Source of the DNA: Natronolimnobius sp. AArcel1
GTDB taxonomy: Archaea; Halobacteriota; Halobacteria; Halobacteriales; Natrialbaceae
Direction: 5' to 3'
NCBI RefSeq assembly: GCF_011043775.1
Contig: NZ_JAAKXY010000001.1
Span: 186,001 to 250,000 of the forward strand
Length of the DNA: 64,000 nucleotides
The position numbers and the translations under genes were made by a program. Of the stretch, positions 1 to 64,000 are shown piece by piece. How positions within the stretch are numbered: position 1 is the stretch's first letter; every line of letters starts with the position of its first letter. A model generated the notes under the pieces. That model was not told the DNA's origin, did no database searches, and saw nothing but the letters and a program-made list of their open reading frames with translations.

Positions 1-524
1 CGCTGCTCGGAAATCAGACGATCGATCCCTACGCGAGCGACGGTATCCTCGACTGGTGGGCAGTCCGCGATCACGCCGAAGATATCATCACGGAGTTCGA
101 CGTGCAGCCACCCGATCCCAACACAACGGCCGGATCGCTCTCCGGAGGAAATCAGCAGAAGTTCATTGTTGGACGCGAGATTGGCCACGATCCCGACGTA
201 ATCGTCGCCTCGCACCCGACTCGAGGCGTCGATATCGGCTCGATCGAGTTCATTCACAACCGACTGATCGAACTACGCGATGAGGGGCTGGCGATTCTCG
301 TCGTCTCCTCGAAACTCGATGAAATTCAGAAGCTCTCGGATCGCATCGCGGTCATGTACGAAGGCGCGTTCATCGATGTCGTCGATCCCGAATCCGTCTC
401 CGAGGCGGATCTCGGACTCTTGATGGCTGGCCAGTCCCTCGAGAATGCCCAGTCCCTCACAAACGAACAAGAGGACGCCGACGAGGCCGAGTCCGGCGAA
501 TCTGATCGAGGTGTCCAAACGTGA
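1..524 (+). CDS. ABC importer ATPase, C-terminal part (nucleoside/BMP type)
   Basis: This is the C-terminal end of an ABC-transporter ATPase whose start lies left of the window; it is read from base 3. The ABC signature LSGGNQQK is at visible residues 46-53. The Walker B strand (about 65-77) ends in Ser-His where Asp-Glu is usual, followed by PTRGVD. That altered Walker B is typical of the second domain of double-domain ATPases of the YufO/BMP (nucleoside) group rather than of ribose RbsA. The TGA overlaps the GTG of the next gene by 4 bases, so the ATPase and the two permeases form one transcription unit. A BMP-like substrate-binding lipoprotein would be expected upstream, outside the window. 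The nucleoside substrate is inferred from family resemblance. Confidence 0.9.
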   Translation, partial: LLGNQTIDPYASDGILDWWAVRDHAEDIITEFDVQPPDPNTTAGSLSGGNQQKFIVGREIGHDPDVIVASHPTRGVDIGSIEFIHNRLIELRDEGLAILVVSSKLDEIQKLSDRIAVMYEGAFIDVVDPESVSEADLGLLMAGQSLENAQSLTNEQEDADEAESGESDRGVQT

Positions 525-1654
525 GTGAGGATTCCGACGGACGAGCGCGCGGAACGCTTGATCGAATAGCGACTCGCATGTTGGATGCGACGGTGCTCGA
601 GCGGATCGGAATCGCGGTCGGGTCGACGGTGTCAGCGCTACTTATTGGGCTGGTGATCGTCGCGATTTCAGGCTACAATCCAGTGGAGTTTGCCAGCCAG
701 TTGCTCGTTGGTTCGTTCGGGAGCGAGCGAGCGGTGGCGCGAACGCTTCGCTATTCGGTGCTGTTCGTGCTGGCAGGTGTCGCCGTTGCGATTGCGTTCC
801 GGGCTGGCGTGTTCAATATCGGCGTCCAGGGCCAGTTCATCGTCGGTGGCTTCGCGACTGTCGTCTCGATCATTACACTCGCACCGTACCTGCCGAACGG
901 TACGGGCGGCGGGGTTGCCCTGATGCTCATTGGTACCGTCGCGGCGATCGCCGCAGGCGGGCTGTATGCGGCACTCCCGGGCGTATTGAAAGCCTACGGC
1001 GGCGCGAACGAGATCATTACGACGATCATGTTGAACTTCATCGCGATCGGCTTCGTTGGCTGGCTCGTCGCCGGCCGGTTCGGCGATCCACAGGCGACGG
1101 CGACGCGGACCGAGCACATGCCAGAGAACGTCGGATTCCCGTCGGTCATCTTTGACGATCCGAACCTCTCAATTGTCGGAATTGTGCTGACGCTGGTTGT
1201 CGTCGCGCTCATTGCGGCCGTCATGACTCGAACCAGTTTCGGCTACGACATGGTGACAAGCGGCACGCAGGAAGCCGCCGCGACGTACTCCGGGGTCGAC
1301 GCCAAACGCATGATCGTTTCGACAATGACCCTGTCCGGAATGGTCGCCGGACTGGCCGGCGCGATCTTCGCCATCATGATCCAGGGCTATTTCACCGACC
1401 CATCCGGAATCGGTAACTACGGGTTCGACGCGATTGCCGTGAGCCTGCTTGCGGCGAACAACCCAATCGGGGTCATCCCCGCAGGTCTCTTATTCGGCGG
1501 CCTCGAGTCTGCTGGCTCGCACATCCAGATCAGCACCGATGTGCCAGTGCAACTAATCGACGGCATCGTCGGGCTGGTCGTGCTGTTCGTCGCCGTCCCG
1601 GAACTGTTCAGGATGATTGCGAAACGAACCGGGCTGGGAGGTGACGGCGAATGA
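521..1654 (+). CDS. ABC importer permease 1 (BPD_transp_2 family)
   Basis: A 377-residue multi-spanning membrane protein of the branched-chain amino acid/ribose/nucleoside permease family. The family motif around residues 96-110 (GVFNIGVQGQFIVGG) marks the YufP-like subgroup that pairs with BMP lipoproteins. It has about eight to ten hydrophobic segments; a short acidic cytoplasmic N-terminus precedes the first. The GTG start overlaps the stop of the ATPase gene by 4 bases, and the stop overlaps the ATG of the second permease by 4 bases, so translation is likely coupled. It would form the membrane channel as a heterodimer with the next gene product. Substrate (probably nucleosides) is inferred. 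Confidence 0.92.
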   Translation: MSEDSDGRARGTLDRIATRMLDATVLERIGIAVGSTVSALLIGLVIVAISGYNPVEFASQLLVGSFGSERAVARTLRYSVLFVLAGVAVAIAFRAGVFNIGVQGQFIVGGFATVVSIITLAPYLPNGTGGGVALMLIGTVAAIAAGGLYAALPGVLKAYGGANEIITTIMLNFIAIGFVGWLVAGRFGDPQATATRTEHMPENVGFPSVIFDDPNLSIVGIVLTLVVVALIAAVMTRTSFGYDMVTSGTQEAAATYSGVDAKRMIVSTMTLSGMVAGLAGAIFAIMIQGYFTDPSGIGNYGFDAIAVSLLAANNPIGVIPAGLLFGGLESAGSHIQISTDVPVQLIDGIVGLVVLFVAVPELFRMIAKRTGLGGDGE

Positions 1655-2664
1655 GCGTCGTCGACTACACCGAGCAACGACGGGTTCGACTCGGCGCGGT
1701 CGCCCTCGCCGCAACGCTCGTCGCGCTTGCGGTCGTTGGTACCCAGACCGACATTGCTCTCGAGCGACTGTTCACGCTTGGCTTCCTGACCCGTTCGCTC
1801 GAGATGGCGACCCCGATCGCGCTCGCAGCTATCGGCGGCCTCTACGCCGAAAAGAGCGGTGTCTTCAACATCGGCCTCGAGGGATTCATGATCTTCGGGG
1901 CGTTCACCGCCGCAGCGAGCATGTACGCCATCGGGGGAACGGCCTCGACGCAGGTTCACGTCTGGTCTGCGATCGGGATTTCGGTGCTGATTACGGGGGC
2001 GATGACGGCTATCTTCGCCGTGCTCGTGATCCGGTTCAAGGCGGATCAGATCGTCGCCGGGCTGGCCGTCTGGTTCATCGGCCTCGGATTCGCACCCTTC
2101 ACCGCGTCGATTATCTGGGGAAGCCAGTCGAGTCCGGGCCTCTCGAGCGTCGGGTCGCTTCCGTTTGGCCAGTCGCCGTTGGTCGTCCTGACTGTCGTCA
2201 TCGTGGTCGCCGCCTGGTACGTTCTCTATCGCACGCGCTATGGCTACTGGGTGCAGGCAGCCGGCGAGAACCCCGAAGCACTCGACACTGCGGGGGTCAA
2301 CGTCAATCGCGTCCGCTACGCGACCGTGATCTTCTCCGGTGTGATGGCTGGATTGGGCGGAGCCGTGTTGCTCGCCCACGAGGGGAACTTTGTCGGCACC
2401 GGAGACACGATGGTCGAAGGCCGCGGCTGGATCGCCATCGTTGCCTACCTGTTCGGCAACTACAACCCAATTGGAGCGGCCGCTGCTGCGTTGCTATTCG
2501 GTGGGCTTGACATGCTGAACGTCCAGTTCCAGACCGTTGGGATTGAGGTATCCGCGCGGCTCGTCAACCTCCTACCGTACATTGCTGTGATCGTCGTGCT
2601 CTCAGCGTGGGGCAAGACGCGAATGCCCTCGTCCGTCGGCGAATCCTACGAAAGCGAGGACTAG
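1651..2664 (+). CDS. ABC importer permease 2 (BPD_transp_2 family)
   Basis: A 337-residue permease of the same family as its upstream neighbour, shorter and YufQ-like. The characteristic segment SGVFNIGLEGFMIFGAF is at residues 69-85. The start is fixed by the ATGA overlap with the previous gene. With the preceding permease and the double-domain ATPase it makes a complete importer apart from the binding protein. It is the last gene of the operon: the 104 bases that follow carry no coding signal before the next gene, which has its own start. Confidence 0.92.
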   Translation: MSVVDYTEQRRVRLGAVALAATLVALAVVGTQTDIALERLFTLGFLTRSLEMATPIALAAIGGLYAEKSGVFNIGLEGFMIFGAFTAAASMYAIGGTASTQVHVWSAIGISVLITGAMTAIFAVLVIRFKADQIVAGLAVWFIGLGFAPFTASIIWGSQSSPGLSSVGSLPFGQSPLVVLTVVIVVAAWYVLYRTRYGYWVQAAGENPEALDTAGVNVNRVRYATVIFSGVMAGLGGAVLLAHEGNFVGTGDTMVEGRGWIAIVAYLFGNYNPIGAAAAALLFGGLDMLNVQFQTVGIEVSARLVNLLPYIAVIVVLSAWGKTRMPSSVGESYESED

Positions 2665-2768
2665 CAGCAATCGGTTCCCACACCGTCTTTTGGCTGACTG
2701 CATCTGTCTTGGTGCAGCCGAACAAGTTCGGGCACGTCCTTTCCGCGCTCGAGGCCGTCTAGACGGCT

Positions 2769-3179
2769 ATGCCTGCAGAAATCGCGCCCGAAACGGAGAC
2801 CAGCGACGAGTCGCCCGTCACGACAACCGTAACCGTCCGCTGTACCGGCCACGTTCGCGACGCCGTCGGGGCTCACGAACTCGAGTACACGTTCGAGGGA
2901 ACGCGATTACGAGACTTTCTCGAGGCCTTCTTCGCGGAGTACGATGTTGAGGACATGCTCATCGCCGAGACTGAGGCCGACGCAACGGCTCGCGGCTGGG
3001 CACCGCCGCCGGATGATCTACCCGGAACGTGGCGCAAGAATCCGGAAGGTGAGCAAACCCGGCCCTACGCCCGTGTCTGTATCAACGGCCGCTTCAACGA
3101 ACACGCAGCGGGATTTAAGACCAAACTTGCGGACGGCGACCGGGTTGCACTGATCTACCCGTTCATGTTCTGCTGTTGA
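2769..3179 (+). CDS. MoaD/ThiS-like beta-grasp protein ending in Cys-Cys
   Basis: A 136-residue protein with the layout of a ubiquitin-like beta-grasp sulfur carrier: an N-terminal strand pair (TTVTVRCTGHVRD, EYTFEG), a helix (LRDFLEAFFAEY), and a C-terminal ARVCINGRF...LADGDRVALIYPF segment. The last part matches the end of MoaD/ThiS/SAMP proteins, where the chain should finish in Gly-Gly for adenylation. Here it finishes MFCC. The protein is also longer than MoaD (about 80-90 residues) because of an insertion around residues 65-105. A radical SAM/SPASM gene follows on the same strand after a pilin gene on the other strand. A role in pterin-cofactor or peptide chemistry is possible but not shown. 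The family call is fairly safe; the function is not. Confidence 0.75.
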   Translation: MPAEIAPETETSDESPVTTTVTVRCTGHVRDAVGAHELEYTFEGTRLRDFLEAFFAEYDVEDMLIAETEADATARGWAPPPDDLPGTWRKNPEGEQTRPYARVCINGRFNEHAAGFKTKLADGDRVALIYPFMFCC

Positions 3180-3245
3180 GGGAGTGCATGTACCTCTGCT
3201 GTGCGCGAGCGCATTGACGGCGTAAGCCGCCGGTCTGCAGGCACC

Positions 3246-3716
3246 TTACCCGTCCCACTCCGCAAGCACAGCCGTCTGATCGTCGGTTGGCGACTCCCAG
3301 ATCACCTGCACCGGTTCGTCATCGACAGTACCCTCGCCAAGACAGGTCGTCAAACTCGAGCCCGCATCGACCATGCCGTTCTCGAGGCCGGTCGGTTCGT
3401 GTCCGTCTGGGTTCTCCCACGTCGTTGGCGTGCTCTTTGCTGGTGAGTGTAGATAGAGTTCGTCGGCTGGAATTGAGTCGCCAGCAACGTGAGTTACGGT
3501 GACGCCGTCGCCATCGCAGTCTGTCTCGTCGAACGAAAAGCCGGCAATCGGCTGCGGTTCGGGCGGTTCGTCGGCAAAGCCGATCAGTGCGGCGTGCACT
3601 GTCCCTGCCAGAATAATCGTGATCGCAACCATCAGGACGACGCCGATGACGGGCGTGACAGCCGTCTCTGCGTCGCGGAACCGTTGTGTTGTTGTTGACC
3701 CCCACGGAGAACGCAT
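3246..3716 (-). CDS. Archaeal type IV pilin-like protein
   Basis: A 156-residue secreted protein. Residues 15-47 (DAETAVTPVIGVVLMV followed by a hydrophobic helix) are the conserved N-terminal domain of haloarchaeal type IV pilins, processed by the prepilin peptidase PibD/FlaK before the hydrophobic helix. The rest is an acidic, Cys-containing beta-rich domain with no recognised family. The frame is open further upstream, but the ATG at 3716 puts the hydrophobic helix at the usual distance from the N-terminus and leaves a 213-base divergent promoter region shared with the radical SAM gene. It is likely a minor surface pilin; its partners are not in the window. Confidence 0.85.
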   Translation of the reverse strand: MRSPWGSTTTQRFRDAETAVTPVIGVVLMVAITIILAGTVHAALIGFADEPPEPQPIAGFSFDETDCDGDGVTVTHVAGDSIPADELYLHSPAKSTPTTWENPDGHEPTGLENGMVDAGSSLTTCLGEGTVDDEPVQVIWESPTDDQTAVLAEWDG

Positions 3717-3929
3717 ACGCTGAGACTCACAGTCCGTAGCCGTTGTTATACTGCGATTATCGCCGCGCAAGAACGTCGTACCCGTGAGATAGTCGTCCTT
3801 GCAATCCAGTAGTCGCCGGAAAACCCAGCGCCAACCCGAACATCTCGGGCCGGGACGAACATGTCTGTGTCTTCTATCGCTTTGGGAACGAGAGCAGTCC
3901 TTTCGTGTGCGACCCACCAACGCTCGCCA

Positions 3930-5051
3930 ATGCGACCTGGTCAGTCACTCGATACGACAGCCCGCCCGCTGGTGCTCATCTGGGAAGTCACGCAAGCCTG
4001 CGGGCTGGCCTGTGACCACTGCCGGGCCGACGCACAGGAACTGCGCCACCCCGATGAACTCTCGACTTCCGGGGGTAAACGCCTGCTCGAGGACGTTTCC
4101 GAATTCGGCGAGGGACAACTCGTCGTCCTCTCGGGTGGCGACCCGCTCATCCGGGACGACCTCGAGGAACTGGTCTCCTACGGGACGGAGTTGGGACTGA
4201 CGATGACGATTACACCGAGCGGGACGCGCTCACTGACAGCCGAGCGCATTCAGGCGCTCGCGGACGCGGGCCTCACCCGGATGGCGGTCAGTCTCGACGG
4301 CGCGACACCGGAGCATCACGACGATTTTCGCGGCGAGTCCGGCAGTTTCGACGAAACCATCGCAGCCGTCGAAGACGCCCGCGCCGTCGGGCTGCCGGTC
4401 CAGGTGAATACGACCGTCTGCGAGGCGACCGTCGACGAACTGCCTGCAATTCGCGACCTGCTCCGCGAGATCGGCATCGTACTCTGGAGCGTCTTCTTTC
4501 TCGTGCCCGTCGGCCGTGGGAGAATTCTCGAGCCGATTGATCCTGAAACGGCCGATGCGGTGATGGCCTGGCTCCACACAGTCAGCACCGACGAACCGTT
4601 CGGCCTCAAGACGACGGAAGCACCCCAGTATCGACGGGTGGCACTCCAGCGCCGGGCGAATGAGGACCCAAAGACGAACCCAGCGGCCACCGAGACCACC
4701 CGTCGCGCTGGGATCATCGCCGGCGACGGCTTCGCGTTCGTCAGCCACACCGGCGAGGTCTTCCCCTCTGGCTTCCTGCCCGAATCAGCCGGAAACGTCC
4801 TCGAGCGCCCAATTACCGACATCTATCGCAACACCGACCTGTTCGAGTCGCTCCGAGACCGTGACCAACTCGAGGGCAAATGTGGTGCCTGTCCGTACCG
4901 ACACGTCTGCGGTGGCAGTCGCTCGCGTGCGTTCGCGACGACTGGAAATCCACTCGCAAGCGATCCGCTTTGCCCGTACGTTCCTGACGGGTACGACGGA
5001 CCACTGCCGTGGTCAAGCGAAACGGGATCGGATCACGTCGCCAGCGACTGA
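3930..5051 (+). CDS. Radical SAM/SPASM domain protein
   Basis: A 373-residue radical SAM enzyme. The 4Fe-4S/SAM motif CGLACDHC is at residues 24-31 (C24, C28, C31), followed by the GGDP region. A C-terminal SPASM domain carries C318, C321, C327 and C348 for an auxiliary cluster. The overall form resembles the TIGR04053-type family seen in haloarchaea and bacilli; relatives include haem-pathway and peptide-modifying SPASM enzymes, and the substrate is unknown. An in-frame ATG at 3861 would add 23 residues with poor protein character, so 3930 is preferred. Its neighbour on the same strand is the MoaD-like protein; a functional link is only suggested by proximity. Confidence 0.85.
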   Translation: MRPGQSLDTTARPLVLIWEVTQACGLACDHCRADAQELRHPDELSTSGGKRLLEDVSEFGEGQLVVLSGGDPLIRDDLEELVSYGTELGLTMTITPSGTRSLTAERIQALADAGLTRMAVSLDGATPEHHDDFRGESGSFDETIAAVEDARAVGLPVQVNTTVCEATVDELPAIRDLLREIGIVLWSVFFLVPVGRGRILEPIDPETADAVMAWLHTVSTDEPFGLKTTEAPQYRRVALQRRANEDPKTNPAATETTRRAGIIAGDGFAFVSHTGEVFPSGFLPESAGNVLERPITDIYRNTDLFESLRDRDQLEGKCGACPYRHVCGGSRSRAFATTGNPLASDPLCPYVPDGYDGPLPWSSETGSDHVASD

Positions 5052-5114
5052 GCGGAGCGTCTCATTCTCTCAATTTGCTCGATGCTATCTCACACTGTAT
5101 AGCCACGAAAAGAT

Positions 5115-5210
5115 TCGAGCGGTTTCGACGGCCACCCGAAGAGATGGCTGACCAGGCTCCACCAGCACGGGGAAACCGAACTGTGTGCTCAGGGTGGCCG
5201 TCGTGCTCGA
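5115..5210. repeat. Long inverted repeat downstream of the radical SAM gene
   Basis: A 12-base perfect inverted repeat (5126-5137 with 5192-5203, CGACGGCCACCC and its complement) is extended outward by a 6-base pair of arms (5115-5120 with 5205-5210) across a 5/1-base internal loop. The 54-base interior contains AGCAC/GTGCT arms (5164-5168 with 5185-5189). Transcribed RNA could fold into a long hairpin. No U-tract follows, so it is not an obvious terminator. It overlaps the start of the possible pseudogene at 5144. No known RNA family was recognised. Confidence 0.6.
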
Positions 5211-5405
5211 GACGGGATCGAACCAACGCAACTATGTTGTCGAACTCGATCCTCACGCGAAACGCAAGCCCAACTGGACTATGTCCGCGTGCAGTTGCCG
5301 TTTCGCGACATCACAGTTGAACGTTGGCCTGCATATGTTCGGATACTGTACCACCACCGGGAACGCTCTGTACAGATTCGAGAAATCGGATACAACGCAG
5401 GCCGT
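5144..5405 (+). pseudogene. Possible small gene broken by two frameshifts
   Basis: From the ATG at 5144 the three frames join into one protein-like text if two small indels are allowed. The first is a duplicated GT in the GTGTG at 5183-5187. The second is one missing C in the CCC run just before 5273. The repaired reading begins MADQAPPARGNRTVL, continues through ETGSNQRNYVVELDP and then QLPFRDITVERWPAYVRI, and runs into the end of pccA on the other strand. The roughly 85-residue product matches no family I know. The third-codon-position GC is lower than in neighbouring genes, as expected for decaying sequence. Chance remains a real alternative. Confidence 0.35.
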
Positions 5406-5412
5406 TCGCTCG

Positions 5413-7248
5413 CTACTCGAGGACGACGAGTACGTCGCCCATATCGACGCTCTGGTCTTCCTCAATTGCGATCTCGGTGACCGTCCCCCCCTTGGAGGCG
5501 ACGATATCGTTTTCCATTTTCATCGCCTCGAGGACGACGAGCACGTCGCCGGCGGCAACCTCGTCACCTTCCTCGACTTCGATGTCGAGAATCGTCCCCT
5601 GCATCTCGGCATCGACCGTTTCGCCGTCGCCGCTGAGGTCCGCCTCGTCGCTCGAGCCACCGGCAGGCTGCGGTGGGCCGGATGGGTTGCCGGCGTCAAC
5701 ATCGCCGGTTGGAATCGCCGGCGCGCCGTGTTCTGCGAGTTCGACCTCGAAGCGCTTGCCGTTGACCTCGACGGTGAACTCGCGTTCGACGGTCTCCTCC
5801 TCGTCGTCGCTCGAGCCGTCGCCGATGTCACCGCCCCACTGTGATTGGGCCTCTTCGATGCGACTTTCGTCGAGTTCCTCGTCGAGATACTTCGTCGTGT
5901 GTGTGCTCTCGACGAACGCCTCGTCGGTGAGCATCAGGCGGTGGAACGGGATGATCGTCGGGATGCCCTCGATGTCGTACTCTCGAAGCGCGCGCAGCGA
6001 GCGCTCGATGCAGTCGTTTCGGTCCTCGCCCCAGACGATCAGCTTCGCGATCATCGAGTCGTAGTCCGTCACGAGGTCGTCGCCCTGCCGGAGCGCATCA
6101 TCCATGCGGACGCCAATCCCGCCCGGCGGGTCGTACACCTCGAGCGTGCCGCCCGTTGCGGGGGCGAAGTCCTCGGCGGCGTTTTCGGCGTTGATCCGGA
6201 ACTCCATGGCGTGGCCGTCGATCTCGACCTCATCCTGTGCGAAGTCGACTTCCTCGCCTGCCGCGATCTGAATCTGGCGCTTGACGATATCGAGGCCCGT
6301 AATCTCTTCCGTGACGGTGTGTTCGACCTGAATCCGGGTGTTGACCTCGAGGAAGTAGAAGTTCGCGTCGGGGCCGAGCGGTTCGTCGGGGCCGCGTCCG
6401 GGTGCTTCCTCGACGAGGAACTCGACGGTGCCGGCGTTGGTGTAGTCCGCAGCGGCGACTCCGCGGCGGGCCGCTTCGCCGATTTTCTCGCGCAGTTCGT
6501 CCGTCAGGGCCGCTGATGGGCCCTCCTCGATGACCTTCTGGTGACGCCGTTGCAGGGAACAGTCTCGTTCGCCCAGATGGCGCACGTTGCCGTGTTCATC
6601 TGCCAGAATCTGGACTTCGATGTGACGCGGGTGCTCGAGATAGCGCTCGAGATAGACCGAGTCGTTATCGAAGTAGGCTTCACCCTCTCGCTGGGCGCTC
6701 TCGAGTTGGTCTGCGACCTCGCTTTCGTCGCGGACGACTTTCATCCCGCGGCCGCCACCGCCGCCTTCGGCTTTGATCGCAATGGGATAGCCGTGTTCCT
6801 CGCCGAAGGCTTCGACTTCGTCGGGGTCGGTGACCGGGTCCGTCGTCCCGGGGACGATTGGCACGTCGGCGTCGTCCATGATCGTCCGCGCTTTGGTCTT
6901 CTCGCCGAGGCTCTCCATCGCCTCTGCGGCGGGGCCAATCCAGGTGATACCCTCGGCCTCCTCGACTTTCGCCGCGAACTCGGCGTTCTCCGCGAGGAAG
7001 CCGTAGCCGGGGTGGATCGCGTCGGCATCGGCCTTGCGCGCAGCCTCGATCACTGCCTCGTGATCCAGATAGGAGTCAGCCGCTCGCGCCGGCCCGACGT
7101 TGTACGCCTCGTCGGCGTAGCGAACATGGCCGCCGTCTGTGTCGGCCTCGGAGTAAATGGCGACAGTCCCAACGTTTAGCTCCTCACACGCCCGCATCAC
7201 TCTGACGGCGATCTCGCCACGATTCGCCACCAAAACCTTCCTGAACAT
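5413..7248 (-). CDS. pccA: Acyl-CoA (acetyl/propionyl-CoA) carboxylase biotin carboxylase/BCCP subunit
   Basis: A 611-residue fusion of biotin carboxylase and biotin carrier. Residues 1-450 are the ATP-grasp carboxylase (start [20 protein letters not shown], glycine-rich ATP loop GGGGGRGMK near residue 165). After an acidic linker rich in Glu and Ser, the last 75 residues form the biotinyl domain with the target lysine in EAMKMEND. It carboxylates biotin for transfer by PccB to acetyl- or propionyl-CoA. An AT-rich box (about 7276-7288) lies some 30 bases before the ATG, so it probably has its own leaderless promoter. It is separated from pccB-pccX by 437 bases holding a 5S rRNA gene on the opposite strand. 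Confidence 0.95.
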
Positions 7249-7466
7249 TCTTGGGCAAACAGTTGCTCGGCCAGTACCTTACTTTTTCGCAACGGATAGC
7301 GCCCTTGAGAACGGCGATTGTTACTGAGCTGTCTTGTTGGTCGCTTCTCGAGCCGTGATCATCGTTGTGTCTCTGACTCCCACAGACGACTCGAAACGTA
7401 ACTGTTACTACGCACACTCGCCATTGTTGAAACGAACTCGTGGCCAGTCTACTGGCTGCGACGACA
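7249..7466. promoter_or_regulatory. Divergent region between pccA and the 5S rRNA gene
   Basis: No coding signal. On the minus strand the A-rich stretch about 28-40 bases before the pccA ATG is a plausible TATA element. Towards the 5S gene there is a small inverted repeat GTAAC-T-GTTAC (7398-7408) and a GCCAG/CTGGC hairpin (7443-7456) just before the RNA. No convincing TATA box for the 5S gene was seen. Confidence 0.4.
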
Positions 7467-7588
7467 CTGAGGCGGCCACAGCGGCGAGGACCCTCCCGTA
7501 CCCATCCCGAACACGGAAGATAAGCTCGCCTGCGTGTCGGCAACTACTGGAGTGGGCGACCCTCTGGGAACGTCGACTCGCCGCCTCG
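7467..7588 (+). rRNA. 5S ribosomal RNA, stand-alone copy
   Basis: The 122 bases match haloarchaeal 5S rRNA throughout. The universally conserved stretches CCCGTACCCATCCCGAACAC and GGAAGATAAG (7495-7525), TACTGGAGTG and CCTCTGGGAA (about 7546-7570) are intact. Helix I pairs 7469-7476 (GAGGCGGC) with 7580-7587 (GCCGCCTC). Helix II pairs GGCGAG with CTCGCC. Other helices differ from textbook haloarchaeal copies by paired changes, for example the tip reads GG-GCGA-CC rather than GC-GCGA-GC. Such covariation suggests a functional RNA, not a decayed fragment. It lies far from any 16S/23S gene, on the strand opposite the pcc genes. Ends are set from helix I and may be off by one or two bases. Confidence 0.93.
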
Positions 7589-7685
7589 CTCTTCATACTC
7601 GTTCTCAGCCCTCGAGCAACTGCACTATCGCACTCGAGCGCACATCGAAAACTGTCTCAGAAATCTACGCCGCGACAGCGCCGAT

Positions 7686-8027
7686 TCAGAACCGATCCAC
7701 GCGTCCCGCAGCCGACCACGCATCCGTTGGCGCGTTCCGAGGCACGCGAGCGAATCGACCTTGCTGAGCGCGGACACGACCGCTGAACGCCCAGCGCTTG
7801 CCATCCCACGATTCCTCTTCGCTCTGGGCGGCCGCAGCGACGGCAAGTGCCTGATCGTGGAGATGTGCACCGACAGCGGCGACAATGGCGGCCGCTTCCG
7901 CCTCGTCTGCGTCGTCGGGCAGCGTGATATCGACTTCGGACAGGAGTGACGGCTCGAGTGCGTCACACGCGTGCTCGTCCGTGGGCGCGTCGGCGTCGGT
8001 CGTCTCCGTCTGATTTTGTGATGCCAT
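7686..8027 (-). CDS. pccX: Acyl-CoA carboxylase small (epsilon/PccX-type) subunit
   Basis: A 113-residue acidic protein. The central strand-helix segment ([26 protein letters not shown], about residues 32-57) and the C-terminal [19 protein letters not shown] segment resemble the ACC epsilon family and the PccX subunit of haloarchaeal propionyl-CoA carboxylase. It starts 9 bases after the pccB stop, so the two are co-transcribed. In this family the small subunit is needed for full activity of the carboxylase complex. Assignment rests mainly on position, size and the Trp-Arg C-terminal pattern. Confidence 0.82.
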
Positions 8028-8036
8028 CGAACTCGC

Positions 8037-9581
8037 TTACAGCGGGATGTTGCCGTGTTTCTTGTCCGGGTTCGATTCGCGCTTGGTTTCGAGCATCTCG
8101 AGGTCTGCGATCAGGCGCGGTCGGGTTTCGGTGGGGACGATCACGTCGTCTAAGAAGCCCTTGTCCGTCGCGGTGTAGGGGTTGGCGAACTCCTCGCGGT
8201 ACTCCTCGATGAGTTCGTCCCGCAAGGCGTCGGGGTCGTCGGCTTCGGCGAGTTCGTCGCGATAGAGAATGTTGACCGCACCCTGTGGCCCCATCACCGC
8301 GATTTCGGCGGTCGGCCAGGCGTAGTTGACGTCTGCACCGAGATTCTTCGATGCCATGACGCAGTAGGCGCCGCCGTAGGCTTTGCGCGTGATAACCGTC
8401 AGGAGTGGAACGGTCGCCTCGGCGTACGCATAGAGCAGTTTCGCGCCGTGGCGGATGATCCCGCGGTGTTCCTGGTCCGTCCCAGGCATGTAGCCAGGGA
8501 CGTCGACGAAGGTGACGATAGGGATGTTAAACGAGTCACAGAAGCGTATGAATCTCGAGCCCTTCATCGAGGAGTCGACGGTGAGCGTGCCCGCGTTCAC
8601 GCGGGGCTGGTTCGCGACGATGCCGACCGACCGGCCATCGAGGCGGCCGAAGCCGACGACGAGTTCCTTCGCGAAGTTGTCCGCGACTTCGAAGAAGGAG
8701 CCTTCGTCGACCACGCTGTCGACCACATCGATCATATCGTAGGGTTTCTGCGGACTCGAGGGGACGATGGATTTGAGGTCCTCGTCACGTCGGTCGGGGT
8801 CGTCCCACGGCTCGACGCGCGGTGGGTCCTCGACGTTGTTCTGCGGGAGATACGAGAGGAGGCGCTTCATATCGTCGAGTGCCTGCTCTTCGCTTTCGCA
8901 GGCGAACTGGGCGACGCCGGTCTTTCCAGAATGCGTCATCGCACCGCCGAGTTCCTCGTGCGTCACGTCCTCGCCGGTGACGGTCTTGGTGACGCCGGGG
9001 CCGGTGATGTACATGTGACTCGTGTCTTTGACCATGAAGATGAAGTCGGTAATCGACGGCGAGTAGACGGCCCCGCCGGCACACGGCCCCATAATCCCCG
9101 AAATCTGTGGGATGACGCCACTGGCTTCCTGATTCCGGTTGAAGATTTCAGTGAAGCCGGCGAGGGACTTGACGCCTTCCTGAATACGCGCACCAGCGGA
9201 GTCGTTGAGTCCGATCACGGGCGCGCCGACCTCCATGGCCATATCCATGACCTTGCAGATCTTTTCGGCGAACACTTCGCCGAGCGAGCCACCGAAGACG
9301 GTGAAGTCGTGTGCGAAGACGAACGTCGTCCGTCCGTTGACCTCACCGTAGCCCGTGACGACGCCGTCGCCCGGGATCTTCTGTTCTTCCATCCCGAACT
9401 GGCTCGTCTGGTGAGTTCGGAGCTGGTCGAATTCCGTGAAGGTGCCCTCATCGAGGAAGTACTCGATCCGCTCGCGGGCAGTCATCTTCCCCTTGTCGTG
9501 TTGTTTGTCGATTCGTTCCTCGCCACCACCCAGGCGAGCCTCCTCGCGGCGCTCCTCGAGGTCGTCGATGCGGTCTTCCAT
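8037..9581 (-). CDS. pccB: Acyl-CoA carboxylase carboxyltransferase subunit
   Basis: A 514-residue carboxyltransferase of the propionyl/acetyl-CoA carboxylase beta family. It contains the two crotonase-fold halves: an N-terminal [13 protein letters not shown] segment with the AGGAVYSP oxyanion region, and a C-terminal [20 protein letters not shown] segment. The frame is open 27 codons further upstream, but the start at 9581 ([16 protein letters not shown]) gives the standard length and beginning. With PccA and PccX it makes a complete biotin carboxylase. In haloarchaea this enzyme serves the 3-hydroxypropionate/propionyl-CoA and methylmalonyl routes; the exact acyl preference cannot be read from the sequence. 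Confidence 0.95.
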
Positions 9582-9708
9582 CGTCACGTCTGGAACACCC
9601 CAGTCGGTTGCATACCGCGTTGTGTGAGCACCAACTGGAAAAGGATTCCGTAACACTATCACGACCTTTCTCCAATCTAGTAACAGGTATAGGACATATT
9701 TAGAAAAG

Positions 9709-9716
9709 TTATATAG
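9709..9716 (+). promoter_or_regulatory. TATA box of the NSS transporter gene
   Basis: TTATATAG lies 25-32 bases before the ATG at 9741, the position expected for a leaderless haloarchaeal transcript. The surrounding 9660-9740 stretch is markedly AT-rich compared with the rest of the window, which fits the divergent promoter region between pccB and the transporter. Confidence 0.6.
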
Positions 9717-9740
9717 TCTTGCTATTTAAAGTGACACACC

Positions 9741-11141
9741 ATGGCACGAGAAACATGGGCAACACGTACAGGTTTCATCCTCGCCGCGGTCGGGAGTGCG
9801 GTGGGGCTTGGCAATATCTGGCGATTCCCGTTCGTTACCAGTGAGGGGGGTGGGGCAGCGTTCCTCCTTGTCTACCTACTTTTCATTGCGCTCGTCGGGT
9901 TCCCAGCAATCCTCGTCGAGTTCGTTATCGGCCGACGAACCAATCTGAATCCGGTGGGTGCACTTCGTGAACTCGGTGGTGATACATGGAAATACGTCGG
10001 GTACATTTTCTTCGTCACCGGTTTCGTCATCCTCTCGTACTACAGTGTCGTTGCAGGCTGGTTCGTTCGCTACTTCGTGATGGGAATCACACAGGGGTAC
10101 GATGACGCCGTCGGACAGTACGAAGCGGAAGCGGCTGAAGCGGATGTGTTAGCCGCAGATCTACTGTTCGGCGCGGTTTCGACTGGTCTTGATTCAATGC
10201 TGTTCCATGCGCTGTTCATGGCAGTGACGGTCGGTATCGTTGCACTCGGCGTCCAGAAAGGGATCGAACTCGCGGTCAAAGTCATGGTCCCTGCGTTGAT
10301 TATCTTGCTCGTTGGCCTCGCAATCTGGGCTGCAACACTCCCCGGTGCGATGGAGGGCTACCAGTACTACCTCGAGCCAGACTTCGGTGAAATCGCCGCG
10401 AACTGGACGACGCTGCTTCCTGCCGCCGCTGGACAGGCGTTCTTTACGCTCTCGCTCGGGATGGGTGTGATGATCGTCTACGCCTCCTACATCGGCGAAG
10501 ACCGGAATCTGGCCAAAGACGGCGGCATCATCATCGGCTTCGACACCGCAATCGCGCTGCTGGTCGGTCTCGTTGTCTTCCCAATCCTGCTCACCGCGAC
10601 ACCTGACCCCGATGGTGAACTCCTGTTCGCCTCGCCAATCGGTGCAATCTTCACCGCCGTCGCCGACGCCATGACCGAAGTGCCCGACATTCTCGGCTTG
10701 CTCTTCTTCGGCGTCGTCTCCGTTGCAGCACTCTCGAGTGCGATCAGTATTCTCGAGTTCATCGTTGCGTATCTGATGGACGAACACGATCTCGAGCGAA
10801 AGACCGCAGCGGTTGGCGCTGGCGGCGCACTGTTCCTGCTCGGCGTCCCAGTGACGTACGATCTGGTGTTCCTCGAGTTGTTCGACTACTTCGCAGATTC
10901 CGTTCTGCTCGTCCTCGGTGCACTGGTGCTCGTCATCTTCGTCGGCTGGGTGATTCCGGATACTGCACTCGACGAAGTTTCCAAGGGTGTCGGCTCGCTC
11001 GGTTCGGCTGGAGCCGTCTGGATCTGGTCCGTCCGTATCCCGCTGCTGATCGTGCTGGCTGTCACGCTGGCTCTCGGTATCATCGACTACGTGAACTTCC
11101 TGACCGGTGACTTCGCAGACTGGCTCGGCGCCAACCTGTAG
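9741..11141 (+). CDS. Sodium-dependent neurotransmitter-symporter (NSS/SNF) family transporter
   Basis: A 466-residue secondary transporter. Residues 1-30 hold the first helix with the signature AVGSAVGLGNIWRFP, whose unwound part binds Na+ and the amino acid substrate in LeuT-fold NSS proteins. The protein has about eleven to twelve hydrophobic segments and ends after a final helix without an extra tail. It probably imports an amino acid or a related compound with Na+; the substrate is not deducible. It has its own promoter (TATA at 9709) and a T6 run after the stop, so it is a single-gene unit convergent with the RPA operon. Confidence 0.92.
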   Translation: MARETWATRTGFILAAVGSAVGLGNIWRFPFVTSEGGGAAFLLVYLLFIALVGFPAILVEFVIGRRTNLNPVGALRELGGDTWKYVGYIFFVTGFVILSYYSVVAGWFVRYFVMGITQGYDDAVGQYEAEAAEADVLAADLLFGAVSTGLDSMLFHALFMAVTVGIVALGVQKGIELAVKVMVPALIILLVGLAIWAATLPGAMEGYQYYLEPDFGEIAANWTTLLPAAAGQAFFTLSLGMGVMIVYASYIGEDRNLAKDGGIIIGFDTAIALLVGLVVFPILLTATPDPDGELLFASPIGAIFTAVADAMTEVPDILGLLFFGVVSVAALSSAISILEFIVAYLMDEHDLERKTAAVGAGGALFLLGVPVTYDLVFLELFDYFADSVLLVLGALVLVIFVGWVIPDTALDEVSKGVGSLGSAGAVWIWSVRIPLLIVLAVTLALGIIDYVNFLTGDFADWLGANL

Positions 11142-11159
11142 AGTAGCCGACGACTACAG

Positions 11160-11170
11160 TCCGTTTTTTG
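11160..11170 (+). terminator. U-tract terminator after the NSS transporter
   Basis: A run of six T residues (11164-11169) lies 22 bases beyond the stop codon in the 99-base convergent gap. Archaeal RNA polymerase stops at such U-tracts without needing a strong hairpin. No other coding or structured element is seen in this gap. Confidence 0.45.
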
Positions 11171-11240
11171 CGCATTGCTCTTCGAGAATAGCATCGCCCC
11201 TCCGTTCGGTTACAATCGACTCGAGACGAGAACGGAGCGA

Positions 11241-12065
11241 TTACACCGATTCGTACGGCCCTAACCGCGTTCCATCGAGGAGATACGCCTCACCGCCCGC
11301 GAGCCCATCGGGCAAAAACGGCGAGAGAAACGACTGTTCTGCGAGATTGACCCACGTTCCACCCACAAGGTCGTTAAACGCCGGCAGGACCACCAGTCGC
11401 GGCGGTTCCGCACTCGAGTCCGTGAGCCACGAAACGTCCTCGTAGCTGCCATGCTCGCGAAACGGCGTCGGATCGACGCGCCCGCGAAGCCACGCGCGTT
11501 CGACGCGACTCCCGCCGACTTCGTCCTCGAGTCGCACGCAAGGGTGTTCGTGGCCGAGACAGAGCACGTCACACTCGAGCACGTCGGCTGCGGGCCAGGT
11601 GTGGCCGTGACAGACGCCGACGCCGTCGAGAGCGATGCCGTCGCCGGAGACGACGCTGACACTCGCGCTGGGAGCACCAGCTACCGCATCACCGTCGGCT
11701 CCGAACCACGTCTCGAGATTGCCATCGTGGTTCCCCTTGATGACTGTGACGTCAATAGTCGATGGAAGCGACTCGAGTACCACCTCGAGTTCGCCGCGTT
11801 CGGCTCCGCCGGGGTCGCCAATCGAGTGCATCAGATCGCCGAGGACAACGAGTCGGTCGGCTGCGGTTTGCTCGCAGAGTGAGAGCAGTCGCTCTCGGCG
11901 GTCGGAGGCCTTACTTGGAACGTCGACGCCGCGTTCGTATCGCAGTCCGGCCTCGTAGCCGGCGTGGTAGTCCGCGACGAGCAGCGCGCGCTCGCCGTCA
12001 ACTGTGGCGGTCGCGGCTGGCTCGCCGGGCACGGGTTCGACGCGGACGCGACGCCCTCGAGTCAT
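11241..12065 (-). CDS. rpe: Calcineurin-like metallophosphoesterase of the RPA1 operon
   Basis: A 274-residue phosphoesterase with the five metal-binding blocks in order: ADYHAG (D32, H34), LGDLMHSIGD (about 95-104), KGNHDGN (about 125-131), GHTWP and LGHEHP. It belongs to the archaeal SbcD-related group. It is the last gene of an operon with RPAP1 and RPA1 (9-base gap to RPAP1). The same trio is known in Haloferax volcanii, where the phosphoesterase is called Rpe. The substrate is unknown; a role in ssDNA metabolism is inferred from the operon. Confidence 0.85.
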   Translation of the reverse strand: MTRGRRVRVEPVPGEPAATATVDGERALLVADYHAGYEAGLRYERGVDVPSKASDRRERLLSLCEQTAADRLVVLGDLMHSIGDPGGAERGELEVVLESLPSTIDVTVIKGNHDGNLETWFGADGDAVAGAPSASVSVVSGDGIALDGVGVCHGHTWPAADVLECDVLCLGHEHPCVRLEDEVGGSRVERAWLRGRVDPTPFREHGSYEDVSWLTDSSAEPPRLVVLPAFNDLVGGTWVNLAEQSFLSPFLPDGLAGGEAYLLDGTRLGPYESV

Positions 12066-12074
12066 CGTCGGCGA

Positions 12075-13886
12075 TTAGATCGGCTTCAGCGAGTCGTCGT
12101 TCGGTTCGTAACACTGTCCGCCCATGAGCGCGTCCTGAATGGCGTCTTCGACCTCGTCCTCGGAGACGCCGATGTCGCTCGCGACGGTCTCGACGAGTTC
12201 CGAGCGGTCGGCACCGTCGCCGTCGTCCAGGTCGCCCATGGTGTCGATGACGTAGTCCTGTAGGTCGACGTCTTCGGCGGGCTCGTCTGCCTCGTCCGCA
12301 GCTACTGGCTCATCTGCCTCGTCGTCGGCTGTGTCGTCCTCGTCTCCCGACGCCTCGGCAGGCTCGCTGTCAGCGTCCGATTCATCGGAGTCGCTGGACT
12401 CTGCGGTCTCGAGGCCGGATTCCGGCGGTGCACCGATGTCGTCAGTGTCAGTCGCGGGTTCGTCGTCCGCAACAACGTCTGCCGGCTCACTCTCGTCGAC
12501 AGCGTCAGCCGACTCATCCTCGGTGTCCATATCGACTTCAACGTCAATACCAGCCTCGCCGGGTTCTTGGACCTCTGAGCCGGTCGTAAACTCCGCGCCG
12601 AACTGTTCCTCGAGTTGCTCGCGCTCGTCGTCGTCCATCTCGTACATGCCGGTGTCTTCGGCGTCGAAGTTCTCGAGGTCGTTGTCGCTGCTGTCCACTT
12701 CGGCGTCTGCGGCGTCGTCAGAGTCGGCTGCAGCGTCCGTTTCGTCGAACGTTGTCGTCGTCTCCGCTGCCGACTCGTCTTCGGCCTCGGCATCAGCTGC
12801 AGTATCGGTGTCCGTCTCGGTCGGCTCGGACTCGAGTGAGGATTTGGACTCAGTCTCGGTCGGCTCGGACTCGACCTCAATCTCAGTTTCCGCTTCGGCA
12901 GCAGTCGCAGTCTCAGACTCGGCACTCGCTTCCGAGTCAGCCGCCTCTGCGGATTCGTCGACATCGACATCGACGGATTCTGTACTCGAGTCGGGCGTTC
13001 CTGTCGCCGTTCCCGCTGCCGACGAGGCGTCGAGAGCGTCAGTCACAACAGCATCGTCTTCGTCCGAGACTGCAGCAGTCGGAGTCGATACTGTCGATTC
13101 GGCTGGTATTGCCGTCTCGAGCGCCTCGAGATCGAGACTCGAGAGCGCCGAAAGCGACTCGAACGTCGCGTCGTCGGAGCCGGGTGCTGGCTGATCCGGT
13201 TGGGCGTCGAACGACCCGACCTGATCGCGCTCGCCGGCGACGACTGCGACGGCCTCCTCCGCGCAGTCGCGCAGGGCGGCGAGATACGCAGGGGTCGTTC
13301 CATAGCCGTCCTGTGCGAGTGGAATTCCCGCCGCGAGGCCAGGTTCGATATCAGCCTCGAGCAAGGCATCGGTCAACTCGTCGCCGCTTGCGTCAACGTC
13401 GGCTGCAGCGGCGTAGGTTCCGATCCGCTCGAGCGTCTGCTCGGCCGCGCTGACGACCCAGCGGTCGCGGGTGTCGGCGTCGACCGTTGCGATGCTTTCG
13501 GGTCGGATCGACGTGTAGACGCGATCCGAATCATCGGGCTGGAACGTCCGGGCTTTGCCGGTGACCGCAACGAACGCGGGCGGCTCGAGGGACTCGAGCG
13601 TGGCGAGTGCGTCGGGCTGATACTGGCCTGCGTAGACGACGAACGCGCCCGTCGGGTCGACGATACGGGCGCGAAGCATCTCGTCGTTGACCGCCGTGAT
13701 TTCGGTCAGCGTCCCGACGGCGAACAGGCGGTTGATTCGCGCGCCTGTCGGGGCGATGACGTAGTTTGGGGCACGCTCTTCGTCGCTTTCAGTGTGAGAC
13801 ACAGAGGCGTCGTCGTACTCCGTTGCAAAGAGCCGGTAGGCGACTTCGCGTCCCGGAATTACCTCATCCTCGTCGGTTGCGCTCAT
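12075..13886 (-). CDS. rpap1: RPA-associated protein (RPAP1-like, COG3390 type)
   Basis: A 603-residue partner of the ssDNA-binding protein RPA1. The N-terminal 150 residues form an OB-like domain (REVAYRLFATEYDDAS, then NRLFAVGTLTEI). A helical part follows. About residues 230-540 are a highly acidic, Ser/Thr/Glu/Asp/Ala low-complexity region with near-repeats of SEPTETE. A folded C-terminal domain closes the protein (VIDTMGDLDDGDGADRSELV, then DEVEDAIQDALMGGQCYEPN). The start overlaps the RPA1 stop by 4 bases (ATGA), indicating coupled translation. The long acidic tract is probably disordered and could mimic DNA or space the domains; that is inference. Confidence 0.88.
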   Translation of the reverse strand: MSATDEDEVIPGREVAYRLFATEYDDASVSHTESDEERAPNYVIAPTGARINRLFAVGTLTEITAVNDEMLRARIVDPTGAFVVYAGQYQPDALATLESLEPPAFVAVTGKARTFQPDDSDRVYTSIRPESIATVDADTRDRWVVSAAEQTLERIGTYAAAADVDASGDELTDALLEADIEPGLAAGIPLAQDGYGTTPAYLAALRDCAEEAVAVVAGERDQVGSFDAQPDQPAPGSDDATFESLSALSSLDLEALETAIPAESTVSTPTAAVSDEDDAVVTDALDASSAAGTATGTPDSSTESVDVDVDESAEAADSEASAESETATAAEAETEIEVESEPTETESKSSLESEPTETDTDTAADAEAEDESAAETTTTFDETDAAADSDDAADAEVDSSDNDLENFDAEDTGMYEMDDDEREQLEEQFGAEFTTGSEVQEPGEAGIDVEVDMDTEDESADAVDESEPADVVADDEPATDTDDIGAPPESGLETAESSDSDESDADSEPAEASGDEDDTADDEADEPVAADEADEPAEDVDLQDYVIDTMGDLDDGDGADRSELVETVASDIGVSEDEVEDAIQDALMGGQCYEPNDDSLKPI

Positions 13887-15187
13887 GCGTCCACCTCCTC
13901 GAGTTCGCCAGCAGTGTCATCGATCCCCTCGAGGAACGCACTCGCACGCGTCTCGGGGTCGTCGTCGCTCTCGGCGAAGGATTCGGCATCGAGATTCGCG
14001 CCGTACTCATCGACCGAGAGGTGCCCGCGGACACGGTACTCGCGGCCGACGATCTCCTCGCGGATCGTGTCGGCGACGACCTCCTGATCCATCGCCTCGC
14101 GGGCGGCCTCGAGCGCATCGTCCAAGGTGCCGCCGTAGACGTCTTCGGTGATTTCGTCGTCCAGCACGGCGGTGACGGTGCCGGTGCCGTCGTCAACGAT
14201 TGCCTTAACGCGCAGGTCGTCGATGCCGTCAACGCTGCCGTGGGTTCGACACTGGCCTTTCTGGATGACGCGATAGCATTCGGGACAGCGCTGGATGAGC
14301 CCCGAGCCGTCGCGGACGGCGATGACGTTGCCGACGACTTCCACGTCGTAGACGCCGCCCGTGCGGACGGCCTCGCCGACAGCCATCGTCGTCGTATCTG
14401 CGCCGACGTCGATTTCGCGCTCGAGGGCGGAGACTGTCGAGAACTTCGAGACGTTGACTTCGGGAACGCCGCGGAACTCCTGGACGTAGGCGTTTTCGAT
14501 GCGGACCGTCCCACCTTCTTCGATCTCCGGGGCAGGGTCCCAGTTCGTAAACGGCAGGCGGCCGCTCTCGTCGCCGAAGACGCCGCTCAGGATGTCCGTT
14601 TCGCCGTCGCGGCCATCGATTGTCCGGCGCTCGCACTCCACAACGGAGACTTCGACGGTTGCCGCGCGGTCGCCCGTCTCGAGGTCGGCGAGGTCGGCGT
14701 CGCCGCCGATTTCGTGGGGCACCTCGAGTCCGTCTTCATCGAACGAGATGGACGTGCTCTCGCCGAGGTTGAGTTCGGGTTCGCCGTCCCACTCGCGGAC
14801 GTTCGCGTTGCCCGCGGTGATGGTATCGCCCGGCGAGAGACCGAAGTCTTCCCACGAGGTGTAATCGACGGTGCCGGTCTCGTCTGCGAGGCGGCCCTCG
14901 ACGATGACGTGATCGTCGCCCTGGTAGCGGATCGAGCGCTTGCCAGCGGAGAGGACGACGCCCGTGACAGTCACGCTGCTGTCGTCGGGCGTGATGTCGG
15001 CGATGTCCTTGGCCGACGGCGCTCCGCCGCCGCCACTACTCCCGTCGCCGTACTTCCGGCGAAGGCTCTGCTTGGCTTCGTCGATTGGCACGCTGTACTC
15101 CACTAAGTTCTGCAGGTCGGCTATGACCTCCTCTTTGTCGACACCGAGGTCGGAGGCAAGATCCTCGGCATGATTCTCGAGTTCCAT
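13883..15187 (-). CDS. rpa1: Replication protein A (RPA1-like ssDNA-binding protein)
   Basis: A 434-residue ssDNA-binding protein. After an N-terminal helical domain (about 1-60) come OB folds at roughly residues 70-145, 175-250 and 280-370; a zinc site is inserted in the last (C301, C304, C313, H316 in CPECYRVIQKGQCRTH). This matches archaeal RPA with several OB folds. It is the first gene of the RPA1-RPAP1-Rpe operon. A TATA element (15211-15218) lies 24-31 bases before the ATG, so the message is probably leaderless. It binds ssDNA in replication and repair. Confidence 0.93.
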   Translation of the reverse strand: MELENHAEDLASDLGVDKEEVIADLQNLVEYSVPIDEAKQSLRRKYGDGSSGGGGAPSAKDIADITPDDSSVTVTGVVLSAGKRSIRYQGDDHVIVEGRLADETGTVDYTSWEDFGLSPGDTITAGNANVREWDGEPELNLGESTSISFDEDGLEVPHEIGGDADLADLETGDRAATVEVSVVECERRTIDGRDGETDILSGVFGDESGRLPFTNWDPAPEIEEGGTVRIENAYVQEFRGVPEVNVSKFSTVSALEREIDVGADTTTMAVGEAVRTGGVYDVEVVGNVIAVRDGSGLIQRCPECYRVIQKGQCRTHGSVDGIDDLRVKAIVDDGTGTVTAVLDDEITEDVYGGTLDDALEAAREAMDQEVVADTIREEIVGREYRVRGHLSVDEYGANLDAESFAESDDDPETRASAFLEGIDDTAGELEEVDA

Positions 15188-15210
15188 TCGTCCGTAATTG
15201 GCGTGGTGGA

Positions 15211-15218
15211 TTTATAAG
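15211..15218 (-). promoter_or_regulatory. TATA box of the rpa1 operon
   Basis: On the minus strand CTTATAAA lies 24-31 bases before the rpa1 ATG (15187), the spacing expected for leaderless transcription in haloarchaea. Confidence 0.65.
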
Positions 15219-15327
15219 CGTTCCCGCGAGACGCGCCCTGTGAGCGGGTGATGAGTTACCGACCCGGCGCTCCCAGTCACCGGGAATGGTGGTCCCGTCT
15301 TAGGTCCCTGCAGGTCGATGTACTCGT

Positions 15328-15846
15328 ATGGCCCTCGCTTCCGATTCGGACCACGAGCACCCGACGCAGTTCCCGCGCCCACCAACGCGGATTACCGATC
15401 AGGCGGATCGCTCGATCAGCATCGACACCCACGCCGACGACCCAGAGCCACTGGTCGCAATGTACGAACGCTTCGACGAGGAGTCACGCGCACAGGGACT
15501 CCCGCCACGCCAGGAGCCGCGAATCCGTGACTGGGTGAGCCTGCTGCTCGAGGACGGCTACAACGTCGTGGCTCGTCACGGCGACGACGTGGTCGGTCAC
15601 GCGGCACTGGTTCCTCACGATGACACGTCGGAACTCGCGATTTTCGTCCATCCAGACTACCAGTCGGCGGGGATCGGTACGCACCTCATTCGCGGGCTCC
15701 TCGGGCACGGCCAGTCCCGCGGACTGACCCACGTCTGGCTCTCCGTGGCCCGCACGAACCGGATCGCGATGAATCTCTACCGATCCGCTGGCTTCGAGAC
15801 GACGCTGCGCGAGCGCGGCGAGTACGAAATGGCCCGCTCGATCTGA
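15328..15846 (+). CDS. GNAT-family N-acetyltransferase
   Basis: A 172-residue acetyltransferase. The acetyl-CoA loop QSAGIGTHLI (about residues 112-121) follows the strand LAIFVHPDY, and the C-terminal part has the ARTNRIAMNLYRSAGFE pattern typical of motif B. The first 40 residues are polar and may be a flexible extension. The acceptor (protein, small molecule or ribosomal target) cannot be read from sequence. It stands alone between the divergent rpa1 operon and the iron-ADH-like gene. Confidence 0.88.
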   Translation: MALASDSDHEHPTQFPRPPTRITDQADRSISIDTHADDPEPLVAMYERFDEESRAQGLPPRQEPRIRDWVSLLLEDGYNVVARHGDDVVGHAALVPHDDTSELAIFVHPDYQSAGIGTHLIRGLLGHGQSRGLTHVWLSVARTNRIAMNLYRSAGFETTLRERGEYEMARSI

Positions 15847-15909
15847 GCGGATTCGAGTTCGAACTCGAGGGTCACCCCGTTTTACCACCGTGCACTGTGT
15901 GTTTTGCGT

Positions 15910-17133
15910 ATGGACGCCGCTCACTCGAGAACCAGCCACCCGTTTCGCTTCGCGTACGATCCGGCGACGATTCGCGTCGGAACCACCTGCGTCGCCGACC
16001 TCGCAGACGAACTCGAGCGCCAGAACAGCGAGCGCGCGCTGGTCGTCTGTGGCTCGACGGTCGGGAACACGCCTGCCGTAATCGACCCCGTCCGCGAGGG
16101 CCTCGGCGACCGGCTCGCAGGCGTGTTCGACGAGACGACGCCCGAGAAACGGCTCGGAACGGCGTTCGACGGCCTCGATCGCCTCGAGTCAGGAGACGCC
16201 GATGCGCTCGTGAGCCTCGGCGGGGGTAGCAGTCTGGACGTCGCGAAGGTGATCAGCGTGCTCGCGGCGAGTGACCGCTCGCACGAAGACGTCGCCGCGG
16301 AGTTCGCCGAAACGGGAACGATCTCCGTGCCGGATGAGAATCACATCTCCATCATCGCGATTCCGACGACCCTCGCCGGAGCCGACCTCTCGCAGGGTGC
16401 TGGCGTGACGGCCGCACCGGACTCGAGTCCGGTCGATGCAGAACAGGGCGGCGGCATTAGCGATCCAGGGCTGATGCCCGATGCGGTGTTCTACGACCCG
16501 GAACTCGTCTCGACGACGCCGGACGGCGTGCTCGCGGGCTCGGCGATGAACGGCTTCGACAAGGGCCTCGAGACGCTCTATGCCGCGAACCGAACGCCGA
16601 TTACCGACGCCACGGCCAGACACGGCCTCGAGAACTTCGCGGACGGACTCCGCGCCTTTGGCGACGGCACGCGCAATCTCGAGACATTCGAGGCGCTGCT
16701 CGAGGGCGTGCTCCTCGTCCAGTACGGGATCTCGCGACCGGGTGGAACGACGCTCTCGATTATCCATGCGTTCGGCCACGCACTCACGCGAACGGACGAC
16801 GTACAACAGGGCGAAGCGCACGCAATCGTCGCGCCTCACGTCCTCGAGTACCTATTTGAGCAGGACGGCGTCGACGCCCGTGTGGGACTGCTCGCGAACG
16901 CGCTTGGGGTTGACAACGCAGTGGATCAGGGCGCTGCCGTCGTCGAAGCGGTGACGACGATCCGCGATGGCCTCGAGTTACCGTCACAACTGCGGGCTGT
17001 CGACGGCCCCCAGCCTGCGGAGTTCACCGCGGTCGCTGAGGACGTTCTCGCGGACCGATTCATGGAAAACGCGCCACCGGGCCTCGAGCCGACGGTCGCG
17101 GAGATCGAAGACGTACTCGAGGCGGCGTGGTGA
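15910..17133 (+). CDS. Iron-containing alcohol dehydrogenase family protein, altered metal site
   Basis: A 407-residue protein of the group III alcohol dehydrogenase fold. The NAD-binding GGGSSLDVAK is intact at residues 104-113. Aligned by eye to the four metal ligands of FucO-type enzymes (Asp, His, His, His), this protein has Asn214, Lys218, His286 and Gln300, so three of the four are replaced. Iron or zinc binding therefore looks unlikely in the usual form. Function may be a metal-independent reductase or a binding role. The ATG at 15910 is preferred to a TTG two codons earlier. It is a single gene followed at 9 bases by a convergent membrane-protein gene. Confidence 0.85.
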   Translation: MDAAHSRTSHPFRFAYDPATIRVGTTCVADLADELERQNSERALVVCGSTVGNTPAVIDPVREGLGDRLAGVFDETTPEKRLGTAFDGLDRLESGDADALVSLGGGSSLDVAKVISVLAASDRSHEDVAAEFAETGTISVPDENHISIIAIPTTLAGADLSQGAGVTAAPDSSPVDAEQGGGISDPGLMPDAVFYDPELVSTTPDGVLAGSAMNGFDKGLETLYAANRTPITDATARHGLENFADGLRAFGDGTRNLETFEALLEGVLLVQYGISRPGGTTLSIIHAFGHALTRTDDVQQGEAHAIVAPHVLEYLFEQDGVDARVGLLANALGVDNAVDQGAAVVEAVTTIRDGLELPSQLRAVDGPQPAEFTAVAEDVLADRFMENAPPGLEPTVAEIEDVLEAAW

Positions 17134-17142
17134 GCGCACTGA

Positions 17143-17619
17143 TCAGGACTCGACCCGTTCTGGTAGCTCGACCTCGACGCCACGACGTGCCGGCTCGAGG
17201 CCGCGATGAAACGGCGAGACGAGCCTGAGCAGCGAAATGACGATGATCGTCACGCCAGTCATACAGAGTGCCACGACGAGTGCCCCGGTGGCCGGCAGGA
17301 ACTCGAGTGCGGAAATCCCGAGGCCGCCACTGAACAACGTAAAGAGCGTCAACCCGCCGATGTCTTTCTCCAGAAGGGACTTGACAATCGGTTCTCGGTA
17401 ATACACGGCGTAGGCGTAGCCACACCAGAGCCCTGCTGCAGCGGCCAGCCAGGCGGTGGTCGCCTGTGGCCAGGCAAATCCGTCGCGACCGGTGACGAAC
17501 CAGAGCGCAACGGGGAGCGTGACGAGGAGTGCAACGAGTTCACCCCGACGACCCGTCGGCGTCGTCCACTCACCCTCTTCGTCACGAACCCACTCGAGGA
17601 GGCCGGAGGCCATTGACAT
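17143..17619 (-). CDS. Predicted membrane protein, four or more TM helices
   Basis: A 158-residue protein. An acidic-aromatic N-terminus (LLEWVRDEEGEWTTPTGR) is followed by hydrophobic segments at about residues 28-45, 53-72, 87-106 and 112-132, with a short charged tail. It matches no family I can name. Two start codons, 17619 and 17613, are equally possible. It converges on the iron-ADH-like gene with a 9-base gap. Confidence 0.7.
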   Translation of the reverse strand: MSMASGLLEWVRDEEGEWTTPTGRRGELVALLVTLPVALWFVTGRDGFAWPQATTAWLAAAAGLWCGYAYAVYYREPIVKSLLEKDIGGLTLFTLFSGGLGISALEFLPATGALVVALCMTGVTIIVISLLRLVSPFHRGLEPARRGVEVELPERVES

Positions 17620-17768
17620 GTCTACAATAGCTGTCGATGATAGTCAACATTACTCTCAGTAGCTAACAGGTTTCGGCTGTCATTACTGGTTGCAGCTTCT
17701 GCGAAGCACCAGCAGGTGCCGCCGCAAGCACGGGCTATACGTCCCCGGAAGACCCCGTTTGAGACAAG

Positions 17769-18773
17769 ATGCCTGCTGAAATGCGTGCCTTCCAGATCGA
17801 AGAGTACGGCGATCCGGACGTCTTCGAGGCGGCGACTGTCGACGTTCCAGAACCCGGCCCCGACGAGATCCGCGTCGAAGTCGTGGCCTCGAGCGTCAAC
17901 CCGGTTGACTACAAGATTCGTCGCGGAGACATTCCAGATTTCACCCCCGAGTTCCCGGCGACGCTGCACTGTGACATTGCCGGCGTGGTCGATGCGGTCG
18001 GCGAGGATGTCGATGCGTTCGAGGCGGGCGACGAAGTCTACGGCATGCCCGGCGGCGCGGGTCGACAGGGCACACTCGCTGACTATGCTGTCGGCCACGC
18101 AGGTACGTTTGCACACGCCCCCGACTCGATTCCGCTCGCAGACAGCGCCGCGCTCCCAATCGTCGCACTCACCGCGTGGGAGATGCTCGCCGACAAAACG
18201 ACGGTCGACATCGGCGACGAGGTACTGGTCTATGGCGCAAGCGGCGGCGTCGGCCACATCGGCGTCCAACTCGCCGACTGGTTCGGTGCGAACGTCACCG
18301 CGACCGCCTCGAGCGAGCAAAAGCGCGACCTCGCCACCGACCTCGGAGCCGATGCAACCGTCGACTACACCGACACCGCAGTCGAGGAATACGTCGCCGA
18401 ACACGCCACCGGCGACGGCTTCGATACTGTCTTTGATCCTGTCGGCGACGGCCACCTCGAGACCGCGTTCGAGGCAGTCCGGCCGTTTGGGACCGTCGTG
18501 ACGACTGAATCCAGCGCCGCGCAGGACCTCGATCTCGCGCCGATGCACGGCAACTCGCTTGAGTTAGGCGTCGTGCTCGTGATCCTCCCAGTACTGCTAG
18601 GTGACCGCCAGGAGCGCATCGGCGACGAACTCGAGACCATCGCAACGCTGGTCGACAAGGGTGCGCTCGAGCCCCACATCGACGGTCGGTACGCCTTCGA
18701 GGAGGTTGCAGACGCCCACAGTCACGCGGAAGAAGGTGATTTCGTCGGCAAGCTGTTGCTGGTCGCCGAGTGA
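17769..18773 (+). CDS. Zinc-type alcohol dehydrogenase/quinone oxidoreductase (MDR family)
   Basis: A 334-residue NAD(P)H-dependent oxidoreductase. An N-terminal GroES-like domain (SSVNPVDYKIRRGD, about 38-51) is followed by a Rossmann domain with YGASGGVGHIGVQLADW at about residues 156-172. The structural and catalytic Cys ligands of zinc enzymes are absent, which points to the zinc-free quinone-oxidoreductase-like group. It likely reduces quinones or enones with NADPH. It is monocistronic, facing the lipoprotein gene tail to tail with a 12-base gap. Confidence 0.88.
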   Translation: MPAEMRAFQIEEYGDPDVFEAATVDVPEPGPDEIRVEVVASSVNPVDYKIRRGDIPDFTPEFPATLHCDIAGVVDAVGEDVDAFEAGDEVYGMPGGAGRQGTLADYAVGHAGTFAHAPDSIPLADSAALPIVALTAWEMLADKTTVDIGDEVLVYGASGGVGHIGVQLADWFGANVTATASSEQKRDLATDLGADATVDYTDTAVEEYVAEHATGDGFDTVFDPVGDGHLETAFEAVRPFGTVVTTESSAAQDLDLAPMHGNSLELGVVLVILPVLLGDRQERIGDELETIATLVDKGALEPHIDGRYAFEEVADAHSHAEEGDFVGKLLLVAE

Positions 18774-18785
18774 GATACGGCGGCG

Positions 18786-19433
18786 TCAGCAATCGATTGG
18801 CGCCCCGTCTTCGGGCTCGCCGCCGTGTTCGTCGACGCGGTAGGTCGCTGTCTCGGAGACAAAGTAGTACGCCACTGCTTCGCCGTCGCCGTGGAACTCC
18901 TCGGTCACCAGCGACACATCGATGGCGTCCCCCTCATGCTCGAGAACAACAGTCTCTTGCTCGCTCCCACGACCATCGATTTCGAACGCCTCGAGGAACC
19001 CGTCACGAATTGCGTTGTACTCATCGAAATCGGCGTGGAGAGTTGTTTCCTCGCCGGAATCAACAACCTCAGAAAGCACCCGTCGAAACTCCGCAAGGTC
19101 GGCGAACGGTTCGCTGTCGGACGCTGGCGCGTCCGCTGGGGGATCAGACGATCCGGGTTGGAGCGTGATCTCGAGGATGTCCACGCCGGGAACTATCCAG
19201 TGTGACTCAACCTCGAGTTCGGTGTACTCGTGGTTGTATCGCTCACTCGAGACAACCGAGGCGTCGATCGATGGAGGATCCTCGTCGTCGAAGACGTTGC
19301 GCTCGAGGTACGAACCCTCACAGTCTTCGATTTCAGACGCAGAGCTGTCCGGCGATCTGGAGATTGTCGACAGACATCCAGCAAGCCCAGCGGCACACCC
19401 ACATATCGCGACAAGGGCTGCTCGCCGCTTCAT
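18786..19433 (-). CDS. Secreted lipoprotein, haloarchaeal
   Basis: A 215-residue protein with a lipoprotein signal: Lys-Arg-Arg start, a hydrophobic core and lipobox LAGC with the lipidated Cys at residue 20. The mature part is acidic and has no recognised domain (a GVDILEITLQP strand and many Asp/Glu). It is likely anchored to the outer face of the membrane. No partner gene is obvious; queC lies upstream on the same strand, separated by a hairpin. Confidence 0.75.
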   Translation of the reverse strand: MKRRAALVAICGCAAGLAGCLSTISRSPDSSASEIEDCEGSYLERNVFDDEDPPSIDASVVSSERYNHEYTELEVESHWIVPGVDILEITLQPGSSDPPADAPASDSEPFADLAEFRRVLSEVVDSGEETTLHADFDEYNAIRDGFLEAFEIDGRGSEQETVVLEHEGDAIDVSLVTEEFHGDGEAVAYYFVSETATYRVDEHGGEPEDGAPIDC

Positions 19434-19499
19434 AGCTCGAGTCAGTTTGACCGGCGTATAGGTTTTCTGGACGGCGTCTGATACGGATTGCTGTACCGA

Positions 19500-19542
19500 T
19501 TTCCCGGTGCAACCGCCGCCCGCGTCGCGGTTGCGCCGGAAA
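19500..19542. repeat. Strong hairpin between queC and the lipoprotein gene
   Basis: Arms 19504-19516 and 19527-19539 pair over 13 bases with one G-T pair around a 10-base loop, and three further T-A pairs extend it past a bulged C. It lies about 36 bases beyond the queC stop on the minus strand. No U-tract follows on either strand, so it is not a standard archaeal terminator; it may stabilise or process the que mRNA end. Confidence 0.5.
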
Positions 19543-19577
19543 TGACGGACAGTAAACCCTATGAGTGTCGAGTTAGC

Positions 19578-20345
19578 CTACGTTTCGAACCCGTCCTCGA
19601 CGTACGACGGCCGTTCTGCGTACTCGATTGGGTCTCTCACGCCGACGTTCTGAAACGCCTGCAGGCGGAACGCGCAGGCATCGCAGGTGCCACAGGCTGG
19701 CTCGTTCTCGCGGTAACAGCTCCAGGTGTGTTCGTAGGGCACCTCGAGGTCGACCCCGTGTGCCGCGATGTCGGTCTTTGACCACTCGACGAACGGCGCT
19801 TCGATTGCGATGTCGGTTTCGGGTTTCGTCCCCACGTCGACGACGGACTCGAACGCCTCGAAGAAGGCGAGGCGGCAGTCAGGATAGCCTGAGAAGTCCT
19901 CGCTGTGTGCGCCGATGAAGACAGCCTCGCAGTCGTTGGCCTCGGCGTAGGAGACTGCCATCGAGAGCAGGTTCGCATTTCTGAACGGAACATACGAGGT
20001 GGGAATCTCGTCGCTCTCCAGATCCGCGTCCGCGACGGCTAACTCGTCGTCGGTCAGACTCGAGGCCCCGATTGCTGCGAGGTGGCCCGTTTCGATCTGC
20101 AGGAAGTCTGTGGCGTCGATTTCCTCAGCGAGTCGGCGCGCACACTCGAGTTCGCGATCCTCGGTTCGCTGGCCGTAGGACGTATGGAGGGCGTACACCT
20201 CGTACCCCCGCTCGCGGGCCTCGGAGGCGGCAGTGGCGCTGTCCATGCCGCCCGAGAGGAGAACAACGGCGCGCTTGTCTTGGGGTCGGTCAGCAGACGA
20301 TTCACTGTCGTCGGTGGTGTCGGTGGTATCGGCTTCGGTGGTCAT
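19578..20345 (-). CDS. queC: 7-cyano-7-deazaguanine (preQ0) synthase
   Basis: A 255-residue PP-loop ATPase. The LLSGGMDSATA loop is at about residues 29-39 and the zinc-binding cysteines near the C-terminus (WSCYRENEPACGTCDAC). It converts 7-carboxy-7-deazaguanine to preQ0 with ATP and ammonia. In archaea preQ0 is inserted into tRNA position 15 and becomes archaeosine. The first 25 residues are an acidic haloarchaeal extension. It is the last gene of queD-queE-queC, 30 bases after queE. Confidence 0.95.
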   Translation of the reverse strand: MTTEADTTDTTDDSESSADRPQDKRAVVLLSGGMDSATAASEARERGYEVYALHTSYGQRTEDRELECARRLAEEIDATDFLQIETGHLAAIGASSLTDDELAVADADLESDEIPTSYVPFRNANLLSMAVSYAEANDCEAVFIGAHSEDFSGYPDCRLAFFEAFESVVDVGTKPETDIAIEAPFVEWSKTDIAAHGVDLEVPYEHTWSCYRENEPACGTCDACAFRLQAFQNVGVRDPIEYAERPSYVEDGFET

Positions 20346-20375
20346 GGTCGGGTAGTCTGTAGTCGTGTCAGCAGT

Positions 20376-21188
20376 CTACGTTTCGGGCGCGTCGTTCCAG
20401 AGATCGACGTGCAGGCGCGGCGTGTAGCGAAAGCCGTACTCGAGGGCAAGCTCCGCGGTTCGATTGCGCGTCTCCGCGAGGCGTTCTCGGGTCGCGCCCT
20501 CGGGCATCAGGAGGACGTTCTGATCGGGAATGGCCACGTCAGCAGCGTCGCGGAGATCCGCGAGCAACTCGAGAATCTCGTCCATATCGGCCTCGTCTGT
20601 GACGACGAACTTCAACTGAAAGTTGTAGTGTTCGACGAGCGCGGCTAGTGCCTCGAGGTCGATTCGGTCGTCCTCGTGGCGTTGTGCCCACTCGCCCCCG
20701 CCCTTGCTCCCGTTCGCGCTCGCGCCCCCGCCGTCCGGATCGCGCGCCGGCGTCGGCGTGCTGCTCTTGAGTTTCGGGCTGATCGAGGCGAGATCGATCG
20801 GAGCGTCGCGATAGATCGTCCCGTTCGTCTCGACGGTCGTATGGTAGCCCCGGTCATCGAGGGCCTCGAGCAGGGCGACGCTCTCTTCGTGCAACAGCGG
20901 TTCGCCGCCGGTAAGGACGACGTGCTCGACGTCGTGGGACTCGATTTCGGCGATGATGTCCTCGAGTTCCAGCCAGGCGTGGGTTGGCTCCCAGGAGGTG
21001 TGATAGGAGTCACAGAACCAACAGCGGAGGTTACAGCCGCTCGTGCGGACGAACACGGACGGGACGCCAGCGAGCGTTCCCTCGCCTTGCAGAGAGGCAA
21101 ACAGTTCGTTGATAGGGAGTGCGGGGCCGTCGATATCGGCTGTCGCTGTATCTTCCATATCGACATCGACGGAATCGGAAACCGGCAT
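20376..21188 (-). CDS. queE: 7-carboxy-7-deazaguanine synthase
   Basis: A 270-residue radical SAM enzyme. The cluster motif is SGCNLRCWFCD with C52, C56 and C59, preceded by the family's FASLQGEGTLAG segment. It rearranges 6-carboxytetrahydropterin to 7-carboxy-7-deazaguanine. A flexible Gly/Asp/Lys-rich insertion (about 150-172) is typical of haloarchaeal adaptation. The start at 21188 directly abuts the queD stop at 21189, so the two are translated from one message. Confidence 0.95.
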   Translation of the reverse strand: MPVSDSVDVDMEDTATADIDGPALPINELFASLQGEGTLAGVPSVFVRTSGCNLRCWFCDSYHTSWEPTHAWLELEDIIAEIESHDVEHVVLTGGEPLLHEESVALLEALDDRGYHTTVETNGTIYRDAPIDLASISPKLKSSTPTPARDPDGGGASANGSKGGGEWAQRHEDDRIDLEALAALVEHYNFQLKFVVTDEADMDEILELLADLRDAADVAIPDQNVLLMPEGATRERLAETRNRTAELALEYGFRYTPRLHVDLWNDAPET

Positions 21189-21671
21189 TCAGAACCGACT
21201 GCCTCCACAGAGTTCGCTCGTTTCGGTAACCTGTACTGCAACGTCGGTGACTGTCTTGGGCAGCGCGTCCTCGAGTTTTCGCTCGAGGACGACGCTCATC
21301 ACCTCGGCGGTTGGTGGCTGCTCGAGGACGATGAGGCTGTCTGCGTCGCCGGCCGCCTCGAACGCCTCGATCAGCGGATCACCGGCCTCGAGTAGGAACA
21401 TGTGATCCCACTCGTCGATTACTGCAGTAATATCGCCTTTGTCGGCGATCCATCCCTCTGCGGTGAGTTCGCCCGTGAGCGCGACGGTGACCTCGTAGTT
21501 GTGGCCGTGGGGTCGCGAGCACTTGCCGTCGTGATGCAACAGTCGATGCCCTGCACTGATTCGGATTGGCCGGTCTCGCCCAATATGGAGGACGCGTTCG
21601 GTGCCGATGACCTGCGTGTCGGTCGCCTCTGCATCTGTGGCATGGCCGACGGGGCCCAACGAGTTAGACAT
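21189..21671 (-). CDS. queD: 6-carboxytetrahydropterin synthase
   Basis: A 160-residue member of the 6-pyruvoyltetrahydropterin synthase family. Zinc-binding histidines lie in SAGHRLLHHDGKC and PHGHNYEV, with the catalytic Cys in the first block. It makes 6-carboxytetrahydropterin from dihydroneopterin triphosphate, the first step of the preQ0 route here. About 30 residues of N-terminal extension precede the fold. It is the first gene of the operon; an AT-rich box and an inverted repeat lie directly upstream. Confidence 0.95.
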   Translation of the reverse strand: MSNSLGPVGHATDAEATDTQVIGTERVLHIGRDRPIRISAGHRLLHHDGKCSRPHGHNYEVTVALTGELTAEGWIADKGDITAVIDEWDHMFLLEAGDPLIEAFEAAGDADSLIVLEQPPTAEVMSVVLERKLEDALPKTVTDVAVQVTETSELCGGSRF

Positions 21672-21976
21672 ACCTTGGTATTCTCGAGAGAATACTTAAG
21701 GATGATCGTTACTGGCGGACAATCAGTAGGCGATGTGCTGTGCTGGCGAGCAGACGACGTGCTGCCCGTATCAGTTCAGACGCGTTTCGCCAGAAATCAG
21801 ACGCTCGAACGGCTGATTCGCTCGCGAACACCTTGCGAACGAGCCAATCCGCTATCGCTGCCAGTCCACTTCCGACTGCGACCTCGAAATGCCGTTGTGG
21901 CCCCACCCACATCGACCTGCAACTGCAACCGTCCCCCATCCCACACCAGAACGTTCGTGAGTTGTGTTTCTGTCAG
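21672..21976. other. 305-base intergenic region between the winged-helix gene and queD
   Basis: Apart from the queD promoter and inverted repeat at its left end, I see no convincing open frame or RNA. The composition is mixed, with no long repeat. Confidence 0.5.
21678..21700 (-). promoter_or_regulatory. queD promoter with overlapping inverted repeat
   Basis: On the minus strand CTTAAGTAT (about 22-29 bases before the ATG) is a leaderless-type TATA box. Just downstream, 8-base arms 21678-21685 and 21688-21695 (GTATTCTC and GAGAATAC) flank a 2-base centre. The repeat overlaps the edge of the box and the expected start site, the right place for a repressor operator. Confidence 0.45.
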
Positions 21977-22333
21977 TTACTCCCCAAGTTGATCCTGGAT
22001 CTGATTCTTTGCCTCGGTGCGGCGTTTCTGTGAGAACGCCGGGCGCTCCGAAGAGAAGTCGACCTCGAGTTCGTCGACCGTTCGGCGGTAGATGTTCGTT
22101 CGTCGCCCCTTCTCTGAGAGCTGTCGCCCCTCACAGGTCAACAAGCCCGCATCGACCAGTTCCTCGATACGGCGATAGCAGGTCGCGATGGGGATTTCGA
22201 TATCCTCACTCAGCGCTTGCGCTGATTTTGGCGTGCCTGCTGCACAGAGGATTTCGGCACTGTATTTGTTCCCGAGTGCCGAGAGAACCGCGGGTGAATT
22301 TCGGTCTGTCTGTTTCGTCCGGTGCGAAGACAT
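21977..22333 (-). CDS. Winged-helix (ArsR/HTH_20-like) transcriptional regulator
   Basis: A 118-residue DNA-binding protein. Residues 12-75 form a winged helix: LSALGNKYSAEIL, then AQALSEDIEIPIATCYRRIEELVDAGLLTC as helix-turn-helix, then a wing. The C-terminal 40 residues are charged and probably helical (dimerisation). The ligand is unknown. It lies upstream of the que operon on the same strand but 305 bases away, so control of que is only a possibility. Its own upstream region is AT-rich, with an AATT-CGTGT-AATT palindrome that could be an autoregulatory site. Confidence 0.85.
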   Translation of the reverse strand: MSSHRTKQTDRNSPAVLSALGNKYSAEILCAAGTPKSAQALSEDIEIPIATCYRRIEELVDAGLLTCEGRQLSEKGRRTNIYRRTVDELEVDFSSERPAFSQKRRTEAKNQIQDQLGE

Positions 22334-22637
22334 AAGTGAACAATATCTAATTACACGAATTGAATCTTATGGTTATAGCGAGTGTTGTTTTATACGTACT
22401 CCCTCTCGAGGCGAGATTACGAATTGACGAGCCAGAGATGTTGCCAGGCTGTCGTGTGTGCCAACGTAGACCTCTCTCGAGGTAATTTTTGTTTTTGTTC
22501 CCTCCGCCTTTGGGCATTATACAAGCACGAAAACACGCTATTAGCCATCCGGTCGACTGGTTGTTTCACCGGACAGACTATCAAATCACGAGAATTGTAT
22601 ATATACTCACACGTCGACTAGTATACTGGGTGTTACC
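22334..22637. other. AT-rich divergent intergenic region
   Basis: This 304-base gap between the winged-helix gene and the HdeD-like gene is clearly richer in A and T than its surroundings. It carries probable promoters in both directions (TATATATA near 22597-22606 for the HdeD-like gene) and the candidate small RNA. No protein-coding frame is supported. Confidence 0.55.
22388..22497 (+). ncRNA. Candidate small RNA with TATA box and U-tract terminator
   Basis: TTTTATAC (22388-22395) could serve as a TATA box with a start site near 22418-22422. About 50 bases later a small hairpin (ACCTC at 22470-22474, GAGGT at 22479-22483) is followed by two T5 runs (22486-22496), a good terminator layout. 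The roughly 70-base product has no long open frame and matches no RNA family I know. It sits in the 304-base gap between divergently transcribed genes. Confidence 0.35.
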
Positions 22638-23234
22638 ATGAACACAGTAACCACTACATCTGATGCTGAGCAGATCCAGACTGAGTGGCGAACGCTCGCC
22701 ATTGCCGGCGGTTTGATCGCGATTGCTGGCCTGCTTGCGCTCGTCGCGCCGTTTGCGACCGGCATCGCGCTTACATACGTCCTTGGGGCGCTGTTGGTCG
22801 TCGGCGGGATCATCCACGCCGGTCACGCTTTCACGGTCGGCGACTGGACCGGACGGTTCTGGCAACTCGCGCTCGCGGTCGTCTCGGTCATCGCAGGAAT
22901 CATCCTGCTCGTGAACCCCATGGTTGGACTCGTGAGTCTGACGCTGCTGGTCATCGCATACTTGGTCGTTGATGGCGCGGCCGAACTCTGGATGAGTATC
23001 CGCATGTCCGGTGAATCTGGTCGTGGCTGGATCGCCGCAAGCGGCGTCGTCTCGCTCGTCTTGGCGGCGTTCCTCTGGGCAGGCTTCCCCGTCGACGCAA
23101 CGTGGCTCATCGGCGCTGTCGTCGGTGTCGCGCTGCTCATGACCGGGTTCTCGATGATCGCGGTCGCCTACAGCGGGCGCCGCATCGACGAAGACGATGT
23201 GACGCCACCCGCAGCCGAACCGCGACGTGCCTAA
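22638..23234 (+). CDS. HdeD family (DUF308) membrane protein
   Basis: A 198-residue membrane protein with six hydrophobic segments in three pairs, between about residues 18 and 180, and the family pattern VLGALLVVGGIIHAGHAF and AYLVVDGAAELWMSI. Relatives in bacteria are linked to acid or general stress. A T-rich stretch follows the stop (23235-23248), suggesting a single-gene transcript. Its exact role in haloarchaea is unknown. Confidence 0.88.
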   Translation: MNTVTTTSDAEQIQTEWRTLAIAGGLIAIAGLLALVAPFATGIALTYVLGALLVVGGIIHAGHAFTVGDWTGRFWQLALAVVSVIAGIILLVNPMVGLVSLTLLVIAYLVVDGAAELWMSIRMSGESGRGWIAASGVVSLVLAAFLWAGFPVDATWLIGAVVGVALLMTGFSMIAVAYSGRRIDEDDVTPPAAEPRRA

Positions 23235-23258
23235 TCTCTTTTATTTTCATAGTGCGTT

Positions 23259-24401
23259 TCAAGAGTCACCACCGCGCTCCGCAACCGCGTCAAACTCCCC
23301 ACCAAGCGCTGCGGCCGTCGTGGCCCGCTCGAGAACGTGTGCTGGATCGATCGTCACGTCCGCGCCCAACTCCGCGATGTCTGCCCGTCGCTCGCGGGCG
23401 ACGAGCGCAATAAGACGGACAGTCGAGTCAAGTCGCCGAGCAGCGAGGACAGTGTAGGGCGTCTCCTCGGCGTCAGTCGCAACGACGATTGCGGTGAGGT
23501 CAGTCGGTGTTGCCTGCTCAAGCACTTTGTCGTCGGTCGGATCACCAACTGTCACGTCGATGTCGTCGGCCTCGAGTTGGGTTGCCCACCCCTCATCGGT
23601 TGTGACGACGGTGAGAGCACCCTGCCTCGAGAGCGAGGAGATGAGTTGGTTTCCGGGTGTGGACGTGCCGATCAGGAGGAACTGCTCGCCATTTGTCGGG
23701 CGCTCGGCGTTCGTGGCTCGAGCACCGGCGCGCGTGAAGTACGATTGTAGAGAGGGGCCGATAAGCGAGCCAGCAATCGCAGCGACGCTTGCGGGGCCGA
23801 GTAACACAAGCGAGATGGCAAACAGCCGTCCGGCGTCGGTGCTTGCGTGGATATCGCCGTAGCCGACAGTGCTCGCCGTAACGAGCGTGAAATACAGGCC
23901 GTCGATAAGCGAGTCGACGCCCTCGAAATCGGCTCTGAGGACGTACGAGCCGATGGTTCCATAGCAGACGACGCTGCCGACTGCAAGCACCGCACCGATC
24001 TGTGACTCCGTCAGCGTAATCGAGCGCGTAAACGGCGTTTCGGAACGCCAGCGAACGAGTAATGCGGTGACGACGAGAGAGAGCACAACGAGTGGAATCG
24101 ACAGGAGCCGCGTTTGGACGATGCCGTGTGTCGCCGCGAGAACGACCAAAACGATTGCAGCAAGATACGCAACCCGAAAGCCACGGCGCATTCCCCAACT
24201 GGCTCCGAGAAGCGCAAAGCCGACGAGCACACCGCTGAATCCGGTCGCGGTTGCGAGTGTCGGTGTGTGAAAGCCAGTCTCGAACGTGGGGTCTGTACTC
24301 ATCGCTGCGAGCCCCGTCGCAATGGAGACGAACGCAACGGCGGTGACGAGGACCACGGCGAGGTGGACAATTCGGCTGCGCTGGCCGGAGACGTGAGCCA
24401 T
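23259..24401 (-). CDS. Potassium channel protein with TrkA-N (RCK) domain
   Basis: A 380-residue protein. Several N-terminal hydrophobic segments (to about residue 130) precede an ion-channel pore with selectivity filter TVGYGD (near residue 180). The cytoplasmic part begins FLLIGTSTPGNQLI (about 245) and has the Rossmann-like TrkA-N fold that gates K+ channels by nucleotide binding. The extra N-terminal helices go beyond a simple two-helix channel. The start at 24401 is chosen because the 14 residues before it are atypical and an AT-poor promoter region follows. It regulates K+ flux, relevant to osmotic balance. Confidence 0.88.
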   Translation of the reverse strand: MAHVSGQRSRIVHLAVVLVTAVAFVSIATGLAAMSTDPTFETGFHTPTLATATGFSGVLVGFALLGASWGMRRGFRVAYLAAIVLVVLAATHGIVQTRLLSIPLVVLSLVVTALLVRWRSETPFTRSITLTESQIGAVLAVGSVVCYGTIGSYVLRADFEGVDSLIDGLYFTLVTASTVGYGDIHASTDAGRLFAISLVLLGPASVAAIAGSLIGPSLQSYFTRAGARATNAERPTNGEQFLLIGTSTPGNQLISSLSRQGALTVVTTDEGWATQLEADDIDVTVGDPTDDKVLEQATPTDLTAIVVATDAEETPYTVLAARRLDSTVRLIALVARERRADIAELGADVTIDPAHVLERATTAAALGGEFDAVAERGGDS

Positions 24402-24487
24402 ACTCGAGCAACCACGTCGATGATAAAGAAAGCAGAGTGGCAATCTCCGTAGATACCGTTTTGAGGGCCACTCCCTAACTCCCGGCT

Positions 24488-25171
24488 ATGAATGTCGCGG
24501 TCGTCACCGTCGGAGACGAACTACTAGCCGGGCGAACCACGGACACGAACGCCACCTGGCTCTGTGAGCGCCTCGCCGACCGTGGGGCGACAGTCGAACG
24601 CGTCACAACCGTCCCGGATCGTATCGCAGATATCGCACGTGTCGTCAACGAGTACCGCGCTGAGTACGATGCCGTCATCGTCACCGGCGGCCTCGGGCCA
24701 ACTCACGACGATGTGACTATGGAAGGCATCGCCGCCGCGCTCGGGCGCTCACTCGAGGAGCACGAGGATGCACTTGCCTGGCTCGAGGAGGACGGTTACT
24801 CGCGTGCAGCGTTGACTGAGGGCACAGCGCACCTCCCGGAAGGCGCGCGAGCCCTTCACAACGAGGCTGGCGTCGCACCGGGAGCAGCACTCGAGGGCGT
24901 GTATGTTCTTCCTGGTGTCCCGACGGAGATGCGGGCGATGTTCGAGTCGATCAAATCGGAGTTTTCAGGGACCCCCACGCATGTCGTAGAAGTCGTGGCT
25001 GACGAACCCGAAAGTGCGTTACTCGACCGCCTTGAAGAGGTACGGGAGCGATTCGACGTCTCTGTCGGGAGCTATCCTGGCGAGTCCGTTCGACTCACAG
25101 TTGAAAGCACCGATGAGGAGACAGCCGAGGCTGCAGCCTCGTGGCTTCGCGAGCACGTTGAGACGCGATAG
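24488..25171 (+). CDS. CinA-like molybdopterin-binding (MoCF) domain protein
   Basis: A 227-residue protein. The MoCF fold is shown by TVGDELLAG (residues 7-15), VTGGLGPTHDDVTMEG (about 65-80) and LPGVPTEMRAMF (about 140-151). It matches the N-terminal domain of CinA; the C-terminal nicotinamide-mononucleotide deamidase domain is absent. Related stand-alone proteins are found widely in archaea; the exact reaction is uncertain. Confidence 0.87.
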   Translation: MNVAVVTVGDELLAGRTTDTNATWLCERLADRGATVERVTTVPDRIADIARVVNEYRAEYDAVIVTGGLGPTHDDVTMEGIAAALGRSLEEHEDALAWLEEDGYSRAALTEGTAHLPEGARALHNEAGVAPGAALEGVYVLPGVPTEMRAMFESIKSEFSGTPTHVVEVVADEPESALLDRLEEVRERFDVSVGSYPGESVRLTVESTDEETAEAAASWLREHVETR

Positions 25172-25185
25172 CGCGGTCTGCTATC

Positions 25186-25305
25186 CTACCGATAGAGGTA
25201 CGCGAGCCAGACGAACGTCACGATGAGAGCCAGTGCCAGCGTCCCCCAGCCGGCAATATCCATTGGCAGTGTCGTCTCGAGTACGGCGTGTGTCAGTGCG
25301 GTCAT
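25186..25305 (-). CDS. 39-residue single-pass membrane protein
   Basis: A short open frame not usually called. It reads MTALTHAVLETTLPMDIAGW, then a hydrophobic helix of about 20 residues and a YLYR tail. The size, single TM helix with aromatic-basic end, and high third-position GC in this frame support a real small protein. It lies between the MoCF-domain gene and the ATP-NAD-kinase-like gene, on the opposite strand. Function unknown. Confidence 0.5.
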   Translation of the reverse strand: MTALTHAVLETTLPMDIAGWGTLALALIVTFVWLAYLYR

Positions 25306-25484
25306 ACTCGGCGGTCCGTTCTGGGACCTCTTAATGGTTCATACTGCCGGCCAAAACGAGTCACAGCGTTTCGATCGAATGGGTGGTCGAAACGCTGTAC
25401 TGATTGTTGGCCGGTCGTATCTGAAAACTGGCCGAACCGACGACACACCGAGGCACCTTTTTGCGTGCTGTCCGTGATTTCGGT

Positions 25485-26627
25485 ATGGACGTGGGCGTCG
25501 TCGTCAACCCAATTGCAGGTATGGGCGGCCGGGTCGGCCTGAAAGGCACCGACGGCAAACTCGAGGAGGCACGCGAACGCGGCGCAGAGCCACGCGCACC
25601 GGCTCGAGCCCGAGAAGCACTCGAGTCACTCGCTCGACACGCACCCGAGTGTACGCTCTACACTGTCGCCGGTATGATGGGCGAGGATGTTGCTCGAGCC
25701 GCTGGATTTGACCCACAGATCATCACCACTGGCGATGGAGCGACTGACACAGCACCGATGGACGAAGATGGAGCAGAACTGGAGACGTCCGCTGAGGACA
25801 CGCAAAACGCCGTCCGCGCGTTTCTCGAGCAGGGCGTCGATCTCGTACTGTTCGTCGGCGGCGACGGCACGGCAGTCGACGTTGCAGACGTCCTCGAGAC
25901 GCTCGAGGGAGCCGAGACGGGAATCGATGACAGCGATCGAACGCCGATGCTCGGTGTACCCGCAGGCGTCAAAATCTATTCATCCGTCTTCGCTGTCACG
26001 CCCGCCGACGCAGGGCGGGTCGCCGCGGAGTTCGAGCGCGTCGAGTTTCGCGAGGTCAACGACATCGACGAAGACGCCTATCGCGAGGGAACCGTTCGAA
26101 GTGAGCTTCGAGCAATCGTTCCCGTCCCTGTCGCCCCCGCACTGCAATCGAGCAAACAGCTTGCAAGCGGGAGCGTCGACTCCCTCGCAGCCGGATTCGC
26201 CCGTGAGATCGAATCGGATCGCATCTACATCTTCGGTCCCGGCAGCACCGTCGGCGCAATCGAAACCGAACTCGAGATCGACCCATCGCCCCTCGGTATC
26301 GACGTCTGGTACGACGGCGATCTGCTTGCTCGCGACGCAGCAGAAGCCGATATCCTCGAGGCCCTCGCAGAACGGGACGCCGACGTCACAATCGTCGTCT
26401 CGCCAATCGGCGGGCAGGGATTCATTTTCGGTCGTGGGAACCACCAGCTTTCGCCAGCCGTCCTCGAGCACGCAGATGAGATCGAGGTCGTCGCGTCGGA
26501 GGCGAAACTCGACGGTATCGACGCGTTGCACGTTGATACGGACGACAAATCGATTGACGAGGACCTTTGCGGCTGGATTCGCGTCCGAACGGGGCGATTT
26601 ACGACGCGTCTTATTCAGGTCGTCTAG
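25485..26627 (+). CDS. ATP-NAD kinase-like (AcoX family) protein
   Basis: A 380-residue protein. The N-terminal VVNPIAGMGGRVGLKGTDG (residues 5-23) and the FVGGDGTAVDVADV motif (about 125-138) are those of the AcoX branch of the ATP-NAD kinase fold, larger than ordinary NAD kinase. It may phosphorylate NAD or a related nucleotide; AcoX itself is of uncertain function. The frame is open 8 codons upstream; the ATG at 25485 is preferred because the conserved fold begins at once. It is followed by a 203-base AT-rich gap. Confidence 0.87.
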   Translation: MDVGVVVNPIAGMGGRVGLKGTDGKLEEARERGAEPRAPARAREALESLARHAPECTLYTVAGMMGEDVARAAGFDPQIITTGDGATDTAPMDEDGAELETSAEDTQNAVRAFLEQGVDLVLFVGGDGTAVDVADVLETLEGAETGIDDSDRTPMLGVPAGVKIYSSVFAVTPADAGRVAAEFERVEFREVNDIDEDAYREGTVRSELRAIVPVPVAPALQSSKQLASGSVDSLAAGFAREIESDRIYIFGPGSTVGAIETELEIDPSPLGIDVWYDGDLLARDAAEADILEALAERDADVTIVVSPIGGQGFIFGRGNHQLSPAVLEHADEIEVVASEAKLDGIDALHVDTDDKSIDEDLCGWIRVRTGRFTTRLIQVV

Positions 26628-26830
26628 AATTATCATCTCCGAAGCGATACTCGAGCAGTTTCGCCCGGTTTGACGCGAGAATCACGTCACGAGTGGCTGC
26701 GGCCGTCGCTATTGTCGAATTATATAAGGTCTGCTGGAATTGTGGGGAATCACCCAAGCATATAACGACGGCACTGTGATATAATGGCAATATAGTCAAG
26801 ATTAAGGTTGAGTGTTGCATACGAAGGTGT
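26628..26830. promoter_or_regulatory. AT-rich promoter region before the PhoU-like gene
   Basis: The 203 bases hold two strong AT boxes, TTATATAAGG near 26718 and GATATAATGG near 26777, before the ATG at 26831. Neither is at the leaderless distance of 25-30 bases, so the transcript may have a leader, or two promoters may be used. No other feature was found. Confidence 0.4.
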
Positions 26831-27862
26831 ATGGAAACCCGGAAAGTGCAGCGTCTCGGCCCATCGACACTCGCGATGACGCTTCCCGCGGAGTGGGCGT
26901 CCGAGCACAATGTCGAGAAAGGCGACGAGGTCTCGCTGCGAACCAGTGGCAAGGGAACGCTGACGGTGATGCCCGAATCTGCAAGTTCTGAAGAAACTGA
27001 GGCGATTATCCACGCTGACGATCTCAATGCCGACGCCGTCGAGCGAGCAATCGTCGCCCAGTACGTCCTTGGCCGCCGCGTCATCCGTATCGAACGCGAA
27101 GAGGGCGCGCTCTCGTCCGATCACATCAACGCCGTCTACCAGGCAGAAACCCAACTCATGGGACTTGGCGTGATCGAAGAAACGCCCGAAAGCATCTCTA
27201 TTCGCTGCTCGGTCGACCCTGAGGACTTCACCCTCGACAACCTGCTCGAGCGCCTCGAGCGAACCGGCCAGACGATGCGTGGTGAGGGGATCAAAGCCCT
27301 TGCACACGGCAATCCCGACCTCGCACAGCGAGCGCTCAACCGCGAGCGCCAAGCCAACAAAATCTTCGTGTTGCTCTTGCGGCTGATCTTTACGGCCTAC
27401 CAGAACCCGAATCTCGCACGTGCCGTCGATCTCGACAGTGGCTTCCCATTGATCGGCTACCGATCCATCGCGAAGAACCTCGAGTTGACGGCGGACAACG
27501 GTGAGGATATTGCAGAGATCGTTATCGAAGCCGAAGATCACGATATCGACGTCGACAGTTCCGTGATGCGCGACATTCGTGAGATGAACGATCTCGTCGA
27601 TGAGATTACAACCATCTCGGTCGAAGCAGCCGTCGAACGCGATTACGACAAATCGAATCGCGTCCGCGAACTGTTTCACGAAATCTCCGACCGCGAAGAC
27701 GAAATCCTCGACGGACTTCCCGAGATGCCGAACAAGGACCTGCTTCGCGTTCGAGAGGTCCTCGTCAGCCTCGAGCAGACTGCACAGTACGCGATGCGAA
27801 ACGCCGAAATTGCGGCGAACCTGGCACTAAACGAAGAGTCAGATCATACAACGATCAAATAA
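26831..27862 (+). CDS. PhoU-like phosphate uptake regulator with AbrB domain
   Basis: A 343-residue protein. Residues 1-50 are an AbrB/SpoVT DNA-binding swapped hairpin (RKVQRLGPSTLAMTLPAEW then VEKGDEVSL). The rest is two helical PhoU repeats with the acidic metal-binding patterns of the family (for example RDIREMNDLVDE and DREDEILDGL). This fusion is common in haloarchaea and links a phosphate-signalling domain to DNA binding. No pst genes are in the window. Confidence 0.9.
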   Translation: METRKVQRLGPSTLAMTLPAEWASEHNVEKGDEVSLRTSGKGTLTVMPESASSEETEAIIHADDLNADAVERAIVAQYVLGRRVIRIEREEGALSSDHINAVYQAETQLMGLGVIEETPESISIRCSVDPEDFTLDNLLERLERTGQTMRGEGIKALAHGNPDLAQRALNRERQANKIFVLLLRLIFTAYQNPNLARAVDLDSGFPLIGYRSIAKNLELTADNGEDIAEIVIEAEDHDIDVDSSVMRDIREMNDLVDEITTISVEAAVERDYDKSNRVRELFHEISDREDEILDGLPEMPNKDLLRVREVLVSLEQTAQYAMRNAEIAANLALNEESDHTTIK

Positions 27863-27957
27863 TCGCCGACTCGACTCGAGGAGCAAAGCGACTACCCTGA
27901 TCGGTTCGATTCTCGAGAATAAGTGCGTTTAAGAGACCCCACTCACAATCTCGGGGT

Positions 27958-28143
27958 ATGGCTACCGAATCGAACTCGACGACGGACAAAGGGCTCGGCG
28001 TCGCACTCGCCTGTGCGGCAGTCGTTGCGGTCGGGGCAGTGTTGATGATCACTGGCGCACCGGATATCGAAGCCGCATGGGGCTTCGCCGCGGCAATGAT
28101 CTTTAGCGCAATCGCAATCGTCGCGATCCATCTCTGGGGCTAA
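27958..28143 (+). CDS. Small two-helix membrane protein
   Basis: A 61-residue protein with a polar N-terminus and hydrophobic segments at about residues 13-33 and 39-59. A TTTAAG box lies about 30 bases before the ATG. Similar short membrane proteins are common in haloarchaea, but I cannot name a function. Confidence 0.65.
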   Translation: MATESNSTTDKGLGVALACAAVVAVGAVLMITGAPDIEAAWGFAAAMIFSAIAIVAIHLWG

Positions 28144-28224
28144 GGGCCTGTCCGCTGTTCTCGCGGCACACGTGGTCACGCAATACTGTTAAGACCGACG
28201 AGTGCGTACGTTTTGGTACGGACG

Positions 28225-28449
28225 ATGACTGACTATTCCGACGAAGAGAAGCGGATCCTCTCGCACCTCCGTGAGAGTGCTGCCCGGGGAGAACAGTACT
28301 TTCGGGCGAAAAACATCGCCGCAGCGATCGGACTCTCGTCGAAACAGGTTGGCGCACGACTACCCCACTTGGCAGAAAAATCAGAGGATGTTGACATCGA
28401 AAAGTGGGGTCGCGCCCGCTCGACGACGTGGAAAGTGACTGTCAGTTAA
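28225..28449 (+). CDS. Small winged-helix-like protein (DUF7123-like)
   Basis: A 74-residue protein. The pattern KRILSHLRESAARGEQYFRAKNIAAAIGLSSKQVGARLPHL is a helix-turn-helix, and WGRARSTTWKV a wing. It resembles a small conserved haloarchaeal family. The ATG at 28225 is used; an upstream in-frame TTG would add four residues. It may be a transcriptional or DNA-associated regulator. Confidence 0.78.
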   Translation: MTDYSDEEKRILSHLRESAARGEQYFRAKNIAAAIGLSSKQVGARLPHLAEKSEDVDIEKWGRARSTTWKVTVS

Positions 28450-28590
28450 CCCCGGACCGCCACGTTTGCGTTTCGATCGGCGTTTCTCGCGTACTATTCA
28501 CTATCGTATTCTATAGTTTCTCGAGAAAGGGTCCGTCTCGAGTCGTCACGGTCCACGGCCTTTTTACCCCAGAATCTCCGAGGTAGCCCC

Positions 28591-29022
28591 ATGACTGTAC
28601 GGGTCGATCGTTCGTTCGAGTTGTCGGCGTCACCCGAGCGCGTCTGGGAGTTCATTTCTGACCCGGAGAATCGCGCTCGAGCGATCAGCGTTGTCCAAGA
28701 CTATCGTGTCACCGACCCAGCTGGTCGACAGGTCACCTGGGATGTGGAACTGCCAATCCCGCTTGTCCGTCGGACGGTCAGCGTCGAAACCGAAGATGTA
28801 ACGCGAAATGAGCCGGAATACGTCAAATTCGTCGGGAAGGCGAAGGTCATGCAGGTGACCGGCGAACACACCATCGTCCCCACTGAAACCGGGACTCGAG
28901 TCGAGAATCACTTCGTCGTGGATGGGAAGCTTCCGGGCGTCGAAAAGTACTTCAAACGCAATCTGGACGGCGAACTCGAGAATCTCCAGCGCGCACTCGA
29001 GCGAGCCGTCCAGACGACGTAG
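28591..29022 (+). CDS. SRPBCC (CoxG/polyketide cyclase-like) domain protein
   Basis: A 143-residue protein with the START-like fold: the DRSFELSASPERVWEFISDP opening, strands in the middle, and a C-terminal long helix (YFKRNLDGELENLQRALERAV). Relatives bind lipids or hydrophobic ligands; CoxG works in carbon-monoxide dehydrogenase maturation, but no cox genes are nearby. It precedes the nitrilase-family gene by 5 bases, so they are probably co-transcribed. Confidence 0.85.
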   Translation: MTVRVDRSFELSASPERVWEFISDPENRARAISVVQDYRVTDPAGRQVTWDVELPIPLVRRTVSVETEDVTRNEPEYVKFVGKAKVMQVTGEHTIVPTETGTRVENHFVVDGKLPGVEKYFKRNLDGELENLQRALERAVQTT

Positions 29023-29027
29023 ATAGC

Positions 29028-29879
29028 ATGACCCCACCAGCGATACCAGCACCAGATGCGACGCTGACGCTTGGAGCGGCCCAACTGCAGATCGACCCGG
29101 GTGCAGTGACAGCCAACCTCGAGCGCGCACTCGAGGCAATCGAACAGGCCGCAAGCCGTGGCGTGGACCTGATTGCGCTGCCGGAACTCTTTACGGTCGG
29201 CTACTTCGCGTTCGACCAGTACGACGCAAGCGCCGAACCACTCGAGGGCGAGACGCTGACGCGCCTGCAAAATGCGGCCGACGAACACAACGTGGCCGTC
29301 CTCGCGGGCACCGTCGTCGAGGACCTTGCGGCGACTGAGGGCGTTCCAACGCCAGCCGAGACGGGACTCGCGAACACCGCCGTTCTTTTCGATTCCGCTG
29401 GAAAGCGCCAACTTGTCTATCGGAAACACCACCTCTTTGGGTACGACTCGGCCGAATCGGACCTCCTCGTCCCCGGCGAGCGCCTCGAGACGGCGACAAT
29501 TGGCGGCCTCACAGTAGGCGTGACGACTTGCTACGACCTGCGGTTTCCGGAACTCTATCGGCGGCTGGTCGATGCCGGCGTCGAACTCATTCTCGTGCCG
29601 AGCGCGTGGCCCTACCCGCGTATTGAGCACTGGGAGACGCTCTCGAGAGCGCGTGCAATCGAAAACCAATGCTACGTGGCGACGATTAACGGCGCGGGAA
29701 CGTTTCCGACCGACAGCGGCGAGACGACGCTGCTCGGACGCTCGAGTGTTATTGATCCCTGGGGCGTGACGCTAGCCTCGAGTGGTGACGACCCTGCACT
29801 GGTCACCGCAGAGATCGATCGTGAGACGGTGACAGCCGTTCGTGAGGAGTTTCCGGCGCTTCGGGACCGGCGATTCTAA
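29028..29879 (+). CDS. Carbon-nitrogen hydrolase (nitrilase family)
   Basis: A 283-residue amidohydrolase. The catalytic triad is visible: Glu in IALPELFTVGYF, Lys in VYRKHHLFGYD, Cys in VTTCYDLRFPELYRR. It belongs to the NIT/omega-amidase-like branch; substrates of this branch include deaminated glutathione or omega-amides, and the exact one is unknown. Five bases separate it from the SRPBCC gene. Confidence 0.92.
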   Translation: MTPPAIPAPDATLTLGAAQLQIDPGAVTANLERALEAIEQAASRGVDLIALPELFTVGYFAFDQYDASAEPLEGETLTRLQNAADEHNVAVLAGTVVEDLAATEGVPTPAETGLANTAVLFDSAGKRQLVYRKHHLFGYDSAESDLLVPGERLETATIGGLTVGVTTCYDLRFPELYRRLVDAGVELILVPSAWPYPRIEHWETLSRARAIENQCYVATINGAGTFPTDSGETTLLGRSSVIDPWGVTLASSGDDPALVTAEIDRETVTAVREEFPALRDRRF

Positions 29880-30114
29880 GCGCTGGACCGCTGGGTTCAC
29901 TCCGACCGACTGTACTGCCAGCAATACCATCAGGCGACCGCTGACTTTTTAGTCGGGTAGCGTCTGTGTATAGACGCCGGTTCAGGCGCTTTTCACGTCT
30001 CGCCGGCAACAAAGCGCGTCTCCGGGCCACCGAACGCTCGTCCCCGGGAACGAGTGTTCAGCCACGTCCGCATCCACTCCGCCACTCACCTCGGCCTCGT
30101 CCACCCCTTTCGTA
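29880..30114. other. 235-base convergent gap with several hairpins
   Basis: No coding signal. Three inverted repeats are seen: GACT/AGTC around T4 (29943-29954), GCGTCT/AGACGC with a 6-base loop (29960-29977), and a 10-base stem with one G-T pair (30032-30041 with 30050-30059) around an 8-base loop. They may serve as terminators for the two converging genes. Confidence 0.4.
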
Positions 30115-30582
30115 TTACGCTTTCTCGCCCAGTGGCACAAGTGTCGACACCCGTGCGTTTTCTTTGATCTCGAGGCCACCATCGGGAACGGTCAGTGGCA
30201 CCAGCGGAAGGTGCGAGCCGACCTGTACCGACGGATGGGAGCCACCGCGCGCAAGGAGTTCGTTTCGCGGCTGGAGCAACAGCGCCATCTCGGGGTCCGT
30301 CAGAAACTCGTTGTGCTGGATAACGTACTGGCCGCCCTCGAGTGACCACCAGCCGAACTCGTCGTCGGGGTTACGGAGTTCAGTGTCGACCGGCGCTAAG
30401 TCGGCGTCTGCGAGTTCGTCGCCGCCGAAATCGAGTCGGCCGGGTGCGGTGACTTCGTAGATCGCACTCGCCGTCAGGTCGATACCGTGCTCGTGAACCT
30501 GCGTTGGTTCGTAGATCAGGTTATCGACGACGTCAGCGATTGGATTCCGATCTGCATTCGTTGGGGGATCATCAGCAGACAT
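30115..30582 (-). CDS. dUTPase/dCTP deaminase-like protein
   Basis: A 155-residue protein of the trimeric dUTPase/dCTP-deaminase fold. The stretch ELLARGGSHPSVQVGSHLP and the C-terminal PLTVPDGGLEIKENARVSTL fit this family in haloarchaea. It would keep dUTP out of DNA or supply dUMP. The frame is open far upstream, but that part overlaps the methyltransferase promoter; the ATG at 30582 gives the normal length. It is divergent from the methyltransferase gene, 90 bases apart. Confidence 0.78.
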   Translation of the reverse strand: MSADDPPTNADRNPIADVVDNLIYEPTQVHEHGIDLTASAIYEVTAPGRLDFGGDELADADLAPVDTELRNPDDEFGWWSLEGGQYVIQHNEFLTDPEMALLLQPRNELLARGGSHPSVQVGSHLPLVPLTVPDGGLEIKENARVSTLVPLGEKA

Positions 30583-30672
30583 TTGCGATAGCTGACGGGT
30601 TCGACCGACAAAAAAGTGGCTTCGACATGTCTCGTCCCGCAGTTCTATACTGTCCCCGTTGAAGATATCCGT

Positions 30673-31347
30673 ATGGTCGAGGTACTCAGCGACGAGATCA
30701 CTCGCTTCGTGCGCACAGTTGGCCCGGATACTGACGAGACGCTCGAGGAGATGGACGCCTACGCAGAACGGGAAGGGTTCCCTCACGTTGGCCCTGAAGT
30801 CGGCGGCGTCCTTCGATTGCTCGCCCGACTCAGTAACGCCGAGCGCGTCTTCGAGTTCGGCTCTGGCTACGGCTACTCGGCGTACTGGTTCGCAGGCGCG
30901 CTCCCCGATGACGGCGAGATTGTCCTCACCGAAGTCGACGAAGACGAACTCGAGATGGCTCGTGAGTACATGGCCGAGGGTGGCTACGACGACATCGCGC
31001 AGTACGAACTCGGGGACGCACTCGAGGCGATTGAACGCTACGACGGCCCCTTTGAGACGGTGTTAATCGACCACCAGAAGCACCGCTACGTCGAGGCGTT
31101 CGACGCGGTTCGCGAGAAAGTCCCCGTCGGGGGCGTGATCGTCGCGGACAACGCAATCACCGCCGGTCCACTCGAGTTTGACAAACTACTCGCACTTGCG
31201 GAGGGTGACGAGACAGTCGCTGCTGACGCAAACAAACATACGCGCGGTATTGCGGACTATCTCGAGCGTGTTACGACTGATCCAGCGTTTGAGACGGTCG
31301 TGCTACCATTGGGAGAAGGAATCGCCGTGAGTTACCGCGTCGAGTAA
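30673..31347 (+). CDS. SAM-dependent O-methyltransferase
   Basis: A 224-residue class I methyltransferase of the COG4122 group. The SAM motif VFEFGSGYGYSAYW is at about residues 60-73, with acidic post-motifs LTEVDEDELEMA and VLIDHQKHRYVEAF, the latter holding the metal-binding Asp region of catechol-type O-methyltransferases. The acceptor is unknown. Its last 16 bases overlap the convergent membrane-protein gene. Confidence 0.88.
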   Translation: MVEVLSDEITRFVRTVGPDTDETLEEMDAYAEREGFPHVGPEVGGVLRLLARLSNAERVFEFGSGYGYSAYWFAGALPDDGEIVLTEVDEDELEMAREYMAEGGYDDIAQYELGDALEAIERYDGPFETVLIDHQKHRYVEAFDAVREKVPVGGVIVADNAITAGPLEFDKLLALAEGDETVAADANKHTRGIADYLERVTTDPAFETVVLPLGEGIAVSYRVE

Positions 31348-31793
31348 TCCGAGGTCTCACCCTCGAGCACCTGTTCTTCGGCCGCATGCGCGCTCGAGGC
31401 ACCGTATTCTCGGAACCCGAGGAAAGTGGTCGAACCACAGGCCGTCAAAAACGTCGCCCAAGTGATTGCCGTCAGCGAGGCAACGAGAACGCTACTCGAG
31501 CCTGGAACGGCACTCGCGATTGCCTCGAGGCCGATAGCGTGGAGTCCAGAGACGGCGAGGAAGGCGATCCAGAACGCAAACGAGAGGTTCGCAAGCGTCC
31601 GGCGGCTAACCCGATTCGCGTAGCGGGCGAGACAGTACACAGCGATGACGGCAAGCGCGGTCGCTGTTACTGTGTGTCCAAGTGAAAGCACCTCGGCGCT
31701 GCCAGTCGCGATGCCGGCAACGGCGAAACAGGCGAACGAGGCGGCGAGCAGAAGTCGATCCGAACGGACGTTAGACTGGATCACGGCGGTCAC
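31332..31793 (-). CDS. Predicted membrane protein, four TM helices
   Basis: A 153-residue protein with hydrophobic segments at about residues 13-30, 36-55, 70-88 and 98-118 and a polar C-terminal tail. No family recognised. A CTATATAG box (31820-31827) lies 27-34 bases before the ATG, supporting this start and leaderless expression. Its 3' end overlaps that of the methyltransferase gene by 16 bases. Confidence 0.75.
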   Translation of the reverse strand: MTAVIQSNVRSDRLLLAASFACFAVAGIATGSAEVLSLGHTVTATALAVIAVYCLARYANRVSRRTLANLSFAFWIAFLAVSGLHAIGLEAIASAVPGSSSVLVASLTAITWATFLTACGSTTFLGFREYGASSAHAAEEQVLEGETSDYSTR

Positions 31794-31881
31794 TGCCTTG
31801 GCGAGAGGTGTCTCCGGGTGACTATATAGCTGTTGGTGGCATCGAATCCCGCCGCTACTCGCCGTTCAGGAGACTTGTCTC

Positions 31882-34668
31882 TCAGTGCTCCTGCTCAGTT
31901 GCTGGTAGGGTAAACGACACTGACGTTTGTTCGCCGGGTTCGGACTCAATCCAGATGTCGCCACCGTGGCGTTCGATGATCCGCTTACAGACTGCGAGTC
32001 CGATCCCCGTTCCATCGTGTGTCTCCCGACTATGCAGTCGCTGGAATACCTCGAAGACGCGCTCGGTCGCATTCGCTTTGATTCCGATCCCGTGATCCGT
32101 AACCGTCAATTCCCAGTACGACCCGTCGCGCTCGCTCGAGATCTCGATATCTGGGGCCTCGTCACCGCTGTATTCGATCGCGTTCGACAGCAGATTCTGA
32201 AAGACTTGGCGCAGTTGCGAGGCGTCTCCGCGCACTGTTGGCAGCGAGTTTGTCGTCACCACAGCGTCGGATTCAGCGATACGCAACTGCAGATCCTCGT
32301 GGACGTTCGAAACGACTGTCTCGAGGTCAACCGGCTCGAGCGGGTCACCCTGGGTTTCGACGCGCGAGTAGGTGAGCAAGCCGTCGATCATGTTTCGCAT
32401 CCGATCTGCGCCATCAGTTGCATACTCCAGAAACTCCTGGCCATCGTCATCGAGGTCGTCACCGTAGCGTTGTTCGATCAAGCGGAGGTAACTCGAGACC
32501 ATCCGTAACGGCTCCTGTAAGTCGTGGCTGGCGGCGTAGGCGAACTGTTCTAAGCGTTCGTTCGACGCCTCGAGCTGTCGTTCATACACTTTCCGTTCAG
32601 TTACGTCGCGAAAGTACACCGAAAGGCCGGTTTCGGAGGGGTACACGTTAAACTCGAGCCAGGCGTCTGTCGTCCCATCGTAGGATTCGAAACTGACACG
32701 CTCCTGTGAGTTCATTGCGTCGTGAAACTGCTGACGGATGCGGTCCGTTTCTCCCTCTTCGGCTGTATCCGCAGCGTAGATCTCTTCAAGTCGACGGCCA
32801 CGCAACTCGCCGGGCGCGTATTGCAGCAACGCTGCAGCTCGGTCATTGACGTGGGTGAACCGATAGTCTTCATCGAGCGCGAAGAACGCATCCGAGATAC
32901 GCCCCAGAATCTCGCTCAGTTCGGTCTCGAGTTCGCTCTTGCGGCGCTCGAGTTGGCGCTGCTGAGTCTTGAGCTCTGTAATGTCTTCACCGACGGTGAT
33001 GACGCGCTCGACGGTCCCGTCAGCGTCAAAGACCGGCGCGGCGTTGACGATGAACCACGTGCGCGTGCCGTCTGCACCCACTCCCTCGAGTTCGACATCG
33101 ACAACCGGCTCACCGCGATCCCACGCGCGAGCCGCTGGCGTTCGCTCGAGTGGCAGCGGGTTTCCGTCAGCATCGTACAGTGTCAGCGTCTCGTCCGCGT
33201 CGACCGCCTGCTGCGTGGGAAAACCGGGAAGCTCCATAGCGTGTCGGTTCGCCTGGACGGTCTCACCATCACCATTCATGACCGCGATTGCGACTGGCGC
33301 CGTCTGCAGAAGCTTCTCCATCTGGACGTGCTCGCGCTCGAGTTGGCGTTCGTTTTCGATGCGGTTGAACGTCGCCTCGAGACTCGATGCGGCGATTTTA
33401 AGCAACGAGAGATCCCCGCGGTCGAACGCACCCGGCTGTTCCGAACCGGCGATGATGATGCCGTAGTCGCCGATTGGCAGGATGATCTCGCTTCTAATGG
33501 GCGTCTCGAGGTTGTAAACGTCCGGATCCGACCTGACATCGTCGTAGATTTCGGGGCTTCCAGTTTCGAAGACGCGCCAGGCGATTCCCTCCCCGCGTTC
33601 GAACGTCGGTGCCTCGTCGAACAGGCCGAGCCCCGGTTCCGAGATCGCAATCGGACACAGCGCCTGTGCAGTTTCCTCGTAGCGAAAGACGCCGTTTATC
33701 TCGAGGTCGAGAATCCCACGCAGACTGCGACAGGCCCGTTCGGCGGCATCTTTGTCTGACTCCGCCTGCAGCCAGTCGTTGACGGCTTCGTTGAGTCGAC
33801 GTAACTGGTAGGACCGACGACGGCGATCGGTTACGTCGTAGTAGAGTTCGATCCGCCCACCGGCGTACGGTCCAGACTCGATCGGTTGGCTCCGATGCTC
33901 GAGCCAGCGTGTCTCCCGATTTTCGCCGGGGAGGATTCGACACTCGAACTGCTCCACGTAGCTGTTGTCGTCGTACGTTGCGATGACGGTGTCGCGAAAC
34001 CGCGGGAAATCGGCGACCCGATCAGCGAGTGTTTCGGTGATCAAGGAACGTTTGTCCCGGCCGACCACGGCCTCCCGATTAAGCCCGAAGTAGCGTTCGG
34101 TAGCTTCGTTGATCCACGCGACATCGAACGCCGAATCTAACACGAACACGCCGACAGCGGCTTCCTCGAGCACGGAGGCGACGGTTGTATGTGTCTCATC
34201 CATCGGGGGGAATGGCTGATCGCCGGTGGCATCAGCTGTTTTTATCGGCTCGACAATCCCAATCAGGGACGGCGGCGTGCGGGAATCGTCGACCCCGAAG
34301 TGCTTCAACCGAAGGGTACAGGGAAGTCGTCGGCCGTCTGCGGTGTGAACGTCGATTGCTACCGTCTCAGTCTTGGTTTCGGCCTCAGCTGCCTGATTGG
34401 CGAGGAACTCGTCGAAACACTCACTCGAGCGGCCGTCACCGTCGCGGTGGTCGAAGACGGCACTGACCGGTTCGCCAAGCAGGCGGTCACGACTATTGTT
34501 GGTCAACTCGAGGAACGTTTCGTCGAGTCCGACCAGACGGCCGTCAGCGCTGAGCTGAACGACGCCGCCGTCGACCATCTCGACGAGTGCCCGGTAGCCC
34601 GCGAACCCACCGTGGTCGTCACCGACGGCCCAGAACGTCGAGTCAGTCGCCGCTGCTCGGTCGTCCAT
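31882..34668 (-). CDS. Multi-PAS/GAF sensor histidine kinase
   Basis: A 928-residue soluble kinase with no TM helix. Order of domains: PAS (about 25-140), PAS (160-280), GAF (300-435), PAS (445-565), PAS (585-695), HisKA with phospho-accepting H715 in ASHDLQEPLR (705-770), HATPase (815-920) with NLLSNAIEY, DHGIGI and GTGIGLAV. The H-box is of the phytochrome-like type common in haloarchaea. It likely senses an internal redox, light or ligand signal. No receiver-domain gene is adjacent, so the partner is unknown. The frame is open another 122 codons, but that part is the antisense of the creatininase gene; an ATG at 34695 is an alternative. Confidence 0.92.
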   Translation of the reverse strand: MDDRAAATDSTFWAVGDDHGGFAGYRALVEMVDGGVVQLSADGRLVGLDETFLELTNNSRDRLLGEPVSAVFDHRDGDGRSSECFDEFLANQAAEAETKTETVAIDVHTADGRRLPCTLRLKHFGVDDSRTPPSLIGIVEPIKTADATGDQPFPPMDETHTTVASVLEEAAVGVFVLDSAFDVAWINEATERYFGLNREAVVGRDKRSLITETLADRVADFPRFRDTVIATYDDNSYVEQFECRILPGENRETRWLEHRSQPIESGPYAGGRIELYYDVTDRRRRSYQLRRLNEAVNDWLQAESDKDAAERACRSLRGILDLEINGVFRYEETAQALCPIAISEPGLGLFDEAPTFERGEGIAWRVFETGSPEIYDDVRSDPDVYNLETPIRSEIILPIGDYGIIIAGSEQPGAFDRGDLSLLKIAASSLEATFNRIENERQLEREHVQMEKLLQTAPVAIAVMNGDGETVQANRHAMELPGFPTQQAVDADETLTLYDADGNPLPLERTPAARAWDRGEPVVDVELEGVGADGTRTWFIVNAAPVFDADGTVERVITVGEDITELKTQQRQLERRKSELETELSEILGRISDAFFALDEDYRFTHVNDRAAALLQYAPGELRGRRLEEIYAADTAEEGETDRIRQQFHDAMNSQERVSFESYDGTTDAWLEFNVYPSETGLSVYFRDVTERKVYERQLEASNERLEQFAYAASHDLQEPLRMVSSYLRLIEQRYGDDLDDDGQEFLEYATDGADRMRNMIDGLLTYSRVETQGDPLEPVDLETVVSNVHEDLQLRIAESDAVVTTNSLPTVRGDASQLRQVFQNLLSNAIEYSGDEAPDIEISSERDGSYWELTVTDHGIGIKANATERVFEVFQRLHSRETHDGTGIGLAVCKRIIERHGGDIWIESEPGEQTSVSFTLPATEQEH

Positions 34669-34792
34669 TACCGGGAGAACGGTGGTCCAAGGCATAAGTC
34701 CCGCGCTCGCTCTGGTGGACCGCCGCACGGACGAACGCGAACAGCGAACGGCCGGTGCTGATTCGATCAGGAGCCACGAGCACCCACCCGCA

Positions 34793-35578
34793 TTACTGCG
34801 ATCCAGTCCGCGCGACGTGAGGCTGTGGCATGAGCGCCTCGAGCGGCTGGGCATCGAGCCACTCGAGCAGCGCAACGAGTTGCTCGGTTGCAGCCTCGAA
34901 CAGTCGCTCGCCGATTTCAGGGGTGGCCTCCGTCTGATCGCCAAAGACGCCGTTCTCGCTATTATCAATCGTATCGTAGAACGTCGTCGCGCCGTGGACG
35001 CGCTCAGCGTCGAAATCGAAGACGGCTCCGCCATCGCGGGCGTCCTCGAGGCGGTCCCCGTGAACGAGTTCGTTTGCGATGTGCATGATCATCGCCGTCT
35101 CCTTTGGACCGCCGTGGGGGCCAGGCGTCTCGAAGACCTCCTCGAGCACGTCGGGAATCGACTCGTCCCACATCCACTCGAGGGCGTAGGCCGTCTCGTC
35201 GTCGTGGAGTCGTTTGCCAACTTCGCGGAGGTGGGCGACGTTGCCCCCGTGGGCGTTGACGTAGACGATGCGGTCGATGCCGTGGTAGGTAAGATTCCGC
35301 GAGAAATTCTCGACGAAGTCGCGAAAGACCAGCGGATCGACCCACATCGTGCCGGGAAACTGCCGATGATGGGAGCTAACGCCGATTCGCAGCGGGGCCG
35401 TACAGAGCACGTCAGTCCGGTCCGTGGCCGCTCGAGCCAGTGCTTCGGCGATCAGGTGATCGGTCCCTTCGGGGAGATGCGGCCCGTGTTGTTCGGTCGA
35501 GCCGATGGGAACGACCGCGAGTGACTCGGTCTCGACGTATTCGGTCAGATCCGGCCAGGCCTGCTCAGGAAGGTACAT
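34793..35578 (-). CDS. Creatininase family protein (possible ArfB-like deformylase)
   Basis: A 261-residue metal-dependent amidohydrolase. The motifs PIGSTEQHGPHLPEGTD (about 23-39, with Glu, His and Asp ligands) and YVNAHGGN are those of the creatininase fold. In archaea members include ArfB, which removes a formyl group in flavin and F420 synthesis, so this is a reasonable candidate for that step; creatininase itself is less likely. The ATG at 35578 is chosen because the fold starts there and the gap to nikR then holds divergent promoters. Confidence 0.85.
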   Translation of the reverse strand: MYLPEQAWPDLTEYVETESLAVVPIGSTEQHGPHLPEGTDHLIAEALARAATDRTDVLCTAPLRIGVSSHHRQFPGTMWVDPLVFRDFVENFSRNLTYHGIDRIVYVNAHGGNVAHLREVGKRLHDDETAYALEWMWDESIPDVLEEVFETPGPHGGPKETAMIMHIANELVHGDRLEDARDGGAVFDFDAERVHGATTFYDTIDNSENGVFGDQTEATPEIGERLFEAATEQLVALLEWLDAQPLEALMPQPHVARTGSQ

Positions 35579-35691
35579 ATGGTGCACTCGGAGCGAACGC
35601 GCAAAACTTCGGTGGCTGATGTGACGTTCCTGCAGCAAGACCGCGGACTGTTAGCATCGAGGTGCGCCGAACCCGGCATTCGATGATAAAC

Positions 35692-35700
35692 CTTAATACT
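35692..35700 (+). promoter_or_regulatory. TATA box of nikR
   Basis: CTTAATACT lies 22-30 bases before the nikR ATG (35722), the leaderless position. No clear NikR-type palindrome is visible around it. Confidence 0.5.
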
Positions 35701-35721
35701 TGCTGACGGCCGAGTTATTAT

Positions 35722-36153
35722 ATGGCAGTCGTAAGCGTCTCGATGCCCGATGAACTCCTCGAGCGACTCGACCAGTTCGCTGACGAACACGGCTACACCG
35801 GCCGCAGCGAGGTCGTCCGCGAAGCCTCGCGCAATCTGCTTGGCGAATTCGAGGACACCCGACTCGAGGAACGCGACCTCATGGGCCTCGTCACAATCTT
35901 GTTCGACTACGAGACCACGAGCGTCGAAGAGCGGATGATGCACCTACGCCACGAACACGAAGACCTCGTCGCCTCGAACTTCCACAGCCACGTCGGCGAC
36001 CACTACTGCATGGAACTGTTCGTCCTCGAGGGCGAACTCGAGGATATCTCGACGTTCGTCGGGAAGATCCGTGCAACGCAGGATGCGCTGACGGTTGATT
36101 ACTCCGTGATTCCGGTCGACGATTTCGACCCGATTTCACAGGAGCACTCCTAA
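35722..36153 (+). CDS. nikR: Nickel-responsive regulator NikR
   Basis: A 143-residue ribbon-helix-helix regulator. Residues 1-45 are the DNA-binding domain ([17 protein letters not shown], then [14 protein letters not shown]). The C-terminal ACT-like domain has all four high-affinity nickel ligands by alignment to E. coli NikR (His76, His87, His89, Cys95), visible in [20 protein letters not shown] and the Cys after it. It should repress nickel uptake when nickel binds. No nickel transporter is in the window. Confidence 0.92.
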
Positions 36154-36179
36154 TCGACGAACTGTTATTTTCGAACCGG

Positions 36180-36662
36180 TCAGCGGCCTGCTGTGGCCAA
36201 TTCGCTGTCGACAACGCGGCTGATCCCCTGTCGAAGTAAGACGAGAACCGCGAGCAGGCCGGCGATGAACACCGCAAACACCGGTGCGAGAAGGACACCG
36301 CCAACGCCGGCGACGAGAATGTAGATACTGCCCACGACCAGCCAGAGCGTCGTCAGCGAAAGCACACCGAACACGAGTGACGTTGCGAGCGCGAGTACCG
36401 ACGTGTCGCCTGCACGCCGCCGATCCGTGTCGGTCACCAGCGACGAGACGAGTCGATAGCCGTGTGCCAGAACACCGAGGAGGACCCACAGCGCGAACAC
36501 CCCCGGACCCCCGATGATCACGACGGGGACGAGAAGTTCGCCGAGTGCCCACCCAGCACGTCCGGACGGTTGCACGAGAAATACCAGCGCAATCCCAACG
36601 ACCAGCAGCGCCAGTGCCGCCTCGAGGCCGTCGCGAGTGAGCGGAGCGGACAATCGATTCAT
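36180..36662 (-). CDS. Predicted membrane protein, four TM helices
   Basis: A 160-residue protein with hydrophobic segments at about residues 13-32, 43-66, 89-112 and 115-140 and a short polar tail. No family recognised. It converges on nikR with 26 bases between the stops. The start could also be the ATG at 36668, two codons earlier. Confidence 0.72.
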   Translation of the reverse strand: MNRLSAPLTRDGLEAALALLVVGIALVFLVQPSGRAGWALGELLVPVVIIGGPGVFALWVLLGVLAHGYRLVSSLVTDTDRRRAGDTSVLALATSLVFGVLSLTTLWLVVGSIYILVAGVGGVLLAPVFAVFIAGLLAVLVLLRQGISRVVDSELATAGR

Positions 36663-36885
36663 ACCCACATCATTTCTGACACCAGCAATAACCGTTCGGC
36701 TGGGTCGAGAGTCGTTTTACCTGCAGTATGGACCTCGAGATCATCTCTTGGTTGACAACACAGTATGGTCTCACACAGACGTGAACCGATAATAATTAAA
36801 ACTATTTTGACCGGAATTTTCTCGATTGCTGTCGAAACCCGGTTGAACCAGTGGTTCTAAGGCTTTGTCACCTCTCAATTCATAT

Positions 36886-38073
36886 ATGGATTCGATCTCT
36901 GCCGTCGTTCTTGCGGGAGGAGAGGGATCGCGCCTCCGCCCGCTGACGCGCTATCGGCCGAAACCACTCTTACCGGCCGCTACGACGCCGATTATCGAGC
37001 ACGTCTTCGATCAGTTGATCGAGGCGGGCGTGACGAATATCACCGTCGTCGTCGGCTACAAACGCCAGCGGGTACAGTCACACTTCGGGTCGACCTACCG
37101 CAACATCCCGCTGACGTACGTCACACAGGACAACCAGTTCGGCAGCGGCCACGCACTGCTGGCTGCAGACGGCACTGTTTCCGGGCCGATGCTCGTCGTC
37201 AACGGCGACCAGTTCGTCGAGAGTGCGATCATCAAAGACGTGCTCGAGGCCCACGACGACAGCAACGCCGCGGCGACACTCGGCGTGCTCAACCGGATGG
37301 ATCTCGACCCCTACGGTGGCGTCGTCCTCGAGGACGAGACAGTCACCGCAGTCGTCGAGAACCCGGACGATGATCGCAGCTATCGGCTCAACGCAGGCGT
37401 CTACGTCTTCGAATCCGGGATTTTTGACGCGATTCGCGCCGCCGAGTCACGAGCGGGTGAGCAGTCACTGACCGATGGGATCGCCGAACTCCTCGAGCGC
37501 GGTGAATCTGTGTGTGGAACGGTCTCTGAGGGAGTCTGGGTCGATGCAACCTACCCGTGGGATCTGCTCGACGTCTCCTTTGAACTGCTCGAGAGCGGTG
37601 TCGTCGACGACAAACGGGACTCACCGATTGCCGAAACGGCGACGATTCACGACTCAGCTGTGATTCGCGAGCCGGTCGTCGTCGCACCTGACTGTGAGGT
37701 CGGTGCGGGTGCCGTCGTCGGTCCCTTCACCTGCCTTGGCGAAAACGCGACCGTCGGTTCGAACGCAGTCGTCGAGCGAAGCGTAATCGATGCGGATACG
37801 CGAATCGGCGCGAACGCGACGGTTGTCGACTGCGTGACCGGCATCGGCGTCACGGTCGGCAACGGGTCGGCAATCCCCGGCGGTCCTGGCGACGTTCGCG
37901 TCGGGAACCGCATCTTCGAAGGCGAGCGACTCGGCGCCTTGCTCAGTGATCGCGTCACGGACCGTGGCGGCAGTACGTACGTCCCTGGTGCCGTCATCGG
38001 ACCTGACGTGAGCGTCGAAGCCGGCGCGACCGTCCGCGGAACCATCGCCGAAGACACCGAGGTTCGATCCTAA
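36886..38073 (+). CDS. Sugar-1-phosphate nucleotidyltransferase (GlmU-like, two domains)
   Basis: A 395-residue protein. Residues 1-235 are a nucleotidyltransferase (VVLAGGEGSRLRPLTRYRPK, 7-26). Residues 245-395 are left-handed beta-helix repeats (hexapeptide patterns such as VVVAPDCEVGAGAVVGP). That layout is of GlmU or archaeal bifunctional Glc/GlcNAc-1-phosphate uridylyltransferases. Its stop overlaps the glmS start by one base (TAATG), so GlmS and this enzyme form an operon for UDP-GlcNAc or a related sugar. Confidence 0.92.
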   Translation: MDSISAVVLAGGEGSRLRPLTRYRPKPLLPAATTPIIEHVFDQLIEAGVTNITVVVGYKRQRVQSHFGSTYRNIPLTYVTQDNQFGSGHALLAADGTVSGPMLVVNGDQFVESAIIKDVLEAHDDSNAAATLGVLNRMDLDPYGGVVLEDETVTAVVENPDDDRSYRLNAGVYVFESGIFDAIRAAESRAGEQSLTDGIAELLERGESVCGTVSEGVWVDATYPWDLLDVSFELLESGVVDDKRDSPIAETATIHDSAVIREPVVVAPDCEVGAGAVVGPFTCLGENATVGSNAVVERSVIDADTRIGANATVVDCVTGIGVTVGNGSAIPGGPGDVRVGNRIFEGERLGALLSDRVTDRGGSTYVPGAVIGPDVSVEAGATVRGTIAEDTEVRS

Positions 38074-39860
38074 TGTGTGGGATCATCGGCTACACTGGGT
38101 CGGAAAACGACGTCCTCGAGGTGCTCATGTCGGGCCTCTCGAACCTCGAGTATCGGGGTTATGACTCCGCTGGCGTCGCGATTGCCGATGACTCGCTCTC
38201 GGTTGAAAAACGCGAAGGCGAGGTCTCCGCACTCGAGGGGGCGCTGCCCGACGGCGGTATCGACGGACTCGCGGGCATCGGCCACACGCGCTGGAGTACG
38301 CACGGGCCACCCTCAGACAGAAACGCCCACCCACACACCGACTGTACGGGTCAGGTCGCCGTCGTCCACAACGGCATTATCGAGAACTATCAGACGCTGC
38401 GGACGAGGCTCGAGGATGAGGGCCATACCTTTGCGAGCGACACTGATACCGAGGTCGTCCCCCACCTGATCGAGGACGAACTCGCAGACGGAGCGAGCTC
38501 CGAACAGGCGTTTCGACACGCCATTTCCCGTATCGAGGGTAGTTACGCCGTCGCGGCCGTCTTTGGGGATTCAGACACGATCTATGCGGCTCGCCACGAG
38601 TCACCACTGGTGCTTGGCCTCAGCGATGATGGCCACTACCTGGGCAGCGACGTGCCCGCGTTTCTTGAGTACACGGATCAAGTCATCTACCTCGAGGACG
38701 GGCAGTTCGCTCGCATTTCGCCAGATGAAATCGTCATCACGGACAGCGAGGGAACTGTCGTCGAGATGCCAGTCGACACCGTCGCGTGGGACCCCGAAGA
38801 TGCCGGGAAATCGGGCTACGACCACTACATGCTCAAGGAGATCAACGAACAGCCACTGGCGCTTCGTCAGTGTCTGCGCGAACGGGTCTCCGAACTCGAG
38901 CGGACGATTACGGTCGAGGAACTTGCAGACCTCGAGCGTCGTGGGCCGGTCCAGTTCGTCGCCTGTGGAACCTCCTATCACGCGGCGTTGTACGGTGCCC
39001 GGTTGCTTCGCGAGCAGGGCATCCCAGCGCAGTGTTTCCTCGCGAGTGAGTACGACGCGCGCTCGATTCCGATCACCGACGAAACGCTGGTCGTCGGCGT
39101 CACCCAGAGCGGCGAGACGGCGGATACGATGTCGGCGCTTCGCGGTGCGAACCGAACCGGCGCGACAACGCTTGCGCTGACGAACGTCGTCGGAAGTTCG
39201 GCCGCCCGCGAGTGTGATTACGTCATGTACATCCGCGCCGGCCCGGAGATCGGCGTCGCCGCGACCAAGACGTTCGCGAGCCAGCAAGCTGCCCTCGCGA
39301 TGCTGTCCGGTGTCCTCTCAGACGACCACTCCCCGAACCTCATCAGACGGCTCCGGCGACTCCCCGATCAACTCCAGCAGGTGCTAGACGAGTCGAGCGC
39401 CCGCAAAATTGCGAGTAGGTACGTCGACGCCGATGCGTACTTCTTCATCGGGCGGGGCTACAACGCGCCGGTCGCACTCGAGGGCGCGCTCAAGATGAAA
39501 GAAATTACGTACAAACACGCGGAGGGCTTCGCCGCCGGTGAGTTGAAACACGGGCCGCTGGCGCTCGTGACCGAGGAGACACCCGTATTCGCGCTGATTT
39601 CGGGGCCGAACGCGGCGAAGACACTCGGCAACGTCAAGGAGGTCGAAGCCCGCGGCGCGCCAGTGATCGCCGTGACTGACCAACCGGACCTCGTCGAGCA
39701 GTACGCGACGCACGTTCTCGAGGTGCCAGACGCTGGACGCCGACTGACGCCGATTCTGGCAAACGTCCAGTTGCAGTTGCTTTCCTACTGGGTGGCCAAC
39801 GAACTGGGCCGCTCAATCGACAAGCCGCGCAATCTGGCAAAGAGTGTGACCGTCGAGTGA
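38073..39860 (+). CDS. glmS: Glutamine-fructose-6-phosphate aminotransferase
   Basis: A 595-residue enzyme. Cys2 (MCGIIGYTG) is the glutaminase nucleophile after Met removal; the N-terminal Ntn domain spans about 1-220. Two SIS sugar-isomerase domains follow (CGTSYHAALYGARL; later FIGRGYNAPVALEGALKMKE). It makes glucosamine-6-phosphate, the first committed step to amino sugars. It is coupled to the preceding nucleotidyltransferase by a one-base overlap. Confidence 0.96.
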   Translation: MCGIIGYTGSENDVLEVLMSGLSNLEYRGYDSAGVAIADDSLSVEKREGEVSALEGALPDGGIDGLAGIGHTRWSTHGPPSDRNAHPHTDCTGQVAVVHNGIIENYQTLRTRLEDEGHTFASDTDTEVVPHLIEDELADGASSEQAFRHAISRIEGSYAVAAVFGDSDTIYAARHESPLVLGLSDDGHYLGSDVPAFLEYTDQVIYLEDGQFARISPDEIVITDSEGTVVEMPVDTVAWDPEDAGKSGYDHYMLKEINEQPLALRQCLRERVSELERTITVEELADLERRGPVQFVACGTSYHAALYGARLLREQGIPAQCFLASEYDARSIPITDETLVVGVTQSGETADTMSALRGANRTGATTLALTNVVGSSAARECDYVMYIRAGPEIGVAATKTFASQQAALAMLSGVLSDDHSPNLIRRLRRLPDQLQQVLDESSARKIASRYVDADAYFFIGRGYNAPVALEGALKMKEITYKHAEGFAAGELKHGPLALVTEETPVFALISGPNAAKTLGNVKEVEARGAPVIAVTDQPDLVEQYATHVLEVPDAGRRLTPILANVQLQLLSYWVANELGRSIDKPRNLAKSVTVE

Positions 39861-39969
39861 GCGGGCTGGTGTAGCCGCGACTGCAATTGGGTGAGGAAGT
39901 GCACGAACCACCTGGTTCGAACCCTGTCGATCAGAAGATACTTGTCCACGTATTTGGGATATTCCGGGC

Positions 39970-40704
39970 ATGCAAGCTGTCGTTCTTGCCGCCGGCGAGG
40001 GGACGCGTCTGCGGCCGCTCACCGAGGACAAGCCAAAAGGGATGGTCGAAGTCGATGAGGAGCCAATTCTCACGCACTGTTTCGACCAACTCGTCGACCT
40101 CGGCGCGACCGAACTCATCGTCGTCGTTGGCTACCTCAAAGAGCGGATTATCGACCACTACGGCGATGAATACCGTGACGTCCCCATCACCTACGCCCAC
40201 CAGCGCGAACAGCAGGGCCTCGCCCACGCCCTGGTGACCGTCGAGGAGCACGTCGACGACGACTTCATGCTCATCCTCGGCGACAACATCTTCCAGGCCA
40301 ATCTCGAGGATGTCGTGCGCCGCCAGCGCGAGGACCGCGCCGACGCCGCCTTCCTCGTCGAGGAGGTCCCCTGGGAGGAAGCCTCGAGATACGGCGTCTG
40401 CGATACGAACAAGTACGGCGAGATCACCGACGTCGTCGAGAAACCAGACGACCCGCCGTCGAACCTCGTGATGACCGGCTTCTATACGTTTACGCCCGCA
40501 ATTTTCCACGCCTGTCACCTCGTCCAGCCATCCAATCGCGGCGAGTACGAGATCAGCGAAGCCATCGACCTGTTGATTCAGTCCGGCCGCACCATCGACG
40601 CCATCGGCCTCGAGGGCTGGCGAATCGACGTTGGCTACCCCGAAGACCGTGAGGAAGCCGAGACGCGGCTTCAGGATGGGGAGGCCGACCTCGAGCAGTC
40701 GTAA
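39970..40704 (+). CDS. aglF: UTP-glucose-1-phosphate uridylyltransferase, AglF-like
   Basis: A 244-residue single-domain nucleotidyltransferase: VVLAAGEGTRLRPLTEDKPK at residues 4-23, GDNIF in the metal site, and a C-terminal GWRIDVGYPEDREEAETRL. Its size and wording closely resemble AglF of Haloferax, which makes the UDP-sugar used in S-layer N-glycosylation. It stands 109 bases after glmS. The other agl genes are not in the window. Confidence 0.85.
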   Translation: MQAVVLAAGEGTRLRPLTEDKPKGMVEVDEEPILTHCFDQLVDLGATELIVVVGYLKERIIDHYGDEYRDVPITYAHQREQQGLAHALVTVEEHVDDDFMLILGDNIFQANLEDVVRRQREDRADAAFLVEEVPWEEASRYGVCDTNKYGEITDVVEKPDDPPSNLVMTGFYTFTPAIFHACHLVQPSNRGEYEISEAIDLLIQSGRTIDAIGLEGWRIDVGYPEDREEAETRLQDGEADLEQS

Positions 40705-40812
40705 CTAAGTCACACGCTACCAAGCGAACCTGACTGACACTCACTGGCACTCTATCCGGCGAGACAGTCTCGTATCCGAACGTTTTCGCCGACTGACTGC
40801 AAACGACGAGTC

Positions 40813-42000
40813 GTGTCTTCGCCCTCTCCCGAGCGACCAGATAGTCGCCGCAGTTGGCTGGTGGCCATCGTCGGCTCGATTGCGATGGTGTTTACGTTCG
40901 GAACGCCGCTTTCGTACGGCGTCTTCCACCAGCCATTCAGCGACGCGTTCGGGATTTCGCCGGTCGCAATGTCGACTGTCTTCTCAGTGATGCTGTTTGC
41001 CTTTTTTATTGGCTCTGGATTGATCGGTATCGCCTCGACACGACTCCCTGCTCGCGTCGTGCTTCTTGCATGCGCTGGCGCGACTGCCGCAATCGCGCCC
41101 GCACTCTACGTAACGGAGTCATATCTGGGCCTCGTCGCCGTCTTTGCCGTGCTCGGGCTGGCGCTCGGGACCGTCTTCGTTCTGCTCGCCTCTGTTGTTC
41201 CGCGCTGGTTTGACGAACGCCGCGGCGTTGCAACCGGCCTGATCTTCGTCGGAAATGGATTAGGCTTGACCGTCTTGCCACCGATCTGGCAAGCCGCAAT
41301 CGAAACCGTCGGCGTCCGGCAGGGCTTTCTCGTCGTCATGGGCGTGACAGCCGCCGCGTTCGCCCTCGCCGGTCTCACCTGTCGCCGACCCCGGTGGGCC
41401 GACCAGACGACAGAGTCGTTCCGCGGCGTCCTCGAGTGGGTCCGCGGGTTAGCCGGCAGCCGAACCTTTCAGTTACTGTTCGTCGGCATGAGTCTCGCGT
41501 TTGCGTGGTATCAGTTGCTCGCCGCCTACGCGATCGATTACTTTGCGGCGCGAGGGATGACTGAAGCCGCCGCATCCGTCGCGTTCGGGCTCATCGGCGG
41601 CGTGAGCATCATCTCTCGAATCGGTGGCGGCTACGTCGCAGACGTCGTCGGCTCGAGGCGGGCGTTTCTGGCCTCGCTGGGCTGTGCAGCCGTCGGTGTC
41701 GTGTTATTGTTGGTGCCCGGCTGGGTGGCCCTCGGGGTTGCGATTATCGTTACTGGCCTCGGGTTAGGCGGAAGTGCAACGCTGTACATCCCAGTGTTGA
41801 TGGAAATTTTCGACCCGAAGCGAGATACGGCGATCATCGGCATTTTCAACGTCGCTGGCGGCGTGGGTGCGCTGGCGATGCCGCCGCTTGGGACGGCGAG
41901 TGTCGCCTACACGGGTAGTTACACCGTTGCACTCGCACTGACCGTCGGCGTCGTTCTCACCGGCTTTTGGCTGATCGCGATGGGAACGCGTATCCGCTGA
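40813..42000 (+). CDS. Major facilitator superfamily transporter (OFA-like)
   Basis: A 395-residue transporter with twelve predicted helices. The pattern FGTPLSYGVFHQPF in helix 1 and the ERRGVATGLIFVGNGLGL segment between helices 4 and 5 point to the oxalate/formate antiporter-like branch, whose members move mono- and dicarboxylates. It starts with GTG. The substrate is unknown. Confidence 0.87.
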   Translation: MSSPSPERPDSRRSWLVAIVGSIAMVFTFGTPLSYGVFHQPFSDAFGISPVAMSTVFSVMLFAFFIGSGLIGIASTRLPARVVLLACAGATAAIAPALYVTESYLGLVAVFAVLGLALGTVFVLLASVVPRWFDERRGVATGLIFVGNGLGLTVLPPIWQAAIETVGVRQGFLVVMGVTAAAFALAGLTCRRPRWADQTTESFRGVLEWVRGLAGSRTFQLLFVGMSLAFAWYQLLAAYAIDYFAARGMTEAAASVAFGLIGGVSIISRIGGGYVADVVGSRRAFLASLGCAAVGVVLLLVPGWVALGVAIIVTGLGLGGSATLYIPVLMEIFDPKRDTAIIGIFNVAGGVGALAMPPLGTASVAYTGSYTVALALTVGVVLTGFWLIAMGTRIR

Positions 42001-42192
42001 TAGTAGATCGGCTACGGGCTCGAGAAGGAGCTATGCATTGTGCCTGATTGCCACAACGTTCAGGCCTAACAGTGACTACAGTCCACACTTCCCAAAGAAT
42101 ACTCGTGAGACCGACGTTCGCAGCATTCGCCACCCACAGTCGGACACAACCCCCAGCGGCCACCCATTTTTCATGGCGAAACCACGACTGTT
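42001..42192. promoter_or_regulatory. Intergenic region before the membrane hydrolase gene
   Basis: The 192 bases show no coding frame. A T-rich box (about 42166-42172) lies some 20-27 bases before the ATG at 42193 and supports that start. Confidence 0.35.
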
Positions 42193-42780
42193 ATGACGTC
42201 GCGCTTCTTCAGTCACGCCAGCATGTGGCCACTCGGACACGCTGCGGTCGGCTATCTTCTGTATACGTTCGCGACACGGACGCGATTTGATAGCCCGCCC
42301 GCTGCCCTCCCGCTTTTTTCACTCCTGCTCGGGACGCAGTTTCCGGACCTCGTTGACAAGCCACTGGCGTGGTACGTCGGCGTCCTGCCAACCGGCCGAA
42401 CGCTTGCCCACTCGCTGCTGTTTTTGATCCCGCTCTCGATCATCGTCCTCGCAGTTGCCCGTCGCTACGACCGGACCGAACTCGGCTTCGCGTTCGTCCT
42501 CGGCGCACTCTCACACGCGGTCGTCGACGTCATCCCTGCACTCTGGGGTGCTGCCGATCCGAACATGCTGCTCTGGCCGCTTCTCCCCGTCGAGACCTAC
42601 GAGAGTGGGCCGCCCACCATTATCGGACTCTTCCTCGAGTCGCTGTCCGATCCGTACTTCCTCCTCGAGTTCGTCCTCGCCGCGCTCGCGCTCGCGGCGT
42701 GGCGACGCGATGGATACCCCGGCCTCGAGGTCGTTCGCTCGGCGGTTGGTCGGCTACTGCCGGGTCGGTCGGATGCTTGA
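42193..42780 (+). CDS. Membrane-bound metal-dependent hydrolase (YdjM/DUF457 family)
   Basis: A 195-residue protein with about five hydrophobic segments. Conserved polar residues sit in WPLGHAAVGYL, TQFPDLVDKPL and AHSLLF, plus GALSHAVVDVIPA, the His and Asp set of the LexA-regulated YdjM-like family. Function is poorly known; phospholipid or membrane-stress roles are proposed for relatives. A second ATG at 42223 is possible. Confidence 0.85.
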   Translation: MTSRFFSHASMWPLGHAAVGYLLYTFATRTRFDSPPAALPLFSLLLGTQFPDLVDKPLAWYVGVLPTGRTLAHSLLFLIPLSIIVLAVARRYDRTELGFAFVLGALSHAVVDVIPALWGAADPNMLLWPLLPVETYESGPPTIIGLFLESLSDPYFLLEFVLAALALAAWRRDGYPGLEVVRSAVGRLLPGRSDA

Positions 42781-42911
42781 CCCAGGCGTGTTTTACACGG
42801 CGAAGGCCCTCAGCAAGCGGAGCGTAACTGACACCGACCGCTCGAGAGTACAACTCGTCGGCGAGTACAATATGTGTAGTTAAGTACGGCGACGGTCGTC
42901 TGTAGAGTAAG

Positions 42912-43889
42912 ATGGTCTACTATGCGGGCGTCGACCTCGGCGCGACGAACGTGCGGGCCGCCGTCGCGGAAGACGACGGGACGACAATTGGTGTGAGTAA
43001 AAACGCCACACCGCGGGGGCCAACTGGCATCGATGTCACGGAAGGTGTGCTCCAGACAGTGCGAGAAGCTTGTATCGACGGCGACATCGATCCCGAAGCC
43101 GTCGAGTCGGCGGGAATCGGCTCGATTGGGCCGTTCGACCTCGCGGAAGGCGCGGTGGTCGACCCGGCGAACCTCCCCGACTCGATCGACCGAATCCCAC
43201 TCACCGGCCCGATTGGCGAACTGATCGACAGCAACGAGGTCTACCTACACAACGACACGAACGCGGGTGTCATCGGCGAACGGTTCCACGCCGACCGCAA
43301 CCCCGACGACATGGTCTACATCACCATCTCCTCGGGGATTGGTGCCGGTGTCTGCTGTGACGGCGAAATCTTAGACGGCTGGGACGGCAACGCCGGCGAA
43401 GTCGGCCACTGTGTCGTCGACCCCCGTGGCCGCCTCACCTGTGGCTGTGGCGTTGATGGCCACTGGGAAGCGTACTGCTCGGGCAATGGCATCCCCGACT
43501 ATACCCGCCTGCTTGCCGAAGACGACCCGACGATTTCAACCTCGCTCCCGCTCGAGGACCCCGACTTCACGGCCAGAGACGTCTTCGAACTCGCAGGCGA
43601 GGACGAACTGGCAGACTACACAATCGAGCAACTCGCCCACTGGAACGCAATCGGCGTCGCCAACGTGATCCACTCGTTTGCCCCACTCGTCATCTCCTTT
43701 GGTGGAGCAGTTGCCCTCCATAACGAGCAGCTGGTCGTCGACCAAATCCGTGACCGAATCTCCAGAATGATCATGAGCAACGTCCCTGAAATCCGCGTGA
43801 CGGATATGGGCGATGACGTCGTGCTCGAGGGCGCACTCGCGAGTGCAATGACCGAAGGCACTGGCGACCGACGACGATTCCAGAACTGA
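42912..43889 (+). CDS. ROK-family sugar kinase (glucokinase-like)
   Basis: A 325-residue kinase. The ATP motif GVDLGATNVRAAV is at residues 5-17. A zinc-binding signature lies near residue 178 (TCGCGVDGHWEAYCSG, in which one usual Cys is His). GDIDPEAVESAGIGSIGP is typical of ROK fold. It likely phosphorylates glucose or a related hexose with ATP. Monocistronic. Confidence 0.9.
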   Translation: MVYYAGVDLGATNVRAAVAEDDGTTIGVSKNATPRGPTGIDVTEGVLQTVREACIDGDIDPEAVESAGIGSIGPFDLAEGAVVDPANLPDSIDRIPLTGPIGELIDSNEVYLHNDTNAGVIGERFHADRNPDDMVYITISSGIGAGVCCDGEILDGWDGNAGEVGHCVVDPRGRLTCGCGVDGHWEAYCSGNGIPDYTRLLAEDDPTISTSLPLEDPDFTARDVFELAGEDELADYTIEQLAHWNAIGVANVIHSFAPLVISFGGAVALHNEQLVVDQIRDRISRMIMSNVPEIRVTDMGDDVVLEGALASAMTEGTGDRRRFQN

Positions 43890-43961
43890 CCCGCAAGTCG
43901 TCGGTACTGGCTCGGACTCGCGTGAGATGGCATTATGTGTCTCCGACGATGACTAATGCGT

Positions 43962-45482
43962 ATGCGACGACGTGCCCTCCTTCGGACTGGTGGCGCGAGC
44001 CTGGTGATCGGGATGGCCGGGGCCGGGATACTCGCCGGAAGTCCGCGAATACGAGCGACCACGACGCAGGCAGACTACGAACCACTCGGTCGTGTTGAGA
44101 TCGATAACGCGGCGGAAGCTGTCGTTGGCGACGATGGCGATATTGTCTACGTCGCGGCCACCACCGGCTTTGCGACCGTCGATATTAGCGATCCAGCAGA
44201 CCCCGAGGTTCTCGCCGAAGAACGCGGCCTCGAGTTCGATGACCAGAGATTCAACGAGATTCTGGACGTGAAAGTCGACGGCAACCTGCTCGCTGTTGCT
44301 GGCCCGGCAAATCAGGCGAACGACTTCCTCTTTCATGGATTTGCAATATACGACGTGAGCGACCCTGCCGAGCCGGAACTGCTCGGCGAGCCGTACGAAA
44401 CCGGCTACCACATCCACAACTGCTTTCTCGAGGATGAGACGCTCTACGTCGTCGGCAACGGCGAACTCGAGAACCCGCTCGTTGTGTTCGACCTTGGCGG
44501 TGACGAAATCGAAGAGATCAGCCGGTGGTCATTGGTCGAACAGGAACCCGACTGGCAGGATGTCAACTGGCTCGTGCGCTACCTCCACGACGTGTACGTC
44601 CACGACGACATTGCGTACCTCGCCCACTGGAACGCCGGAACCTACCTGCTCGATGTCAGCGACCCCAGCGAGCCGGAGTACATCTCTCACGTCTCAGAGA
44701 CCACGCTCGAGGACGAACTGGCCGTCGAGGACGACAACGAGGCACAGATGGGGCTGCCCGGCAACGATCACTATTCGGCAGTTGATGACACCGGCGACCT
44801 GCTCGGCGTCGGCCGCGAAGCCTGGGCGACGGGGCAAGGCGACACCGATACTGATCGACCGGGCGGGATCGACCTCTACGACGTCAGTGATCCCGCCGAT
44901 CCCGTCCATCGGGCGACGATTGACGCACCTCGAGCGCTTAACGAACGTTACAACGGCGGGCTCTGGACGACGGCACACAATTTTGAACTCCGGGACAACG
45001 AACTCTACGCCTCGTGGTATCAGGGCGGCGTGACAATTCACAACGTGAGCGATCCGAGCGACCCCGAGGAAATCGCCTCGTGGCACGACCCCGAAGCCGC
45101 GGGCTTCTGGACCGCTCGAGTCGCCGAGCCCGGTGAAACGTTCGTCGCGAGCAGCACCGAACTCATCCCGAACGCGCCGACCGAGGGCGCACTCTATACG
45201 TTCCCAATCGAGGCCGGCGAACAGGCCGACCAGCCCTCACTCACCGATCCCGACGACCTCGAATTCGACGTGGAAGCGCCAGATGGCGACGACAACGGCG
45301 GGAGCGACGACGCCGACGACCAGTCAAACGAGACGCCAACCGATGCCAACGGGGGCGACAACTCGAGCACTGAGGCGGACGACAGTTCCGATTCCGTCCC
45401 CGGGTTTACTATCGGGGTCGGCGCTGCGGGTGGACTCGCTGCACTCGAGGCGCTTCGGCGGCGCAACGACCGCGGAGAGTAA
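43962..45482 (+). CDS. LVIVD-repeat beta-propeller surface protein with PGF-CTERM
   Basis: A 506-residue secreted protein. A twin-arginine-type signal (MRRRALLRTGGASLVIGMAG) is followed by at least five LVIVD-like repeats marked by VSDPxxPE near residues 75, 130, 230, 310 and 365. The tail has an acidic Asn/Ser linker and the PGF-CTERM sorting signal (VPGFTIGVGAAGGLAALEAL, then Arg-rich end). In haloarchaea the archaeosortase ArtA cuts such signals and attaches a lipid. It is likely a cell-surface propeller of unknown binding partner. An ATG two codons upstream is an alternative start. Confidence 0.88.
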   Translation: MRRRALLRTGGASLVIGMAGAGILAGSPRIRATTTQADYEPLGRVEIDNAAEAVVGDDGDIVYVAATTGFATVDISDPADPEVLAEERGLEFDDQRFNEILDVKVDGNLLAVAGPANQANDFLFHGFAIYDVSDPAEPELLGEPYETGYHIHNCFLEDETLYVVGNGELENPLVVFDLGGDEIEEISRWSLVEQEPDWQDVNWLVRYLHDVYVHDDIAYLAHWNAGTYLLDVSDPSEPEYISHVSETTLEDELAVEDDNEAQMGLPGNDHYSAVDDTGDLLGVGREAWATGQGDTDTDRPGGIDLYDVSDPADPVHRATIDAPRALNERYNGGLWTTAHNFELRDNELYASWYQGGVTIHNVSDPSDPEEIASWHDPEAAGFWTARVAEPGETFVASSTELIPNAPTEGALYTFPIEAGEQADQPSLTDPDDLEFDVEAPDGDDNGGSDDADDQSNETPTDANGGDNSSTEADDSSDSVPGFTIGVGAAGGLAALEALRRRNDRGE

Positions 45483-45617
45483 CTGGAGCGAGCGCTCGAG
45501 GGCGAAATGATATGATCGCGCTCGCGTTTCGGATCCTCGAGTAGTGAATCACTGATCGCAGGGCCGAACAATGATATGCCCGGCACGCCGAGTGACAACC
45601 AACCAAACGGGATCCCA

Positions 45618-48320
45618 ATGACGAGTCACTACGATCACGAGCAGGTCCAGGAGTTTTGGCAGTACGTCTGGGAGCGCGACGAGGTCTATCACCTCGAGGA
45701 TGACGCCGTGGATCCGACCTACGTTCTCGGGATGTTTCCCTACACGTCGGGCACGTTGCATATGGGACACGTCCGAAACTACGCGATTACGGATGCCTAC
45801 GCCCGCTATCGTCGAATGCAAGGCGACGACGTGTTGCATCCGATGGGATGGGACGCGTTCGGCCTCCCAGCCGAAAACGCCGCCTACGAGCGCGCGAGCG
45901 ATCCGAACTCGTGGACACAGGCCTGTATCCGACGAATGCGCGAGGAACTCGAGACGATGGGGTTTGGCTACGACTGGTCGCGAGAGATCACGACCTGTGA
46001 GCCCGACTACTACCAGTGGAATCAGTGGCTGTTCAAGCGATTTTACGAGGCCGGACTCGTCGAGTACGAGGCTGCGTCGGTCAACTGGTGTCCGGACTGT
46101 GAGACCGTCCTCGCGGACGCACAGGTAGATGAACGCGAGTCCGCAGACGGCAGCCACGACGGCGAACGCGTCTGCTGGCGCTGTGAAACGCCCGTCACCT
46201 GGCGCGAACTCGATCAGTGGTTCTTCACGATCACCGACTACGCCGAAGAACTGGTCGACGGACTCGAGGACCTCGAGGGCTGGCCCGATGGCGTCCGCGA
46301 AATTCAGCGCAACTGGATCGGCCGCCAGGAAGGGACGCGGATCACGTTCGAAGTCGCCGGTGATGAGACGGAGACCACCGCCGTCGACGTATTCAGCACT
46401 CGCCCGGACACCATCTACGGCGCAACGTATCTCGCGGTCTCACCCGGCCACGTTCTCGCGCGTGACCTCGCCGAGACGGACGAGAGCGTTGCAGCGTACG
46501 TCGATACCGTCCGCGAGCAAGACCCCGGAGACGTTGGCCTCTCGGGTGTCGAAACCGACGCGACGGCAACCCACCCACTAACCGGCGAGGAACTCCCAGT
46601 GTACGTCGCAGGCTACGTCCTCGAGGATGTCGGCACCGGCGCGGTGATGGGCGTTCCTGCACACAACGAACGCGATCACGCCTTCGCCGCCGAGCACGAC
46701 CTGCCAATTGCGGGCGTTGTCGCGCCGACAACGGGCGCGAGCGATGTCGACCTCGAGTCCGCGGCCTACACCGGCGAGGGCATTCTCGAGGACAGCGGCG
46801 AGTACTCCGGACTCGAGAGCGAGACGGCTCGCGAGCGACTGCTCGAGGAGCATGATGCGCTCGAGGAAGACGTGACCTACCGACTGCGCGATTGGCTCAT
46901 TTCTCGGCAACGCTACTGGGGGACGCCGATTCCGGTCGTCCACTGCGAGGACTGCGGGCACGTCCTCGTTCCCGACGACGAGTTGCCCGTCGAACTGCCG
47001 GAGTTCGTCCGAACCACAGGAAACCCGCTCGCAGAACACGACTCGTTCCGCGAAACTGAGTGTCCCGAGTGTGGCGGCCCGGCCCGCCGAGAGACGGATA
47101 CGATGGACACCTTCGTCGACTCGTCGTGGTACTACCTGCGATTCCTCTCGCCCGACTACGACGACGGCCCGTTCGACCCCGAAAAGGCAGCGGAGTGGAT
47201 GCCCATCGATGTCTACGTCGGCGGCGACGAACACGCTATCCTCCATCTGCTGTACATCCGCTTTTTCGCCCGCGCACTCTCCGATCTCGGCCTGCTCGAG
47301 TGTCGCGAGCCGGTCCAAGAGCTCATCAGTCAGGGGACGGTGCTGTACGACGGCGAAAAAATGTCGAGTTCGAAAGGCAACGTCGTCGCGCCACAGGAGT
47401 ACGGCGCGGAGACGACCCGGCTGTTCGTGCTCTCGGCAGCCCACCCCGAACAGGACTTCGAGTGGACCGCAAACAACGTTCGCGGGGCCTACGACCTCCA
47501 GCAGGACCTGTACGGAATGGCGACCGCGTTCGTCGAGGAGGGCAACACTCGTCTCGAGCGCCAACCACACGACGAGTACATCGCTGACGAAATTGACCGG
47601 ACGATCATCGCCGTTACGGACGAGTACGAGCGCTTTCGGTTCCACCGCGCAGCAACCGAGATTCGAGAACTCGCCCAACTGCTTCGCCGCTATCGAGCCT
47701 ACGCCCAGCCTCACGACGAGACCTATCGCCGCGGGCTGTTGACTCTCGCCGCACTGATCTCACCGATGGCCCCGCACCTCGGCGAGGAGTGCTGGAACAA
47801 GCTTCGCGGCGACGGACTGGTCGTCGAAGCCGACTGGCCCGAGCCCGAAACCGACATCGAAGATTCCCGCCTCGAGCGTCGACTGGTCGAACGAACGCTT
47901 GCAGACGTTCGCGATATTGTCGAGGTGGCTTCCATCGACGAACCCGAACAGATCGACCTGGTCGTCGCACCGACGTGGACGTATCGCGCCGCGACGCTCC
48001 AGGCGGTCGCCGAACGTGACGATACGACGGATGCAGATGACCTCGAGTCAGTTGCCGAGCGCGTGTCCGAGCAACTCGAGGCAGACGTCTCGAGTGACCA
48101 ACTCGCTTCGTTCCTCGAGCAACGAGCAACGGCTCGCGGCCACGGTACTGTCGAGGTCCTCGAGCCCGAACGTGAGCGACTGGTCCTCGAGCGGGCGGCC
48201 TGGCTCGTAACCGACGAGTTCAACGCCGACGTGACGATTCGGCGGGCGGGTGAGGTCGACGCACTCGATGAGGGCGAACTGAACGCTCGACCCGGCAAAC
48301 CAGCGATTCGGATCGAATAG
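45618..48320 (+). CDS. leuS: Leucyl-tRNA synthetase, bacterial type
   Basis: A 900-residue class Ia synthetase. The HIGH-type motif is HMGH (48-51, in GTLHMGHVRNYAITD) and the KMSKS-type motif GEKMSSSKGN is near residue 580. An editing (CP1) domain and a C-terminal anticodon-binding part follow the expected order. The wording around HMGH and WDAFGLPAENAA is the bacterial form. Bacterial-type LeuRS is established for haloarchaea and is attributed to ancient gene transfer. An upstream in-frame ATG at 45576 would add 14 residues of weak character. Confidence 0.96.
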   Translation: MTSHYDHEQVQEFWQYVWERDEVYHLEDDAVDPTYVLGMFPYTSGTLHMGHVRNYAITDAYARYRRMQGDDVLHPMGWDAFGLPAENAAYERASDPNSWTQACIRRMREELETMGFGYDWSREITTCEPDYYQWNQWLFKRFYEAGLVEYEAASVNWCPDCETVLADAQVDERESADGSHDGERVCWRCETPVTWRELDQWFFTITDYAEELVDGLEDLEGWPDGVREIQRNWIGRQEGTRITFEVAGDETETTAVDVFSTRPDTIYGATYLAVSPGHVLARDLAETDESVAAYVDTVREQDPGDVGLSGVETDATATHPLTGEELPVYVAGYVLEDVGTGAVMGVPAHNERDHAFAAEHDLPIAGVVAPTTGASDVDLESAAYTGEGILEDSGEYSGLESETARERLLEEHDALEEDVTYRLRDWLISRQRYWGTPIPVVHCEDCGHVLVPDDELPVELPEFVRTTGNPLAEHDSFRETECPECGGPARRETDTMDTFVDSSWYYLRFLSPDYDDGPFDPEKAAEWMPIDVYVGGDEHAILHLLYIRFFARALSDLGLLECREPVQELISQGTVLYDGEKMSSSKGNVVAPQEYGAETTRLFVLSAAHPEQDFEWTANNVRGAYDLQQDLYGMATAFVEEGNTRLERQPHDEYIADEIDRTIIAVTDEYERFRFHRAATEIRELAQLLRRYRAYAQPHDETYRRGLLTLAALISPMAPHLGEECWNKLRGDGLVVEADWPEPETDIEDSRLERRLVERTLADVRDIVEVASIDEPEQIDLVVAPTWTYRAATLQAVAERDDTTDADDLESVAERVSEQLEADVSSDQLASFLEQRATARGHGTVEVLEPERERLVLERAAWLVTDEFNADVTIRRAGEVDALDEGELNARPGKPAIRIE

Positions 48321-48392
48321 CGCGGCTACCGTCAGTCGTTGCCAACGTCGAAACCCCCTTTTTGTGGGCGTTCCTACGGCAGGTAAGACGGT

Positions 48393-49373
48393 ATGTCGAC
48401 AGTGACCGTTAGCGCAGGCGCACGCCTCCACGTTGGCTTTCAGAACCTCTCGCTGGCCCGGCAGCGCCTCTACGGCGGCGTCGGTGTTGGCCTCGCAGAG
48501 CCACGCGTGACTGTGGTGGGCGAGCCCGCCGAAACCGTTGACTGCGACGATTCGTTGGGTCAAAAGTACGCCACGCGAGCCTGCGATATTCTCGAGGTGC
48601 CCGGCGTATCGCTCACGATCGAAGAGCGCCTGCCGCGTCACGTCGGCCTCGGTAGCGGCACGCAACTCGCGTTGTCGGTCTTTGCGGCCACTGCAGCAGC
48701 CTATGACCTCGAGATCGACGTTCGCGAGCACGCACCAGCGATGGGGCGGGGCGGGCGAAGCGGGATCGGCCTCGCGACGTTCGAGGACGGCGGCTTCGTG
48801 GTCGATGCGGGCCATCCAACGGCCCGATTCACGACGCGCCCACCCGCAGAGGGCGACTGGACAGTTCCGCCGGTTGTTGCCCGCCACGACCTCCCTGACG
48901 ACTGGCGATTTCTGGTCGTCGTCCCCGACGTTGCTCCCGGACGAAGCGGCGAGAGCGAAGACGAAAGTATGCGTGCCGTCGTCGAACGCGCAGACCCCGC
49001 TGTCGCCGACGAACTCGCCGGCGTCGTCACCCGGAAACTGCTCCCCGCCGCCGCGGCAGGCCGACTCGAGGCCTTCGGGGAAGCGATCGCCGAAATCGGC
49101 CGCAAGAACGGCGCGTGGTACGCGGATGCCCAAGGTGGCGTTTTCCGCCCGCCCGCGGGCGAACTCGTCGAAGCACTCGAGGACTGTCCCGTGCTGTCTG
49201 GCATTGGCCAGTCCTCGTGGGGGCCGGTCGTCTACGGCGTAACTGACCGCGAACACGGCGATGAGGCTCTCGGTGCAGCGGAGGACGCACTGACGGAGCG
49301 TGGACTCGAGGGCGAAGTGTTTCTCTCGCAGGCTGCGACGAGCGGGGCGACGATCCGCGCTGAGGACGCGTAG
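48393..49373 (+). CDS. Beta-ribofuranosylaminobenzene 5'-phosphate synthase-like (GHMP kinase family)
   Basis: A 326-residue protein of the GHMP superfamily. The opening SAGARLHVGFQNLS and the RHVGLGSGTQLALSVFA loop (about 82-98), with GRGGRSGIGLATFE following, match RFAP synthase. That enzyme joins para-aminobenzoate to PRPP in methanopterin synthesis. Haloarchaea mostly use folate, so the precise product here is unclear; a related step in pterin C1-carrier synthesis is the likely role. Confidence 0.8.
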   Translation: MSTVTVSAGARLHVGFQNLSLARQRLYGGVGVGLAEPRVTVVGEPAETVDCDDSLGQKYATRACDILEVPGVSLTIEERLPRHVGLGSGTQLALSVFAATAAAYDLEIDVREHAPAMGRGGRSGIGLATFEDGGFVVDAGHPTARFTTRPPAEGDWTVPPVVARHDLPDDWRFLVVVPDVAPGRSGESEDESMRAVVERADPAVADELAGVVTRKLLPAAAAGRLEAFGEAIAEIGRKNGAWYADAQGGVFRPPAGELVEALEDCPVLSGIGQSSWGPVVYGVTDREHGDEALGAAEDALTERGLEGEVFLSQAATSGATIRAEDA

Positions 49374-49423
49374 TTCCTCGTCGGATCACGAACACCTATA
49401 CCGCATGCCACCCACGGACGGGT

Positions 49424-50260
49424 ATGGAGCGGATGCCGCTTGGCGTCTCACGACTCGACCGACTCATTGGGGGCGGGGCCCCGACCGGCAGCGTCGTCCT
49501 GGCCGCGGGCGACTCCGGGGCGGGGGCGCGCGAATTCTGCTATACGAGCGCCGTCATGAACGGCCTTGCAATCCAAGAAGCCGACCAGTTTGACCTCCAT
49601 TACGGCGACCTTGAGTCGGGAACGACGCTTCCCGAGGCGGTTCATTATGTGTCCTTTACCGATGACCAGCGAGCGGTTGGGACGGAGATGTCGTTCGTAA
49701 TGAATAATGACCTCGTCACCGACGGCATGGAAACCGTCGAATTCATCGAACTCGCCGAGGAATACTTCCAGTTAACTCCGGTGCCAACGGAGTGGTACGC
49801 CGAACGGACGGCCGACATTACGTCACTAGGCTCACAAACGAAGCGCGACGGTATTCTCGAGGCCTTCGCAGAGTATCTCTCGGCGGAGGCCGCGGGAAGC
49901 CTCGTCGTCGTCGACTCCGTGACTGATCTGGTCGCAACAGCGGACGACCGCTTCGACTGGGCGGACCTGACCGTCCTCCTGAAGGGGCTCGCTCGCGCGT
50001 CCCGTCGCTGGGGCAGCGTCATCTTGTTACTGGTCAACTCAGAGGTGCTCGAGTCGACCGAACTCGGCCGACTCAAAGAAGCGAGCGACGGCACGTTGCT
50101 CTTCGAGTGGGAAAGTGGCGGTTCAGAACGCGCACGCACCCTCGTCGTCGAACAGTTCCGAGGCGTGCTCTCGCGACTCGAGGGCGAAGACATCGTTCGC
50201 TTCGAGACCGAAATCGGCGACGCTGGTTTCGACATCAGTAACGTTCGAAAAATACGCTAA
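49424..50260 (+). CDS. RecA/RAD55-like (KaiC-fold) protein with degenerate P-loop
   Basis: A 278-residue protein of the KaiC/RadA-like superfamily found in haloarchaea as HTR-like or RAD55-type. The opening LGVSRLDRLIGGGAPTGSVV is standard. The P-loop GDSGAGAR (residues 29-36) has Ala and Arg in place of the essential Lys-Thr, so ATP hydrolysis of the usual kind is unlikely. The Walker B strand GSLVVVDSVTDLV is kept. It may be a regulatory or partner-binding protein. It starts the 49.4-52.3 kb cluster and is followed by a coiled-coil protein. Confidence 0.85.
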   Translation: MERMPLGVSRLDRLIGGGAPTGSVVLAAGDSGAGAREFCYTSAVMNGLAIQEADQFDLHYGDLESGTTLPEAVHYVSFTDDQRAVGTEMSFVMNNDLVTDGMETVEFIELAEEYFQLTPVPTEWYAERTADITSLGSQTKRDGILEAFAEYLSAEAAGSLVVVDSVTDLVATADDRFDWADLTVLLKGLARASRRWGSVILLLVNSEVLESTELGRLKEASDGTLLFEWESGGSERARTLVVEQFRGVLSRLEGEDIVRFETEIGDAGFDISNVRKIR

Positions 50261-50317
50261 TCCGAACCGGCACGGGCTTAGCGGTGCTATTACTGTCAAT
50301 TGACCCAGGCAACAACC

Positions 50318-50324
50318 CTTATAC
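50318..50324 (+). promoter_or_regulatory. TATA box of the coiled-coil protein gene
   Basis: CTTATAC lies 25-31 bases before the ATG at 50349, consistent with leaderless transcription starting separately from the RecA-like gene. Confidence 0.5.
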
Positions 50325-50348
50325 ACCGACCCCCAGTAACTATGATAG

Positions 50349-51209
50349 ATGGCGAGCGAGGACGACGATGGGGGTGTCTCGTTCGCGCTACCGGCCGATG
50401 TCGACGACTGGGTGGCAACTGCGGCCGAACGGCGCGATGAATCGCGCGAAGACGTCTGTCGTCGCGTGGTAACTGCAGCCCATGCTATCGCGACCGACGA
50501 TGACGAGCCACAGCCAGTCGATCAAGACGACCTCGAGGCACTCGAGGACCAGTTCGAAACCGACCTCGAGAGCCAACACGAGGAGTTCCTCGAGTTACTC
50601 GAAGACGTTCGCTCGCGCGTTATTCAGGTCAAACGCGAAACGGACGCAAAAGCGTCCGCAGAACACGACCACGACACCTACGAGTCAGACCTCGAGTCAC
50701 TGCAATCTGACCTGTCTGCTCTCGAGGAGCACGTCGGCGCCGGCTTTGAAAACTTCGAGGACGTCCTCGATTACCTCTTTGACCAGACCGACGACCTTGA
50801 GAAGCGCTCGACGGTGCTTGCAACGGCCGTCGTCGATCTCCGTGATCGGTGGAATACGTTTGCTGACCGTGAGCGCCGTCGCGCCGCTGCCGAGCGCTTG
50901 CAGTTGGCCGCAAACCAGCTGGGAATCCGTACCGCGGCCTGTGCAGACTGCGATGCAAGCATCGATATCGCGTTACTCACGGCCCCCGAATGTCCCCACT
51001 GCGAGAGCACGTTCGCCGATGTCGCCGAGCGCACCTCGTTTTTCGGCTCGCATACGCTCGAGACCGGCGAGCCACCCGCACTCGAGGGGCGGGCCGAACG
51101 CGAAACACAACCGACCAACGAGGATGTTTTTGAAGCGGTCGAAGCTGAGGCAGCGTCCACCGACCAATCGGAACCGAACACGTCGTTTGACGCCACTGAC
51201 AAGCGATGA
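50349..51209 (+). CDS. CopG-like/coiled-coil protein with zinc ribbon
   Basis: A 286-residue acidic protein. The first 45 residues look like a ribbon-helix-helix domain (VSFALPADVDDWVATAA, then RRDESREDVCRRVV). A coiled coil follows (about 55-195). A C-terminal zinc ribbon has CADCDASIDIALL and CPHCES. The last 50 residues are acidic and disordered. Function unknown; it overlaps the next gene by 4 bases (ATGA). Confidence 0.8.
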   Translation: MASEDDDGGVSFALPADVDDWVATAAERRDESREDVCRRVVTAAHAIATDDDEPQPVDQDDLEALEDQFETDLESQHEEFLELLEDVRSRVIQVKRETDAKASAEHDHDTYESDLESLQSDLSALEEHVGAGFENFEDVLDYLFDQTDDLEKRSTVLATAVVDLRDRWNTFADRERRRAAAERLQLAANQLGIRTAACADCDASIDIALLTAPECPHCESTFADVAERTSFFGSHTLETGEPPALEGRAERETQPTNEDVFEAVEAEAASTDQSEPNTSFDATDKR

Positions 51210-51862
51210 CTGACGACAGCGAGTTCCCAGCTGATGACGAGTGCGATGACAGTGCATCCACAGAGAGAGACAGCATTCACACAGACGCGAACGAAGACGA
51301 CTCACAAGCGACAGATCCGGCTCCCTTTAGCGACCACGTCAATGCTCTCCCAACTGATGACGTTGAGCCGACAGCGCGTAGCTCGTCCAAGGACGAATCG
51401 TCTGAGTCTGACTCGAGCGTGACAGCTACTGATGATCTTCCGCGCGTCCACAGCGAGCAAGCGGAATCGACACGCGAAACCCAGTCATCCGGTCGCGACC
51501 GGCAGGGACCCCTGAGCGACATCGCCTCGAGTGTTGACGAGCGAGCGGACGACGCTGCTGGCGACGGCGACGCGTTCGACGACCTGTTCGAACGCGAAAA
51601 GATCGGTGAAATCGATAGCGAACAACTCTGGGACCGCCTCGAGAACGACCAGCCACTCGACTCATTTCTCGAGGATGACCGCGAGATTCGCGACATCGAC
51701 AAACACAGCTACTGCCACCAGTGTCCACACTTCGCCGAGCCGCCTGCACTCGAGTGTCAACACGACGGGACCGACATTCTGGCAGTCACCGCACTCGAGT
51801 CGTTCCGCGTGGCGGACTGTCCGGTCGTCCTCGAGAACGAAGCACTCGAGCGAGAGCGCTGA
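51206..51862 (+). CDS. Acidic protein with Cys/His-rich C-terminus
   Basis: A 218-residue protein. The first 150 residues are a low-complexity, Asp/Glu/Ser-rich tract. A compact C-terminal domain has SYCHQCPHFAEPPALECQH with Cys and His spaced like a metal site. No named family. Translationally coupled to the coiled-coil gene, so the two probably work together. Confidence 0.75.
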   Translation: MTDDSEFPADDECDDSASTERDSIHTDANEDDSQATDPAPFSDHVNALPTDDVEPTARSSSKDESSESDSSVTATDDLPRVHSEQAESTRETQSSGRDRQGPLSDIASSVDERADDAAGDGDAFDDLFEREKIGEIDSEQLWDRLENDQPLDSFLEDDREIRDIDKHSYCHQCPHFAEPPALECQHDGTDILAVTALESFRVADCPVVLENEALERER

Positions 51863-51920
51863 CCCGTCACACGCCGATAGGAGCGAGGGTGTTTTTGCAC
51901 TCGATTGCGTATCGCCAGTC

Positions 51921-52250
51921 ATGCAGTTTTGCGATGATTGCGGTTCGATGATGAAAGCCGACGGCGACCAGATGGTCTGTACGAGCGACGACTGTGGCGC
52001 CTCGAGCGATCGGGATCGCGATCTTGAAGACGAGTTCGTCTCGACGGAATCGCAGACGGACGACGAAATCATCGAGTCTGATGAGAACGCGAACTTCGAG
52101 GGGAAACCGAAGGCGACCGATGTGATCTGTGATGAGTGTGGGAATCAGGAAGCCTGGTACACCCTCAAACAGACCGCCTCAGCGGATGAGCCGCCGACGC
52201 GCTTTTTCAAGTGCACCGAGTGCGGAAAGCGCTGGCGGGGCTATAACTGA
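51921..52250 (+). CDS. Transcription factor S (TFS/TFIIS-like)
   Basis: A 109-residue protein with two zinc ribbons. The first (CDDCGSMM and CTSDDCG) is the RPB9-like N-terminal one. The second (CDECGNQEAWYTLKQ to FFKCTECGKRW) carries the acidic DE hairpin of TFIIS in SADEPPTRFF. TFS stimulates RNA cleavage in arrested RNA polymerase. The ATG at 51921 is the natural start; the open frame upstream is an artefact of the previous gene. Confidence 0.93.
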   Translation: MQFCDDCGSMMKADGDQMVCTSDDCGASSDRDRDLEDEFVSTESQTDDEIIESDENANFEGKPKATDVICDECGNQEAWYTLKQTASADEPPTRFFKCTECGKRWRGYN

Positions 52251-52251
52251 G

Positions 52252-52641
52252 TTACAGTTCGTTTTTGAGATAGACGCCGACAATCGCCCCAAAGATGCTA
52301 CAACCGACTATGTAGAACACCCCGAGCAGCACTGCGAGTATCAATACTGTGGCAATCACCCCTGGGGCGCCAAGGAAAAAAATGAGCGCGAGCATCCCGA
52401 AAAACGTGATCGGAACGAGCATAATCAGCCCGGCGAACAGGCCGACCCAGAACCCATCCGTGAGGTCGCCACCCTCGAGATAGCCGGCGATTGCGCCCCC
52501 AAGCAGCGGTGAGCCGGGGATAAACGAGAGTACGATGCCAGCGCCGCCACCCGCTGCGGCGTTCATCAGCGTGCTTCCGTGGTCCGGCGGCTCCTCGTAG
52601 GAATCGACCGGTGGCGGTGTATTCGCCGAATCAGCAGACAT
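52252..52641 (-). CDS. DUF5518-type membrane protein
   Basis: A 129-residue protein. A polar 30-residue N-terminus leads into four hydrophobic segments (from GGGAGIVLSFIPGSPLLGG onward) with small residues and a Gly-rich loop (IAGYLEGGDLTDG). This is a common haloarchaeal membrane family of unknown function. It converges on the TFS gene with one base between the stops. The ATG at 52641 is preferred to 52668. Confidence 0.8.
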   Translation of the reverse strand: MSADSANTPPPVDSYEEPPDHGSTLMNAAAGGGAGIVLSFIPGSPLLGGAIAGYLEGGDLTDGFWVGLFAGLIMLVPITFFGMLALIFFLGAPGVIATVLILAVLLGVFYIVGCSIFGAIVGVYLKNEL

Positions 52642-52746
52642 AGGTCCCGATTCCGACCCGACCGGCAAAAGTCTTCCTCACAAACACGATCCGTCGGCGA
52701 CAGCGGGACACAACGTTCACAACGACGCGGACGAACGTCCAACTGA

Positions 52747-54117
52747 ATGCCCGATGGGCCACGGCTGCCGGGCGTTGACCACGCAGACGACGAGGACCGC
52801 ATCATCTGTCACGTTGACGCCGACTGCTTCTACGCCTCGTGTGAGCGACTGCGCGAGCCCGAACTCCGAGACGACCCCGTCGTCGTCGGCATGGGCTACG
52901 AACCCGGCGAGACTGTCGGCGCAGTCGCCACCGCCAGCTACGAGGCCCGCGAGTTCGGCGTCGAAAGCGCCCAGGCAATCTCGAGCGCGCTCGAGCGACT
53001 GCCTCGCCGCGCCGCGCTCTCCCCGGCTGCCGACGATCACGACCCAGACCTCACGCGCGAGGAGACTGGCTATTACCGTCCGGTCGATATGGACTTCTAC
53101 GAGTCCGTCGCCGATGACGTCCGCTCGATTCTTCACGACTGTGCCGATATCGTCCGCGGGGTCAGCATCGACGAGGCCTATCTCGACGTCACCGAGCGCA
53201 CCGCCTGGGAGGTCGCCGACGGCTTCGCTCGCCATATCAAAGATCGCATCCGCCGTGAAGTCGGCGTGACCGTCAGCGTCGGCGTCGCACCCACCATGAG
53301 CGCCGCCAAAATCGCCAGCGACTTCGACAAGCCGGACGGCCTCACCGTCGTTCGTCCCGGCACCGTCCGGGAGTTTCTGGCCCCACTCGAGGTCGACCTG
53401 CTCCACGGTGTCGGCCCCGTAACTGCCCGCGAACTTCGGGAGATGGGCCTCGAGACGGCCGGCGACGTAGCAGCGACCGATCCCGAGCCGCTGATCGAGC
53501 GCTTCGGCGAGCGCGGCCGGGAGCTGTACGACCGCGCCCGCGGTGACGACGAGCGGCGCGTCGAACCCAAAGGCGATCCCAAGAGCTTCTCGCGCGAGTC
53601 TGCGTTCGCGGAGCCTGTTTCCGAGCCCGAGCCGAAGTACGACCAGATCGAAACACTCGCCGAAGCCGTTGCCGACCGTGCAACCCGCGAGGGCGCGCTG
53701 TACCGAACTGTCGGCGTCAAAGCCGTCCTGCCGCCGTTCGAGGTCAACACTCGCGAACAATCCCTTCCCGGCCCCGTCGACGACCCCGAACTGGTCGAGC
53801 GCATCGCTCGAGAGCTATTCGTCGAGTTCGAAACCGAGGCCGTCCGAAAGCTTGGCGTCCGCATCGCCAACCTCGAGTTCTCTGCAGCCGATCAGGCCAG
53901 CCTCGACGGGTGGGACGACGCAGTCTCGGAGGCGGACGCTGATGACTCTACGGAGGCAGTTGGCGATGCTGGCACTCTCGAGGGACCTGACAGGCCTGCA
54001 ACTGATGGGACTACGACTGATGGTGCCGATCCTGACGACGAAACAGACGCTGTTTCGGACGACTCGAGACCCATGACAGACGGCCAATCGTCATTGACCG
54101 ACTTTTCCCGCGAATGA
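52747..54117 (+). CDS. dinB: DNA polymerase IV (Y family)
   Basis: A 456-residue translesion polymerase. Palm residues are in HVDADCFYASCERL (about 22-35) and SIDEAYLDVTE (about 140-150); a little-finger domain follows. After residue 385 there is an acidic haloarchaeal extension ending QSSLTDFSRE, a PCNA-interacting (PIP) motif. It should act in lesion bypass with PCNA. It is divergent from the DUF5518 gene. Confidence 0.95.
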   Translation: MPDGPRLPGVDHADDEDRIICHVDADCFYASCERLREPELRDDPVVVGMGYEPGETVGAVATASYEAREFGVESAQAISSALERLPRRAALSPAADDHDPDLTREETGYYRPVDMDFYESVADDVRSILHDCADIVRGVSIDEAYLDVTERTAWEVADGFARHIKDRIRREVGVTVSVGVAPTMSAAKIASDFDKPDGLTVVRPGTVREFLAPLEVDLLHGVGPVTARELREMGLETAGDVAATDPEPLIERFGERGRELYDRARGDDERRVEPKGDPKSFSRESAFAEPVSEPEPKYDQIETLAEAVADRATREGALYRTVGVKAVLPPFEVNTREQSLPGPVDDPELVERIARELFVEFETEAVRKLGVRIANLEFSAADQASLDGWDDAVSEADADDSTEAVGDAGTLEGPDRPATDGTTTDGADPDDETDAVSDDSRPMTDGQSSLTDFSRE

Positions 54118-54247
54118 GAGGAGTCTGAACATGTGTGACGGATCGGCCACCACTCGGCGGGACGTGACAGCAATCGATTCGAACAGAACACTGAAATGAT
54201 CCCCCTTCGTTCACACCCAGTAGTAACGAATATCGCTCCGATCGCTC

Positions 54248-55690
54248 ATGACTGATGATTTCTATGATCTTCTCGAGATCCCGTCCGACGCCTCCCAGGA
54301 CGAGATCAAAGACGCCTATCGGGAGAAGGTTCGCGTCTACCATCCGGACGTAAACGACGACGATCGAGCGCGAGCGCAGTTTACCGCCGTCACAAAGGCC
54401 AACGAAATTCTCGGCGACCCGGTCGAACGCCAGGCCTACGACCGACTCGGGCACAAAGACTACGTCGCAAAACGAACCAGCGGCATCCCCTCACCGGATG
54501 TCTGGAAGACAGACAGCGACTCGAGCACCACCAGTACACGCACGTCGAGCACCTCGAGCGGATCCACTGCGTCCTCGAGTACGAGTTCAAAGTCAGGAAC
54601 GGGAACGAAAACGAGCACAGGCCCGTCCTCGAGTAGCGCCTCCGGGTCGACAGCAACCGGGTCGCGCACACGGTCGTCTCGATCGCGCTCGAGTTCGAGT
54701 TCGCAATCGAAATCGGCCTCGAGTTCCGGCTCCGGTTCCAGTTCGAGTTCACGTGCAGACTCGAGTTCCTCGCGATCACGCTCTCGTTCGCGTTCGGATA
54801 GGACGGACCGATCGGCAAGTGCGGGTGCGAGGACAGCAACAGCCGGTGCCAGTAGCACAACGCGCTCGAAAACGACAGCGGGGGCTGCGACTAACTCGAG
54901 CAAGACGACAGGAAGCCAGTCACGCTCGCGCGCAGACACTGCAACCAGAACGAACGCGACGACAGAGACTAGAGAAACAAGCGACGATGAGACATCGACA
55001 CCAACCGACCGTCGCGAGAATCCAATTAGCCGCTGGTGGCGTCGCCAGAATTTCTCGCTGCCGCTTATCTGGCTGTCCGTGCTCGTCTATGCCGTTGGAC
55101 TCGCTCACTTCGCCCTCGAGAACGCAACCCCACTCGAGGCGCTCGTCGCCGAAGTAGCGGCAGTTGGAACCGACCCAGAGGCAGTCTGGACGCTGCTTAC
55201 AGAGAGTCGCCACGGCATTGATAGCCCAGCAATGTTCGTCGCAGGCGTCGAACTCGTGGCCACACCGCTGCCAACGCTCGAGTGGTACGCCGTTCTCGTG
55301 GGGATCGTCGTCGCTGCGCTCGTGACTCTCGTCGCAACCCGGTACTGGCGACGAGGCAAAGTTGGCGGCACGATCACGATCGATGAGACGATCCTTCTGG
55401 CACTCGCGCTGGGAACTGCCACGACGCTGCTCGGCGGACCGTTGCTTGCCGGTGCCGTGCTCATGCCGTTCCTGTTCGGCGTCATCGTCCGTCACACGCG
55501 ACTGCAACCCGGCTGGAAACCGTCGTATCTGTACGTCGCACCCGTCCTCGCACCGATTCTCGGCATCGGTGCTGGACTCGCCGACTATGGATTGCTCCCC
55601 GCAGAACTGCTCGCGTTCGTCATCTTGCCGCTCGCGGGCGCTCTTGGACTGCCGCTGCGCGCAACGATCAGGAAACGATTCGGTCGGTAA
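54248..55690 (+). CDS. DnaJ-domain protein with Ser-rich linker and C-terminal membrane domain
   Basis: A 480-residue protein. A J-domain (residues 3-67, HPD motif in VRVYHPDVND) is followed by a Ser/Thr/Arg-rich low-complexity tract (about 85-250). Residues about 265-480 have five to six hydrophobic helices. It would tether Hsp70 (DnaK) activity to the membrane. The Ser tract uses TCG/AGC codons almost exclusively. Its stop touches the stop of the convergent UDG-like gene without any spacer. Confidence 0.87.
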   Translation: MTDDFYDLLEIPSDASQDEIKDAYREKVRVYHPDVNDDDRARAQFTAVTKANEILGDPVERQAYDRLGHKDYVAKRTSGIPSPDVWKTDSDSSTTSTRTSSTSSGSTASSSTSSKSGTGTKTSTGPSSSSASGSTATGSRTRSSRSRSSSSSQSKSASSSGSGSSSSSRADSSSSRSRSRSRSDRTDRSASAGARTATAGASSTTRSKTTAGAATNSSKTTGSQSRSRADTATRTNATTETRETSDDETSTPTDRRENPISRWWRRQNFSLPLIWLSVLVYAVGLAHFALENATPLEALVAEVAAVGTDPEAVWTLLTESRHGIDSPAMFVAGVELVATPLPTLEWYAVLVGIVVAALVTLVATRYWRRGKVGGTITIDETILLALALGTATTLLGGPLLAGAVLMPFLFGVIVRHTRLQPGWKPSYLYVAPVLAPILGIGAGLADYGLLPAELLAFVILPLAGALGLPLRATIRKRFGR

Positions 55691-56323
55691 TCAGCCGACC
55701 GTCGTCGCCACACCCTTTGTCTGACGGTAGTCGCTTGCGAGAATCGCCTCGAGTCGTTCAACCAGACGCCCACGGTCTGTGTCGTCCCACTCGCTGGGTT
55801 CCCGAATTGGGACGACCATGAAGCCACGACCGCGGATTTCTGTCGCATGCAAGTCGTCGACCTCGAGGTCAAACCGTCGCCGTTGGGTGGTGTAGGCCTC
55901 GAGAACGTGGTCCGTTGCCGCGTCGCCGACCGGCAACAGGATGTGAGCGTTGATCGCCCGCAGTTCAGCGTCAAAAAAGCGCTCGAGGTCGTCGTAGTCT
56001 CTCGGTGCTGGCTGGTGGCCATCCGGCAGACAGCACATGTGGATGTAACTCGCAAAGAGATTCTCAACGTTCGGCTCGTCTGTCGGCCCGGTGACGAACT
56101 CGAGGTCTCGAAAGACGTTCTGAATTGCGAGGCCGGCGTCGGTGTCAGTAAACGGGACACCGGATCGCTTGCCGCCGTGACTGCCCGGATGGTCGCCGAT
56201 AACGTGAAAGTCGGCGTTCGCGTCACCGTAGCCGAAGACGGCTGTGCGCTCGTCCGGGGCAGTCCGGTCGAACGGCGGTCGGAGTCCGAACGGATTGCGT
56301 GTGTGATCGGTGACGTTCTTCAC
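55691..56323 (-). CDS. Uracil-DNA glycosylase superfamily protein
   Basis: A 210-residue protein of the UDG fold. The catalytic loop is VIGDHPGSHGG (about residues 41-51) and the substrate-binding strand LLPVGDAATDHVL follows later. It fits the haloarchaeal UDG-like group; whether it removes uracil is not certain, because the first-motif residues differ from those of family IV/V. It converges with zero spacing on the DnaJ gene. Confidence 0.8.
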   Translation of the reverse strand: MKNVTDHTRNPFGLRPPFDRTAPDERTAVFGYGDANADFHVIGDHPGSHGGKRSGVPFTDTDAGLAIQNVFRDLEFVTGPTDEPNVENLFASYIHMCCLPDGHQPAPRDYDDLERFFDAELRAINAHILLPVGDAATDHVLEAYTTQRRRFDLEVDDLHATEIRGRGFMVVPIREPSEWDDTDRGRLVERLEAILASDYRQTKGVATTVG

Positions 56324-56407
56324 GAGAGTGACAACGGGCGCGGCTACAATAACGGCCGCGGTTGTCGAATGGAAACCGGTCTGGCGTCCGTTGACACCGT
56401 GTTCACA

Positions 56408-57142
56408 TCACTTGTCGTCAGAGCGAGATGGGCTGGATGGGGGCCCATACTCGTTTTCGAGGGTCTCAGGTGTAGCTGGTGTCTCGGTGGCTGCATTCGA
56501 CTCGGGCATGAGCGTCGAACTGATCAGTGCGGCGAGTCCACGTCGAAGTCGCTGTGAGACAGCAGAGTCAGAAATCTCGAGTTGTTCGCCAAGATCGACC
56601 AATGTCGTCTCTCGAGGCACGTCGAAGTACCCAGCCTCGTAGGCTGAGACGATGAGGTCTCGCTGTGCTGTTGTCAATCCGAACTGGAGTTGGTCTTCTG
56701 GAGAAACCGCCTCGTGGAGTTGAATGAGTTCGAGAGAGATGTCCTGCTCCGTACAGGACGTATAGAACGTCGAGAGAGCCTCGTACGTTGGAAATCGAAG
56801 CCGGAGCGTCCACGTTGACGGCGTGCCGACGGCGTTCGTTACGATCGCTTCGTTTCGCTGAATCGCCTTGAGAACGCCGTTAACATGCCCGTTCCAGTCG
56901 ATTTTCATCAGAACGCTCTCGTCGGCTTCGTCGACGACAGAGACGGTATCGACGGCCGATTCACGCTCGAGTCGGTCGGAGACAGCGTCAGTCGCCTCGA
57001 GCGGAATCCAGAGGTATGGGATAATACCCTCGTTCGTCGGCACTGTGGTTTCGACGGTGACGGTGACATCGAGTTCTGGATCGAGCACCGCGCCGAGCGG
57101 GAACGCTGTTGCGGGGACGGAAACTGTCGCGATAACACTCAT
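56408..57142 (-). CDS. Bat-like (HTH-10) transcriptional regulator
   Basis: A 244-residue protein. Residues 1-165 form the GAF-like bacterio-opsin activator domain of haloarchaea (SVIATVSVPATAFPLGAVL start). Residues 166-220 are the HTH-10 domain (LTTAQRDLIVSAYEAGYFDVP, then QLEISDSAVSQRLRRGL). The last 20 residues are polar. It likely controls a stress or metabolic operon. The start at 57142 is preferred over 57157. A GTGTGG/CCACAC inverted repeat (57167-57185) lies 25-43 bases upstream and might be its operator. Confidence 0.9.
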   Translation of the reverse strand: MSVIATVSVPATAFPLGAVLDPELDVTVTVETTVPTNEGIIPYLWIPLEATDAVSDRLERESAVDTVSVVDEADESVLMKIDWNGHVNGVLKAIQRNEAIVTNAVGTPSTWTLRLRFPTYEALSTFYTSCTEQDISLELIQLHEAVSPEDQLQFGLTTAQRDLIVSAYEAGYFDVPRETTLVDLGEQLEISDSAVSQRLRRGLAALISSTLMPESNAATETPATPETLENEYGPPSSPSRSDDK

Positions 57143-57319
57143 TGATTGGGGACGCAAGCCGGCAGTGTGTGGCGGTTGACCACACGTTGACGTCGGTTGT
57201 GAAGCTGTGTTGTTCGACGGTGGTTGTGGAGGAGTATCCTGTAAAGACGTGTGAACATACGGGGTGCTCAGTCCTATATTCTCTGGATCTTACAAGAATC
57301 GGTGGGTTCGATATCGAAG

Positions 57320-57757
57320 TCATTTATGTGTGTTGTGAGCGGAGTGACGACGCTCGTCGGCGTGGTCGGCATCCGCGCGCAACAGTGTGACTGACACACG
57401 GCCAACCGCGTCAAAGTCTTTCAGTTGATACACGAGCGAGCGAACCGTTTCCGCATCGCCGTGACAGAACACGGACTCGAGACACCACTGGCCGTGATGG
57501 ACGTGACAGGTCGTATCGATGATTTCCTGATACTCGTGTTGAATTTCGTGGAGTGCGTTGATAATCTCGTCGTGGACGTAATCGAAGACGATCGTCGCTG
57601 CAACCGTTCCATGGGCTTGCTCGAGTCGATGATGTGATTCGACATACTCTTGGATTGCCTCGCGCAGCGCTCGAGAGCGAGAGTCGAGCCCTTCTGCTTG
57701 CCAGGTCTGGTCGAATTCGGCGATCATCTCCTCGGGAACGTTGAGGCTCGTTCGCAT
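57320..57757 (-). CDS. NikR-like regulator with altered metal loop
   Basis: A 145-residue ribbon-helix-helix regulator with a NikR-type C-terminal domain. The N-terminal RTSLNVPEEMIAEFDQTWQ and SRALREAIQEYVE are the DNA-binding part. The metal region HEIQHEYQEIIDTTCHVHHG, then QWC, keeps the His, His-x-His and Cys ligands, but the His-to-Cys spacing is one residue shorter than in E. coli NikR and in the nikR at 35722. It may bind another metal or bind nickel differently. The open frame continues 33 codons upstream, but the ATG at 57757 gives the standard start. Confidence 0.82.
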   Translation of the reverse strand: MRTSLNVPEEMIAEFDQTWQAEGLDSRSRALREAIQEYVESHHRLEQAHGTVAATIVFDYVHDEIINALHEIQHEYQEIIDTTCHVHHGQWCLESVFCHGDAETVRSLVYQLKDFDAVGRVSVTLLRADADHADERRHSAHNTHK

Positions 57758-57882
57758 ACCCCGTCGTTGGGCTGGGAGCGAAAAAGAACCGCGGTTGCAA
57801 CTCGGTTCGACAACGTGGTCTCGAGTGCAAAGCTGTGGCGTGAAAAATGAACGCAACAGTACTGGATCGCAATTCGCTGGGT

Positions 57883-58755
57883 TTAGTGGTCGGTTCGCGT
57901 TGCGCGGGTCGCGCTATAGTAGCTGCCGACACAGAAGACAAGAAAGAGCACGGCAGCAAGTCCGATGTAGAGTTGGTCAAGTGTCGCGCTGAAGTTCATC
58001 ACAGTCTGGCGGCCAAGATACGAGACGACGAGTGCTAAGACGGTAGCACCTCCAGCCAGGCCAATCAGTGGAACATCATCAAAGCGCCAGCGGCCGACCA
58101 TCACGGCGATGATGACAGCAGCGATGAGCGCGAGGGTGACGCCGTACTGGAGCAACTGGACGGTCGGTGAGTACTCCGAGACGACACCGAGGTCAGTTGG
58201 ACTGAGCGCGACGTGAAGCGGTAAGGAAACAAGCCCAAGGCCGAACGCGGCCGTGACCGCATCAGCTGAGAGTGCTGACTTCCAGACGAGCACCGTCGCG
58301 ATGACGAACAGTGCGAAGATCAGGATTGCAGTCCAAAAGTGCAACGAGAGGATATCCATCTCGTACACTAACACAGTCTCACGGCCCAGATACACCTGAA
58401 TCGGCGTCAAGACCATCCCGAGGACGACAAGCGTTGCGACTCGAGTGTCGATATTGGGAAGTCGCCAGGCGGCAACTGCCGAGCCGATGATTGCGACGCC
58501 AGCGAACATCGCGACGAATCGATGAATCCACTCGTAGAAACTCGGGAGGTTGGCCGGCAGGAGGTTAAACGGCCCAGCGTCGCACTGTGGCCAATTCGCC
58601 TCACAGGCGAGTCCCGACCCGGTTGCTTTCGCAGCAACGCCTAACAGAATCGTCGCCGCGACCAACACGAGCGTCGTCGCGAGCAGATGTGGGAAGCCAA
58701 ACCGGTCGATCAACGATCGGAGTGTCGGACGCGAAGGGGAGTTATCGGACGACAC
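57883..58755 (-). CDS. ctaA: Heme A synthase (CtaA/COX15 family)
   Basis: A 290-residue membrane protein with about eight helices. The conserved opening GVAAKATGSGLACEANWPQC (Cys pair) and the haem-ligand His in WIHRFVAMFAG and SLHFWTAI, with later His in LPLHVALSPTDLG, follow the CtaA order. It converts haem O to haem A for terminal oxidases. No ctaB or cox genes are in the window. Confidence 0.93.
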   Translation of the reverse strand: MSSDNSPSRPTLRSLIDRFGFPHLLATTLVLVAATILLGVAAKATGSGLACEANWPQCDAGPFNLLPANLPSFYEWIHRFVAMFAGVAIIGSAVAAWRLPNIDTRVATLVVLGMVLTPIQVYLGRETVLVYEMDILSLHFWTAILIFALFVIATVLVWKSALSADAVTAAFGLGLVSLPLHVALSPTDLGVVSEYSPTVQLLQYGVTLALIAAVIIAVMVGRWRFDDVPLIGLAGGATVLALVVSYLGRQTVMNFSATLDQLYIGLAAVLFLVFCVGSYYSATRATRTDH

Positions 58756-58948
58756 AGTCGTTCAGACGGGAGTTAGGACCAACCGTATTTAGGCTTCCCG
58801 TGTTGATTCCCAGGGACTGAGAGCCATCGGTCCAGGTTTCGCGCATTTCGTTTCAGTTGCTCGTACAGTTATGACACGCCGCGGTGGGTACCGACACCTG
58901 TCCGCCGTGGTCCGTCGCATTCAAGGACTCCCCACGCCAGCACCTGAC

Positions 58949-60085
58949 ATGGACAACGTCAAACGCGAGCGACTCGAGGCCGACCTCGAGTCACGTGACC
59001 TCGATTCCGTCTGGTTCGCCCGCCCAAACTCCTTTGCCTGGCTGACCGGCGGCAGTAACGTTATTGACCGCGAAGCCGACGCTGGCGTCGCGGCTGTCGG
59101 CTACGACGGCGACGTCTGCGTCGTCACCGACACTATCGAAGCCGCCCGCACCGAAGCCGAAGAGCTCCCGGATCTCGAAGATGACGTTCGACTCGAGCAG
59201 TTTGACTGGCACGCAATGTCGCTCGCGGACGCCATCGCCGCCCAGGTTGGAGCGGACGAACGGGGGGCCGCAGATATCGACGTTGACGGCCTCGAGCGCC
59301 TCAATCCAACCACGATTCGCCAGCCGCTGACCGACCGCGACCGCGAGCGCTACCGCGAACTGAGCGTCGAAACGGCGGCAGCAGTCGAATCCGTCTGTCG
59401 CGAACTCCGGCCCGAAGACAGCGAACTCGAGGTCGCCTCGGCACTGCAAGTCGCACTGTCGGCGCGAAACATCGAAGCGCCGGTCCGTCTGGTCGGGGGC
59501 AGCGAGCGTGCAACGCAGTATCGCCACTACACGCCCACACAGACAGAACTGGGTGATTACGCGCTCGTCTCCGTCACTGCCGAAAAGTACGGTCTCCACG
59601 CCAGTTGTACGCGAACGGTCGCATTCGACGCACCCGACTGGCTCGAGGCGCGCCACGAAGCGGCCACACGTATTGATACGACAGAGCTGGCGGCAACGCA
59701 GGCAGCCGCGGCAAACGACGCCATCGCTGGCGAACTGTTCAGTGCCGTCCAAGACGCCTACGCTGCCGTCGACTACGAAGGCGAGTGGGAGTACCACCAC
59801 CAGGGCGGTGCTGCTGGCTTTGCAGGCCGGGAATGGATCGCAACGCCGGATCACGAGGCACCCGTCGAGGCGCCGATGGCCTACGCCTGGAATCCAACGG
59901 TCCAGGGCGCAAAAAGTGAAGACACCGCACTCGTCACTGACGAGGAAATCGAGGTGCTGACGACGACTGGTGGCTGGCCAACGACCACGGTCGAACCGCT
60001 CGAACTCGAGGAGTGGGCGTTCGCGGCTGACCTTCCGGACATCGAACTCGAGCGGCCGGATGTGTTGTTGCTCGAGGACGCCTAA
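58949..60085 (+). CDS. M24 (aminopeptidase/creatinase-fold) protein lacking metal ligands
   Basis: A 378-residue pita-bread protein with an N-terminal creatinase-like domain (about 1-120). In the catalytic domain the usual two Asp are Ser208 and Ser219 (in DYALVSVTAEKYGLHASCTR), the third ligand Glu is Asn315 (YAWNPTVQG), while a His (near 283-284) and the last Glu (E324) are kept. Three of five metal ligands are therefore gone. It may act like creatinase without metal, or only bind peptides. The start at 58949 fits the fold; 58871 is possible. Confidence 0.85.
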   Translation: MDNVKRERLEADLESRDLDSVWFARPNSFAWLTGGSNVIDREADAGVAAVGYDGDVCVVTDTIEAARTEAEELPDLEDDVRLEQFDWHAMSLADAIAAQVGADERGAADIDVDGLERLNPTTIRQPLTDRDRERYRELSVETAAAVESVCRELRPEDSELEVASALQVALSARNIEAPVRLVGGSERATQYRHYTPTQTELGDYALVSVTAEKYGLHASCTRTVAFDAPDWLEARHEAATRIDTTELAATQAAAANDAIAGELFSAVQDAYAAVDYEGEWEYHHQGGAAGFAGREWIATPDHEAPVEAPMAYAWNPTVQGAKSEDTALVTDEEIEVLTTTGGWPTTTVEPLELEEWAFAADLPDIELERPDVLLLEDA

Positions 60086-60094
60086 TCGGATCCG

Positions 60095-60754
60095 TTAGGA
60101 CTCGTCGTCAGTGGTGTCGTCGTCGCTGTCGCTATCGTGATCAGTGATTTCGATATCTGTACCCGTTGCAGCGTCGGCATCTGCTGGGTGGGATGCGTTG
60201 TCCGCATCGTCTGCAAGGGGGTCCGTCTCGTCGACGGTGATCGTCACGGGGTCTACATCGTCGCCGAAGGCGGGGTCAGGGTCGGCCGTTTCGTCGCGCT
60301 CGAGCACGCGGTCGAGCGTGAAGATCGTGTTCAGTTCCTGTTGAACCTGATCGACGACACCACCGACGAGTTCGCTCGGCTGAATCGCCGTGTACTCGTA
60401 GGGGTTGTTTCCTGCGCCCTCGCTTGCGCGCTTTTCACGCGTGACGCGGTCTTCGTCGTGCAGTTCCGCGAGCGCTTCACGAACCGTGCTCGGATAGAGT
60501 CCCGTCCCTTTCGCGACCTCCTCGCTCGTGCTCCCCGGCTGTGCGAGTAGGTGGACGTAGATTTTTGCCCGTGTCTCCGTATCGAGGATCCACGAGAGCA
60601 AATCAACGATGCGCTGGTCAACCTCGTCAACGGCGTGGCGACCATCATCGACAATTTCGTCGCTATGCTCGAGGAGTTCGTCCTCGAGTGACCGGTCATC
60701 GCCATCCGTGTCCGCGTCCCCGTCCCGGTGCTCGTCAGTGTCATCTGAATGCAT
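60095..60754 (-). CDS. Winged-helix transcriptional regulator with acidic tails
   Basis: A 219-residue protein. The central part (about 55-115) is a winged helix: LLSWILDTETRAKIYVHLL, then TSEEVAKGTGLYPSTVREAL as helix-turn-helix, then a wing. The first 35 and last 60 residues are Asp/Glu-rich and disordered. It belongs to the TrmB/ArsR-like group of haloarchaea. The start at 60754 removes a poorly coding 40-residue N-terminus. Target unknown. Confidence 0.85.
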   Translation of the reverse strand: MHSDDTDEHRDGDADTDGDDRSLEDELLEHSDEIVDDGRHAVDEVDQRIVDLLSWILDTETRAKIYVHLLAQPGSTSEEVAKGTGLYPSTVREALAELHDEDRVTREKRASEGAGNNPYEYTAIQPSELVGGVVDQVQQELNTIFTLDRVLERDETADPDPAFGDDVDPVTITVDETDPLADDADNASHPADADAATGTDIEITDHDSDSDDDTTDDES

Positions 60755-60870
60755 GTGTCCTCTCGTCAGGGACAAAGTTTCGCTCGAGGTTAAACCTTTG
60801 TGCAAGCCGCAGCCACGGTCGATTTTACGGGTTTCTGCGATGGCCCAGTGCTCACTCGAGACTGTCTCGC

Positions 60871-61332
60871 TCACTCGGTCCCGTTACCGGTGTCTGGACC
60901 TGCGCTTCCGTCTCTATTGGCGTCCGGGCCGACGACTTCGATTTTGACGCCATCGGGCCCCTCACAATAGAGCGCATAGTAGCCGCCGGCGTAGGGGTGG
61001 CGATCAGGATAGAGCAGCGTTGCATCCTCGCGGTCTTGAATCGCCGCTGTGAGGGCGTCGACCATTGCGCGCGAGTCGGCGTGAAAGGCAAGATGGTTGA
61101 GTCCAGGCGCGTGCCGGTCGAAGGGATGATCGGTCCGTTCAGCCTGCACGAGCACGAGATATGTTGGGCCACACTCCCACGAGCGCCCACCCGCCCACTC
61201 GTTTTTCTGCTCATAGCCGAGTGAGGCAAGCACCCAGTCCCAGAACTCGACAGCGCTGTCGAACGCCGAGGTGTATAGCTCGAGGTGATGAAGCTGTCCC
61301 GCAGCGGCTGGCTCTGCATGATCGTCATCCAT
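60871..61332 (-). CDS. Glyoxalase/bleomycin resistance (VOC) family protein
   Basis: A 153-residue protein. VOC metal-site residues are present: His in LHHLELYTSAF, His in GLNHLAFHAD and Glu in GVKIEVVGP. It could be a lactoylglutathione-lyase-like enzyme, a dioxygenase or a binding protein. Divergent from top6B. Confidence 0.85.
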   Translation of the reverse strand: MDDDHAEPAAAGQLHHLELYTSAFDSAVEFWDWVLASLGYEQKNEWAGGRSWECGPTYLVLVQAERTDHPFDRHAPGLNHLAFHADSRAMVDALTAAIQDREDATLLYPDRHPYAGGYYALYCEGPDGVKIEVVGPDANRDGSAGPDTGNGTE

Positions 61333-61430
61333 CCAACAAAATTGCTGTCAAAACTACAAAAAGGTCCGCGAGGGAGACGGAACAGACGTGCGTTTCGATC
61401 CAGATTCACTTTCACTTCGGTAGCGTACAT

Positions 61431-61437
61431 CTTTTAG
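61431..61437 (+). promoter_or_regulatory. TATA-like box of top6B
   Basis: CTTTTAG lies 25-31 bases before the ATG at 61462 in the divergent gap shared with the VOC gene. Confidence 0.45.
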
Positions 61438-61461
61438 CCCCCCCGCTAGTACAGGGATACG

Positions 61462-63915
61462 ATGACGTCGTTCCAGTCGACACTCGGTGAAGAGGAGGGG
61501 ATCGCCGAGGAGCTGGCCGAGAACCAGCAAGCGATCTCCATCGCCGAGTTCTTCGAGAAGAACAAGCATATGCTCGGCTTCGACAGCGGCGCTCGAGGCC
61601 TCGTGACGGCCGTCAAAGAGGCCGTCGACAACGCCCTGGACGCCGCCGAGGAGTCAGGAATTCTGCCCGATATCTATGTTGAAATTCAGGAAGCAGGTGA
61701 CTACTACCGGCTGATCGTCGAGGACAACGGTCCCGGGCTGACGAAAGACTCGCTCCCGAAAGTCTTCGGGAAGCTACTCTACGGCTCTCGATTCCACGCC
61801 CGCGAACAATCCCGCGGTCAGCAGGGGATCGGTATCTCCGCGGCCGTGCTCTACTCGCAACTGACGAGTGGCAAACCCGCCAAAATCACCAGTCGAACGG
61901 AAGGCTCGAGTGAGGCCCAGTACTTCGAACTGATCGTCGATACCGACGACAACGAACCCGAAATCAGCGTCGAGGAGACGACCACGTGGGATCGCCCACA
62001 CGGGACGCGCATCGAACTCGAGATGGAGGCGAACATGCGCGCCCGCCAGCAACTCCACGACTATATCAAGCACACGGCAGTCGTCAACCCCCACGCCCGC
62101 CTCGAGTTGCGCGAGCCAACGGCCCACTTCAAGTTCGAGCGCGCAACCGATCAGTTGCCCGAGGAGACAGAAGAGATCCGGCCCCACCCCCATGGCGTCG
62201 AACTTGGGACTGTAATGAAGATGCTCGGCGCGACGGACTCTCAAACCGTCTCGGGCTTTTTGCAGGAGGAGTTCACCCGCGTCGGCAAAAAAACGGCCGA
62301 CTCGGTCATCGATGCGTTCCGCGACCGCCACTACGGCCGTGAAATGCGCTGGCGACCGCCAGCCGTAAACGAAGGAATCGATCTCGAGGGCGCGGTCTCG
62401 GATGCGACAGCGAACAAAGGTGCGGACGCGACAGCAGCGTTCGCCGAAGCTATTGCTGAGGCAGTTGATGACACTGATCGAATCGCCCACCACGAACTAC
62501 AGACAATCGTCGAGGAGGCCGCCTACACGGTCGAAGACAATCACGGAACGACGTTTGGTGAGACCGTTCGCGAGAACGCCGTTGATGCGGTCTGGCTCAC
62601 ACTGATCGACAAGTTGCCCGATGACGAAGCGGTTGACGACCCCGAAGCCACGTCGCGCCTCGTCACGGATCTGTACGCCCTCGCAGACGAGGCAACAAGT
62701 ACCCGTAAGGACGACGAGATTATCATGGCGTTCGCCCAGCGTCTCGCTGGGACGTTCGCCGACGCAGCAGCCGAGGACGTTCGCCATCGCGTCACCCACG
62801 ATGGACTCTGGGAATACGTCAGCCGCGCTGCAGACTTGACCGAGGAGTACGACGACGTCACCTTCGGTGACACCGCCCGCGAAAACATTGTCGAGGCTAT
62901 CTGGGGCGTCATGGCGACCGTCCCTGACGATCCGCCGCTCGTCCGCGAACTCGACGGCGACCGCGATGCAACGAGCGACCTCGTCGACGGCATGCGCGAA
63001 ACCGACATTATGGCTCCGCCGACGCGCTGTCTCTCACCGATTTCGGCCGAACTGGTCGAAGCCGGCCTCAAGAAGGAGTTCGACGCCGACTTCTACGCCT
63101 CCGCGACGCGCGATGCCGACGTCTCAGGTGGTGACCCATTCATCGTCGAAGCCGGTATCGCCTACGGCGGCGACCTCGAGGCCGAAGGCAGCGCCGATGT
63201 CCTGCGGTTTGCAAACCGTGTCCCGCTCGTCTACCAGCGCGGGGCGTGTGCCACGACCGACGTAGTCAAATCGATCGGCTGGCGCAACTACGGCCTCGAC
63301 CAGCCAGGTGGCTCCGGCGTCCCGAACGGCCCAGCGGTCATCATGATCCACGTCGCCTCGACGAACGTGCCATTTACGAGCGAGTCCAAAGACGCCGTCG
63401 CGAACGTGCCGGCAATCGAAGACGAGATCGAACTCGCAATCCGCGAGGCCGCACGCGAACTCAAGAGTTTCCTGAACAAGCGCCGGTCGATGCAACAGCG
63501 CCGGAAGAAACAGAACGTCCTCGGGAAGATCCTGCCGGAGATGGCCAGCAAGGTCGCCGAAGTGACGGGTAACGAGGAACCGAACATCGATGACGCCATC
63601 GCCCGGATCATGAACAACGTCCTCGTTGAACGTGAGGTCGAACAGAACGGCACCACACAGGCCGTCTCGATCGTCGTCGAGAACAACTCGGGGACGAACG
63701 AGAGCCTGGAGATCACGGATATCGTCTCGGCCGAACCAAGCGACCTCCCCGATGATGCCACCGTCATCGAAATGGACGGCGAGTGGTTCGTCAAGTGGGA
63801 ACCCGAGGTCGAAAGCGATGACGACGCTGCCCTCGAGTATACGGTGCCGGATGACGCAGCGTTCGATCTGGATGTCAAGGGTGTTGAAAGCGAGAAACTT
63901 ACTGTCAAACAATGA
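61462..63915 (+). CDS. top6B: DNA topoisomerase VI subunit B
   Basis: An 817-residue ATPase subunit. The Bergerat (GHKL) site has the N-box [13 protein letters not shown] (50-62), [10 protein letters not shown] (86-95) and [18 protein letters not shown] (117-134). The H2TH region lies at about 240-300 and the transducer begins near 517 ([15 protein letters not shown]). Between them, residues about 305-515 are an insertion absent from Sulfolobus Top6B, with a repeated unit ([15 protein letters not shown] at 364 and [15 protein letters not shown] at 467). The C-terminal domain is longer than usual. Its stop overlaps the top6A start by 4 bases. Confidence 0.96.
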
Positions 63916-64000
63916 GCGCGGACAACGAACAACAGGCAAGAGAGCAGTTGATCGATCTCGCATCGCAGTTTTACGACCAGTTTGAACTGGGCGAGATTCC
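63912..64000 (+). CDS. top6A: DNA topoisomerase VI subunit A, N-terminal fragment
   Basis: The ATG at 63912 overlaps the top6B stop (ATGA). The visible 29 residues begin [17 protein letters not shown] and continue out of the window. Position and coupling identify the DNA-cleaving subunit; the catalytic Tyr lies outside. The identity is mainly from context. Confidence 0.85.

Follow-up and report, generated by a model that had tools for sequence, protein, structure and literature searches.

Additional 5S rRNA genes outside the rRNA operons are found in methanogens and Thermococcus, where they have diverged from the operon copies; for instance, the extra 5S gene of Methanococcus vannielii sits in a tRNA gene cluster. 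To our knowledge, no operon-tail remnant accompanies the extra genes of methanogens. It has been reported that unlinked 5S genes are the only source of 5S rRNA in Crenarchaeota and Thermoplasma (PMC8339473). Within the Natrialbaceae, a tandem second 5S gene is present in rRNA operons such as those of Natrinema J7-2 (PMC3402447), and an "orphan 5 S" has been remarked upon on pNMAG01 of Natrialba magadii (PMC3403918), which may be a tandem copy (G026:C2:369286). Many rRNA operons of the family end in two tandem 5S genes (L240-L248, L032-L034), and the second of these has its own type of t-element, CAGTGGTCTGACGGCGG, and its own tree group. In Haloferax volcanii, tRNase Z matures the 5' end of 5S rRNA at a tRNA-like structure, according to work cited in PMC3296008. 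Apart from the Natrialba remark and the 5S-to-23S counts given in Halopiger genome notes, no discussion of an orphan 5S gene conserved at one site was found in the literature.

The gene described here lies in a 64-kb stretch of Natronolimnobius sp. AArcel1 DNA (64,000 nucleotides; hereafter the window). A cmscan search of the window against Rfam matched the whole RF00001 model (positions 1-120) at 7468-7589 on the plus strand with 93.3 bits (E 7e-19), the gathering cut-off being 38 bits. The covariance-model check proposed in the first-pass annotation thus returned a full-length match and not a poor score, and the complete plus-strand 5S gene placed there between the minus-strand genes pccX and pccA is borne out by this match and the gene coordinates (Table 1), except that the span first given, 7467-7588, starts one base early. 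The window holds no 16S or 23S gene, because no further Rfam family passes the threshold, and ARAGORN found no tRNA in it, so that the isolation initially noted for the immediate surroundings extends over all 64 kb; the 5S gene does not follow a 23S gene, and the sole full 23S of the genome is on a different contig. The distance from the pccA start codon to the 5S start is 219 nt, and that from the 5S end to the pccX stop codon is 96 nt; PccX, a small acidic protein encoded at the acyl-CoA carboxylase locus of haloarchaea, matched no Pfam family. The ends of the orphan 5S carry the copy-specific bases TGAGGCGG/CCGCCTCGC. Three other 5S genes are present in the source genome, all at contig ends and scoring 77-83 bits, below the orphan; operon-type spacer remains on two of the three, and spacer and t-element are found where sequence remains.

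Table 1. Features at and around the orphan 5S rRNA gene (positions in the window).
Feature	Position	Strand	Basis or remark
pccA/accC, biotin carboxylase with biotin-lipoyl domain; divergent from 5S	5413..7248	-	Pfam PF00289, PF02786, PF02785, PF00364
Putative separate promoter of pccA, CGAAAAAGTAAGG on minus strand	7271..7289	-	Predicted from the sequence and the matching region of the sister species
Putative archaeal promoter: BRE-like CGAAAC (7392-7397) and TATA-like GTTACT (7404-7409)	7392..7409	+	Consensus match only
10-bp hairpin just 5' of 5S (7438-7447 pairs with 7452-7461)	7438..7461	+	At t-element place; no TTCRA T-loop
Complete orphan 5S rRNA gene with a closed helix I of 9 pairs	7468..7589	+	RF00001; 32/34 consensus pairs; folding z = -2.47
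3' flank TCTTCATAC	7590..7598	+	TTCAT kept in 14/14 orphans
pccX, small acidic 113-aa protein; convergent with 5S; conserved beside pccB	7686..8027	-	No Pfam family
pccB, carboxyltransferase subunit	8037..9662	-	Pfam PF01039

Among 125 genomes of the family, a 5S gene adjoins pccA at the same place and in the same divergent orientation in nine, belonging to five genera (the window genome G000, its sister species G001, G022, G024, G067, G110, G122, G123 and G124), and at least five more genomes carry an orphan 5S at other loci (G028, G073, G075, G076 and G023; four Haloterrigena-like and one Halopiger). G024 is presumably Halopiger xanaduensis; G076 matches Haloterrigena salina, and G023 matches Halopiger djelfimassiliensis. 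In finished genomes, the 5S genes exceed the 23S genes by exactly one, with four versus three in G024, G028 and G123 and three versus two in G073; G028 is Haloterrigena turkmenica (PMC3035258). A profile search found neither a 5S nor a decayed 5S remnant at pccA in about 80 other genomes of the family and at 79 named loci, and all orphan copies are intact; decay of the same copy in relatives, named at the outset as evidence that would count against a functional gene, was therefore not seen. The patchy presence (9/125 at pccA) implies frequent loss or transfer and, therefore, a gene dispensable over long times. A leader of the ribosomal protein eL15 (RF03144; L124:2522-2594, L125:3587-3659, L126:1854-1926) is situated 0.3-1.8 kb away from the orphan 5S of Haloterrigena-type genomes.

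Relative to the operon copies of its own genome, the window 5S has 11-13 differences and forms 32 of the 34 consensus pairs, compared with 30 in the operon copies; the same substitutions placed at random leave about 27 pairs, and 32 was never reached in 5000 trials. The two misses, 25-53 and 33-43, are common to the operon copies of the genome. Helix I is fully paired in the orphan, whereas the operon copies have mismatches there, and the universally conserved loops are unchanged. The paired changes first recognised against textbook sequences therefore hold against the genome's own operon copies, the conserved stretches are intact as first noted, and neither the broken helices nor the relaxed conservation of a 5S pseudogene was found. 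Similarly, random placement of the substitutions separating orphan from operon copies matches the pair count of the actual orphan in only 0-0.3% of 5000 trials. Six pairs are changed on both sides among 12 distinct orphans, with a covariation score of 0.150 versus 0.090 after shuffling and none of 500 shuffles as high. Kinship of the sequences inflates this control, but the signal disappears when the structure is slid along the alignment.

Comparison of the window with its sister species gives 96.7% identity for the 5S, 91.5% for the pccA coding sequence and 80% and 74%, with many gaps, for the flanks; for G122 and G124 the values are 98.4% for the 5S and 68% and 55% for the flanks. Across the four species pairs that are more diverged, 5S identity is 96.7-99.2% versus 55-82% in the flanks. 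Identity alone was dropped as proof of selection, the 5S and the 23S tail of G022 being about equally diverged from the operons; selection was judged by pairing and covariation instead.

Whether trees are built from the 5S alone or from the t-element plus 5S, the orphans cluster, and none of 500 label shuffles gave a value as low. Eleven or 12 of the 14 orphans fall into one group, which includes 5S of further haloarchaeal families but not the operon copies from the orphans' own genomes, to which the orphans are 85-93% identical. A third group consists of the tandem second 5S genes, and the window 5S is not in it. A tandem second 5S was considered as the origin for its look-alike t-element and rejected, the tandem copies being a separate tree group. 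The window copy and its sister group with the operon copies of G024 and relatives, outside the main orphan lineage, at 94.3% identity to the G024 operon copy (op_G024) and about 91% to their own operon copies. Their site, orientation, CGAAAC motif, ends TGAGGCGG/CCGCCTNGC and end helix are the same as in the main orphans. The 5S of the window genus could be accounted for either by gene conversion of its interior with an operon copy as donor or by an independent second origin at this site, and both fit, within the limited support that 122 nt can give; a shared origin with the main lineage is no more than putative for the window copy because it groups outside that lineage.

A tRNA-like t-element with T-loop lies directly upstream of 11 of the 14 orphans. 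The T-stem of the G022 element carries paired changes, and in G073 an insertion of about 77 nt including a strong hairpin separates it from the orphan 5S (L125:3959-4160). No T-arm with a TTCRA loop and acceptor-like stem directly precedes the 5S in the window or the sister species; both have a similar hairpin of 10-12 bp, with partly compensating differences, and that of the window (Table 1) may act as a processing signal. The putative promoter of the window 5S is 64-76 nt upstream of the gene. CGAAA occurs at a similar place, 7-12 nt before a TATA-like site, at nine of the 14 orphan loci, and most orphans have the pair 64-95 nt before the gene, with the site of the window and its sister some 15 nt nearer; transcription would therefore start near the t-element. 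As judged from sequence, these promoter sites are weak consensus matches, and they are absent in a few orphans. TTCATAC or CTCATAC stands behind most operon 5S genes, and the 3' flank of the orphan may have a role in 3'-end formation.

Evidence on the origin comes from G022, in which blastn identified 242 nt of decayed 23S 3' end between pccA and the 5S (C1:574245-574486), independently matched by the archaeal LSU model RF02540 (130 bits, positions 2725-2973 of 2987). The order of 23S 3' end, operon-type spacer, t-element and 5S is colinear with that of an operon, and the orphan there is therefore the tail of an rRNA operon. The decayed part is the neighbouring 23S and not the 5S. The 23S remnant was seen in this one relative only; a piece resembling operon spacer, judged by eye, is retained in G067, and no whole rRNA operon still at pccA was present among the matches listed. 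The G022 remnant (L117:3263-3500; G022:C1:574245-574499) extends up to 13 nt from the pccA start codon, and the leader and promoter of pccA in that genome must therefore be embedded in, or consist of, decayed rRNA sequence.

The window feature is best explained as a working supplementary 5S rRNA gene that has outlived its parent rRNA operon, a reading given a probability of about 0.72; the stand-alone 5S gene is real and probably functional. In an ancestor or donor, an operon's 3' end, comprising 23S tail, spacer, t-element and 5S, would have landed between pccA and pccX, a step directly visible in one relative and presumed for the others. The 23S part then decayed or was deleted, with the 5S kept under purifying selection, as the comparisons show. 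The shared CGAAA/TATA-like pattern suggests that a small dedicated promoter immediately upstream came to drive the 5S. By analogy with the Haloferax mechanism, tRNase Z would make the 5' end at the t-element in most lineages, as for operon 5S; this step is weakened for the window genus and G073, because the T-loop is lost in the former and the latter has the insertion. In the window genus, where a plain hairpin replaces the t-element, the 5' end would have to be set by the start site or generated by other means, and gene conversion with an operon copy as donor probably replaced the interior of the gene, unless the gene arose twice at the site. With its conserved loops and closed helix I, the 5S would join the 50S subunit as extra dosage beside operon-derived 5S, and extra 5S for ordinary ribosomes is the most economical function.

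Other explanations must be weighed against this reading. An untranscribed leftover of the operon tail, a recent relic whose decay is still to come, would fit the derivation from an operon fragment with a decayed 23S part, the loss of the processing element in the window's genus and the absence from most relatives; however, the 5S is preserved across genera where the 23S, spacer and flanks have diverged, its differences are biased towards keeping pairs, and between the sister species it is more conserved than the pccA coding sequence (96.7% vs. 91.5%), which makes this explanation unlikely. An assembly or contamination artefact might be suspected because the source assembly is broken at the rRNA operons, but the gene sits on an 833-kb contig and differs from all operon copies, and the same arrangement in the independently assembled sister species and complete chromosomes rules out contamination and misassembly to near certainty.

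The first-pass annotation also proposed specialised ribosomes or another role for this copy; its diverged, probably functional second 5S stands on the covariance-model score, the compensatory changes, the conservation across genera and a 5S better conserved than its flanks, while these further roles are possible but unsupported, the loops being unchanged and the differences structure-neutral. A variant making a distinct class of ribosomes under certain salt, temperature or growth conditions would agree with most orphans forming their own lineage, separate from the operon and tandem copies that those genomes also carry, with helix I being fully paired where operon copies are mismatched, and with a possible separate promoter; nevertheless, with identical functional loops, a window copy inside an operon-type group and a patchy presence, this is rather improbable. 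The repeated association with the pccA-pccX site might instead point to an extraribosomal role, e.g., control of the divergent pccA or the convergent pccX, but about 80 other genomes of the family have pccA without the 5S, orphans of the same kind sit next to unrelated genes in Haloterrigena and in Halopiger djelfimassiliensis, and all ribosome-binding features are retained, so that such a role is very improbable. It is doubtful that the orphans are a third long-lived 5S class in the family, distinct from operon and tandem copies, with its own promoter, and that they supply ribosomes with a second, independently regulated type of 5S.

Compared with haloarchaeal operon 5S (RF00001, tRNase Z-matured), the orphan has the same sequence, secondary structure and conserved loops, and most orphans likewise keep a t-element and a TTCATAC-like 3' flank; unlike operon 5S, it has no 16S or 23S upstream, a putative promoter of its own and a closed helix I, and the T-loop is lost in the window's genus. 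The tandem second 5S is likewise an extra, diverged 5S, and it resembles most orphans in having its own t-element, but the tandem copies stand directly behind the operon 5S and fall in a different tree group. Like the extra genes of methanogens and Thermococcus, it is an additional diverged 5S outside the rRNA operons; like those of Crenarchaeota and Thermoplasma, it would be transcribed alone, although here the orphan adds to linked copies. Unlinked extra 5S genes are an already known kind, to which the window gene adds a new, well-documented example; it is a genuine, if modest, curiosity in ribosome genetics. It shows how one rRNA gene can outlast its decaying operon and go on as an independent gene, with one relative still holding the decayed 23S tail. 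It also offers a natural system for asking whether two 5S types share the ribosomes of one cell and whether 5S supply is limiting, and one carrier, Haloterrigena turkmenica, is culturable and fully sequenced.
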